Of a stretch of DNA of 40,630 nt, positions 1-40,630 are shown piece by piece. The notes below the pieces were generated by a model, which did not search any database, was not told the origin of the DNA, and saw only the letters and a program-made list of their open reading frames with translations. This DNA comes from Flavobacteriaceae bacterium PS02337. GTDB lineage: Bacteria; Bacteroidota; Bacteroidia; Flavobacteriales; Flavobacteriaceae. The stretch covers positions 1-40,630 of the forward strand of contig JASCOE010000023.1 of NCBI GenBank assembly GCA_029959285.1. Direction: 5' to 3'. Within the stretch, counting starts at the first letter, position 1. The number at the start of each line of letters is the position of its first letter. The position numbers and the translations under genes were made by a program.

Positions 1-57
1 GTAACTTAATCGTACTGCTGATGATTTAAACTCAGCACTGTAAACTCGTTTTTTCAT
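1..57 (-). CDS. IS3-family transposase OrfA, N-terminal fragment (left edge)
   Basis: From the ATG at 57 the minus strand encodes MKKRVYSAEFKSSAVRLSY before the window ends. This resembles the start of the OrfA at 39544, which has the same charged opening, a K-A/S-V-x-L-S-Y pattern and the beginning of a helix-turn-helix. OrfA proteins of this family bind the terminal inverted repeats. Only 19 residues are visible, so the family call rests on the similarity to the neighbouring IS and on the position just inside an IS end. The identical fragment starts at 40573. Confidence 0.6.
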   Translation of the reverse strand, partial: MKKRVYSAEFKSSAVRLSY

Positions 58-125
58 AATTCTAAGATATTTATTTTTATTTAAACAGTCTTAAAATTTA
101 TGTCCCAGTAAATGTAGCAACTCCA
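1..125 (-). mobile_element. IS-B copy 1, left end (partial, IS3-type)
   Basis: These 125 bases are an exact reverse complement of 40505-40629, so the same element begins at both window edges. The element's end is placed at 125 because the identity stops there and, read on the minus strand, the sequence begins TGGAGTTGCTACA, with the TG typical of IS3-family termini. Read leftward it holds about 68 bases of leader and then the first codons of a transposase. The rest lies outside the window. It is inserted in a Crp/Fnr-type gene (126-216). Confidence 0.8.
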
Positions 126-216
126 GAGGATCATTTTCGTAAAATATGATACAGTTTTTGGGTGTTTTTTTTGCAACAGCGCCCCAAGTGAATAGCAAAT
201 CTGTATCAATATCCAT
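126..216 (-). pseudogene. Crp/Fnr-family regulator, N-terminal remnant cut by IS-B
   Basis: Read leftward from the ATG at 216 the frame gives MDIDTDLLFTWGAVAKKTPK followed by NCIIFYENDP. This is the usual opening of Bacteroidetes Crp/Fnr regulators, leading into the cyclic-nucleotide-binding-like beta barrel. At 125 the reading frame runs into IS-B and ends 11 codons later at a TAA (93-91). The barrel, dimer helix and DNA-binding domain are missing. It has none of the N-terminal cysteines of the Fnr-like protein at 2241, so it was probably a different sensor, perhaps of heme/NO type (inference). It was probably inactivated by the insertion. Only 30 residues remain, so the family call is moderate. 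Confidence 0.6.
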
Positions 217-485
217 TTTTTCTAAAGTTATATGTATTTATAAATGATGCGAAATATTTCATCGCTTGAAGACAGCGCCTGCGGTTATTATTGATTTTCA
301 TGAAAGCGGAGGTATATGTTTTAAGCAAAGAAAAGAAATCAGGTATAAAAAAAACATGATAAATATTAGGTTTTGAAAGTTTTGTTGAAGCTAGAATAGG
401 TGTTAAATTAAAGATTTATAAAAAGATATTTTTAATTTAAACTGGTAGCTAATCTTTTGGAAGTCATTGTGTAATCTGAAGTGTT
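217..485. other. Intergenic region upstream of hemN
   Basis: There is no convincing gene here. The stretch holds the promoter side of the interrupted Crp-type gene on the minus strand and AT-rich leader. The only structure I noted is a short palindrome GAAATATTTC at 251-260, inside a longer imperfect one (GATG...CATC). The hemN control region follows at 486. Confidence 0.5.
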
Positions 486-529
486 ATGATATTTATCATA
501 TTACAAAAGCAGTATACTTCGGATATTTG
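486..529 (+). promoter_or_regulatory. Fnr/Crp-type box and -7 element of hemN
   Basis: The 14-base palindrome ATGATATTTATCAT spans 486-499 (centre 492.5), and flanking bases extend it to TATGATA/TATCATA. A GATATTTG at 522-529 matches the Bacteroidetes -7 consensus TAnnTTTG except at the first base. The two centres are 33 bp apart, which places the palindrome near -41.5 from a start site around 534. The same spacing occurs at nirK and narK. This is the expected position for a class II activator. Confidence 0.7.
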
Positions 530-621
530 TAATGCATTAGAATGGTAATAGCTAAAAAGATTCATTTCAATATTAAAAAAAGTTCTATTTCATTTTCTTC
601 CTAATTTCTAAAATTAAAATT

Positions 622-1986
622 ATGTCAAAGTCTTTAATTCAAAAATATAATGTTCCAGGTCCCAGATATACCAGTTATCCAACTGTTCCGTACTGGAATG
701 AAATACTTTTTTCAATAGAGGAATGGAAGAATTCTTTACAAAAATCATTTTTGGAGAGCAATTCACAAAATGGGATCAGCCTATATATTCATTTGCCTTT
801 TTGTGAAAGTTTGTGCACCTTTTGCGGATGCAACAAACGAATTACTAAAAATCATTCAGTAGAAGAAAAATATATCATCGCTGTTTTAAAAGAATGGAGT
901 ATTTACTGTGGACTGTCTTCTGAAAGACCAATCATAAAAGAAATTCATCTGGGAGGTGGAACTCCGACTTTTTTCTCATCAGAAAATTTAGAAAATCTTA
1001 TAAACGGTATTTTTAGGTTAGCTGATAAAGCTGAAAATCATGAGTTCAGTTTTGAAGGCCATCCCAACAATACGACTTATGAGCAGCTTAAAAAATTATA
1101 TAATTTAGGATTTCGCAGAGTAAGTTTTGGCGTTCAGGACTACGCGGAAAAAGTCCAGAAAGCCATTCACAGAATTCAGCCATTTCACAATGTGGCAAAA
1201 GTAACTTTTTGGGCAAAAGAAATTGGTTATACCTCAATAGGACACGATATTATTTTTGGATTGCCTTTTCAAACAATTGAAAACATTGTGGACACCATCG
1301 AAAAAACAAATTCTTTAAAACCAGATCGATTGGCTTTTTACAGCTATGCGCATACGCCCTGGATCAAAGGAAATGGACAACGTGGATTCAATGAGGCAGA
1401 TCTTCCAAAAGATGTAGAAAAAAGAAAATTATATGAGACAGGAAAAAACCTGCTTTCTCAAAACGGATATCACGAAATTGGGATGGATCACTTTGCTTTA
1501 GCTTCGGATAGTTTATATAAGGCTGGTCATACTGGGGAATTGCATCGCAATTTTATGGGATATAGCTCGTCAAAAACCCAGTTAATGATTGGATTGGGAG
1601 TTTCAGCTATCAGTGATAGTTGGTACAGTTTTGCTCAAAATACAAAGAGATTGGAAGAATATTATCAACTATTGGAATCCGACCAACTTCCTGTTGTGAA
1701 AGGGCATATACTTGACAAGGAGGATTTAATTATTCGCAAACATATTCTCAATTTAACCTGTCAATTTGAAACTACGTGGGATGATAAAGCCTTTTATTTT
1801 GACGAATTACCAAGTGTTTTGTCCGATTTAAAGGAAATGGTAAATGATAATCTGGTAACTATTGAAGAAAACAAAATTCAAATCACAGATGCAGGCAGAC
1901 CTTTTGTTCGTAATATTTGTATGGCTTTCGATTTGCATTTGAAAAGAAAATCTCCCGAAACTAATCTTTTTTCAATGACAGTCTAA
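622..1986 (+). CDS. hemN: Oxygen-independent coproporphyrinogen III dehydrogenase (radical SAM)
   Basis: HemN oxidatively decarboxylates coproporphyrinogen III to protoporphyrinogen IX without oxygen, so heme can be made under anaerobic conditions. The 454-residue length is normal for the family. The radical-SAM cluster motif is at C61, C65 and C68, followed by C70, in HLPFCESLCTFCGC, and the SAM-binding GGGTP is at 111-115. The N-terminal PGPRYTSYPT is the HemN signature that separates it from HemW-like proteins. It starts at an ATG about 88 bases downstream of the predicted transcription start and stands alone, just upstream of an Fnr-like regulator. Its Fnr-type box ties it to the nitrite and nitrate reductase genes, which need heme. 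Confidence 0.95.
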   Translation: MSKSLIQKYNVPGPRYTSYPTVPYWNEILFSIEEWKNSLQKSFLESNSQNGISLYIHLPFCESLCTFCGCNKRITKNHSVEEKYIIAVLKEWSIYCGLSSERPIIKEIHLGGGTPTFFSSENLENLINGIFRLADKAENHEFSFEGHPNNTTYEQLKKLYNLGFRRVSFGVQDYAEKVQKAIHRIQPFHNVAKVTFWAKEIGYTSIGHDIIFGLPFQTIENIVDTIEKTNSLKPDRLAFYSYAHTPWIKGNGQRGFNEADLPKDVEKRKLYETGKNLLSQNGYHEIGMDHFALASDSLYKAGHTGELHRNFMGYSSSKTQLMIGLGVSAISDSWYSFAQNTKRLEEYYQLLESDQLPVVKGHILDKEDLIIRKHILNLTCQFETTWDDKAFYFDELPSVLSDLKEMVNDNLVTIEENKIQITDAGRPFVRNICMAFDLHLKRKSPETNLFSMTV

Positions 1987-2190
1987 ACGATTAATGGAAT
2001 TCCTTGCACAAATTGACTCATATTCTGAAATTTTCTAGGTATACTAATTATCAAACATGATATCCTGGCAAGATTGATGTGGTTTACTACTTCCGATTTA
2101 AATTGAGATCGATATGCCAGTTAGCCATTGTATCAATGTTTAAAAAATAAATTTGCTGGTAAAGAAAATTATTCAAATGATTTTCAAGTA

Positions 2191-2225
2191 TTGTAGTGTA
2201 ATAACTCTAATTTATTCTACTTTTG
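2191..2225 (+). promoter_or_regulatory. Promoter of the Fnr-like gene
   Basis: TACTTTTG at 2218-2225 is a perfect match to TAnnTTTG. A TTG at 2191-2193 could serve as the -33 element, although the 24-base spacing is slightly long. Transcription would begin around 2229-2232, which argues against starts upstream of the ATG at 2241. I see no ATGA-N6-TCAT box here, so autoregulation by the same motif is not evident. Confidence 0.55.
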
Positions 2226-2240
2226 CAGCAAAAAATTACT

Positions 2241-2921
2241 ATGAATAAATGCGATCAATGTATTGTAAGACAGCTTAGTGCATTGAAAGCACTAAACAAA
2301 GAGCAAATCATACAATTGGCAAATAGTAAAAGCACTCAGGTAATTAAAAAAGGGGAGGCTATAATAGAGGAAGGAGAAGTAATTAATGGGGTTTTCTGTA
2401 TCAAAGATGGCATTGGAAAGCTTTCTAAATTAAGTGCCAATGGAAGGGACCAGATTGTTAAACTTGTTAAGGCGGGTGAACTTTTAGGTCAACGTTCAAT
2501 GATCAGCAATGAACCTGCAAACTTGTCGGCTACAGCAATTGCTGATATGGAAGTTTGTTTTATTCCAAAATCTGAGATTATTCATTTCTTTAATAATAAC
2601 AATCAGTTTTCAATGAACTTAATGCAGTCAGTTTGTGATGATTTGAAACATGCGGATGAGCATACTGTGGATATGGTCCAGAAGACTGTTAAGGAAAGAC
2701 TGGCTGAAAAGTTATTATATCTTAGTGACACTTTTGGTGTAAATGCTGATCAATCCTTAAAAGTGCAATTATCAAGAGAGGAATTGGCCGGAATGATCGG
2801 TACAGCCACCGAGAGTTGCATCCGATTGCTTTCTGAGTTTAAAAAATCAGGGCTGATCGAATTAAAAGGAAAGCTGATTTTTTTAAAGGATATTAAGGGA
2901 TTAAAAAAAGAAGCCAGCTAA
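2241..2921 (+). CDS. Crp/Fnr-family transcriptional regulator (Fnr-like)
   Basis: This is a 226-residue regulator with a cyclic-nucleotide-binding-like barrel (about 25-125), a dimerisation helix (about 125-150) and a winged helix-turn-helix (about 150-220). N-terminal cysteines C4 and C7, plus C53 and C106, could hold an oxygen-sensing cluster, but the spacing differs from E. coli Fnr, so the sensing mode is uncertain. The recognition helix around 184-202 keeps the core E191 and R195, while the position equivalent to Fnr S212 is I194. A TTG at 2223 in the same frame is unlikely as the start, because it falls inside the promoter and the ATG at 2241 gives the normal N-terminus MNKCDQC. It is the best candidate in the window for binding the ATGAY-N4-ATCAT boxes (inference). 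Confidence 0.88.
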   Translation: MNKCDQCIVRQLSALKALNKEQIIQLANSKSTQVIKKGEAIIEEGEVINGVFCIKDGIGKLSKLSANGRDQIVKLVKAGELLGQRSMISNEPANLSATAIADMEVCFIPKSEIIHFFNNNNQFSMNLMQSVCDDLKHADEHTVDMVQKTVKERLAEKLLYLSDTFGVNADQSLKVQLSREELAGMIGTATESCIRLLSEFKKSGLIELKGKLIFLKDIKGLKKEAS

Positions 2922-2926
2922 CATCA

Positions 2927-3856
2927 TCATTTGGATAATTCCAGCATTCTTTCAATAGGAACAAACGCTTTTTTCATTATATCAGCAGGAACTTTAATTT
3001 CAGGCGTTTCATTAAGCAAACAGTCGTATAATTTTTGTAACGTATTTACTTTCATGTAGCCACATTGGCTGCAGGCACAAGTGTTGTCTTCGTTTGAAGG
3101 TGCCGGTATCAATATTTTATCAGGAACTTCCAGTTTCATTTTATGAAGAATTCCCACTTCTGTAGCCACAATAAATTTGGTGCCCGGATTGGTTTTAACA
3201 TATTCAATCATTCCTGCTGTCGAACCAATATAGCTGGCTGTTTTTAAAATATGGGTTTCAGATTCAGGATGGGCAATAATTTGCGCATCTGGATTTTGTT
3301 TGTACAATTCAATTAATTTATCAAATGAAAATGCTTCATGAACCACACATGCACCGTCCCAAAGCAACATTTCCCTGCCTGTTTGTTCCATTACATATTT
3401 TCCCAAATTTTTATCGGGAGCAAAAATAATGGGTTTGTCTTTTGGTATAGAATTGACGATTTTAACGGCATTAGAAGAAGTTACCACAATGTCAGTTAAA
3501 GCTTTAACCTCTGCAGAACAATTCACATATGTAATAACAATGTGGTCTGGATGGGCTTGGGTAAATTGTTGAAATAAATTGGCGGGACAAGAGTCAGCCA
3601 ACGAGCAGCCTGCATTCAAATCAGGAAGAATAACTTTTTTACCTGGATTTAAAATTTTTGCAGTCTCAGCCATAAAATGTACTCCTGCAAAAACAATTAT
3701 ATCAGCATTCACCTGCATTGCTTCTTGTGATAATCCCAGGCTGTCAGCCACATAATCTGAAACATCCTGAATATCGGATTCCTGATAGTAATGTGCCAGA
3801 ATAACTGCATTCTTCTCTTTTTTTAGTTTCAGTATTCGCTCTTTAAGGTTTTTCAT
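2927..3856 (-). CDS. nadA: Quinolinate synthase
   Basis: NadA condenses iminoaspartate with dihydroxyacetone phosphate to quinolinate in NAD synthesis, using an oxygen-sensitive [4Fe-4S] cluster. At 309 residues it has the normal length. It shows HYYQ at 22-25, the family signature [23 protein letters not shown], and HPE at 196-198. Likely cluster ligands are C84, C170 and one of the cysteines in CACSQC (260-265). The gene faces the Fnr-like gene with only 5 bases between stops. nadB and nadC are not in the window. A 24-base perfect palindrome lies 22 bases upstream of the start codon. Whether it is co-regulated with the anaerobic genes is not shown by the sequence. Confidence 0.95.
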
Positions 3857-3878
3857 TATTAAATTATTTTTAATTATT

Positions 3879-3902
3879 CTCTTTTGTTTTAAAACAAAAG
3901 AG
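3879..3902. promoter_or_regulatory. 24-bp perfect palindrome upstream of nadA
   Basis: The two 12-base arms (CTCTTTTGTTTT and its exact complement) abut with no loop, ending 22 bases before the nadA start and about 110 bases after the Rrf2 stop. With no loop, and no T-run after it in the nadA/Rrf2 direction, it looks more like a protein operator than a terminator. The Rrf2-type regulator encoded next door is an obvious candidate binder (inference). Confidence 0.5.
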
Positions 3903-4013
3903 TTGATGCTGATACTTATGTTGGGTTTTTAAAATCGGTAAGTTTTTTGAAAATTAAGTTTTGTTCGTTTTTCGGAAATCCAATCAAACAAAGCTTTCAT
4001 TATGACACTAAAA

Positions 4014-4448
4014 TTAATACCTAAGGAAGGTGTCTCCCGATTTAATACCCAAAGCCAATTCTTCCAGATTTGTATTTTCAAGCGTGAAAACCAAATCATT
4101 GCGAATAGATATAAATTTATCGTGCATCGGACAAGGATGGTCTTCAGAACAATTACTTAATCCTAATGCGCAACCGGTCAAAATGCGATCGCCATCCAAA
4201 GAATTAACTATTTGCGCTAATGTAATTTCTTTCATATTCTCTTTGGAAATTTCAAAACCACCGCCCACTCCTTTTATAGATTTAATAATATTGTCTCTCG
4301 ATAGGATTTGAAGAATTTTGGCTGTAAAAGCCTCCGGAGAATCGATTTTTTTGGCAATTTCTTTCAAGCCGATGCGATTGTCCTGATAGGATTGAAAAGC
4401 AATAAAAATAGCTGCACGAATGCCATATTCACATGTTTTAGAGAACAT
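4014..4448 (-). CDS. Rrf2-family regulator (NsrR-like, Fe-S sensing)
   Basis: This is a 144-residue winged-helix protein of the Rrf2 family. It opens MFSKTCEYGIRA, and residues 25-70 form the helix-turn-helix and wing (KGVGGGFEIS). Three cysteines, C93, C100 and C106, sit in the place where NsrR and IscR bind an Fe-S cluster. The spacing is C-x6-C-x5-C, close to but not identical with IscR (x5, x5). Context favours an NO sensor like NsrR: it is the last gene of a run with ric, a hemerythrin and a heme-copper-like protein, 33 bases after the CopD-like gene. An iron or Fe-S sensor is the alternative. Its operator is unknown. Confidence 0.85.
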   Translation of the reverse strand: MFSKTCEYGIRAAIFIAFQSYQDNRIGLKEIAKKIDSPEAFTAKILQILSRDNIIKSIKGVGGGFEISKENMKEITLAQIVNSLDGDRILTGCALGLSNCSEDHPCPMHDKFISIRNDLVFTLENTNLEELALGIKSGDTFLRY

Positions 4449-4481
4449 AATCTTTTTTTTGTAATGTATAAATCATATAAA

Positions 4482-4931
4482 TCAAAGCCCGCCATAACGC
4501 ACAAAAGATCCAAAAACAACCATCAAAACCCCAATTATGGTAACCAATAGAATATGAAAGGTCATTTCAGGTAACTTCTCAGCATTTTTTTCAAGTTTTG
4601 GCAGCACTCTAAATTGAGCACTCAAAGCAAAAAGAACCGTCAATAATAAAAGAGCTAATTTTGTTGAAACAACTTTTTCTATAGGTGTCTCGAACTGAAA
4701 CCAATATTCGATGCTAACACCATATTTATAGGCCATTAAAATTCCGGTAATGACCAGCAAAACCAGAGCAGTCATGCCAACAGGTTCATACTTTCTTTCA
4801 TACTCGAGAATTATATTCTGATTTTTTTCTTTTAATGCTTGTGGCAAAAAACCAAAGACAAGCAACAAATGACCACCAACCCAAATGGTGGCGCTCAAAA
4901 GATGGATGATTAACAATAAATGGTGGCTCAT
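4482..4931 (-). CDS. CopD-like four-helix membrane protein
   Basis: A 149-residue protein with four predicted membrane helices. The first carries HLLSATIWVGGH (H10, H21), the typical pattern of CopD-domain/SRPBCC-free 'copper resistance D' proteins and of heme-binding four-helix proteins. Its start overlaps the stop of the upstream membrane gene by four bases (ATGA), so the two are translationally coupled and probably form a complex. Neighbours act on NO or denitrification, so a role in heme or copper handling for that pathway is likelier than copper resistance (inference). The family name is moderately sure and the function is not known. Confidence 0.7.
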   Translation of the reverse strand: MSHHLLLIIHLLSATIWVGGHLLLVFGFLPQALKEKNQNIILEYERKYEPVGMTALVLLVITGILMAYKYGVSIEYWFQFETPIEKVVSTKLALLLLTVLFALSAQFRVLPKLEKNAEKLPEMTFHILLVTIIGVLMVVFGSFVRYGGL

Positions 4932-6139
4932 ATAGTTTTAGGTTTTAGTTTCACAATTTTAACAGATAGCATTATAAGGCCTGCTGGCATAAAAATACTG
5001 GATAAGAATAGATTTTGATAATAATTCGGTAAACTACCTTTACCCAAGAAAAACCAAATGCCCTGAAGAAACAAAAGAATTTCAGTTGTAAAAAATCCGA
5101 ATAAAAAAATTGCGACTCCCCATGTTTGAATACGGTTTCTCGAATTTAAAAAATCATTTTGTAATGCAAATCCAAACAGGAAACCTGTAATAATTCCCAA
5201 CATGGTCAAGTGAATGTATCCAATGACAAAATTACGAATCTGATGGGATACATGTGCCAATTCCGGAAACAAAACCACCAGTTGAATAACGACTTTTAAA
5301 GCCAATGAAAACAAAGCAAAACCATAAACTATTTTTGTGATCGTTGGTAAAACAGCAAAAAAGGATTGAAACTGCGGGCGGATAAATTGTATAAATAGTA
5401 CCGCAGCATATAGCTGAAGCATTACTCCAAGAGCATTTAACCAATAAAAAACCGGGTTAGGCAAATACCAACTTACTGGCAAAGCCAATGTTAAAAAAGT
5501 AGAAGCAACAAATAAATTATAAAATATCCTGAATTTTTTAGCTTCAATAATAAGTTTTGCCTGTTTGAAAAACAAAGCAAAAATGGCAAACAGGAACCAA
5601 CCATTAAATTGAAAATGAAGAAAAAACTGAATCGCAATTTGATAAAAAGCGCTTGCTTTACCTAACAATGAAACTGCAGGACCCAGGCACCAGACACCCA
5701 AAGTAGAAAAAATCATGAAAAACAAAGCCGCACGAAGCAGCTTTTTTTCAGCCAGAGTTGTTGGATTGGCATTCTTTATAATTAAATAACAAAAATAGTA
5801 GCTGCAAAAAATATGCAAAGTCGAAAAAAGAATAGAAACAAAAGCATATCCTTGAGCAGGAAAATCAATCATCATTCCGACTACAGCCAGTTCTGTTGTC
5901 CAAAATAATTGGTTGTAGATGGGTTTTTGCTGTTTTTCTTTTGGAACAAAAAAATGAAAAATCAAACAGTACAACATCATATAGACCCAGCCTAACATCG
6001 CCACGTGTGAATGGCCGTGCATTAAAAACTGAAAATTGACTCCGGCGATCGGTGCAACATACATCCACCGCAGCAACAGTCCCATCAGTGAAGCGATGAA
6101 AAAATTAGAAAAAGTACAGAGTAACCAACTCTTCTTCAT
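4928..6139 (-). CDS. Heme-copper-oxidase-like / NnrS-like multi-pass membrane protein
   Basis: A protein of about 403 residues that is almost entirely membrane helices (roughly 12). Histidines fall where heme-copper proteins bind metals: HGHSHVAMLGW (H41, H43, H45) early on, LHFQFNGW (H174) in the middle, and YIHLTMLG (H309) late. This recalls the subunit I fold of cbb3 oxidases and NorB, and NnrS, a heme- and copper-containing membrane protein linked to NO stress, but it is shorter than true oxidase subunits and I could not match it firmly to either. It is coupled to the CopD-like gene and sits in a run with ric and a hemerythrin. A role in NO metabolism is inferred from that context only. 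Confidence 0.6.
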   Translation of the reverse strand: MKKSWLLCTFSNFFIASLMGLLLRWMYVAPIAGVNFQFLMHGHSHVAMLGWVYMMLYCLIFHFFVPKEKQQKPIYNQLFWTTELAVVGMMIDFPAQGYAFVSILFSTLHIFCSYYFCYLIIKNANPTTLAEKKLLRAALFFMIFSTLGVWCLGPAVSLLGKASAFYQIAIQFFLHFQFNGWFLFAIFALFFKQAKLIIEAKKFRIFYNLFVASTFLTLALPVSWYLPNPVFYWLNALGVMLQLYAAVLFIQFIRPQFQSFFAVLPTITKIVYGFALFSLALKVVIQLVVLFPELAHVSHQIRNFVIGYIHLTMLGIITGFLFGFALQNDFLNSRNRIQTWGVAIFLFGFFTTEILLFLQGIWFFLGKGSLPNYYQNLFLSSIFMPAGLIMLSVKIVKLKPKTI

Positions 6140-6187
6140 GATTTTATAAAGGATTTAATTCTTGATGCTTAAAAGTGTGTTCATGCT

Positions 6188-6634
6188 TTAAATGAAAAAA
6201 AGCTTATATTGCTCTAAATGAGCCAGGATCTCTTTTTTAATTTCAGCTTTATTGGAATCCTCAAGATTATCAATTTTTAATTTTAACGGAATCAAATAGT
6301 TGTGTAACTGATTGTGAGCTTCACCTTTCATTGTACATTTTTTAAAAATCATGGCAAACTCAGATTTCAGTTTCTCTTTCAAAATCAATGCGCTTTCTTC
6401 TTCGCCTGATTCCAGAATTATTTTTTGTAAAGTAGTAATCCCTTCAGTAGTTTCTGGGTTGGCTTCCCATAATTGTCCTTTGTTCAGGCTCACTTCCGCG
6501 GCTGTTTCGGTATTTTTTTCCGAAACTGAATTTATTTCATTTGCTTCTTTAGATGTTTGATCTTCTTTGTTTTTTTGGCATGATCCGATAGATACAATGG
6601 CCAATAAAAATAATACTAGTTTTATTTTTTTCAT
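6188..6634 (-). CDS. Small lipoprotein of unknown function
   Basis: The protein from the ATG at 6634 has 148 residues. It begins with a lipoprotein signal, MKKIKLVLFLLAIVSIGSC, with the lipidated cysteine at C19, then a low-complexity acidic linker and a helical C-terminal domain with the striking motif FKKCTMKGEAHNQLHNYLIP. The C, M and two H residues in that motif could bind metal or heme, but I do not recognise the family. A longer frame starting at 6655 would overlap the hemerythrin stop and place seven residues before the signal peptide, so the later start is preferred. It lies between the hemerythrin and the heme-copper-like protein, in the same operon. Confidence 0.65.
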   Translation of the reverse strand: MKKIKLVLFLLAIVSIGSCQKNKEDQTSKEANEINSVSEKNTETAAEVSLNKGQLWEANPETTEGITTLQKIILESGEEESALILKEKLKSEFAMIFKKCTMKGEAHNQLHNYLIPLKLKIDNLEDSNKAEIKKEILAHLEQYKLFFI

Positions 6635-6645
6635 TTTGTTAAATT

Positions 6646-7110
6646 TTAGCTCCAAAAATCAGCATCTTCATTTTCTATAAAAGCTTCCTTTGAATGTATT
6701 TCTTCTATTTTTTTTAATTGTTCTTTTGTGGCTGCTTTTTGAATTTCAGCAAATAAAACACGCTCTTCAAAACGGATATGAGAGTCTAACTCTTTTTCGA
6801 TTCTTTTTAAATTTATTTCCAGATCTGAAGTACTTTCAAATAATTCGTTTAACGTTCTGTGTTCTTTCAAAGCCTGCTCAATGAGCGCGTTATCTGCTTC
6901 TAAGATCGTGAAAACGTATTTTTCCTCCAGCTCAAAATGCGTCTTTAAATAAATTTCATAAAACCAATCGACGTATTTTTTGATGCGCTGCAGGTCAATA
7001 TTTTTCGCCATTCCAGTTTTAATTTTCCAGCAAAGCAGCAGACCATGATGGTGGTCGTGGCTTAAAGGCCTTAATTCCGGAGCTCTTTTGATGGGAGTAG
7101 TTGATTTCAT
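6646..7110 (-). CDS. Hemerythrin-like domain protein
   Basis: A 154-residue four-helix protein with the di-iron ligand pattern of hemerythrins: H18 and the HDHHH cluster (18-22), H58 with E62 (HFELEE), H84, and H111 with E115 (HIRFEERVLF). Such proteins bind O2 or NO, or act in iron handling. The ends of the protein are not extended, so it is a single-domain cytoplasmic form. It follows nrdG by 35 bases and precedes the lipoprotein by 11, inside the ric-to-Rrf2 run. NO binding or Fe-S protection is likely from context but not proven. Confidence 0.85.
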   Translation of the reverse strand: MKSTTPIKRAPELRPLSHDHHHGLLLCWKIKTGMAKNIDLQRIKKYVDWFYEIYLKTHFELEEKYVFTILEADNALIEQALKEHRTLNELFESTSDLEINLKRIEKELDSHIRFEERVLFAEIQKAATKEQLKKIEEIHSKEAFIENEDADFWS

Positions 7111-7145
7111 TTGCTTAAAATTGATTGATTTAAAAAAATAAATTA

Positions 7146-7835
7146 CTATCCTCTAAAATGAATTTTAATTTTCTCTGTACCAATATTTTGGTTTTCCAAT
7201 TCTTTAAAAGAATGCCCAAGTTTTTCTATTGTCGAGGATCCATTAATAAAATGCTGAATGTAATAATTTCCTGAATATCCCAAATTTTCCAGAAAAAACA
7301 CCATTTCCTGAATATCTCTTTTGTTTAATAAATCAGAGTGCACTGTTGTACGAACTTCAAAAGGTACTGTATGATGAAGCAATAAAAGTAATGATTTTGC
7401 AAAGGGAATGAAAAGTTTTGATTGGGTTATCTTTGCAAATTTCGCAGGCATTGCTTTAAAATCAAGTGCTACATAATTAATGAGTTCTTTTTGAATCAGT
7501 TCTTCCAATATGTCCGGCCGTGATCCATTGGTGTCAATTTTGATCAAAAAACCCATTTTTTTGACTTCTTTAATAAACGAAACAGCCTTTTTATGTAACA
7601 GACATTCACCTCCGCTAAAAACTACGGCGTCCAATAGATTAACCCTGCTTTTGAGGAATTGAAGTGCTTTATCAAAAGTAATACGTCCTTTTCCGTATAC
7701 AATTTCTGGATTATAGCAATACAAACACCGCATATTACAGCCTGCAAACCAAAAAATGCAAGCTGATTGGTGCGGATAATCTAATAAAGTAAACGGTGTA
7801 ATACTGTAAATAGGGGCACTAACATTTTGCTTCAT
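7146..7835 (-). CDS. nrdG: Anaerobic ribonucleotide reductase activating protein (radical SAM)
   Basis: NrdG uses SAM and a [4Fe-4S] cluster to place the glycyl radical on NrdD. The cluster motif is CNMRCLYC and the SAM motif SGGE follows. From the ATG at 7835 the protein has 229 residues, starting MKQNVSAPIYS. A GTG at 7862 would add nine residues, but it lies inside the glycyl-radical ORF and the typical NrdG N-terminus (PIYSITPFTLLDYP) comes after the ATG. The start overlaps the end of the 54-residue glycyl-radical ORF by 17 bases, which suggests coupled translation of the radical carrier and its activase. The C-terminal half is longer than in E. coli NrdG, as in the NrdG2 or pyruvate-formate-lyase-activase-like type. 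Confidence 0.9.
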   Translation of the reverse strand: MKQNVSAPIYSITPFTLLDYPHQSACIFWFAGCNMRCLYCYNPEIVYGKGRITFDKALQFLKSRVNLLDAVVFSGGECLLHKKAVSFIKEVKKMGFLIKIDTNGSRPDILEELIQKELINYVALDFKAMPAKFAKITQSKLFIPFAKSLLLLLHHTVPFEVRTTVHSDLLNKRDIQEMVFFLENLGYSGNYYIQHFINGSSTIEKLGHSFKELENQNIGTEKIKIHFRG

Positions 7836-7983
7836 TGAAATGGGTTCGCTGTTTGTGTTCACCTTTTTTTCCGATATTAAAACTTTCTACGGGTCTGTGG
7901 TAGCCCATTACTCTTGTGTACACCAGGCATTTGGTGCGAACTTCTTGATTTTGTTCTAAAATCGCGTTGGTTGTTAGTTTCAT
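7819..7983 (-). CDS. Separate glycyl-radical domain of anaerobic NrdD (54 aa)
   Basis: This short frame lies between nrdD and nrdG. It encodes 54 residues from an ATG at 7983 to a TAG at 7819. Residues 19-49 (CLVYTRVMGYHRPVESFNIG and KKGEHKQRTHF) match the C-terminal tail of single-chain NrdD proteins, where RV-x-GY-x-RPV surrounds the glycyl-radical glycine, here G27. The 701-residue NrdD upstream stops just after its zinc-binding cysteines and lacks this tail. The ORF starts 51 bases after the NrdD stop, with its own ATG and an unrelated N-terminal stretch (MKLTTNAILEQNQEVRT), so it is not a simple frameshift. It would work in trans, much as GrcA does for pyruvate formate-lyase. The identity is strong from the motif; the split arrangement is the unusual part. 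Confidence 0.85.
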   Translation of the reverse strand: MKLTTNAILEQNQEVRTKCLVYTRVMGYHRPVESFNIGKKGEHKQRTHFNEAKC

Positions 7984-8034
7984 ATTTGCTGTTTTTTTAG
8001 TTATGAATTGTGTAAAATTTGCGGTGTGGTTTTT

Positions 8035-10140
8035 TCAAATATCTATAAGCTTTGTTTTTTCTTCAATGATAATTTCATCGCATTTTGGGCAATATTCATG
8101 CTCTCCGTTTAGATAGCCATGAACAGGGCAAACACTAAATACAGGTGTTACTGTGATGTAAGGCAATTTAAAATTAGTAATCACTTTTTTTACAAAATTT
8201 TTGCAAGCTTCAGGTGAGCTTATTCTTTCGCTCATATACAAATGCAAAACGGTTCCTCCTGTGTATTTGCATTGCAATTGGTCCTGAAGCATCAAAGCTT
8301 CAAATGGATCCTGGGTAAAATCTACAGGGATTTGGGAACTATTTGTGTAGTAAATATTTTTTTCTGCTCCCGCCTGAATAATATCGTCAAAACGTTTTTT
8401 ATCCTCTTTGGCAAATCGGTATGTGGTTCCTTCTGCCGGAGTGGCTTCTAAATTATAAAGATTTCCAGTTTCTTCCTGATACTGCTTCATTCTGTCCCGG
8501 ATGTGTTCCAGAATTTCAGAAGCAAGTTTAATACCAGTTTCAGAAGTTATGTCGTCTTCATTATGGGTAAAATTCTGTATCATTTCGTTCATTCCGTTTA
8601 CACCAATAGTTGAAAAGTGATTTCTGAAATGTTGTAAATACCGTTTGGTGTAGGGATACAATCCACGATCGTACATTCCCTGAATAAAAGTTCTTTTTTT
8701 CTCTAAAGTTGATTTGGAAATCAATAAAAGCTTGTCCAATTGTTGAAATAAAGCTGCTTTGTTTCCTTTGAATAAATAACCTAAACGAGCCATATTAATA
8801 GTTACCACGCCAATACTTCCTGTCATTTCAGCGCTTCCAAAAAGTCCGTTTCCACGTTTTAATAGTTCTCGCAAATCGAGTTGTAAACGGCAGCACATAC
8901 TGCGAACAGCATTGGGCTTGTAGGCATTTTCGTTTTCTATTTGATTGCCATTTTCGTCCAAAACATATTGGCTTCCAATGAAATTTTGAAAATAGGAAGA
9001 ACCAATTTTCGCTGTGTTTTCAAAAAGCAGGTTTATATTCTCTCCATCCCAGTCAAATTCCTCGGTAATATTAACCGTTGGAATAGGGAAGGTAAAGGGC
9101 TGCCCATTGGCATCACCTTCTGTCATTACGGTATAATACGCTTTATTGATTAGATTCATTTCTTTTTGAAAATGCTCGTATCGTAAATTAGTAACTTCAG
9201 AAACTCCTCTGCTTTTAGCCCTTGTCAATAGGTCTGTACTATTGTTCTTTTCAAAAATATGACAATCATTTTTAGTCGGAATTTGTGCTTTTAAATCCTC
9301 AGGAACAACCCAGTCTAAAGTGATATTAGTAAAGGGAGATTGTCCCCAGCGTGCGGGAACATTCAGGTTGTATACAAAACTTCGTACCGCTTTTAAAACG
9401 TCATCATAAAGGAGATCGTCTTTGAATACATAAGGAGCCAAATAGGTGTCAAAAGAACTAAAGGCTTGTGCACCCGCCCATTCGCTTTGCAAAATCCCCA
9501 GAAAATTGGCCATTTGTCCCAAAGCTTCCCTAAAATGAGATGGCGGTTTGCTTTCCACCCGGCCTCTGACTCCATTGAAACCTTCATTTAACAATACACG
9601 CAAACTCCAACCCGCACAATAGCCCGTGAGGCAATCCAAATCGTGAATGTGAATATCACCATTGCGGTGTGCATAGCCTTCTTCTTTAGAATACACTTTA
9701 TCCAGCCAATAATTTGCGATAACTTTTCCTGCTACATTGCTAACCAATCCTGCGTTCGAATAAGAGGTGTTGGCGTTGGCGTTGATCCGCCAATCTGTTT
9801 GTTGTATGTATTCTTCAATCGTTTGGGTGCTGTCGACATAAGTTGTATCATCATTCAATCCTTCAAGATGTTCGCGTTGCAGCTTTCTGGTGTGTCGGTA
9901 TAGCATAAAGGAGCGCATGGCATCAAAATGGTTTTTATCGAATAATTTTTTTTCGATTACATCCTGAATGTCTTCAACAGACCATACTTCTTTGTTTTCG
10001 AGTTGTATAGCCACACTTTCAAAAACACTTTCATCAACAGCTATAGAGACACTCTGAAAAGTTTTTTCAATTGCATCTTTGATCTTATAACTTTCAAATG
10101 GCTGATACTTTCCATTTCTTTTGATGACATAATTTTCCAT
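8035..10140 (-). CDS. nrdD: Anaerobic ribonucleoside-triphosphate reductase, large part (class III)
   Basis: This 701-residue protein reduces ribonucleotides to deoxynucleotides without oxygen. Residues about 1-90 are an ATP-cone (MENYVIKRNGKYQPFESYKI), followed by the ten-stranded catalytic barrel, with NVPARWGQSPFTNI and the conserved MCCRLQLDLRELLKRGNGLF region. The C-terminal zinc site reads CPVHGYLNGEHEYCPKC (C671, H674, C684, C687), with a histidine in place of one cysteine. The chain ends 14 residues later, without the glycyl-radical tail, which is encoded separately at 7983-7819. It starts 33 bases after ric, so it probably shares the ric promoter and an anaerobic/NO response. Confidence 0.95.
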   Translation of the reverse strand: MENYVIKRNGKYQPFESYKIKDAIEKTFQSVSIAVDESVFESVAIQLENKEVWSVEDIQDVIEKKLFDKNHFDAMRSFMLYRHTRKLQREHLEGLNDDTTYVDSTQTIEEYIQQTDWRINANANTSYSNAGLVSNVAGKVIANYWLDKVYSKEEGYAHRNGDIHIHDLDCLTGYCAGWSLRVLLNEGFNGVRGRVESKPPSHFREALGQMANFLGILQSEWAGAQAFSSFDTYLAPYVFKDDLLYDDVLKAVRSFVYNLNVPARWGQSPFTNITLDWVVPEDLKAQIPTKNDCHIFEKNNSTDLLTRAKSRGVSEVTNLRYEHFQKEMNLINKAYYTVMTEGDANGQPFTFPIPTVNITEEFDWDGENINLLFENTAKIGSSYFQNFIGSQYVLDENGNQIENENAYKPNAVRSMCCRLQLDLRELLKRGNGLFGSAEMTGSIGVVTINMARLGYLFKGNKAALFQQLDKLLLISKSTLEKKRTFIQGMYDRGLYPYTKRYLQHFRNHFSTIGVNGMNEMIQNFTHNEDDITSETGIKLASEILEHIRDRMKQYQEETGNLYNLEATPAEGTTYRFAKEDKKRFDDIIQAGAEKNIYYTNSSQIPVDFTQDPFEALMLQDQLQCKYTGGTVLHLYMSERISSPEACKNFVKKVITNFKLPYITVTPVFSVCPVHGYLNGEHEYCPKCDEIIIEEKTKLIDI

Positions 10141-10173
10141 AGTTGTTGGTTCTTAGTGATTGAAAGCTACTTA

Positions 10174-10902
10174 TTATTGAGCTGTAAAGTCTTTTTCAAG
10201 TTTGGCAGCTTTTGGAAATAAAATATTATTCTCCAAATGAATGTGTTTATGCAAATCCTGCTCAAATTCTTCTAGCATTGCAAACGTAACTTTATAAGTA
10301 TTACAGCCATCGGCTGGCGGTGTATAATTGTTAGTTAATTCTGCTATTTTTCTAAAACGGACACCTTCGGCGTCGTGCTCGTGCATCATCATAGCAATTG
10401 GATTTTGAATTGTTTCAAAATGAGGCAGCTCAATTAATTCATCAGATAGAGTAGCATGAACCATTTTTTTTATAAATGGGAACAAAATCAGCTCTTCTTT
10501 TTTCATATGTTGTGCCAATTCTCCTGCGCAGCCTTTAAAAAGCTCATTTATTAATAATAGTTCAGGATGTTTTGCGCCATGCACTCTGCTGAGCTTATCT
10601 AAAAACTGCAGCAGTATTGGTGTTTTTTCTGATACATATCTGTGATGCTTTTTTTCAATATAATCAGCCAATAAATCAATCGGCCAGGCATTGTAATCAA
10701 TTCCTGAATCGCTTTTTGATGATAGAACTGTTTCAATTTCCTGTAATAAAACATCTGCAGTCACTGCTTTTTTCTGGCAGGCTTCTTCAATGCTTCTGTT
10801 TCCGTTACAGCAAAAATCTATTCCGTATTTTGAGAACAAGGCTGCTGTTCTAAAATCTTTTGCCACGTATTCTCCGATTGTAATTTGTTCTAAAGTTTCC
10901 AT
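10174..10902 (-). CDS. ric: Iron-sulfur cluster repair di-iron protein (RIC/ScdA/YtfE)
   Basis: RIC proteins repair Fe-S clusters damaged by NO and oxidants. The 242-residue protein has both family parts: an N-terminal ScdA domain with GIDFCCNGNRS (C31, C32), and a C-terminal hemerythrin-like di-iron domain with repeated histidine/glutamate pairs (H85/H86, H132 with E136, H174/H176, H218/H222 with E224). It is the first gene of the leftward operon and is divergent from nirK, whose product makes NO. A shared Fnr-type box lies between them. The combination points to a response to self-generated NO. Confidence 0.95.
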   Translation of the reverse strand: METLEQITIGEYVAKDFRTAALFSKYGIDFCCNGNRSIEEACQKKAVTADVLLQEIETVLSSKSDSGIDYNAWPIDLLADYIEKKHHRYVSEKTPILLQFLDKLSRVHGAKHPELLLINELFKGCAGELAQHMKKEELILFPFIKKMVHATLSDELIELPHFETIQNPIAMMMHEHDAEGVRFRKIAELTNNYTPPADGCNTYKVTFAMLEEFEQDLHKHIHLENNILFPKAAKLEKDFTAQ

Positions 10903-11076
10903 AATTTTTATTTAGATTATAATTTGTAAATGATTAAACGATGATGATCTTAATAAAAGAGTATTTTGTCTTTTAATTAAACACACTTCATCATTTATTT
11001 TGTTATCCAGTTGTCTTATTATTATTTAATGTATTATTTGATATTGTAAAATTCGTATAATTATAAAATGCAGAAT

Positions 11077-11090
11077 ATGATTTAAATCAT
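11077..11090. promoter_or_regulatory. Fnr/Crp-type box, probable ric site
   Basis: ATGATTTAAATCAT is a perfect 14-base palindrome. On the minus strand a weak -7-like GAATTTTA (11054-11047) lies at the same 33-bp centre-to-centre distance seen at the other three boxes, so this site may drive ric and the genes after it. The -7 match is only four of six fixed positions. Being 128 bp upstream of the nirK box, it could also be a second site for nirK. Confidence 0.55.
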
Positions 11091-11204
11091 AAGACTGCAT
11101 TTTTTTAAATATTTTTTTAAAGTGACCTTAACCATTTTTATTTTTAAAGGAGAATAGTCAGCTGTAAATATCTTTTCTTTTGGAGTTTTTTAAAAATAGT
11201 GAAT

Positions 11205-11248
11205 ATGACAAATATCATAATAAAGGATATTTTTATCCTTTATTTTTA
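11205..11248 (+). promoter_or_regulatory. Fnr/Crp-type box and -7 element of nirK
   Basis: ATGACAAATATCAT (11205-11218, centre 11211.5) is followed by TATTTTTA at 11241-11248, which fits TAnnTTTG except for the last base. The centres are 33 bp apart, exactly as at hemN and narK. The start site would be near 11253, giving a short leader of about 22 bases before the nirK ATG. Confidence 0.7.
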
Positions 11249-11274
11249 CACTATAAATTTCAAACCAAAATAAT

Positions 11275-12759
11275 ATGAAAACCAGTGTTAAATTAAACAG
11301 ACAAATAAGGGGGTTTTTTATAATGTTGCTTGTTTTAGTCGGATTTTTTTCTTGCAAAAGAGGAAGCGATGAAGCAAAAAATTATCAAAATATTGAGGCC
11401 AAAGGGCAGCAAACTGCCGAACTCACGGCGCCTCCGTTTGTTCCGAAAGCAGTAGGAGACCGTGAAGCTACAAAATTAGTGGTCAATATGGAAATTAAGG
11501 AAATTGAAGGAGAAATGGTAGATGGTGTAAAATATACTTATTGGACTTTTGGGGGTTCTGTTCCCGGGAGTTTTATCAGAACCAGAGTGGGTGATGAAGT
11601 AGAATTTCACCTAAAAAACCATCCGGATAACAAAATGCCTCACAATATTGATTTACACGCGGTAACCGGACCAGGAGGAGGAGCAACCTCATCGTTGGTT
11701 GCCCCAGGTCACGAAAAAGTGTTTAGTTTCAAAACCTTAAATCCCGGTTTATACGTGTATCATTGTGCTACAGCACCAGTTGGAATGCATATTGCTAACG
11801 GAATGTATGGGTTGATTTTGGTTGAACCAGAAGGAGGCTTGCCACCAGTTGATAAAGAATATTACATCATGCAAGGTGATTTTTACACCAAGGGCAGTTA
11901 TGGGGAACAAGGTTCTCAACCTTTTGATATGGATAAAGCCATTAAGGAACAAGCTGATTATGTGGTCTTCAATGGGAAAGTTGGAGCTCTCGCCGGAGAT
12001 AAGTCTTTAACGGCCAAAGTTGGTGAAACTGTCCGTATTTATATGGGGAATGGAGGTCCTAATTTGGTGTCATCTTTCCATGTTATTGGAGAAATTTTCG
12101 ACAAAGTGCATATTGAAGGAGGGGATATGATCAACGAAAACGTACAAACTACCTTAATACCTGCAGGTGGTTCGGCCATTGTGGAGTTTAAAGTAGATGT
12201 TCCGGGAACTTTTATACTGGTAGACCACTCGATTTTTAGAGCCTTTAATAAAGGAGCACTTGGAATGCTGAAAGTTGAAGGCGAGGAAAATAAAAAATTG
12301 TATTCTGGAACCATACAAGATGGAATATATTTACCAGAAGGTGGGACAATTCAAGGTATGCCAAAAGGCAAAGCAGTTCCTAAAACTACTGTTGCAAAAA
12401 CTGTTCCTGAACAAATTAAAGCCGGTAAAGAATTATTTGACCGTACCTGTTATGCCTGTCACCAATCTGAAGGGCAAGGTATTCCGAATGCTTTTCCTCC
12501 ATTGGCAAAATCAGATTACCTGAATGCGAATCCAGATAGAGCTATTGGCGCGGTATTGCACGGATTAAGTGGAGAGATCACCGTTAATGGCAAGAAATTC
12601 AATAACGTGATGACCAGTCAGAACCTAACTGACGAGCAAGCTGCTGATGTTCTGACATACATATACAACAGTTGGGGCAATAATAAAACAGTAATAACTC
12701 CGGCAAAAGTAAAAGCTGTTAGAGCCAAACCTGCTCCAAAAGTAGCCCAGGAACATTAG
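11275..12759 (+). CDS. nirK: Copper nitrite reductase fused to a C-terminal cytochrome c (lipoprotein)
   Basis: NirK reduces nitrite to NO. Two cupredoxin domains span about residues 60-345. Type 1 copper ligands are H123, C164, H172 and M177; type 2 ligands are H128, H163 and H318; the catalytic pair is D126 and H269. All are present, in [19 protein letters not shown] and SSFHVIG. A lipoprotein signal ends at C27 (GFFSC), so the enzyme should be membrane-anchored on the periplasmic side. Residues about 378-470 form a class I cytochrome c with CYACH (392-396) and a likely axial M446, which would feed electrons directly to the type 1 copper. At 494 residues it is longer than classic NirK because of this domain. 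It is first in an operon with nirV, a Sco protein and a barrel protein. Confidence 0.96.
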
Positions 12760-12781
12760 AATAAATCAAAAAAAGTAACAG

Positions 12782-13552
12782 ATGGCAGTATTTAAAACAA
12801 TATCAATCCTATTTATATTCTGTGTAAGTTCTCTTTTTGCTCAAGAAGAAAAAATGGCATCCATAAAAGGCGGCAGTTTTGTTCCCCTTTATGGTGCTAC
12901 TTCTGAAAAACCGGTCAAAATACCTTCTTTTACTATTGATGTGTATCCAGTTACCAATATACAATTTCTTGCTTTTATCAAAAAATACCCAGAGTATAGT
13001 CGTTCTAAAATCAAAGGTATTTTTGCAGATAAAAGTTATCTGGCACAATGGACAAGTGATTTCGATTATGGTTTAAAGAATTTAAACAATGCCCCGGTTA
13101 CCAATGTTTCCTGGTTTGCTGCCAAAAAATATTGCGAATGTCAAGGCAAAAGACTGCCAACAATGGACGAATGGGAATATGTAGCCATGGCCGATGAAAA
13201 ACGTATTGATGCCCGTTCTAAAAAAGAATTCAATAAATACATTTTGTCGTGGTATGAGAAGCCAAAAACCTATTTAAACCCTGTAGGTCAAACCTTCAGG
13301 AATTACTGGGGGGTTTATGACATGCACGGTTTGGTGTGGGAATGGACAGGCGATTTCAATAGTATCTTTCTTTCAGGGGAGTCCCGAAAAGATAAAGCTA
13401 CAGATAAGAATCTTTTTTGCGGCAGCGGATCCGTAAATGCCACCGATTTAATGGATTATGCGGCTTTTATGCGCTATGCTTTCAGAAGCAGCCTGAAAGC
13501 AAATTATACCACCAAAAACTTAGGTTTTCGCTGTGCCAAAGATTTAAAATAG
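12782..13552 (+). CDS. nirV: NirV-like formylglycine-generating-enzyme-fold protein
   Basis: A 256-residue secreted protein: the signal peptide runs to SSLFAQ, then a single sulfatase-modifying-factor (FGE) fold domain from about 25 to 255, with MASIKGGSFVPLYG, PVTNVSWFAAKKYCECQGKRLP, EWEYVA and the closing LGFRCA. The paired catalytic cysteines of true formylglycine-generating enzymes are not visible, so it is unlikely to be one. NirV proteins are known next to nirK in other denitrifiers, and a role in nitrite reductase maturation or stability is suspected. It lies 22 bases after nirK. Confidence 0.85.
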   Translation: MAVFKTISILFIFCVSSLFAQEEKMASIKGGSFVPLYGATSEKPVKIPSFTIDVYPVTNIQFLAFIKKYPEYSRSKIKGIFADKSYLAQWTSDFDYGLKNLNNAPVTNVSWFAAKKYCECQGKRLPTMDEWEYVAMADEKRIDARSKKEFNKYILSWYEKPKTYLNPVGQTFRNYWGVYDMHGLVWEWTGDFNSIFLSGESRKDKATDKNLFCGSGSVNATDLMDYAAFMRYAFRSSLKANYTTKNLGFRCAKDLK

Positions 13553-13576
13553 GTTCTAAACTATTTATATAAAAAA

Positions 13577-14164
13577 ATGAAAAAACTGTTCCTGGGATTA
13601 ACATTAGTCCTTTTAGTTTTACAGGGATGTAATACTAATAAAAAATCCGAAGATAAACCGATTTCAGATTTATCCATATACAATCTGCCTTCAAAATGGA
13701 CCAATCAAAATGGGCAAAATCTTGAAATGAAGGATTTAAAAGGCAAAGTGCTCGTTATGGTAATGATTTATACTTCCTGCAAGGCAGCTTGTCCCAGACT
13801 AGTGGCCGATATGCGAAATATAGAATCTCGTTTGTCTGAGAAAATCAAACCCGATGTAAAGTTCCTATTGGTAAGCATAGATCCGGAAGTTGATACTCCG
13901 GCACGATTAAAAGAATTTGCTATTGCTAATAAAATGGATGGGGGACAATGGGAATTTTTGAGATCCACAGAAGAAAATACCCGAGAGTTTGCAGCGGTTT
14001 TGGCAGTCAACTACAAGAAAATTGCTCCTTTAGATTTTTCGCATTCTAACATAATAAGTGTTTTTAATGCCGAAGGGGAATTAACATTTCAGCAAGAAGG
14101 TTTGGGTGTAAATTCTGAAGCAACGATTAAAAAAATTACTGAAGAAGCTGAAAAGATAAAGTAA
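13577..14164 (+). CDS. Sco1/SenC-family copper chaperone lipoprotein
   Basis: A 195-residue lipoprotein (lipidated C18 in VLVLQGC) with a thioredoxin fold. The Sco copper ligands are all present: the CxxxC pair C68 and C72 in TSCKAACP, and H156 in DFSHSN. Sco proteins load copper or reduce cysteines in copper enzymes such as cytochrome oxidase. Its place in the nirK operon, 24 bases after nirV, suggests it metallates the NirK copper sites (inference). Confidence 0.92.
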   Translation: MKKLFLGLTLVLLVLQGCNTNKKSEDKPISDLSIYNLPSKWTNQNGQNLEMKDLKGKVLVMVMIYTSCKAACPRLVADMRNIESRLSEKIKPDVKFLLVSIDPEVDTPARLKEFAIANKMDGGQWEFLRSTEENTREFAAVLAVNYKKIAPLDFSHSNIISVFNAEGELTFQQEGLGVNSEATIKKITEEAEKIK

Positions 14165-14187
14165 ACTTCTTTCTTAAAACTTACAAA

Positions 14188-15465
14188 ATGAAAATCTTGA
14201 AAATTATTGTTATAACACTTTTACCAGTGTTCAGCTGTATTGCTTTTGCTCAGGAACTGGATGCAAATTTACAGATCAGACCTCGTTATGAGTTTAGAAA
14301 TGGCTATAAAGCCCCAATTCCTTATGGAGAAACGGCAGCTCAATTTGTTTCATCCAGAACTCGTTTGAATCTGAACTTCAGGCAAGATCAATTTATTACC
14401 AGACTTACTATACAAAATGTTCGTGTTTGGGGAGATGTGCCCACAAATACCAAATCAGATGTAAACAGGATTCAGTTATATGAAGCCTGGGTGCAATATA
14501 ACTTTAGTGAAAAATGGAGTGCGCGTTTAGGCCGTCAGGTGATTTCGTATGACAATCAACGCATTTTTGGTGAAGTCGATTGGGCACAACAAGCGCAAAG
14601 TCACGATGCTGCGATAACAACTTTTAAAAGTAACAAAAATCATCTGGATGTAGGGATTGCATATAATGCAAATGCTGAAACCGAACTTGCAACACCTTAT
14701 AACGTGCTAAATTACAAATCGATGCAATATGCTTGGTACCATACTGAGTTATTGAAAATAAATATGAGTTTCTTGTTTTTAAATACAGGTTATGAAAATA
14801 AATTAACAGATCCAGTTCCAACACCAACACCCGAATTGAAAGTAGATTACATGCAGACTTTTGGAACGTATTGGAAAACCAAAGGGAAATCCTGGGATGT
14901 AGACTTATGGTTTTATGGGCAAACAGGAAAAAATGCAACTAATACAGTAAATGCTTTTGACGTAGCTCTTAATTTTAATTATGACCTGACCGATAAGTTT
15001 AAAGCTGGTTTTGGATACGAATATCTTTCCGGAAAGAGCCAGGAAAATACTAGTTCAGCAATAAAATCCTTTCATCCTGTTTTTGGAACCAATCATGCCT
15101 TTAATGGATATATGGATTATTTCTATGTCGGAAATTATAAAAACTCGGTTGGTTTAAAGGATGCTTTTTTGAAATTTGCATACAATGTCAACAAATGGCA
15201 ATTTGCGTTATTTCCCCATGTTTTTAATGCTGCGAATACCGTTTTGGATGCTAATGGAAATGAAATAAAAAACTATCTTGGTACGGAAATCGATTTTACA
15301 TTTGGCTACTCAGCACATAAATTTGTGAATGTAACGGGAGGTTATTCCCATATGTTTGCTACCGATACCATGCAAAGATTGAAAGATGGCCACGTTAATC
15401 ACGTTAACAATTGGGCGTGGGTAATGATTAATGTAAATCCTCAGATTTTTTCTCATAAAAAATAA
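14188..15465 (+). CDS. Outer-membrane beta-barrel protein (alginate-export-like)
   Basis: A 425-residue protein with a signal peptide ending at AFAQ, followed by alternating aromatic beta-strand segments throughout, as in 16- to 18-strand barrels. The opening QIRPRYEFRNGYKAP and the motif RLGRQVISYDNQRIFGEVDW resemble the Alg_export family of Bacteroidetes. The last residues do not show a classic terminal phenylalanine. It is the last gene of the nirK operon, 23 bases after the Sco gene, so it may let nitrite or nitrate cross the outer membrane (inference). Substrate unknown. Confidence 0.75.
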   Translation: MKILKIIVITLLPVFSCIAFAQELDANLQIRPRYEFRNGYKAPIPYGETAAQFVSSRTRLNLNFRQDQFITRLTIQNVRVWGDVPTNTKSDVNRIQLYEAWVQYNFSEKWSARLGRQVISYDNQRIFGEVDWAQQAQSHDAAITTFKSNKNHLDVGIAYNANAETELATPYNVLNYKSMQYAWYHTELLKINMSFLFLNTGYENKLTDPVPTPTPELKVDYMQTFGTYWKTKGKSWDVDLWFYGQTGKNATNTVNAFDVALNFNYDLTDKFKAGFGYEYLSGKSQENTSSAIKSFHPVFGTNHAFNGYMDYFYVGNYKNSVGLKDAFLKFAYNVNKWQFALFPHVFNAANTVLDANGNEIKNYLGTEIDFTFGYSAHKFVNVTGGYSHMFATDTMQRLKDGHVNHVNNWAWVMINVNPQIFSHKK

Positions 15466-15640
15466 TTTTTAATTCACTTGAAAGCTGTCTAGAATACTTA
15501 ATTCTAAAAAGTTTTGCATAACCCCAATGGCTGATTGGATTAGTATTTGTTTTTTTTCATTTTGTGAAATACTGGGTTTTATAGCTTATTTTTATTACTT
15601 TCATCTTTATTTTCTGGTTATTTTGAGTTGAAAACAATAA

Positions 15641-15684
15641 ATGATTTATATCATGTTTTAGGATTACGGACTATTTTATCTTTG
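15641..15684 (+). promoter_or_regulatory. Fnr/Crp-type box and -7 element of narK
   Basis: ATGATTTATATCAT (15641-15654, centre 15647.5) is followed by a perfect -7 element TATCTTTG (15677-15684). Centre-to-centre distance is 33 bp. The start site would be near 15689, leaving a leader of about 19 bases before the narK ATG. Confidence 0.78.
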
Positions 15685-15707
15685 TTTAAGAATTAATTAA
15701 AGTAAGT

Positions 15708-17189
15708 ATGAGCAATTTATCACAATCACACAGAATATTATTTTTAAACACACTTGCTTTTGCAGTCTGTTTTGCCTGTTGGACTTTAAATGGTGTTTTA
15801 GTCACATTTTTAGTGGATCAGGAAATTTTTGATTGGAATGTAGTTCAAATCGGGTGGTTACTGGGAATTCCAATACTTACAGGCTCGCTCATGCGGTTAC
15901 CAATGGGGATTTTAACAGATAAATATGGAGGTCGCGTGGTCTACTCTGCTTTGCTGATTTTGGCATCTATTCCATTGTTTTTGCTTCCTTTTGCTGCTAA
16001 TTTTTGGATGTTTGCATTATTGAGCTTTATGTTCGGAATGGTAGGAACAAGTTTTGCTGTTGGTGTGGCCTATACTTCACTATGGTATCCTAAAGAATGG
16101 CAAGGACGTGCCTTAGGAATTTTCGGAATGGGTACTGCAGGAGCTTCTATTACTCCCTTTATAGCACCCAGTATGCTAAAATACTTTTCAGAGTCAGATC
16201 CAGTAAATGGGTGGAAATATTTGCCTGTTATTTACGGTGTAGTATTGTTGACGATGGGTATTGTTTTTATTCTTTTTTCGAAAACTAAAAAAATAGAAGC
16301 AAAAGCAAAAACAGTTAAAGAACTTTTACAACCGCTTAAAGAGGTGCGTGTTTGGCGCTTTGGAACCTATTACTTTTTGCTGTTTGGTTCGTTTGTGTCA
16401 TTTTCCCAATGGTTGTTGCCTAATTTTATGAATGTTTATCATACAACTTTAATTTTAGGAGGGCTGTTTACTACTTGTTTTAGTTTACCAGCTGGTATTA
16501 TTCGTGCTTTTGGAGGATTTTTATCCGATAAATTTGGAGCAAGAAAAGTGATGTATTGGGTATTGAGTACTTCGGTAGTGTTGAGTTTTTTACTTTTGTT
16601 TCCAAAAATGAATATTACTACTTCCGGTAGCGGCTTGATGGCAGCAAAAGCAGGAACGGTTACACAAGTTTCACCATCTAAAATAGTTATTGGAGAAAAA
16701 GAATATTTAGTTACTTCAAAAGATGTTAATGCAGAGCACAATCCGTTTTTTCCGTCTAAAAAAACATGGCAGGAAGTTGTTGTAGCAGAAAATCAAAAAG
16801 TTCAGAAAAAAGAATTAATTGCAGACGGAATCACGCAAATTCATTTTGAAGCGAATATGTGGGTTTATCTTGTCTTGGTTATTTTAATTGGGACTTGTTG
16901 GGGAATTGGTTCGGCAGCAGTTTACAAACACATTCCTGAATATTTTCCAAATCAGGTAGGGGTCATAGGAGGAATGGTTGGAATGATTGGCGGTTTGGGA
17001 GGATTTATTGGTCCAATAGTTTTTGGATACCTGCTTGCTTTTACTGGTTTTTGGACCAGTTCATGGCTGTTTATCTTTGTCTTATCCATTATTTGTTTGA
17101 TTTGGATGCACCGTGTAATTGTAAAAGTGACTAAAGAAAAACTACCTGAATTTGCTCAGGATATGGATAGAAAAGATGTTATAGAATAG
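15708..17189 (+). CDS. narK: Nitrate/nitrite transporter, major facilitator superfamily
   Basis: A 493-residue transporter with 12 predicted helices and both nitrate signatures: substrate arginines in SLMRLPMG (R63) and GIIRAFGG (R266), and the glycine-rich stretch GTSFAVGVAYTSLWYPKEW plus the later GGMVGMIGGLGGFIGP. Between the two helices around residues 300 and 385 lies an 80-residue soluble, beta-rich insert (GTVTQVSPSKIVIGEKEYLV and onward) not found in compact NarK proteins. It starts the nitrate module, about 260 bases before the cytochrome b gene, and has its own Fnr-type promoter. Nitrate uptake for the cytoplasmic reductase encoded next to it is the likely role; nitrite export is also possible. 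Confidence 0.93.
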   Translation: MSNLSQSHRILFLNTLAFAVCFACWTLNGVLVTFLVDQEIFDWNVVQIGWLLGIPILTGSLMRLPMGILTDKYGGRVVYSALLILASIPLFLLPFAANFWMFALLSFMFGMVGTSFAVGVAYTSLWYPKEWQGRALGIFGMGTAGASITPFIAPSMLKYFSESDPVNGWKYLPVIYGVVLLTMGIVFILFSKTKKIEAKAKTVKELLQPLKEVRVWRFGTYYFLLFGSFVSFSQWLLPNFMNVYHTTLILGGLFTTCFSLPAGIIRAFGGFLSDKFGARKVMYWVLSTSVVLSFLLLFPKMNITTSGSGLMAAKAGTVTQVSPSKIVIGEKEYLVTSKDVNAEHNPFFPSKKTWQEVVVAENQKVQKKELIADGITQIHFEANMWVYLVLVILIGTCWGIGSAAVYKHIPEYFPNQVGVIGGMVGMIGGLGGFIGPIVFGYLLAFTGFWTSSWLFIFVLSIICLIWMHRVIVKVTKEKLPEFAQDMDRKDVIE

Positions 17190-17344
17190 CGAATGAATAT
17201 AAAATATTATTAATTTTTATTATAAATTAGAACGAAATTAATCAATTGATCTTGCAATCGATTAGCCTCTTGCTTTTTTTTTGTAAATTAACCTTCTTTA
17301 GTAGTACAACATTTTTAAAAGCTGTTTTTATAAATAGTCAGAAA

Positions 17345-17360
17345 ATGAAACCTATTTCAT
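17345..17360. promoter_or_regulatory. Palindrome upstream of the nitrate reductase module
   Basis: ATGAAACCTATTTCAT has perfect 6-base arms around CCTA and lies about 90 bases before the cytochrome b gene. Its half-sites are spaced two bases wider than the ATGAY-N4-ATCAT boxes, so it is probably for another protein or a weak variant. No perfect TAnnTTTG element lies at the usual distance; the closest is TAATTTG at 17378-17384. The rest of the narK-cytochrome b gap (17190-17448) shows nothing else. Confidence 0.35.
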
Positions 17361-17448
17361 GTATTTGGTTCGGATTGTAATTTGTAAATTAACAGTTATT
17401 CTTTAATAATTAGGGTTTAAAAGTGACTTGAAGTAATGATAATTTAAA

Positions 17449-18498
17449 ATGAAAAATAGAAACTACAATATAAAGGCTTTACTAATTGCCGCTTCCATGT
17501 CCGTGCTAATGATTATATTAGTATTTTATGGATCCAGAAAACTGCAAAATTTTGATGCGGCATTAATTACGTATTTATTTGGGACAGTATTTGCTTTTTT
17601 TGGTATTGTATACCGTTATTCTGTTTGGCTGCAAAGGCCGCCAACGTGGATTTATTTCAAAAGAGGAGTAAGTTACTTGTTTACGGGAAAAGTGTTTTCT
17701 CACTTTTGGTTTGCTTCAAAAGAAACAATTGAAAATATTGCTTTTCAGAAATTTATTTATCCCCGGGGCAAATATCGGTGGATGGCGCATTTTATGATTG
17801 CCATAGGCTGTACTTCCGCTTTTTTAATTACGATTCCATTGACTTTTGGATGGATTCATTTTACTATGGCCCCCGATTCAATATCGGTTTACGAAGCACA
17901 TTTTTTCGGTTTCAAGGTCATGGAATTTAAATTGGGTTCCATTATGGCCTTCCTAACCTTTCATGCCCTGAACTGGTCTTCTTACTTGGTTATTTTCGGT
18001 TCGTTATACTACTTAAGAAGACGTTTGACCAATCCTGGTTTAATTGCTACTCAAACTTTTGAAGGCGATTTATTACCCCTAATTTTATTAATTGCTATTT
18101 CCGCTACAGGATTGGGGCTAACCTATTCCTATCAGTTTATGAAAGGTTTTGCATTTGATTTCCTAGCTGTTCTGCATGCAGTAACGGTAATTATGTTTTT
18201 AATCTGGATTCCGTTTGGAAAGTTTTTTCATATCATTCAGCGTCCGGCACAAATTGGGGCACATATATATAAAAAGCAGGGGATGAAAATGGGAATGGCA
18301 GTTTGTGAGCACACCGGAGAGGAATTCGCTACCAATTTGCATATAAAAGATCTTAAAACAGTAACTAAGGAATTAGGTTTCAATTTTGACAGACCGGATG
18401 GAACATCGCATTTAGATTTAAGCCCTGAAGGTAAAAGATCCCGTTTGGCACAAGCCCACTTAAAAGCACGACTGGAAGGCGGAAATTTATTTGGCTAA
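17449..18498 (+). CDS. Membrane cytochrome b subunit of the nitrate reductase module
   Basis: A 349-residue protein with about six membrane helices in the first 270 residues and a soluble, charged C-terminal tail. Histidines in helices fit heme b ligation: H113 region (WMAHFMIAIG), FHALNWSSY, VLHAVTVIMF and KFFHIIQRP. The last pair resembles the NarI/HdrC type H...P-x-x-K-x-x-H arrangement. It should oxidise quinol in the membrane and pass electrons to the Fe-S and molybdenum subunits. No Fe-S cysteine motif is present in the tail. The next gene starts 74 bases later. The call as cytochrome b is inferred from these features and the context. Confidence 0.72.
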   Translation: MKNRNYNIKALLIAASMSVLMIILVFYGSRKLQNFDAALITYLFGTVFAFFGIVYRYSVWLQRPPTWIYFKRGVSYLFTGKVFSHFWFASKETIENIAFQKFIYPRGKYRWMAHFMIAIGCTSAFLITIPLTFGWIHFTMAPDSISVYEAHFFGFKVMEFKLGSIMAFLTFHALNWSSYLVIFGSLYYLRRRLTNPGLIATQTFEGDLLPLILLIAISATGLGLTYSYQFMKGFAFDFLAVLHAVTVIMFLIWIPFGKFFHIIQRPAQIGAHIYKKQGMKMGMAVCEHTGEEFATNLHIKDLKTVTKELGFNFDRPDGTSHLDLSPEGKRSRLAQAHLKARLEGGNLFG

Positions 18499-18572
18499 TT
18501 TTTTTTAGTTGAATTGAAAATTAAAAACAACACTGGTGATTTTTTTATCGCATCGGTTAAAAAATATAAAAC

Positions 18573-20789
18573 ATGGCAAAATTACCTGTTTCGGAACAAA
18601 ACATTATCACGCAATTTGGACCTCATAAAAACTACACACCGAAAGATGGTTATGAGGGCAGGGATGAGCCAGATGAATTGGTAAAAACACATTGTTGTTT
18701 TTGTGGAATGCAGTGTGGTATTCAATTGTCGGTTAAAGACAACAAAGTAGTAGGTTTTGAACCCTGGATGGAATTTCCGTTCAACGAAGGGCGATTGTGC
18801 CCTAAAGGGGTCCAGCGCTATTTACAGAACAATCATCCGGACCGTCTCTTGTCCCCGCTAAAAAGAGTAGAAGGGCAAGGATTTGTACCAACGTCCTGGG
18901 ATGATGCGATGGGTAAAACAGTTTCTGAAATTAAAAGGATTCAGGCGCAATATGGAAACGATGCCTTCTCAGTCCTTTCGGGTGTTTCGCTAACCAATGA
19001 AAAAAGTTATTTGATGGGTAAGTTCGCCCGTGTCGCTCTAAAAACAAAAAATTTAGATTATAATGGACGCTTGTGTATGGTAAGTGCAGGAGCAGGAAAT
19101 AAAAAAGCATTTGGTCTGGACCGGGGCTCTAATAACTATTCGGATCTGGAATATGCGGAAGTAATTATTGTGGCTGGTGCCAATGTTAGTGAAACTTTCC
19201 CAACATTAACCCACTGGATTTGGAAAGCCAGAGACCGTGGTGCAAAATTGATAGTTATTGACCCAAGAATGATTCCATTAGCCAGAACAGCCGATCTTCA
19301 TTTGGATGTCCGCCCGGGAACAGATTCGGCTTTGTATGGTGCAATGCTGAAATATTTGGTGGATCATGACATGCTGGATCACGATTTTATTGCCAACCAT
19401 ACCTCAGGTTTTCAGAAGACTATAGATTCCGTAAAAGAGTATACCCTGGAATGGGCAGAGCAAGTTACAGGGATTAAAAAAGAAAAAATTCAACAGGCAG
19501 CCGAATTATGGGGCAGAGCCAAAACAAGCTTTTTACTTCATGCCCGTGGTATTGAGCATCATTCTAAAGGCGTAGATAATGTGTTGGGATGCATTAATTT
19601 GGTACTCGCAACAGGAAGAATTGGTAAGCCATATTGCGGTTATGCCACTATTACCGGACAGGGAAATGGGCAAGGCGGTAGAGAGCACGGTCATAAATGC
19701 GATCAGCTGCCAGGAAATAGGGATATTGAAAATCCGGAACATCGTAAATATATTTCAGAAGTTTGGGGTATTAATGAGAAAGATATGCCCGGAAAAGGGT
19801 TGTCGGCTTATGAAATAATCGAAGCCATTCATCGTGGGGAGATTAAAGGGCTATTATCGATTTGTTTTAATCCGCTAGTTTCCCTGCCTAACAGCAATTA
19901 TGTTCGGGAGGCTTTAGAAAAGTTAGAATTTTATGTTTGTATTGACTTTTTCTTAAACGAAACGGCCCGTCATGCCGATATTGTTTTGGCAGGATCATTA
20001 CAGGAGGAAGAAGAAGGTACAACCACTTCAGCCGAAGGGCGTGTTATCCGAATCCGTCAGGCAGTTACTCCTCCGCGAGATGCCAGAACCGATACTTCGA
20101 TTATTTTGGAATTAGCCAAACGATTAGGGGTGGAGGATAAATTTACGTATGATAGCAGCGAAGCCGTTTTTAACGAATTGCGGGTAGCCTCAAAAGGAGG
20201 AACTGCTGATTATTATGGAATTACCTACCAAAGAATTGAAGACGAAATGGGTGTTTTTTGGCCTTGTCCTGAAATAGGACATCCGGGAACACCGCGTTTA
20301 TGGGAAGATAAAAAATTTAAAACCTCAGATGAAAGGGCTCATTTTAATCCGGCACCGTACAAAGTTCCAGGTGAGGTGCCAGATGCCGATTATCCAATAA
20401 TTTTGACGACAGGACGTGTGGTTTCTCAATATTTGAGTGGTACACAAACACGAAGAATTGGAAAATTGGTTGATCAGTATCCGGAGCCTTTATTGGAAAT
20501 TCATCCAAATTTAGCCCAACAATACGGCATCAAACAAAGGGAATTAATAAAAGTTACTACCCGGCGTGGTGAAGGCATTTTTCCTGCAAACATTGTAGAA
20601 ACGATTCGCGAAGACACGGTTTTTATACCGTACCACTGGTCTGGAAAAAAATCAGCAAACCAATTAACTCCCGGAACATTAGATCCTATTTCTAAAATTC
20701 CGGAATTCAAAGTTTGTGCCTGTCATCTGGAACCTTTGCGTGAAATAGCACCACCTTCGAGCGAATCTATGGCTTACGCTAGTGTTTAA
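18573..20789 (+). CDS. Molybdopterin oxidoreductase, nitrate reductase catalytic subunit (NasC/NarB/NapA-like)
   Basis: A 738-residue member of the DMSO-reductase superfamily. The [4Fe-4S] ligands are C41, C44, C48 and C76 (CCFCGMQC ... GRLCPKG). The molybdenum ligand is probably C168 in [10 protein letters not shown], as in NapA/NasC-type nitrate reductases. Cofactor-binding motifs include [14 protein letters not shown] and [12 protein letters not shown]. The C-terminal MoCo domain begins near 610. There is no Tat signal, so it is cytoplasmic. It could be assimilatory, but the Fnr-type promoter of the module, NarK, and the membrane cytochrome b and Fe-S partners indicate respiration. Nitrate as substrate is inferred from family and NarK. 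No MoCo synthesis genes are nearby. Confidence 0.88.
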
Positions 20790-20806
20790 CAACTAAAAAA
20801 CAAAAA

Positions 20807-21376
20807 ATGAATTATACCAATTTTAATAAAAATGAAGAGTTTTTTGTAGATATGCAACGTTGCATTGGCTGTAAAGCCTGCGAAATGGCTTGTGCTGAAT
20901 GCGAAACCAATGGTCAGGAATCTTTAATTCACGTAAATTATGTCGATAGGGCATCAACTGTGCAAACTACTGTACAGGTGTGTATGCATTGTGACGATCC
21001 TGTTTGTGCAAATGTATGTCCTGCTGATGCTATTTCAAAAGACGAATTCGGAATTGTTCATACTGCCAATACGGAAAGATGTATTGGTTGTTCGAATTGT
21101 GTGATGGCCTGTCCATTTGGCGTGCCTAAAAAAGAAGAGTCCTACGATTTGATGATGAAATGTACGATGTGCTACGACAGAACAAGCGTGGGCAAAAAAC
21201 CTATGTGTGCTACGGTTTGTCCAAGTGGGGCTTTGTTTTACGGCACCAGAGAGGAAATACAGGAAATGCGTCCAAATAGTTCGCCAGTAAATACTTTCCT
21301 TTTTGGAGAAGAGGTAGTGAATACAAAAGTTAATATTATGATGCCAAAAGGCAGTAATCAATTAATAATTTATTAG
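20807..21376 (+). CDS. Four-cluster [4Fe-4S] electron-transfer subunit (DmsB/NrfC type)
   Basis: A 189-residue ferredoxin-like protein with 16 cysteines in four groups: C19/C22/C25/C29, C59/C62/C67/C71, C92/C95/C98/C102 and C119/C122/C134/C138. This is the pattern of DmsB, NrfC and NarH-like subunits that carry electrons from a membrane quinol dehydrogenase to a molybdopterin enzyme. It lacks a signal peptide, so it sits on the cytoplasmic side with the catalytic subunit, 17 bases after it. Confidence 0.93.
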
Positions 21377-21381
21377 AATTC

Positions 21382-21900
21382 ATGTCTAAAGAAGATAATT
21401 TAAATAAAAACTGGAAAAAAGATTTTCCAATCGAAAAACAACAGGCAACCAATGTGAGCCGTCGCGATTTTGCTAAATTCCTTACACTAGTATCAGGCGG
21501 GTTAATGGTTGGGAGTGGTCTGGTGGCAGCCAAAGCGCACCTATTTCCAAAAGATGAGCTGAATGGAGAGCACTTTGTATGTAAAAAAGAAGAGGTGCCT
21601 GTAGGGGGTACACGTGCTTTTGTTATCGAAGGAAGTACAATCCCTTATATATTGATTCATCTGGAGACGGGAGAATTCAAAGCGTATGAACAAAAATGCA
21701 CCCATCTTTCCTGCTCTGTTTTTTATAAGCCTGGCACGGGAGTTATTCATTGTCCTTGTCACGAAGGTTCTTTTGACGCTCAAACCGGAGATGTTATCGC
21801 TGGCCCCCCGCCCAGAGCTTTGCCTAAATTGGAAGTGCTTTTTAAAGAGAATGCCATTTATGTAAGAGCATCAGAGAATCTGGAAGAGAAACCAGGATAA
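21382..21900 (+). CDS. Rieske [2Fe-2S] protein with Tat-type signal anchor
   Basis: A 172-residue Rieske protein. The cluster ligands are C106 and H108 (CTH) and C124 and H127 (CPCH), with C111 and C126 forming the disulfide seen in quinol-oxidising Rieske proteins. The N-terminus has a twin-arginine motif SRRDFAKFL (26-34) followed by a hydrophobic stretch, so the cluster should face the periplasm, with the protein anchored by the uncleaved signal. It is five bases after the Fe-S gene. A high-potential, outward-facing Rieske centre in a nitrate reductase operon suggests quinol oxidation like that of a bc complex, with the cytochrome b as partner (inference). Confidence 0.92.
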   Translation: MSKEDNLNKNWKKDFPIEKQQATNVSRRDFAKFLTLVSGGLMVGSGLVAAKAHLFPKDELNGEHFVCKKEEVPVGGTRAFVIEGSTIPYILIHLETGEFKAYEQKCTHLSCSVFYKPGTGVIHCPCHEGSFDAQTGDVIAGPPPRALPKLEVLFKENAIYVRASENLEEKPG

Positions 21901-21919
21901 ATCCCTAAAATAAAAAACC

Positions 21920-22174
21920 ATGAGTACTTTTAGAACTAGTCAGAATCAAGCCAATCCAAATAAATTAAACGCGATACTTTCTACTATTATTTTTATATTA
22001 ATACTAAATGTGACTATTCAAATTTGGTTATTATATGCCGCCTTGAACAATGCTTTGGATAATAATAAAGAAATCCTTATTCCTGCATTTATAGCTTCAT
22101 TGATATTATTTCTGATAGGAATCGGTTTGCTTTATTACTTACCAATTGGAAATTTGAAGAATAAACGGTTATAA
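21920..22174 (+). CDS. Small two-helix membrane protein
   Basis: An 84-residue protein with two predicted membrane helices (about 17-42 and 52-74), a polar N-terminus and a basic tail. It starts 19 bases after the Rieske stop and ends the nitrate module. I do not recognise an enzymatic motif. An accessory or assembly subunit of the complex is plausible from position only. Confidence 0.7.
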   Translation: MSTFRTSQNQANPNKLNAILSTIIFILILNVTIQIWLLYAALNNALDNNKEILIPAFIASLILFLIGIGLLYYLPIGNLKNKRL

Positions 22175-22225
22175 ATTTATTTTAGAGTTTCAAATTAATA
22201 TTTTCTTTAGATGTGAAGCAAAGTG

Positions 22226-22784
22226 ATGTTGCTTATTATAAAAAATATGGTTTGTGACCGCTGTATTATGGTGGTGCAGAATGAATTGGGAAAGTTAGGC
22301 TTAAAACTAAAGAGCATAAAGCTGGGGGAGATTACACTTAGCAGCGAACCTACGACTCAAGAATTATTTAAATTGGAAAAACGCTGCTTACATTAGGATT
22401 TGAAATCATTGACGATAAGAGAAACAGAACTGTAGAAAGAATAAAAATATAATTATTGATTTAGTACATCATCAAAAAAAAGGTGTAAAAACCAATCTTT
22501 CCGATGTATTAAGCGACAAACTTCAACATGATTACAATTATTTGTCCAACCTGTTTTCCGAAGCGCAAGACACCACCATTGAAAAGTACTTCATCGCCCA
22601 AAAAATAGAAAAGATAAAAGAACTATTGGTTTATGACGAATTGTCCCTCAGTGAAATTGCATTTCACCTTAATTACTCCAGTGTTGCTTATCTAAGCAAC
22701 CAGTTCAAAAAGGTAACCGGGCTTACTCCGAGCTATTTCAAGCAAAGACGGGAGGATAAAAGAAAACCATCGGATAAGGTCTAA
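22226..22784 (+). pseudogene. AraC-family regulator with N-terminal CxxC, two frameshifts
   Basis: Three successive frames join into one AraC protein of about 186 residues. Frame one (ATG 22226) gives KNMVCDRCIMVVQNELGKLG, a metal-site-like N-terminus, up to the GAAAAACG run near 22378. Frame two gives LGFEIIDDKRNRTVERIK, up to the A-run near 22445. Frame three gives the linker and the two C-terminal helix-turn-helices (LSLSEIAFHLNYSSVAYLSNQFKK). In both breaks one A seems to be missing from a run of A. Such regulators commonly precede copper ATPases in Bacteroidetes, as here. Either the gene is dead or the two homopolymer calls are sequencing errors. The annotatable intact frame is only 22542-22784. 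Confidence 0.8.
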
Positions 22785-22871
22785 GTAAATCTTACAAATC
22801 CATTTCATAATTCCACAACGCTTCCCACCCATATTATCCCAATTTTGTATTGTTAATTAAAGCAAAAAAAA

Positions 22872-25289
22872 ATGGCAACAGATAAAAAGAAGCAAGTCAT
22901 TTATCTTCCCTTGGAAGATGTAGAAAGCGAACATTGTGCACTCATCGTTGAAAAGGGACTGGCAAGATTGAAAAGCATAGAAACACACCAGGTAGAGCTG
23001 AACAACCGCAGGGCTGTTATCACGGTTGACAACACACAAGCGGTAGCGGAAGCGATCAAAGCAATCAAGGACTTGGGGTATGGCGTTTCGACCGTAAAAA
23101 ACACGTTTCCAGTATTGGGCATGACGTGCGCCTCTTGCGCGGGCAGTGCTGAGAGCATTGTTACATACGAGCCAGGAGTGGTAAGCGCTGCTGTAAATTT
23201 TGCAACGGGTAATCTTACCGTTGAATACCTGCCCAATATGACCGATGCGGCCAAACTGCAAAAAGCGGTACAATCTATCGGTTACGATTTATTGATTGAG
23301 GATGAAACCAAACAACAGGAAACTTTAGAAGTAATCCATGCTCAAAAATTCCAGAATCTAAAAATCAAAACCATTTGGGCAACTATCTTGTCTTTTCCTG
23401 TGGTTGTTATTGGGATGTTCTTTATGAATATGCCCTACGCAGACCCTATAATGTGGCTGTTTTCTACACTTGTTGTCTTATGGTTAGGCAAAGATTTTTT
23501 CATCAATGCATGGAAACAAGCTATACACCGTTCAGCCAATATGGATACACTGGTGGCACTCAGTACAGGCATTGCATATCTGTTCAGTGTATTCAATATG
23601 TTGCTGCCTGAATTTTGGCACAGGCGCGGATTACACGCCCATGTTTATTTTGAAGCGGCGTCTGTTATTATTGCATTCATTCTGCTGGGAAAATTACTGG
23701 AAGAAAAAGCCAAAGGGAATACCTCTTCAGCAATTAAAAAGCTGATGGGCCTACAGTCCAAAACCGTCATCGTGATACTACCGGACGGAACCCAAAAACA
23801 GACTGCTATTGAAGAGGTAGCTACAGGTGACGTTATTCTTGTAAAGCCGGGCGAAAAAATTGCAGTGGATGGTATAGTAACCTCAGGGAGTTCCTATGTT
23901 GATGAGAGTATGCTTAGCGGCGAGCCGATACCAGTACTAAAAAAAGGAAGTGAAAAAGTATTTGCAGGAACGATTAACCAAAAAGGGAGCTTTCAATTTA
24001 AGGCCGTTAAAGTAGGAAAAGAAACGATGCTTGCCCAAATTATCAAAACCGTACAGGATGCGCAGGGAAACAAAGCACCTGTACAGAAATTGGTAGATAA
24101 GATTGCCGGTATATTTGTTCCTGTTGTGATAAGAATTGCCATCCTGACATTTATGTTGTGGTTTGTTTTGGATGGCGATAACGGAGTGGTACATGGATTG
24201 CTCGTAGCCGTTACGGTATTGGTTATCGCCTGTCCCTGTGCCTTGGGTTTAGCAACACCAACCGCTATTATGGTAGGTGTTGGTAAAGGTGCTGAGAATG
24301 GTATCCTGATTAAAGATGCTGAAAGCCTTGAACTGGCAAAGAAAGTTGACGCTATTGTTTTAGACAAAACCGGAACCATTACTGAGGGGCGGCCAGAGGT
24401 TACGGGTTTCAAATGGCTGAACAATGATGATGCAGCCAGCAATGTTTTAATGAGCATTGAAAAACAATCGGAGCACCCATTGGCAGAAGCCGTAGTGAAA
24501 CATTTTGACGGCTTACCGACACCCACATTGTCCGGTTTTGAAAGTATAACAGGTAAAGGTGCAAAAGCCGGCCATGACAATGACACCTATTATGTGGGCA
24601 ATAAAAAGTTATTGGCAGAAAACAATATCATTATTGATGACCAATTACAAATCCAGGCCGAACAATGGGGCAGCCAGTCCAAAACTGTTATTTGGTTTTT
24701 AAACAGTAGACAAGCTCTTGCTGTAATTGCAATATCTGACAATATAAAAGAAAAATCAGCACAGGCTATCCAGGAAATGCAGGCTATGGGCATTGACCTT
24801 TATATGCTTACCGGAGATAATGAAGCCACTGCGAAAGCCATTGCTGAGCAAACAGGTATCAGACATTATAAGGCAGAGGTGCTGCCCCAGCATAAAGCCG
24901 CTTTTATAAAAGAACTCCAGCAACAAGGAAAAATCGTTGCAATGGTGGGCGATGGAATCAATGACAGTACCGCCCTTGCAACTGCCGATGTTAGTATAGC
25001 AATGGGTAAAGGAAGTGATATTGCAATGGATGTAGCCAAGATGACCATTATATCATCGGATCTTACCAAAATTCCACAGGCAATAAGATTATCCAAACAG
25101 ACAGTAGCTACCATAAAACAAAATCTGTTTTGGACATTTGTCTATAATCTGATTGGTATTCCCATTGCAGCGGGCATTCTCTATCCGATAAACGGCTTTT
25201 TGCTTAACCCTATGATTGCAGGCGCTGCAATGGCATTCAGCAGTATAAGTGTGGTAAGTAACAGCTTGCGTTTAAAATGGAAAAAGTAA
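22872..25289 (+). CDS. copA: Cu+-exporting P1B-type ATPase
   Basis: An 805-residue P1B ATPase that exports Cu+ to the periplasm. A first heavy-metal domain (about 5-75) is degenerate (VESEHCALIVEKG), and a second (about 78-145) has the full GMTCASC (83-89). Membrane CPC is at 454-456, the A-domain SGEP at 349-352, the phosphorylation site DKTGT at 498-502, the N-domain SEHPLAE around 533-539, and then MLTGDN and GDGINDS. C-terminal YN and MAFSSISVVSNS complete the Cu+ site. It begins 87 bases after the AraC gene and its DNA is visibly less AT-rich than the denitrification genes, which suggests acquisition. Supplying copper export next to a copper nitrite reductase is plausible but the genes are in separate blocks. 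Confidence 0.96.
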   Translation: MATDKKKQVIYLPLEDVESEHCALIVEKGLARLKSIETHQVELNNRRAVITVDNTQAVAEAIKAIKDLGYGVSTVKNTFPVLGMTCASCAGSAESIVTYEPGVVSAAVNFATGNLTVEYLPNMTDAAKLQKAVQSIGYDLLIEDETKQQETLEVIHAQKFQNLKIKTIWATILSFPVVVIGMFFMNMPYADPIMWLFSTLVVLWLGKDFFINAWKQAIHRSANMDTLVALSTGIAYLFSVFNMLLPEFWHRRGLHAHVYFEAASVIIAFILLGKLLEEKAKGNTSSAIKKLMGLQSKTVIVILPDGTQKQTAIEEVATGDVILVKPGEKIAVDGIVTSGSSYVDESMLSGEPIPVLKKGSEKVFAGTINQKGSFQFKAVKVGKETMLAQIIKTVQDAQGNKAPVQKLVDKIAGIFVPVVIRIAILTFMLWFVLDGDNGVVHGLLVAVTVLVIACPCALGLATPTAIMVGVGKGAENGILIKDAESLELAKKVDAIVLDKTGTITEGRPEVTGFKWLNNDDAASNVLMSIEKQSEHPLAEAVVKHFDGLPTPTLSGFESITGKGAKAGHDNDTYYVGNKKLLAENNIIIDDQLQIQAEQWGSQSKTVIWFLNSRQALAVIAISDNIKEKSAQAIQEMQAMGIDLYMLTGDNEATAKAIAEQTGIRHYKAEVLPQHKAAFIKELQQQGKIVAMVGDGINDSTALATADVSIAMGKGSDIAMDVAKMTIISSDLTKIPQAIRLSKQTVATIKQNLFWTFVYNLIGIPIAAGILYPINGFLLNPMIAGAAMAFSSISVVSNSLRLKWKK

Positions 25290-25475
25290 AACAGTAAATC
25301 TCACAAATCAATAAATAAAACAATACATGGGGCATCATACCGAAATTTGTATTTATAAATAACTTTCTAAAAAAGTAAAAAATGGAGAATAATAATCTTC
25401 AATTAAACAAATATCAATTGGCTGCTGAGGAGCCCGGATCTTTAAACTGATAAAAATAAAGTGAGATTATAAAAA

Positions 25476-25509
25476 AAATGGCGTCAATTGTCTTCAATTG
25501 ACGCCATTT
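25476..25509. terminator. Strong perfect hairpin after copA
   Basis: Arms of 15 bases (AAATGGCGTCAATTG and its exact complement) enclose a TCTT loop. An A-run lies on the left side (25471-25478), so on the minus strand the stem is followed by Ts, while the plus side has only a weak T-rich tail. It may end copA transcription or act in both directions. Confidence 0.6.
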
Positions 25510-26022
25510 GGCTTGTTTGTGACAGGAACAGGACAAATTTCAACATTTTTTTTGGATGATTTGAAGAAATTGGCTTATTATATGTAGTTATCTGTCTTCC
25601 AGTGGCTTTGTAAATTTGGTTTAGATGTCCTGTTGGGGATTGAGCGAATAATCAATTGATTTTTTCATTTTTATAAAATGTTATTTAGTAATTGTAATTT
25701 ATGAAATTAAAAATTGACTGTTATTTTTATCCTTACCAAATGGAAATCCTATTTGATCTCATATTTTCATTTTAATAACTGTTATTCTAGATTGTTTGTA
25801 TGTGTATGTGATTCCAATTCAATGAAGAAAAACATTATTGAGTCAAAACTGAAATCTTAATCTAAGAGTATCTAAAATTGGCACCCATTATCATTACTTG
25901 GCGTCATTTGGTTATGTTGGCCTTTGACAAGACTTATTCTTAATAACTACCATTTTTAAGCATAATTTGATTAATTAAATTGAATATTTTTAACTGCGCA
26001 AAAACATTGCGTACTACATAAC

Positions 26023-26030
26023 TACTTTTG
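26023..26030 (+). promoter_or_regulatory. Probable -7 element of the orphan cassette
   Basis: TACTTTTG matches TAnnTTTG perfectly, 49 bases before the ATG at 26080. A TTG at 26007 is closer than the usual -33 spacing, so the upstream element is uncertain. Confidence 0.45.
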
Positions 26031-26079
26031 ATCAATAATTCAGGACAAACAAATTACAGCAACCTATATTTCTCCAATA

Positions 26080-26928
26080 ATGATAACAAAACATTCTTTA
26101 GACGATTTAAAGCGATTCCATAATGAAGCCATGAACTTTTTTGCAGCAGAACTTATGCTGTTAAAAGAAATAGTAACTAAAATTGAAGACGATCGACTAG
26201 GTAAAAGTTCCGTTTTATTAATAAGCTGCGGACAAACAGGAGCTGCTCTTCTTCAGCTGTCAAATCAGATAGACTGTTTCGCAAGTGAATCAGTAATGCT
26301 TGCCCGTGCATTTATGGAAAAAATAACAAATTTTTGTTATGCAGGAATTTGTGATGAAAAAGAGTTTCGGGCATTTGTGTTGCATCCAATTTATAAAAAG
26401 TATCACAGCCTTGGTGCAATGAGAATGGAAGATGATCTAGATCTCATAGCTGAAAATGTTACCAGCAGAAAACAGAAACAGCAAAAGTTTAAAGAAAAGG
26501 CTATTGTACAAGAAGCATTAACTATATTTTCTGAAGAAAATCCTCGTCTAAATTGGACTAAAAAAACACTAAATCAAAGAATTGAGGTTATAAAAAAATG
26601 GGGAAAATTGATGGATGTATTTTTTACTATCAACAAACTAGAATATTATTCTGATGCATCTGAAGTCCTGCATGGTTCGTTGTATGGCTGCACATACAAC
26701 TTAGGTATTTTTGATGATGGTTTTGATAGGAATACAGAAGGAGAACTGGAAAAAAAATTATATAAGGATAATATATGTATGCTGTTGCATTTAGGAATGC
26801 TGGTACATGAATCACTTACTCTTATATCATATTCAAATAATATTGAAAAAGAGTGGGACTACTCATATAAAAATAGAGGACAAGCATTAAATTTATTATT
26901 TCATGTATTAGAAAGAAAGATTAAATAA
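26080..26928 (+). CDS. Hypothetical helical protein (DUF5677-like)
   Basis: A 282-residue, mostly helical cytoplasmic protein with no signal peptide. The segment LQLSNQIDCFASESVMLARA followed by FMEKITNFCYAGICDE resembles DUF5677-type proteins, in which residues of this helix bundle are conserved but whose function is unknown. A later EVLHGS (residues about 195-200) is also typical of such families. It starts a three-gene set with the next two frames (38- and 21-base gaps). Such orphan helical proteins are often found in variable or defence-rich regions, but nothing here proves a defence role. Confidence 0.6.
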   Translation: MITKHSLDDLKRFHNEAMNFFAAELMLLKEIVTKIEDDRLGKSSVLLISCGQTGAALLQLSNQIDCFASESVMLARAFMEKITNFCYAGICDEKEFRAFVLHPIYKKYHSLGAMRMEDDLDLIAENVTSRKQKQQKFKEKAIVQEALTIFSEENPRLNWTKKTLNQRIEVIKKWGKLMDVFFTINKLEYYSDASEVLHGSLYGCTYNLGIFDDGFDRNTEGELEKKLYKDNICMLLHLGMLVHESLTLISYSNNIEKEWDYSYKNRGQALNLLFHVLERKIK

Positions 26929-26966
26929 AATAATCTCAAAAAAGTAAATTAAGTTCCAAAGAAACA

Positions 26967-27698
26967 TTGAATAGAATAATACAGATAGAAAAAATGATAA
27001 ATAATATAGAAGCACAGCGTGAAACTGCAAAATTAGGCCTTCAAACCTTCTTCATGGATGTTGAGAATAATTTTCATGATAGGATTTCAGATGAAGCAAT
27101 TAATATTTTTGAAAAGAAAATTATTGATGCCAGCACTAAAGACCGATCTGAAGAATATGAAAGAGGAGACTATTCTGGTTCAACGATGGAGATTTATTTT
27201 ATGGAACAGGAGCTAAAAGCAATTTCAGAAATGAAAATTCTTTATGCTTATAAACATTTCGAAAATAAATTAAAATTTTTATTAAGTGCTGCTTACGGTG
27301 CCTCGAAATCAAAAATGTTTAAATGGGAATTTGTGTGCGAATTTTTGAGAGAGAAAAATATTGATATTAAAAATATAAATTGCTATTCAGAGATAAATGA
27401 ATTACGCAATTTAAGTAATTGCATTAAACATTCTGATAATATTAAAAATGATTCAAGAATGATGTCGATAAAAGAATTTAAAGAAAAGCCAATTGTTCTT
27501 TACGAAGACCTTTTAGCTTTTTATAAAAGAATTGAAAATGCTCCTTCTGCTTTTATATATTCTTTATCAGATTACATATACAAAGACCTATATGTTTTTG
27601 ATGAAAAAAGAATCGATCAGGAAGCAGAAAAAATTGCTCTTCGGATGACTGAAAGCGAAGCTTCAATTTTAATTGAAAAACTTAAAGAGAAGTATTAA
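26967..27698 (+). CDS. Hypothetical helical protein with LRN-KH motif
   Basis: A 243-residue helical protein of unknown function. The frame begins at a TTG (26967); an ATG at 26994 (residue 10) is the alternative start. Residues around 145-155 read ELRNLSNCIKHSD, a motif seen in several HEPN-like and abortive-infection-type helical families, though the R-to-H spacing is wider than the canonical R-x4-6-H of active HEPN ribonucleases. It ends in a charged coiled segment. Its place between two other orphan genes suggests one small operon. Confidence 0.55.
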   Translation: MNRIIQIEKMINNIEAQRETAKLGLQTFFMDVENNFHDRISDEAINIFEKKIIDASTKDRSEEYERGDYSGSTMEIYFMEQELKAISEMKILYAYKHFENKLKFLLSAAYGASKSKMFKWEFVCEFLREKNIDIKNINCYSEINELRNLSNCIKHSDNIKNDSRMMSIKEFKEKPIVLYEDLLAFYKRIENAPSAFIYSLSDYIYKDLYVFDEKRIDQEAEKIALRMTESEASILIEKLKEKY

Positions 27699-27719
27699 TA
27701 TTATATAAGATTAAAATTT

Positions 27720-28019
27720 ATGAAATACTTTACAGATCCCGATGGAATATTTGAAATAAAAATACCATTAGAATGGCACTATAAAAATGAGGTAGCCGGT
27801 TATGAAAATAAATCTCCTTTCAGTTTTGAATTATTTAAAAATTCTCAAGGCTGTTTTCAAATCAGCTGTTATCACAAGACTGAAAAACAAATAAATCCTA
27901 ACAGAAATAAACCATTTTTTTACCTCAGTAGAACAGCAATCTATAGCAAGATTTTCAAATTATTTTATGAAAAAATCAATCGATTATTTCTTCGTTATTT
28001 AAATTCCCTTGAGCAATAA
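27720..28019 (+). CDS. Small hypothetical protein, possibly truncated
   Basis: A 99-residue frame. The first 60 residues (FTDPDGIFEIKIPLEWHYKN ... SFELFKNSQGCFQISCY) look like a well-formed beta-rich domain of a small protein family of unknown function. After about residue 62 the sequence turns basic and aromatic and looks less natural. From about 27901 a neighbouring frame reads EINHFFTSVEQQSIARFSNY, which is more protein-like, so a frameshift or a truncation in the A- and T-rich stretch there is possible. It is 21 bases after the previous gene and is followed by a terminator. Confidence 0.45.
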   Translation: MKYFTDPDGIFEIKIPLEWHYKNEVAGYENKSPFSFELFKNSQGCFQISCYHKTEKQINPNRNKPFFYLSRTAIYSKIFKLFYEKINRLFLRYLNSLEQ

Positions 28020-28036
28020 TTACAAAAGGTTTATAA

Positions 28037-28058
28037 CCAAGTTGTCTTGGGCTTTTTG
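28037..28058 (+). terminator. Intrinsic terminator of the orphan cassette
   Basis: CCAAG-TTGT-CTTGG forms a 5-bp stem followed by GCTTTTTG, directly after the stop at 28019. Flanking ACAAAA and TTTTTGT can extend the pairing. It fits a terminator for the rightward genes. Confidence 0.6.
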
Positions 28059-28138
28059 TATTTAGTAATAAGTTTCAATTTTAAAGCATTTGCAATCCCT
28101 TTCTAAAACAGAGGGCGATCATTTTATTCGAATAGCGA

Positions 28139-28555
28139 TTACTCTTTTTTTACAGATAACTCTTTTTCATCTCCACCAAGATAGATTGCCAAAACTACAA
28201 GGTCAGTTTTTCCATTATTAGTGCCCTTATGATAAATATTAAAAGATTCTGCAAAGCTTGTGTTTTCTTTATATTCAGTGATGTTATTATCTTCGGTTTG
28301 AACGGTCAATGTTCCTTTGATAATATAAGAGAATACAGGAATGTTATGTTTATGCCAGCCTGTAGTTTCACCTGGAGGAAACGTAATTTTCATCATCGTT
28401 ACATTAGCGTCCTTAACTTCTGGATATGATATTTTCTGCCCCATACTGTTAATGTCGGACTGCATCAATTTCTCGATAATCAATTTGCTGCTGTATTGCG
28501 CTTTAGCGCCAATACAAATCATTATAAATAGGGTAGCAATTATATTTTTTTTCAT
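28139..28555 (-). CDS. Secreted cupin-domain protein
   Basis: A 138-residue protein with a signal peptide ending at GAKAQ and a single cupin barrel. The metal motif is GWHKHNIPVFSYIIKGTLTV, with the two histidines conserved and the usual glutamate replaced, followed by the second cupin motif near NIYHKGTNNG (H). It may bind a metal and act as a dioxygenase, or simply as a binding protein; no substrate can be named. It is separated from the esterase operon by a bidirectional terminator and has its own upstream region. Confidence 0.75.
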   Translation of the reverse strand: MKKNIIATLFIMICIGAKAQYSSKLIIEKLMQSDINSMGQKISYPEVKDANVTMMKITFPPGETTGWHKHNIPVFSYIIKGTLTVQTEDNNITEYKENTSFAESFNIYHKGTNNGKTDLVVLAIYLGGDEKELSVKKE

Positions 28556-28648
28556 GATTTTAATTATTGGTTTAATGTATTTACATTTTTAAAAAGCGAA
28601 ATTCAGCAATTAGGTAGATATGTACCCATAATCTAATTTTATATTTAG

Positions 28649-28666
28649 TCTTAAACTATCTTAAGA
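28649..28666. promoter_or_regulatory. Inverted repeat upstream of the cupin gene
   Basis: TCTTAA and TTAAGA flank a 6-base spacer (ACTATC) about 95 bases upstream of the cupin ATG. It could be an operator, but short A/T-rich inverted repeats are common by chance here. The remainder of 28556-28710 shows nothing clear. Confidence 0.25.
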
Positions 28667-28710
28667 TTAATACTTTGGAATTACTTCTTGTTAGTGGTGT
28701 TCTATCTGAA

Positions 28711-28743
28711 AAAAAATGCCTGTTTAGAACACAGGCATTTTTT
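28711..28743. terminator. Bidirectional terminator
   Basis: A 13-bp stem with AAAAAATGCCTGT on one side and its complement on the other encloses TTAGAAC. Both strands end in a T-run. It lies 24 bases beyond the esterase stop and serves the leftward AraC-to-esterase operon. Confidence 0.85.
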
Positions 28744-28766
28744 TTAATCAGTTATCATATAATATA

Positions 28767-29507
28767 TTAATTGGCTATATTGGTTTTGAACCAAAGATTT
28801 ACATCATCAAACATTTGTTTATTAATGGTATGTCCTTCATCATATTGATGAAAATCGGGTTTAATTCCTTTGGATTGAAGATTAGCAGCCGCATCTGTAG
28901 CGAAAGGAAAATGAAGCACTGTATCCTTTCTTCCATGGGAGATGAATACTTTTAGTTTTTCAAGACGTTTTTCATCTGCAATAAGAGGTTTTACCTCTGG
29001 CAGGAGCCTTCCGCTCATCACAGCAATTCCTTTGATTTTTTCAGGTTCGGTAAGTGCTACACTATAGCTCATAATTCCTCCCTGGCTGAATCCCATTAAA
29101 AAGACTTGTTTCTCATCAAAATCATGTTCTTCTTTCAGGGCTTCAATAAAATCTAAAATAGTGACCCTTGCAGCTTCAGCCTGCTGTTCGTTAATCTGTG
29201 GATGACCGCCGTTAAAGTTTACCTGAAACCATGCAAAACTGTCCGGTCCCAGTGTAAGTGGTCCGCGTGCAGAAATTACTAAAAGGTTGTCAGACAGATT
29301 GCTGGCAAAAGAAAATAAGTTTTTTTCGTTTCCTCCAACACCGTGAAGCATTAAAAGAAGAGGTGGTTTTGATGTTTTTGTTTTTGGCTGTCTTACCAGA
29401 TAATGCAGCGCGGTTTTTTCTTTACTTGAATTCATAATGGTAAAGCTAAAAGTTGAAATTATAATTAGTATGCCAAAGCATATCCATAAATGTTTTTTTA
29501 AAATCAT
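28767..29507 (-). CDS. Alpha/beta hydrolase (carboxylesterase/phospholipase type)
   Basis: A 246-residue alpha/beta hydrolase with an N-terminal membrane or signal segment (about 5-25). The oxyanion motif is HGVGGNEKN (55-63), the nucleophile S141 in GFSQGG, the acid D195 (HGRKDTV) and the histidine H226 (DEGHT), matching the abhydrolase_2 carboxylesterase family. The start codon overlaps the dioxygenase stop by four bases (ATGA), so the two are translated together and may act in one pathway. Substrate unknown. Confidence 0.88.
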   Translation of the reverse strand: MILKKHLWICFGILIIISTFSFTIMNSSKEKTALHYLVRQPKTKTSKPPLLLMLHGVGGNEKNLFSFASNLSDNLLVISARGPLTLGPDSFAWFQVNFNGGHPQINEQQAEAARVTILDFIEALKEEHDFDEKQVFLMGFSQGGIMSYSVALTEPEKIKGIAVMSGRLLPEVKPLIADEKRLEKLKVFISHGRKDTVLHFPFATDAAANLQSKGIKPDFHQYDEGHTINKQMFDDVNLWFKTNIAN

Positions 29508-30394
29508 GCTTTGTCAATTTTTATGGACAGCATGTTGAGCGATCCGGCTACTAAAGCATCATTAAATACAGTAGCTTTTTCGTCTTTTTCCTTAAGTGCC
29601 AAAGTATAGAGCATGGGAATGTAGTGTTCAGGAGTAGGCACTGCAAGCTCGAATTCCCGGCCCTGTTTGTCAAAATTAATAAGGGACTGATGATCATCTT
29701 CCAAAATCATCTTTTTCATTTTTTCATTGGCAGTATGAGCCCAGTCAAAAGCGTATTCAGGAACCATCATTTTGTCCCATGCCGCAAGCCTAAGATTATG
29801 CACGGTGTTTCCGCTGCCCACAATAAGCACTCCCTTACGTCGTAAGGCTGCAAGCTCTTTTCCTAATTCGTAATGATACGAAGCGGGCTTAGTATAATCT
29901 ATACTCATTTCTACTATAGGAATATCTGCATTGGGATAAAGAAATTTTATCACCGACCAGCATCCATGATCAAGTCCCCAGTCATTGCTAAGTCCAACCG
30001 GTATAGAAGTAATAAGTTTTTGGGTTTCAAGTGCAAGTTCCGGACTTCCAGGCGCAGGATATTGAAGGTCAAATAGAGCCTGCGGAAAGCCGCCGAAATC
30101 ATGGATAGTTTCCGGTTTTTGCATTGCAGTAACAAATGTACCTTTAGTTTCCCAATGGGCAGAGATACAAAGTATGGCTCTGGGTTTTGGAAGTGTTTTG
30201 GCTATCTGCTCAAATCCCTGAGTGAAATTATTATCTGCCAAGGCATTCATCGGATTGCCATGTCCTAGAAAAAGCACAGGCATACGCTCTGTTGCCGCAA
30301 AAGCATCAGCTGCAGTTTTAAGGGAGCTGAGCTGCATGGCTGCAGCTCCCAATGGTAAAATGGCCATAGTTTTAAGAAAATCTTTTCTATCCAT
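29504..30394 (-). CDS. LigB-family extradiol dioxygenase (DODA/YgiD-like) with signal-like N-terminus
   Basis: A 296-residue class III extradiol dioxygenase related to 4,5-DOPA dioxygenase (YgiD). Likely metal ligands are H45 (FLGHGNP), H80 (CISAHW) and H199 (GSGNTVHN), and other family signatures are IHDFGGFP (H98) and PTPEHYIPML near the C-terminus. Unlike cytoplasmic YgiD it begins with MDRKDFLKTM and a hydrophobic stretch, which suggests Tat-type export. It is 12 bases after the SnoaL-like gene and coupled to the esterase. A ring-opening step on a catechol-like compound is the family activity; the real substrate is unknown. Confidence 0.88.
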   Translation of the reverse strand: MDRKDFLKTMAILPLGAAAMQLSSLKTAADAFAATERMPVLFLGHGNPMNALADNNFTQGFEQIAKTLPKPRAILCISAHWETKGTFVTAMQKPETIHDFGGFPQALFDLQYPAPGSPELALETQKLITSIPVGLSNDWGLDHGCWSVIKFLYPNADIPIVEMSIDYTKPASYHYELGKELAALRRKGVLIVGSGNTVHNLRLAAWDKMMVPEYAFDWAHTANEKMKKMILEDDHQSLINFDKQGREFELAVPTPEHYIPMLYTLALKEKDEKATVFNDALVAGSLNMLSIKIDKA

Positions 30395-30406
30395 CTTTTT
30401 GTTTTT

Positions 30407-30967
30407 TTATTTACCTAATATCTGGTTCATGTAAGACTGGTTATCCCAGAATAAGTATTCTTCGGTCATTGTTCCATTCTCCCAAACTCCAATAGTTGCC
30501 ATTGGCAGTTTGAACTTTTTACCGGTTGGCTGTATAAAAGTACCATCTCCTGTGGGCATAGGCTGCGTAAAAGTCCCTTCCATATAACCCATTACAGCAG
30601 TAAGATTACCGGAACCAATTTTAAAAGGATGCTCTTTAATACGGGTGTCGGGAGCATACACAAACATTGCATCAAGAGTTTTGATATGCTGCTCCAGACC
30701 TACCTCAGTATGACCGTCAGGAAAATGTACTTTAATGTTTTTTGCATGGCTTTCATGTAGACGTGACCAGTCGCGATTACTAAAAACGGTGTAATCTAAA
30801 GTGTCGAAAGTTTCCAGATTTTTTGCTATCTGTGCATTAGCAGCAGCAAGTTCTTTAATCTGTTTTACCATATCTGCTTTATCTTCTTTTTTCTGAGCAG
30901 TTACTGTAGTGCTTAAGGCGAAAACAAGAAACGCTGCGGTTACTTGTCCTAAAATTGAATTTTTCAT
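30407..30967 (-). CDS. Secreted SnoaL/NTF2-like protein
   Basis: From the ATG at 30967 the protein has 186 residues, a signal peptide ending at TVTAQ, and a cone-shaped SnoaL/NTF2-like domain (about 60-185, with WSRLHESHAKNIKVHFPDG). An ATG three codons upstream (30976) is possible but adds only MIL before a typical signal start. Such domains act as ester cyclases, isomerases or binding modules. The position before a dioxygenase and esterase suggests a shared small-molecule pathway. Function unknown. Confidence 0.78.
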   Translation of the reverse strand: MKNSILGQVTAAFLVFALSTTVTAQKKEDKADMVKQIKELAAANAQIAKNLETFDTLDYTVFSNRDWSRLHESHAKNIKVHFPDGHTEVGLEQHIKTLDAMFVYAPDTRIKEHPFKIGSGNLTAVMGYMEGTFTQPMPTGDGTFIQPTGKKFKLPMATIGVWENGTMTEEYLFWDNQSYMNQILGK

Positions 30968-31047
30968 AAGTATCATTTTTTATTGATACAAAGTTGCGGC
31001 TATATGCCAGGGCAGGGGTAACGCTTTTCGGAAGAATGGTTGTGTTT

Positions 31048-31878
31048 TTAGGAAAGCAGTTTTTGCATTTCTTCTCTAAACTCAGTCGGAGTAATGCCTG
31101 CTTTGCGTTTAAAGGCATGGGTAAAATAGGTTTTTTCATTAAATCCGAGCTCATCGCCGATTTCCGCAATATTTAAATCAGTAGTCATCAGCAGGTTTTT
31201 TGCTTCTGTCAATTTTCTTGTTTCGATAATTTCAGAAAGGCTTTGCTGCAGTACATTTTGACAGATTAAATTTAAATTTCTTGCGGTCATGAAAAGTTTG
31301 TCGGCATAAAAATTTACATCTTTGGATTCTTTATAATACTCTTCCAAAAGCCTTAGGAAGTTTTTAAAAGTGGTGGCTTGTATTTTTTTTGACTCGTCAT
31401 TGTTGAGATTAAGTTTGCGGCGCTCAGACTCAATTATGGTAAAAAGCGCACTTAGCAGCTGCCGTATCACAGCCAGATCAGAAGCTTCCTGATTATATTC
31501 CTCATAAATCAGTCTGCACATCATGTCTAATCTTTCAAAGCAGGCATTACTCTGCATATTAATGTTGGCTTTTTCATGAAAGGAAGCATAAAGGCTGAAG
31601 ATCGTTTCTGCTATAAATTCACTTTTAAACCTTAGTACCCACATGTCGTTCTGACCTTTCTTAATAAGGGGCTTTACGCGATGTATTTTTCCCCTTGTGA
31701 CAAAGCTGATAAATGGAGCATCAATTAATTGGGATTTGAAATCAATAAAATGTTCAAGCTGTCCTTCTCCGCCTATGATCAATTCTTCAAAATCATGAGC
31801 GTGGGGTTCGTTTAAAGTCTGCATAATCTTTTCAGATTCTGCTGCTGTAATTCGAAATATTTTAAAGATTTCTGTCAT
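31048..31878 (-). CDS. AraC-family regulator with cupin-like sensor
   Basis: A 276-residue regulator. The N-terminal half has a cupin-like ligand domain (NEPHAHDFEELIIGGEG), and the C-terminal 100 residues carry the two helix-turn-helices, ending NIAEIGDELGFNEKTYFTHA and FKRKAGITPTEFR. It is upstream of and in line with the SnoaL, dioxygenase and esterase genes (80 bases to the SnoaL start), so it probably controls them. Its start is only three bases from the first possible codon of the broken TetR gene on the other strand, leaving no room for a normal promoter there. Confidence 0.9.
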   Translation of the reverse strand: MTEIFKIFRITAAESEKIMQTLNEPHAHDFEELIIGGEGQLEHFIDFKSQLIDAPFISFVTRGKIHRVKPLIKKGQNDMWVLRFKSEFIAETIFSLYASFHEKANINMQSNACFERLDMMCRLIYEEYNQEASDLAVIRQLLSALFTIIESERRKLNLNNDESKKIQATTFKNFLRLLEEYYKESKDVNFYADKLFMTARNLNLICQNVLQQSLSEIIETRKLTEAKNLLMTTDLNIAEIGDELGFNEKTYFTHAFKRKAGITPTEFREEMQKLLS

Positions 31879-31881
31879 TCA

Positions 31882-32464
31882 ATGATTTTTAAAGGTAACT
31901 GCCGAATCTTTATTCTCAGATAGAGGTTACAGCGATACCTCCATTAGGGACATAGCAAAGGCAGCAGGTGTGAACCTGGCTTTGGTCAACTATCATTTTG
32001 GCTCGAAGGAGAATTTGTATCTTACTATTTTTAAGAGAAGGTTTTCAACCTATGAACTGGCACTCACAAAAATGGACAACAGCAAACCTGCAGATAAAAA
32101 ATTAGATGCTTTCCTCGAAATTTATGGCAGCTATATTGACAGCCATCGCAGCTTACATCGCCTGCTTAGCCGGGAGATAAACCTTTTACATCACGATTCG
32201 ATTAAAGAAGTAATTACGCAGGCTACCCGCAAAAACTATGAACTGATTAAAAATATAATCCTTGAGGGTATGGCAGAGGGTCTTTTTAAAACGGTAAATG
32301 TCGATGTTGTAACACTCAATATAATAGCCTTTGTACCCAGGATTTTTTCGGGAACCCCATTTATCACGGATCTGCTTGACTGGCAGGAATCAGAACTCCG
32401 CGATAAACAAACAGTATATACAGAATTAAAGGACTATTTTTATACTATTCTGCGCAAAGGATAA
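31882..32464 (+). pseudogene. TetR-family regulator, 5' end damaged
   Basis: From about 31895 one frame reads TAESLFSDRGYSDTSIRDIA then KAAGVNLALVNYHFGSKENL, a complete TetR helix-turn-helix, and continues to a stop at 32464 with a helical ligand domain. It has no in-frame start: the frame meets a TGA just upstream. Removing one T from the T-run at 31886-31890 would join it to the ATG at 31882 (MILKVTAESLF). The usual residues before that are also missing and the AraC gene begins three bases away. So the gene looks truncated and frameshifted. A GTG at 31970 starts inside the DNA-binding motif and would not give a working repressor. Confidence 0.75.
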
Positions 32465-33184
32465 TTATGAAAACTTTTGTGCGGCCTTTTTATCAGTCAG
32501 TATCAAAAGTTTTCCATCTAGAGGTTTAATTAACTGCATTGGATATTTCCGGGGATTATATTCTCCGTGTAAAACCTCGTACAGTGCCTGTGATTTACTC
32601 TCCCCGAAAGTGAGTACCACAATCTCTCTTGCTTTATTAATTAAATGAGCTGTCAGGGTAATACGATCCATATTTTGAGATTTTAGGTAATAGGCCGATA
32701 CCCATTTCGTATTTTCTTTCAAAACCTCCTGATCTGGAAAAAGTGAAGCCGTATGTCCGTCGTCTCCCATTCCTAAAAATATAAAATCAAATTTTCCGTC
32801 CTCTCCCAAAACATTTCTAATGGATTGTTCGTATTGAAAGGCATAATCTTCAGCTGTCACACCAGAGCTGTACATTGGAAATACATTTGCTTTGGGTATG
32901 CTTACATGATTTAAAAGGTAATCAGAAGACATTTTTGCGTTGCTCATCTCATTATCCAGCGGCACCCATCGCTCGTCACCCCAAAATACAAAGACCTTAT
33001 TCCAGTCTATTTTTTCCTTGTAGGATGCTGTCGCCAAAAGTTTGTAAATGGCTGCAGGAGATGTGCCGCCTGTAAGGGCAGTTACAAATCGGCCGCGCTG
33101 CTGTATTGCATTTTGTGCCGCAGCGATAAAAATTTCAGCTGCAGGTATCGTCATCTCTTCCTTATTGTTAAAAATACTGATCAT
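32465..33184 (-). CDS. pgl: 6-phosphogluconolactonase
   Basis: Pgl hydrolyses 6-phosphogluconolactone to 6-phosphogluconate. The 239-residue protein shows the DevB-type motifs TGGTSP (38-43), FWGDERWVP (67-75) and LGMGDDGHTASLFP (137-150). It overlaps the zwf stop by 17 bases and is the last gene of the hxlB-hxlA-gnd-zwf-pgl run. Its stop codon abuts the stop of the broken TetR gene with no bases between. Confidence 0.96.
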   Translation of the reverse strand: MISIFNNKEEMTIPAAEIFIAAAQNAIQQRGRFVTALTGGTSPAAIYKLLATASYKEKIDWNKVFVFWGDERWVPLDNEMSNAKMSSDYLLNHVSIPKANVFPMYSSGVTAEDYAFQYEQSIRNVLGEDGKFDFIFLGMGDDGHTASLFPDQEVLKENTKWVSAYYLKSQNMDRITLTAHLINKAREIVVLTFGESKSQALYEVLHGEYNPRKYPMQLIKPLDGKLLILTDKKAAQKFS

Positions 33185-34703
33185 CTGTTACTTTTTCTTT
33201 GACTTCATTACAGGTATTTGATATCCACGCATGTCCCTGACGTGCAAGCAAAGCATCTGCCTGCTGCGGACCCCAGCTTCCGGCCTCATACTTATGCAGG
33301 TTTAAGAACTTATCATTTTCCCATGCCTGCTGAATTGTTGTCACTACGTCCCAAGCTTCTTCGACCTGATCTGAGCGCATAAATAAAGTAGGGTCTCCAA
33401 GCAGCGCATCAAGTATCAGCGTTTCATAAGCTTCCGGGGATTTGGCCGAGCATGAGAAGTAGTCGAAGACCATCTCAGCCGGTTTCAGCGATAAGGAAAG
33501 CCCTGGCTTTTTAGTCATAAACTGCAGTCTTATATCCATTGCGGGCTGAATGTTTATAATTAAGCGGTTTGGCATTAATCCTTCTTTTCCAAAAGAAAAA
33601 GTAGAATAGGGAACAGGCCTGAACTGAATTACGACAGAGGATTGTTTTTCCTTCATTCTTTTACCGGTACGAACATAAAAAGGCACACCCTGCCATCTCC
33701 AGTTATCCAGATAAAATTTCATGGCCACAAAAGTTTCGGTGGCAGAATTGTGCGCAACGCCGTTTTCCTGAAGGTACCCCTTTACAGACTTTCCTTTAAT
33801 AGCACCATTATCGTACTGGCCTCTGACAGTATAATGTTCGACTTCCTGAGGTGTAATCCGGCGGATCGATTTTAAAACATCAGCTTTACGGTTTCGTATT
33901 TCATCTGCCTGCAGAGATGTAGGGGCTTCCATGGCCACCATAGTCAAAATCTGCATCAGGTGGTTTTGTATCATATCCTTTAATGCACCGGCATCCTCAT
34001 AAAAGCCGCCTCGATCCTCAACCCCAACTTCTTCTGCAACGGTGATTTGAACAGAATCAATGAAGTTGCGGTTCCAAAGAGGCTCAAACATTGAATTACC
34101 AAAGCGGAAAGCCAGGATATTCTGGACTGTTTCCTTACCCAGATAATGGTCTATGCGGTATATCTGTTCTTCCTTGAAGGTCTGCGACAATAATTTGTTT
34201 AACTGCACGGCTGAACTTTTATTGTAACCGAAAGGTTTTTCAACAATAATACGGTCCTGATCAGCATTAGAAGCCAGGTCTAATCTGTTGATGTTATTTG
34301 ATATCACTGCAATAAAAGATGGCGCAATGGACAGGTAAAAAAGTCTGTTGGCGCGCTTTCCAAATGCCCCGTCTGTATGATCGATCTCTTGTTTTAAGGC
34401 CTGATAAGATTCTTCCTGATTAATATCATTTTGCAGATAGGTGATGTGGGAAGCGAATTGCTGGTAATTTTCCGGGGAGTCTATTTTATTTCTGGAAAAT
34501 GCTGTCAGATTTTCATTCACATAATTACGAAACTCCTCATCGGAGCTTTCAGCCCTGCCCAATGCAATGATCTTAAATTCTTCCGGCATACGGCCATCAA
34601 GGTAAAGATTGTAAAAAGCAGGGAAAAGCTTTCTTTTAGCTAGATCACCGGTTGCTCCAAAAACAATTATGATGGCTGGCTGTATAGTATTGACATTATT
34701 CAT
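33168..34703 (-). CDS. zwf: Glucose-6-phosphate 1-dehydrogenase
   Basis: Zwf oxidises glucose 6-phosphate to 6-phosphogluconolactone, making NADPH or NADH. At 511 residues it is of normal length. It has the nucleotide-binding GATGDLAKRKL (16-26), EKPFG (155-159) and the substrate site RIDHYLGKE (183-191). It starts 17 bases after gnd and is coupled to pgl. In this operon it oxidises the glucose 6-phosphate that comes from fructose 6-phosphate formed by HxlAB. Confidence 0.96.
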   Translation of the reverse strand: MNNVNTIQPAIIIVFGATGDLAKRKLFPAFYNLYLDGRMPEEFKIIALGRAESSDEEFRNYVNENLTAFSRNKIDSPENYQQFASHITYLQNDINQEESYQALKQEIDHTDGAFGKRANRLFYLSIAPSFIAVISNNINRLDLASNADQDRIIVEKPFGYNKSSAVQLNKLLSQTFKEEQIYRIDHYLGKETVQNILAFRFGNSMFEPLWNRNFIDSVQITVAEEVGVEDRGGFYEDAGALKDMIQNHLMQILTMVAMEAPTSLQADEIRNRKADVLKSIRRITPQEVEHYTVRGQYDNGAIKGKSVKGYLQENGVAHNSATETFVAMKFYLDNWRWQGVPFYVRTGKRMKEKQSSVVIQFRPVPYSTFSFGKEGLMPNRLIINIQPAMDIRLQFMTKKPGLSLSLKPAEMVFDYFSCSAKSPEAYETLILDALLGDPTLFMRSDQVEEAWDVVTTIQQAWENDKFLNLHKYEAGSWGPQQADALLARQGHAWISNTCNEVKEKVTDDQYF

Positions 34704-34720
34704 TTTGCTGCGTTTAAAAT

Positions 34721-36133
34721 TTAGTCATTCCACTCCGTGTGGAATATACCCGGACGATCAGTACGTTCGTAAGTATGTGCCCCAAAGTAGTCGCGCTGTC
34801 CCTGTATAAGATTTGTAGGCAGATACTCTGATCTGTACGCATCGAAATATGCCAATGAGTTCATGAGCCCTGCTACAGGAATGCCTTTTTGAACTGCTGA
34901 TTGTATGGTATTTCGGATGCTGATTTGATTATTATTCAATGATGATGCTATATTGTCATCAAGGAGTATATTTTGAAGCTCCGGATTTCTCAAATAGGCC
35001 AGTCTAAAATCTTCCAGAACCGCGGCACGGATGATACAGCCGCCACGCCAGATTTTTGTAACTGTTTCAAGGTTCAGCCCGTAATTGTACTCTTGTGAAG
35101 CTTTGGTCAGCAGTGCCAGTCCCTGAGCATAAGTGATTAATATAGAAAAATGTAGTGCTCCCATTAGTTCCTGCATAACCAAAGTCAGGTCAGCACTGCT
35201 TTGAGGTACAGCAGTCCAAACCAGCTTTTGTGCAGCGAGAATTCTTTCGGGTTTGTTTTTGGACATATCTCGCATGGCCACAGCAGCATCTACCGTAGGC
35301 AGGGGTACATGCAGGTCCATTGCATTTTGTGAGGTCCATTTTCCTGTTCCTTTAGATTTTGCCCAATCCGAGATAACATTGATCAGTTTTTTTCCGTCAG
35401 CATCTGTTTTTTTAAGGATTACTGCTGTGATCTCAATTAAGTAGGATTGAAGTTCGGTGCCATTCCAGTATTCAAAGGTTTTTTGTATGGTATTGTCGTC
35501 CATATTGTAGCCTCGTTTCATAAGATCGTATATTTCTGAAATAAGCTGCATGATCCCGTATTCAATACCATTATGAGCCATTTTTACATAGTTGCCTGCC
35601 GATCCGTTACCCAAATAAGCTACACATGGCTCGCCATCAACTTTTGCTGCTATGGCTTCAAAAACAGGACGAAGTCTTTCATAAGCCTTTCTGTCACCGC
35701 CAGGCATAAGGCTTGGACCAAACCGTGCCCCTTTTTCACCTCCTGAAATTCCCATCCCGAAAAAATGAATGCCTTGGGATGATAATTCTGTAAACCTGCG
35801 GTCTGTATCGGTAAAGTAAGTATTTCCCCCGTCGATAAGGATGTCGCCTTTATCAAGATAGGGCAGCAGGTTTTCAATCGCATTATCTACAGGTTTTCCT
35901 GCAGGTACCAGCAGCATGATTGCCCTGGGCTGCTTGATGAGTGAAACAAATTCCTGTACTTCTGTTGTGGCTTTAATGAGCTGCTGTGCGTCTGCCTGCT
36001 TAGTAAGGGACAACACTTTTTCTGTATCTAAATCCAGGCCTGCAACAGCAAATTTCTGATCGGCCATATTTAGCAGCAGATTGTGGCCCATTACACCTAA
36101 GCCAACAATGCCAAAATCGAATGTATTGTTCAT
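34721..36133 (-). CDS. gnd: 6-phosphogluconate dehydrogenase, decarboxylating
   Basis: Gnd converts 6-phosphogluconate to ribulose 5-phosphate and CO2. The 470-residue protein has the GLGVMG dinucleotide site (11-16), the substrate motif GISGGEKGARFGPSLMPGG (128-146), MAHNGIEYG (catalytic lysine in VKMAHN) and the C-terminal GGCIIR. At the end of the second beta strand it reads LDLDTEK, whereas NADP-specific enzymes usually have an N-R-S/T there, so NAD may be preferred (inference). It is 82 bases downstream of hxlA, across an internal terminator-like hairpin. It regenerates the ribulose 5-phosphate used by HxlA. Confidence 0.96.
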   Translation of the reverse strand: MNNTFDFGIVGLGVMGHNLLLNMADQKFAVAGLDLDTEKVLSLTKQADAQQLIKATTEVQEFVSLIKQPRAIMLLVPAGKPVDNAIENLLPYLDKGDILIDGGNTYFTDTDRRFTELSSQGIHFFGMGISGGEKGARFGPSLMPGGDRKAYERLRPVFEAIAAKVDGEPCVAYLGNGSAGNYVKMAHNGIEYGIMQLISEIYDLMKRGYNMDDNTIQKTFEYWNGTELQSYLIEITAVILKKTDADGKKLINVISDWAKSKGTGKWTSQNAMDLHVPLPTVDAAVAMRDMSKNKPERILAAQKLVWTAVPQSSADLTLVMQELMGALHFSILITYAQGLALLTKASQEYNYGLNLETVTKIWRGGCIIRAAVLEDFRLAYLRNPELQNILLDDNIASSLNNNQISIRNTIQSAVQKGIPVAGLMNSLAYFDAYRSEYLPTNLIQGQRDYFGAHTYERTDRPGIFHTEWND

Positions 36134-36169
36134 AATGGTTATAGTAATCTAAATTTATTATTGAAAAAT

Positions 36170-36203
36170 TAAGGCTGGAACCTATAGATATAGTCCAGCC
36201 TTA
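36170..36203 (-). terminator. Internal terminator or attenuator between hxlA and gnd
   Basis: TAAGGCTGGA and TCCAGCCTTA form a perfect 10-bp stem around a 14-base loop. In the operon's direction it is followed by ATTTTTC. It should end part of the transcripts after hxlA and lower gnd, zwf and pgl relative to hxlAB. Full termination with a separate gnd promoter is the alternative. Confidence 0.75.
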
Positions 36204-36215
36204 AAGGATAAAGTA

Positions 36216-36854
36216 TTATACAGTTACACTGTTTATAGCATCTTTTAATGCTTTTGCGGCAGCAGCCGGGTCTTTAGCGCCATAAATTGCACCACCTGCT
36301 ACAGCTACATCTGCACCTGCGGCTACAACATCTTTTATTGTATCGATGTTTACACCACCAGCAACAGAAAATGGAACTTTTGCTTCTCTTCCTTCACTGA
36401 TCAGTGTTTGTACAGAGTACCCAGGCAGTGCCTGCTCGTCAAGACCTGCGTGTAATTCAACAAAAGCTACTCCAAAAGCAGTTACTTCTTTTGCTCTCTG
36501 CACTCTGTCTTTAACCCCGATCGTATCAACGACTACTTTTCTGCCGTATTTTTTTGCTGCTTCTACAGCTCCTTTGATGGTTGCATCATCGACAGCCCCC
36601 ATAACTGTTACAAGGTCAGCACCAGCTTTGAATGCCATTTCTGCTTCCAATGCACCGGTATCGGCAGTTTTCATGTCAGCAAAAACCAACTTGTCCGGGA
36701 ATGCTGCTTTCATAGCTGTTACCACACTAAGGCCTTCTGCCTTAATCAGGGGCGTACCCAATTCTATAATATCTACGTAAGGTGCTACTTTAGCTGCAAG
36801 TTCTAATGCTGCTTCTGTAGTAAGTAAATCAATTGCGACTTGTAATTTTGTCAT
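36216..36854 (-). CDS. hxlA: 3-hexulose-6-phosphate synthase
   Basis: HxlA fixes formaldehyde onto ribulose 5-phosphate to give hexulose 6-phosphate. The 212-residue (beta/alpha)8 protein of the OMP-decarboxylase superfamily has the catalytic VFADMKTADTG, an early QVAIDLL with the phosphate-barrel lysine and aspartate, the IELGTPLIKAEG strand, and the phosphate-binding SVAGGVN. KGPDC, the ketogulonate relative, is the main alternative, but the adjacent phosphohexuloisomerase gene settles it as HxlA. Gap to hxlB is 38 bases. Confidence 0.93.
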   Translation of the reverse strand: MTKLQVAIDLLTTEAALELAAKVAPYVDIIELGTPLIKAEGLSVVTAMKAAFPDKLVFADMKTADTGALEAEMAFKAGADLVTVMGAVDDATIKGAVEAAKKYGRKVVVDTIGVKDRVQRAKEVTAFGVAFVELHAGLDEQALPGYSVQTLISEGREAKVPFSVAGGVNIDTIKDVVAAGADVAVAGGAIYGAKDPAAAAKALKDAINSVTV

Positions 36855-36892
36855 GTCTAAAAATGTTTAAAAAAATTAATTGTAAAAAAAAG

Positions 36893-37459
36893 TTATTCAA
36901 GGTTAGCGTGTTTCGGCCACAGGTCTTCTTTGGTTAAACCAGATTCCTGCCAAAGGGTCATAAAAACGCTTTCGAGTATAAATAATGTAAATTGTTCAAA
37001 AAGGCTTCCTGCATACTGGTTAGAAACCGATACGCCAAAGTCTGTTTTTGTGGCAGCATTAATCAGCAGAATATTTGCTGCTAATTTGGCCAGGGCGCTG
37101 TCTGCATCGGCGGTAATGGCTACAACGCCGGCTTTTTGTTTTACTGCTTTTTCTACCGCGGATAAAACTGTTGAAGTCGTACCGGATCCTGATGCTACAA
37201 GCAGCAGGTCTCCTTCAAGGATAGCAGGGGTAACAGTTTCACCAACTACATATACACTATAGCCTAAATGCATAAAACGCATTGCAGCCATTTTTAATGC
37301 AAGTCCGCTTCTGCCGGCTGCCATTACAAAGATTCGGTTGGCTGATTTAATATTGCTCACCAATGCATCAATCTGCTGAGGGTCGAGCTGGTCTGCTAAT
37401 TTTAAGTTTTCCTCTAAAATTTTGTGGAGGTTTTCTTTTATCAAACTATTGAAATTCAT
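36893..37459 (-). CDS. hxlB: 6-phospho-3-hexuloisomerase
   Basis: HxlB isomerises hexulose 6-phosphate to fructose 6-phosphate, the second step of formaldehyde fixation. The 188-residue SIS-domain protein has AAGRSGLALKMAAMRFMHLG (phosphate site) and VASGSGTTSTV, and ends with the family's typical KHANLE. It is the first gene of the operon and follows a long leader (37460-37699). Confidence 0.94.
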   Translation of the reverse strand: MNFNSLIKENLHKILEENLKLADQLDPQQIDALVSNIKSANRIFVMAAGRSGLALKMAAMRFMHLGYSVYVVGETVTPAILEGDLLLVASGSGTTSTVLSAVEKAVKQKAGVVAITADADSALAKLAANILLINAATKTDFGVSVSNQYAGSLFEQFTLFILESVFMTLWQESGLTKEDLWPKHANLE

Positions 37460-37496
37460 ATTTTATTATTTAAAAATAAGCGTATAAATGCCTGCT

Positions 37497-37539
37497 ATCA
37501 TTCAAATAGCTTACCCTTTGGAAAGGTTAGATGAATGAT
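37497..37539 (-). promoter_or_regulatory. Hairpin in the hxlB leader
   Basis: ATCATTCA and TGAATGAT form an 8-bp outer stem, with an inner CCTTT/AAAGG pairing inside. It lies 38 bases before the hxlB start, in a leader of more than 200 bases if the -7 element at 37700 is used. It may be an RNA structure or a double binding site for the adjacent AraC protein. I cannot assign it to a known riboswitch. Confidence 0.4.
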
Positions 37540-37699
37540 ACTAGTGCGATTTTCTGATTATGGATACTGCCAGTTTTACAGGCAGGTTTGAATTATAATT
37601 TTAATTCCTGATCAGTAGAATTAAAGAAAATAATTAAGCTGCAGTGCCTGTAAGGCAATAAGAATTTGTACATCTTTGAAACAGTAGTATTTACTGATG

Positions 37700-37707
37700 C
37701 AAAGATA
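37700..37707 (-). promoter_or_regulatory. Probable -7 element of the hxl operon
   Basis: On the minus strand this reads TATCTTTG, a perfect TAnnTTTG. It lies 36 bases after the AraC stop and would give a leader of about 230 bases before hxlB. A clear TTG at the usual -33 distance is not seen, as expected if an activator is needed. The rest of 37460-37743 holds the hairpin and no convincing gene. Confidence 0.5.
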
Positions 37708-37743
37708 GGACAGGAGAAAAGGATGGATGTTATACAAACAGGA

Positions 37744-38631
37744 CTATGCGGTATAAATTTGCGCCAGTTCGTTTTGAAGATCTGTTGGAGTTTCTTTTAG
37801 TTTTGCCTTTACAAATTTATTTAGGGCAGAGGGGGAGCTGAATCCCAGGTCAAATGCAATTTCTTTGTGTGAGAGGTGGGAAAATAGTAACTGTCTTTTG
37901 ATTTCAGTAAGAATTCTGTTATGGATGGCGTTTATGGCAGTTTCACCGCAGTGCTTTTTGGTTATTGCATTTAGTTTTTTGGCGCTGACCGCAAGCTCCA
38001 GTGCATAATACTGAACGGTGCGCTGGGTTTTATACTTCTGGTTCAGTAATTTTTTGAAAGCGATATAAATATGCTGGTTTGTCAAAGCAGACTCCTGATT
38101 GAGTACGGGGTGCTGGCCATGAACGGATTCAATAAGACCCAGAAGGAAAATTTTAATGTAAAAACGTGCCTGTTCTTTCCTGACAAGGCTTGGAATATTA
38201 TATATATCGTGGATGTTCTGAACAATGGGAAGCACCTGTTCGAATTCGGGCTTTGAAAGTGCAGTGCAGTTAAGGTGTGCCGATAGGTTAACGTTGTAAG
38301 CGCTTAGTTCATTTTTAAGTATGTCCGAACAAAATAATACTTCTTCAAACAAAATGATCTTACCTGTAAGATCATTGCTGTAATTGGAAAGAAAGTGTAT
38401 CTGTTCAGGAAATGCAATTGAAATTTTCCCTGAGTTTAATGCATAAATTTTGTCCTCAATATGTATGCTGATATTTCCGGATTCGACTAAAATAATACAG
38501 AAATGATCCTTTTTATGAGGCTGAAGATATTGTTCAATACTGGCTTGGGTCAAGTCAAAAACGCGGAATGACAAATTTGTGTCTTCCAATTTTTGGATAT
38601 TTTTCTTAATTTCTAACCGCATTAAATCCAT
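37744..38631 (-). CDS. AraC-family regulator, probable activator of the hxl operon
   Basis: From the ATG at 38631 the protein has 295 residues; an upstream TTG (38679) opens the same frame but is less likely, and ATG 38622 is also possible. The N-terminal half is a cupin-like sensor with HFCIILVESGNISIHIEDK, and the C-terminal part holds AraC helix-turn-helices, ending HLSHKEIAFDLGFSSPSALN. This is the type that in other bacteria responds to a small ligand or a reactive metabolite. It lies directly upstream of hxlB in the same direction, so formaldehyde-responsive control is a reasonable guess (inference). Confidence 0.88.
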   Translation of the reverse strand: MDLMRLEIKKNIQKLEDTNLSFRVFDLTQASIEQYLQPHKKDHFCIILVESGNISIHIEDKIYALNSGKISIAFPEQIHFLSNYSNDLTGKIILFEEVLFCSDILKNELSAYNVNLSAHLNCTALSKPEFEQVLPIVQNIHDIYNIPSLVRKEQARFYIKIFLLGLIESVHGQHPVLNQESALTNQHIYIAFKKLLNQKYKTQRTVQYYALELAVSAKKLNAITKKHCGETAINAIHNRILTEIKRQLLFSHLSHKEIAFDLGFSSPSALNKFVKAKLKETPTDLQNELAQIYTA

Positions 38632-38772
38632 ATGATATTTTATGTTATTAAACTGGCAACCGCCTGGGTGGTAAATCAAATTTACTGGTAAGTTATCTTT
38701 TACTGATACTTTTTAAAAATTGGGTTTGGCTATACCGGTAAAGCACAATAATCCAACTAAAAAAGCAAAGGA

Positions 38773-38780
38773 CAAAAGTA
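38773..38780 (-). promoter_or_regulatory. Possible -7 element of the AraC gene
   Basis: On the minus strand it reads TACTTTTG, a perfect TAnnTTTG, about 140 bases before the ATG at 38631. No matching -33 TTG is evident. The gap 38632-38983 otherwise holds only the terminator at 38883-38913. Confidence 0.4.
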
Positions 38781-38882
38781 CGCTTTTCTGATTTTTAAAG
38801 GGATGATCCAGTTTAAGAATTTTTCTTAAATTACATTAAGGATATTTAAAAGACTGGCATTGGGGAGAAAGCCGTAAAAAAT

Positions 38883-38913
38883 AAAACCCGAAACAGTAAT
38901 TATTTCAGGTTTT
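38883..38913. terminator. Bidirectional terminator after the SDR remnant
   Basis: AAAACC, a mismatch and GAAA pair with TTTC and GGTTTT, giving a 10-bp stem with one mismatch around CAGTAATTA. On the minus strand the stem is followed by a T-rich run (TATTTTTT). It lies 70 bases beyond the SDR stop. Confidence 0.65.
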
Positions 38914-38983
38914 AATTTCATAAGGTAAAATTGAGATACGGACAATATCCTATTTTATAAAAGGAATCTATTCTGATCAGCCC

Positions 38984-39490
38984 TTAAAATTCTTCAACAG
39001 CGTCCAATTCGATATTCCAGAATTTACCTGTCTGGGTGTTTTCAGTAATAGCTTTATATATGCCATTTACCGATTTCTCAAGAGTTACCGGAGCTGTATC
39101 GCCTCCCATTCTGGTTTGTACCCATCCTGGATGCAGCGGGGTAACGCGTATATTTTTATCTGCAAGCCTTTGGCTTAACATCACTGCATAAATGTTTATT
39201 GCAGCTTTTGACATTCGGTAAGCAGGAGCATTTGGAGCCAGATTTCGTAGAAGTGCCATTGCTGTTGATAAAAATACAATCTGGCCTCCATCTTGTATGA
39301 ACTCTATAAATGCTTCAGTAAACAGCACAGTTCCGGTTGTATTGGTAGCAAATGTTGCATTCATCAGTTCCTGAGTAGGAATTTCATCTCCTAAGTCCAG
39401 ACCAACCCCAGCATTGTTTACCACACAGTCCAATTTGATCCCAAGTTCTTTAACCTCTTCAGCCGCTTTTTTAATGCTATCTTCAGTGGA
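38984..39490 (-). pseudogene. Short-chain dehydrogenase/reductase, N-terminus removed by IS-A
   Basis: The remaining frame, read leftward from about 39490, begins STSTEDSIKKAAEEVKELG and shows NNAG, the catalytic YRMSK (Y-x3-K), and HPGWVQTRMGG, all of a classical SDR. The first roughly 70 residues with the GxxxGxG nucleotide site are missing, because IS-A begins there. The frame meets a stop inside the IS, so no complete protein is made. A TTG at 39433 could start a fragment, but it would lack the cofactor site. Confidence 0.85.
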
Positions 39491-40504
39491 TGTGCTAACT
39501 TAGCATGGAGTTCTAGTTAAGAACTAAATCTTAACTTTAGAGCATGAAAGAGAATCGTAAAACTTATGACCGCAATTTTAAAGAGAAAGCTGTCCAATTA
39601 AGTTATGAAAGAGATAATATCTCACAATTAGCGAAGGAACTTGGAATAACAGCACCTTTGCTTTACAAATGGCGTCAGGATTACCAAGAATTTGGAACAG
39701 GAAGTTTTCCTGGGAAAGGAAAATTAAAACTTAGCCCTGAACAGGAAAAAATCCATGAGCTTGAAAAAAAATTAAAAGAAACAGAATTAGAACGTGATAT
39801 TCTAAAAAAGGCTATAAGCATCTTTTCCAAGGGAGGTCGATGATTTATCTTTTCATAAAAGACCATGAAAAAATATATTCTATTGAAAAGATGTGCAAAG
39901 TTTTAAAAGTAAGTCCAAGCAGCTATTATAATTGGAAGCGACAGATTCTATCAGAAAGACAGAGGAAGACTGCTCTGATTAAAGAAGAAATTACGTCAAT
40001 ATACTTTAATGCTAAACAGCGATATGGAAGCCCAAGAATTACTCTGGAACTCCAAAGCCAAGGATATCAGATATCCAGAATAACTGTAGCTAAATACATG
40101 AAGCAGTTAGGATTGTACAGTAAATTAAGTAAAAAATTCAAAGTAACAACCAATTCAAAACATAATCATTTTGTTGTGCCAAATATCCTGAAAAGAGAAT
40201 TTACGGCAACAGAACCAGCAAAGGCATGGGTTTCAGATATCACCTATATACAGACAAAGGATGGATTTTTATATCTGACCATCATTTTAGATTTATTTGA
40301 CAGAAAGATAGTCGGCTGGAGTTTAAGCAATGGACTAAGTACAAAACAAACTACAATGATGGCTTGGAAAATGGCAGTCAAGAATAGAACAATTGCAAAT
40401 GAATTAATATTCCATTCTGACCGAGGCATCCAATATGCCAATAAAAAATTTGCTGATGTATTGGACTCTTATAAAAGTATCACAAGAAGTATGAGCCGTA
40501 AAGG
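39491..40504 (+). mobile_element. IS-A, IS3-family (IS150-like), interrupted
   Basis: The element has overlapping orfA and orfB of an IS3-family transposase. The left end is probably near 39491 (TGTGCTAACTTAGC), where SDR similarity stops; the exact terminus is not certain. At 40504 it is interrupted by IS-B within orfB. The right end is not in the window. It truncates an SDR gene on its left. Confidence 0.75.
39544..39843 (+). CDS. IS3-family transposase OrfA
   Basis: A 99-residue DNA-binding protein with an N-terminal helix-turn-helix (about 10-50, with NISQLAKELGITAPLLYKWR) and a C-terminal leucine-zipper-like coil (about 68-90, LEKKLKETELERDILKKA). Near its end it has the slippery sequence A-AAA-AAG at 39804-39810, and orfB lies in the -1 frame, so the two should be joined by programmed frameshifting into the full transposase. 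Confidence 0.92.
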   Translation: MKENRKTYDRNFKEKAVQLSYERDNISQLAKELGITAPLLYKWRQDYQEFGTGSFPGKGKLKLSPEQEKIHELEKKLKETELERDILKKAISIFSKGGR

Positions 40505-40532
40505 TGGAGTTGCTACATTTACTGGGACATAA
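39840..40532 (+). pseudogene. IS3-family transposase OrfB, truncated by IS-B
   Basis: The frame has an N-terminal HTH_21-type region (KRYGSPRIT-like AKQRYGSPRITLELQSQGYQ) and the DDE core, with the first D in WVSDITYI and the second in IFHSDRG. After RSMSRKG (40504) it runs into IS-B and ends with seven foreign codons. The catalytic glutamate, normally about 35 residues after the second aspartate, is lost. The transposase is therefore inactive. It overlaps orfA by four bases in the -1 frame. Confidence 0.88.
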
Positions 40533-40630
40533 ATTTTAAGACTGTTTAAATAAAAATAAATATCTTAGAATTATGAAAAAACGAGTTTACAGTGCTGAGT
40601 TTAAATCATCAGCAGTACGATTAAGTTACG
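40505..40630 (+). mobile_element. IS-B copy 2, left end (partial)
   Basis: Bases 40505-40629 are the exact reverse complement of 1-125. The element starts TGGAGTTGCTACA and runs out of the window. It lies inside orfB of IS-A. The two IS-B copies are inverted, with their left ends facing inward. Confidence 0.85.
40573..40630 (+). CDS. IS3-family transposase OrfA, N-terminal fragment (right edge)
   Basis: The ATG at 40573 starts the same 19 residues (MKKRVYSAEFKSSAVRLSY) as the fragment at 57-1. The window ends inside the helix-turn-helix region. It belongs to IS-B and is distinct from the OrfA of IS-A. Confidence 0.6.
   Translation, partial: MKKRVYSAEFKSSAVRLSY

Follow-up and report, generated by a model that had tools for sequence, protein, structure and literature searches.

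Many anaerobically growing bacteria obtain their dNTPs from class III ribonucleotide reductase (RNR), an enzyme that oxygen destroys at its glycine. The NrdD proteins of T4, T. maritima, P. copri and S. thermophilus have in common with the enzyme described here an ATP-cone, a barrel, an MCCR finger loop, a zinc motif, a radical-glycine loop and an NrdG partner. In known class III NrdD structures the glycine is on the same chain as the rest, whereas in our case it is on a second protein. Two other kinds of system come close to this arrangement. GrcA/YfiD and phage T4 Y06I, which are spare parts for pyruvate formate-lyase (PFL), are also small stand-alone proteins with a glycyl-radical loop, and NrdJa/NrdJb likewise spread an RNR chain over two genes with the C-terminal part separate. 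The parts of PMC8683613 that deal with spare parts report that a phage-borne one exists for PFL; they treat spare parts as validated for PFL only, and pose as a question whether other glycyl-radical enzymes have them.

The locus

The window, meaning the whole stretch of DNA that we analysed, is 40,630 nt of contig JASCOE010000023.1 from Flavobacteriaceae bacterium PS02337. An earlier note on this DNA had described an nrdD that ends after its zinc residues, with the radical motif in a separate ORF that has its own ATG and overlaps nrdG. Our coordinates agree with that description, and the features are as follows.

7146..7835, minus strand: nrdG2 activase (radical SAM), TIGR02495
7819..7983, minus strand: tail, the predicted trans glycyl-radical subunit, 54 aa, RTKCLVYTRVMGYHRPV; Pfam NRDD match
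7903..7905, minus strand: codon of Gly27, predicted to be the radical glycine and equivalent to T4 Gly580 and T. maritima Gly621 (an equivalence extrapolated from the range ends of structure alignments)
7984..8034, minus strand: gap of 51 nt, from the nrdD TGA to the tail ATG
8035..10140, minus strand: nrdD body, 701 aa; ATP-cone and class III RNR catalytic barrel, without the glycyl-radical loop
8083..8133, minus strand: zinc-site residues Cys670, His673, Cys683 and Cys686 (CPVHGYLNGEHEYCPKC), on the body (from sequence, alignment numbering)
8890..8901, minus strand: finger-loop motif MCCR (Met414-Arg417), candidate thiyl-radical cysteines, Met plus double Cys (from sequence, alignment numbering)
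10174..10902, minus strand: gene of a RIC/YtfE-type iron-sulfur cluster repair protein, immediately upstream of nrdD

The body matches Pfam NRDD over positions 2-528 of the 562 in the profile (E 4e-164, 547.8 bits, cut-off 26.2), Pfam ATP-cone with 64.8 bits (E 1.1e-17, cut-off 25.8) and NCBIfam PRK08270 with 1079 bits (profile 4-649 of 684). Class II RNR models match its ATP-cone region only (residues 3-97), far under their cut-off. MCCR is the double-cysteine type with methionine, which is said to carry what is needed for formate or for thioredoxin as reductant (PMC9669993, section 9). The gene ends with a TGA (8035-8037) 15 residues past Cys686, the last cysteine of the zinc motif. Scores for NRDD and the ATP-cone, the finger-loop cysteine and the zinc motif are all present on the body, but the radical glycine that an ordinary class III enzyme has on the same chain is on the 54-aa ORF, so we filed the locus as a class III RNR variant with two components and not as an ordinary NrdD.

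The tail starts at an ATG at 7981-7983 and carries the motif RVMGYHRPV. On its own it matches Pfam NRDD over positions 532-562 of 562 (E 7e-7, 28.6 bits, gathering score 26.2) and no other Pfam family in a scan to E 1. It also matches positions 648-683 of 684 in PRK08270, with 23 bits against a whole-protein cut-off of 548 bits and thus far below it. Judged by these profiles, body and tail tile the NRDD model and the match is not a chance one. The product of nrdG2 matches TIGR02495 with 191.4 bits (E 1e-56, cut-off 131.15); its ATG at 7833-7835 gives a 17-nt overlap with the tail, and an alternative GTG at 7862 gives a 44-nt overlap. The repair protein matches TIGR03652 with 240 bits (cut-off 205). 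The window also encodes a molybdopterin oxidoreductase and, as we recognise it from the sequence, what we take to be a NirK-like oxidase-fold protein with a haem-c-type motif.

Second copy and close relatives

The same genome has a second full set on another contig (C8), where the body is 80% identical and the tail is again separate, and where NadA, the RIC protein, NrdG and a CopD-like protein match those of the window at 52 to 64% identity. Four Flavobacterium loci have a tail identical to the one in the window, and a tail is present in 10 of 40 relatives (own genome included), in open frames of 55-79 aa. Scanning 84,980 species genomes gave at least 585 relatives of the tail. We took the best 80 further; they are mostly Flavobacterium, with some labelled as other Bacteroidota bins and one labelled as a Klebsiella bin. 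Three of them (L028, L053, L080) are too short upstream, and in all 77 loci with adequate upstream sequence the body and tail are separate, the body first and the tail next. NrdG is within 600 nt of the tail in 80/80 of these best loci, and a RIC protein is nearby in 54 of 65 full-length relative loci. Over 33 codons the tail has a pN/pS of 0.04 in relatives (1317 pairs), and its codons are invariant at the third position in 1 of the 33 columns and at the second position in 29, so by these measures it is under purifying selection. The earlier note had read the split as a stable trans arrangement to be sought in relatives. We found the same split there, and the 77 loci strongly support the arrangement.

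The body lineage (at least 76% identity) is in 11 of 395 Bacteroidia genomes, at 12 loci. A strong tail match is in the identical 11 genomes and 12 loci, all of which are split; their open frames measure 705-722 aa for the body and 56-85 aa for the tail. A fused NrdD in close relatives would have spoken for the recent mutation or sequencing error that the earlier note held up as the alternative, and no fused member of the body lineage was found among the 395 genomes. NrdD of 25-34% identity occurs in five of them. The weak Bacteroidia tail matches L104-L109 (E 4e-4 to 0.008) do not have the RVxGYxRP motif, and in a family search 12 of 397 genomes gave weak tail matches in open frames of 622-634 aa, which belong to a different, fused NrdD lineage. 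A sample of the phylum (296 genomes) has the fused form in eight genomes from three families outside the class, with frames of 714-805 aa.

Plasmids and unrelated bacteria

A tail match was found in 28 plasmid records, 20 of which were listed and ten of these examined; a search with the body added six more records, plus the Sulfuricystis record that is common to both searches. Eleven plasmid records are split, and they come from Campylobacterota and from alpha-, beta- and gammaproteobacteria (Sulfuricurvum, Cereibacter, C. metallidurans, C. necator, Bradyrhizobium, Azospira, Thiothrix, Paracoccus, Shinella, Aquabacterium and Sulfuricystis). Three are fused (Actinomyces, Acidiphilium, Geoalkalibacter), an Allochromatium plasmid has a tail without an adjoining body, and two other records examined are distant lineages. 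Thiothrix, the sole gammaproteobacterium with a body in the set, has its body ORF broken over two frames. RefSeq calls the small ORF nrdD in 7 of the 11 split records, or in eight counting Thiothrix with its broken body. Neighbouring genes on the plasmids include napA and NnrS (Sulfuricurvum), nitric-oxide reductase (C. necator) and NosL (Shinella).

In C. necator H16 the plasmid record shows NrdDG in the split arrangement, with H16_RS32675 as the tail gene; this strain also has a class II RNR, which can substitute when cobalamin is available. The H16 body minus the tail has a computed mass of 76.2 kDa, and the abstract of a 1999 C. necator study (Siedow et al.) reportedly gives NrdD as 76.2 kDa. 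PMC2864759 states that complete denitrification in this strain requires NrdDG. For C. metallidurans, the gene listing in the genome paper gives NrdDG as Rmet_5137 and Rmet_5139, and the record has the tail ORF between the body and nrdG; we infer that this ORF is Rmet_5138. A one-gene annotation of nrdD, as in this example, misses a gene that is apparently needed. Going by the records together, the split is a feature of this bacterium, its relatives and unrelated bacteria.

We built a body tree of 40 rows, leaving out near-copies, six distant-lineage rows and three loci that were too short or broken (L068, L090, L132). The tree was rooted by choice on seven fused rows and comes with a long-branch warning for L204, L171, L149 and L118. 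The split rows and two fused rows together oppose the seven fused rows with a branch support of 100/100, and the split or fused state requires three changes on the tree. The two fused rows, Acidiphilium and Actinomyces, are placed among the split rows, and fused homologues inside the clade mean that the split was not kept everywhere. This could mean a single split followed by two re-fusions, or it could mean repeated splitting. If the root is right, a tree with three state changes points to a split that is old, spread over phyla and at least sometimes reversible.

Proposed mechanism and structural model

We believe that this is very probably a class III RNR made of two components, one of them a glycyl-radical subunit that acts in trans. 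Sequence comparison shows that one class III RNR is made up by two genes that are conserved, separately started and co-occurring. The body would supply the ATP-cone, the barrel with its MCCR finger loop and the zinc motif, and the 54-aa tail would dock in the barrel at the site that the C-terminus occupies in a fused NrdD. NrdG2 would generate the radical in trans on Gly27 of the docked tail, and the radical would move from Gly27 to a finger-loop cysteine for catalysis.

The reason that we propose for the arrangement is that oxygen would cleave the radical glycine at the cost of the 54-aa piece only, with a fresh tail substituting for it. A replaceable tail would suit facultative bacteria, and nrdD here is beside iron-sulfur repair and denitrification genes. 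Replacement of the tail after oxygen damage is plausible, and we rate it at about an even chance.

We modelled body and tail with AlphaFold as one read-through chain, with fused homologues among the alignment rows and with NrdD structures already seen by AlphaFold. Confidence in the model is moderate, with a mean pLDDT of 76.5, 68 in the glycine block and 50 in the linker (711-720). Model residues 125..753 align with T4 NrdD 26..587 at 2.3 A and residues 84..760 with T. maritima NrdD 4..635 at 3.3 A. The model places the tail in the barrel when body and tail are read as one chain.

The cut falls inside the glycyl-radical domain, separating a zinc half from a glycine half. In the P. copri NrdD, the whole domain is described as mobile in the dATP-inhibited state (PMC11226230, in the part on that state), and given such mobility a tail on its own departs little from the known enzymes. 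CxxH..CxxC is on the body in each of the 109 distinct split pairs; 108 of these, along with 9 of 11 fused proteins, combine it with a cysteine no more than six residues ahead of the tail's YTR motif. This cysteine is missing in L118 (fused, CxxC..CxxC) and in L149 (split) and L204 (fused), both of which are CxxH. The pattern is suggestive of a zinc site that may span both subunits.

Tips in virus records

Two virus scans gave 50 loci and 80 loci (the best 80 of 85 relatives), which are 93 distinct records. One of these (L185) is without a tail by the tail models, which leaves 92 virus records with a tip. Searching the whole records with PF13597 found an NrdD body in four of the 92 (G1073, G1095, G1134, G1150), and 88 have a tip without an NrdD body, although many records are fragments and their completeness is not given. 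The tips include near-copies, as there are 62 distinct 30-residue cores in 130 loci, counted with a pattern that has GY as a built-in requirement. L155 and L278 are matched by our own tail model only, L278 being a damaged copy, and G1070 has one additional weak match under the cut-off.

Phage-type genes are beside the tip in six of the nine loci with neighbours scanned (terminase, DNA polymerase, integrase with a CHAP protein, amidase with exonuclease, tail fibre J, Mu F); the scanned neighbours in L144, L153 and L158 include none. A tblastn search of named phages (50,697 records) returned four weak matches for the tail query and three for a phage-tip query, so the case for stand-alone tips comes from metagenomic virus contigs and ANMV-1. 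Within PHROGs the tip occurs only in phrog_4132, a family of unknown function.

That many phages have the tip alone suggests that it may be a replaceable part, and we regard split NrdD tips as candidate spare parts in bacteria, plasmids and phages. Taking this further, the glycyl-radical tip might be an exchangeable part traded between genomes, which hosts would encode separately so as to swap a tip cut by oxygen, with phage and plasmid tips sustaining or restarting host dNTP synthesis. We offer this tentatively, as somewhat less than an even bet; if it is true, PHROG family 4132 gains a function.

Alternative readings

The alternative that survives best is a true split without a repair role, where the tail binds the body permanently and the split is neutral or a matter of expression level, like NrdJa/NrdJb. 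Split class II RNRs are stable two-chain enzymes in the account that PMC9669993 gives of them, nrdD and the tail are neighbours in the genomes examined, and no surplus tails turned up in the genomes that were sampled. Against this, the cut detaches exactly the part that oxygen can cleave and nothing else, the body-less tails in virus records and on one plasmid are sensible only if a loose tail is useful, and the RIC repair gene is alongside at the frequency given above. We consider a split without repair a serious possibility, though one that falls a little short of being probable.

Instead of feeding the host NrdD, the phage tips could also block it or sequester NrdG, as inhibitors or decoys. 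They are without an NrdD body and mostly without a nearby NrdG, and a small docking protein could compete. We think this improbable because the listed phage tips retain the radical motif and an inhibitor has no need of the glycine.

Recoding would make the second ORF something other than a separate protein, with TGA read-through or a ribosomal frameshift yielding full-length NrdD. The TGA of nrdD in the window is in frame with the tail and is the sole stop before it, as it is in the identical relatives, so read-through is formally possible in this genome; a single in-frame stop is also seen in 5 of 26 same-frame relatives, and the ORF overlap that a frameshift needs is seen in 25 of the 77 loci. 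Those same 77 loci (from the best 80 of at least 585) use all three relative frames of body and tail (26/40/11), have body-tail spacings of -41 to +287 nt, and end the body with TAA in 59 cases, TGA in 11 and TAG in 7. In the remaining 21 of the 26 same-frame loci there are between two and eight in-frame stops, and every tail in the loci listed has its own start codon. With frames, gaps and stops this varied, read-through or frameshifting cannot serve all loci; as a general mechanism recoding is refuted, and we hold it to be very unlikely.

A recent mutation, an assembly error or a decaying gene in this genome, for which the in-frame TGA and nothing further speaks, is refuted by the second copy, the 77 of 77 further loci and the selection on the tail, and we give it practically no weight.

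Comparison with known systems

Openly licensed PMC papers yielded no account of an NrdD radical subunit encoded apart; an earlier mention in subscription literature is possible. Since the radical-bearing piece is a 54-residue protein that can be separately made, labelled, activated and swapped, its docking, its activation by NrdG and its oxygen damage become separately testable.

Phages also have nrdD in pieces (Aeromonas phiAS4, Lactococcus 949, Clostridium c-st). PMC3653736 puts these pieces down to introns, to inteins or to breaks without explanation, each in single phages. They are not a conserved cut at the radical tip. NrdJa/NrdJb differ from our system in being class II and using cobalamin, and their separate chain, as the corresponding part of PMC9669993 describes it, is a zinc finger plus cysteines and has no radical.

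The earlier note had compared the tail with GrcA. The likeness in function stands, but a likeness in family does not, as the tail does not belong to the PFL-type glycyl-radical domain family (NRDD only in a Pfam scan to E 1). GrcA/YfiD belongs to a different protein family and backs up a PFL that is complete to begin with and retains a radical domain of its own. The bacterial NrdD here, by contrast, is without its own tip, and the tail is the only radical-bearing tip that we found for it in the bacterial genomes examined. The likeness to GrcA appears to be a better fit for the body-less tips of phages and plasmids. If tips are indeed traded between genomes, this would be the first case of a spare-part system outside PFL among the glycyl-radical enzymes.

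Gene clusters in the window genome

The window genome carries two gene clusters of interest here.

Window, 11275-20786: a downstream cluster that encodes SCO1, an MFS transporter and a molybdopterin oxidoreductase
Contig C8 of the same genome (G000), 44000-56000 (L289): second cluster with NadA, the iron-sulfur cluster repair protein RIC, nrdD, tip, nrdG and a CopD-like protein

The genes of the second cluster are 52-80% identical to their counterparts in the window. The downstream cluster also includes what we take, judging from its sequence only, to be a copper nitrite reductase-like protein, and the cluster looks like one for nitrate or nitrite use.

Spacing between body and tip

In two of the tail relatives with body and tip as consecutive separate genes, the spacing is long, at 287 nt (L022) and 267 nt (L035). 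The sequence in these gaps looks repetitive and partly self-complementary, and it may perhaps be a mobile intergenic repeat.

Viruses can also have both parts. The phage-type record G1134 (80.8 kb; L257) itself encodes both the body and the tip of a split NrdD, with 45 nt from the stop codon to the open frame of the tip. A second phage, G1150 (L285), has a body and a tip with about 3 kb between them. Its body match falls in two pieces within one open frame, and the gap between the pieces is perhaps an insert.

Tips without a body

L135, 2680-3114: protein AJP62049.1 (144 aa) of ANMV-1 virus, a virus of uncultured archaea
L206, 2460-2645: orphan tip (61 aa; RefSeq name nrdD) on Allochromatium tepidum plasmid pAt1

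AJP62049.1 matches only the C-terminal part of the NRDD profile (positions 519-562), with cysteine pairs preceding the match, and a search of the ANMV-1 record found no further NRDD match. The plasmid tip is neighboured by a DUF3268 zinc-finger protein and a DUF4942 protein; no NrdD body lies within the L206 stretch.

On several virus contigs (L173/L174, L178, L181), stand-alone NrdD tips are broken by TGA at glycine positions, and we judged L175 to have the same interruption by its cut-off frame. The motif of the L174, L178 and L181 tips is recovered by translation with table 25, in which TGA codes for Gly, and this points to phages of SR1/Gracilibacteria-type hosts.
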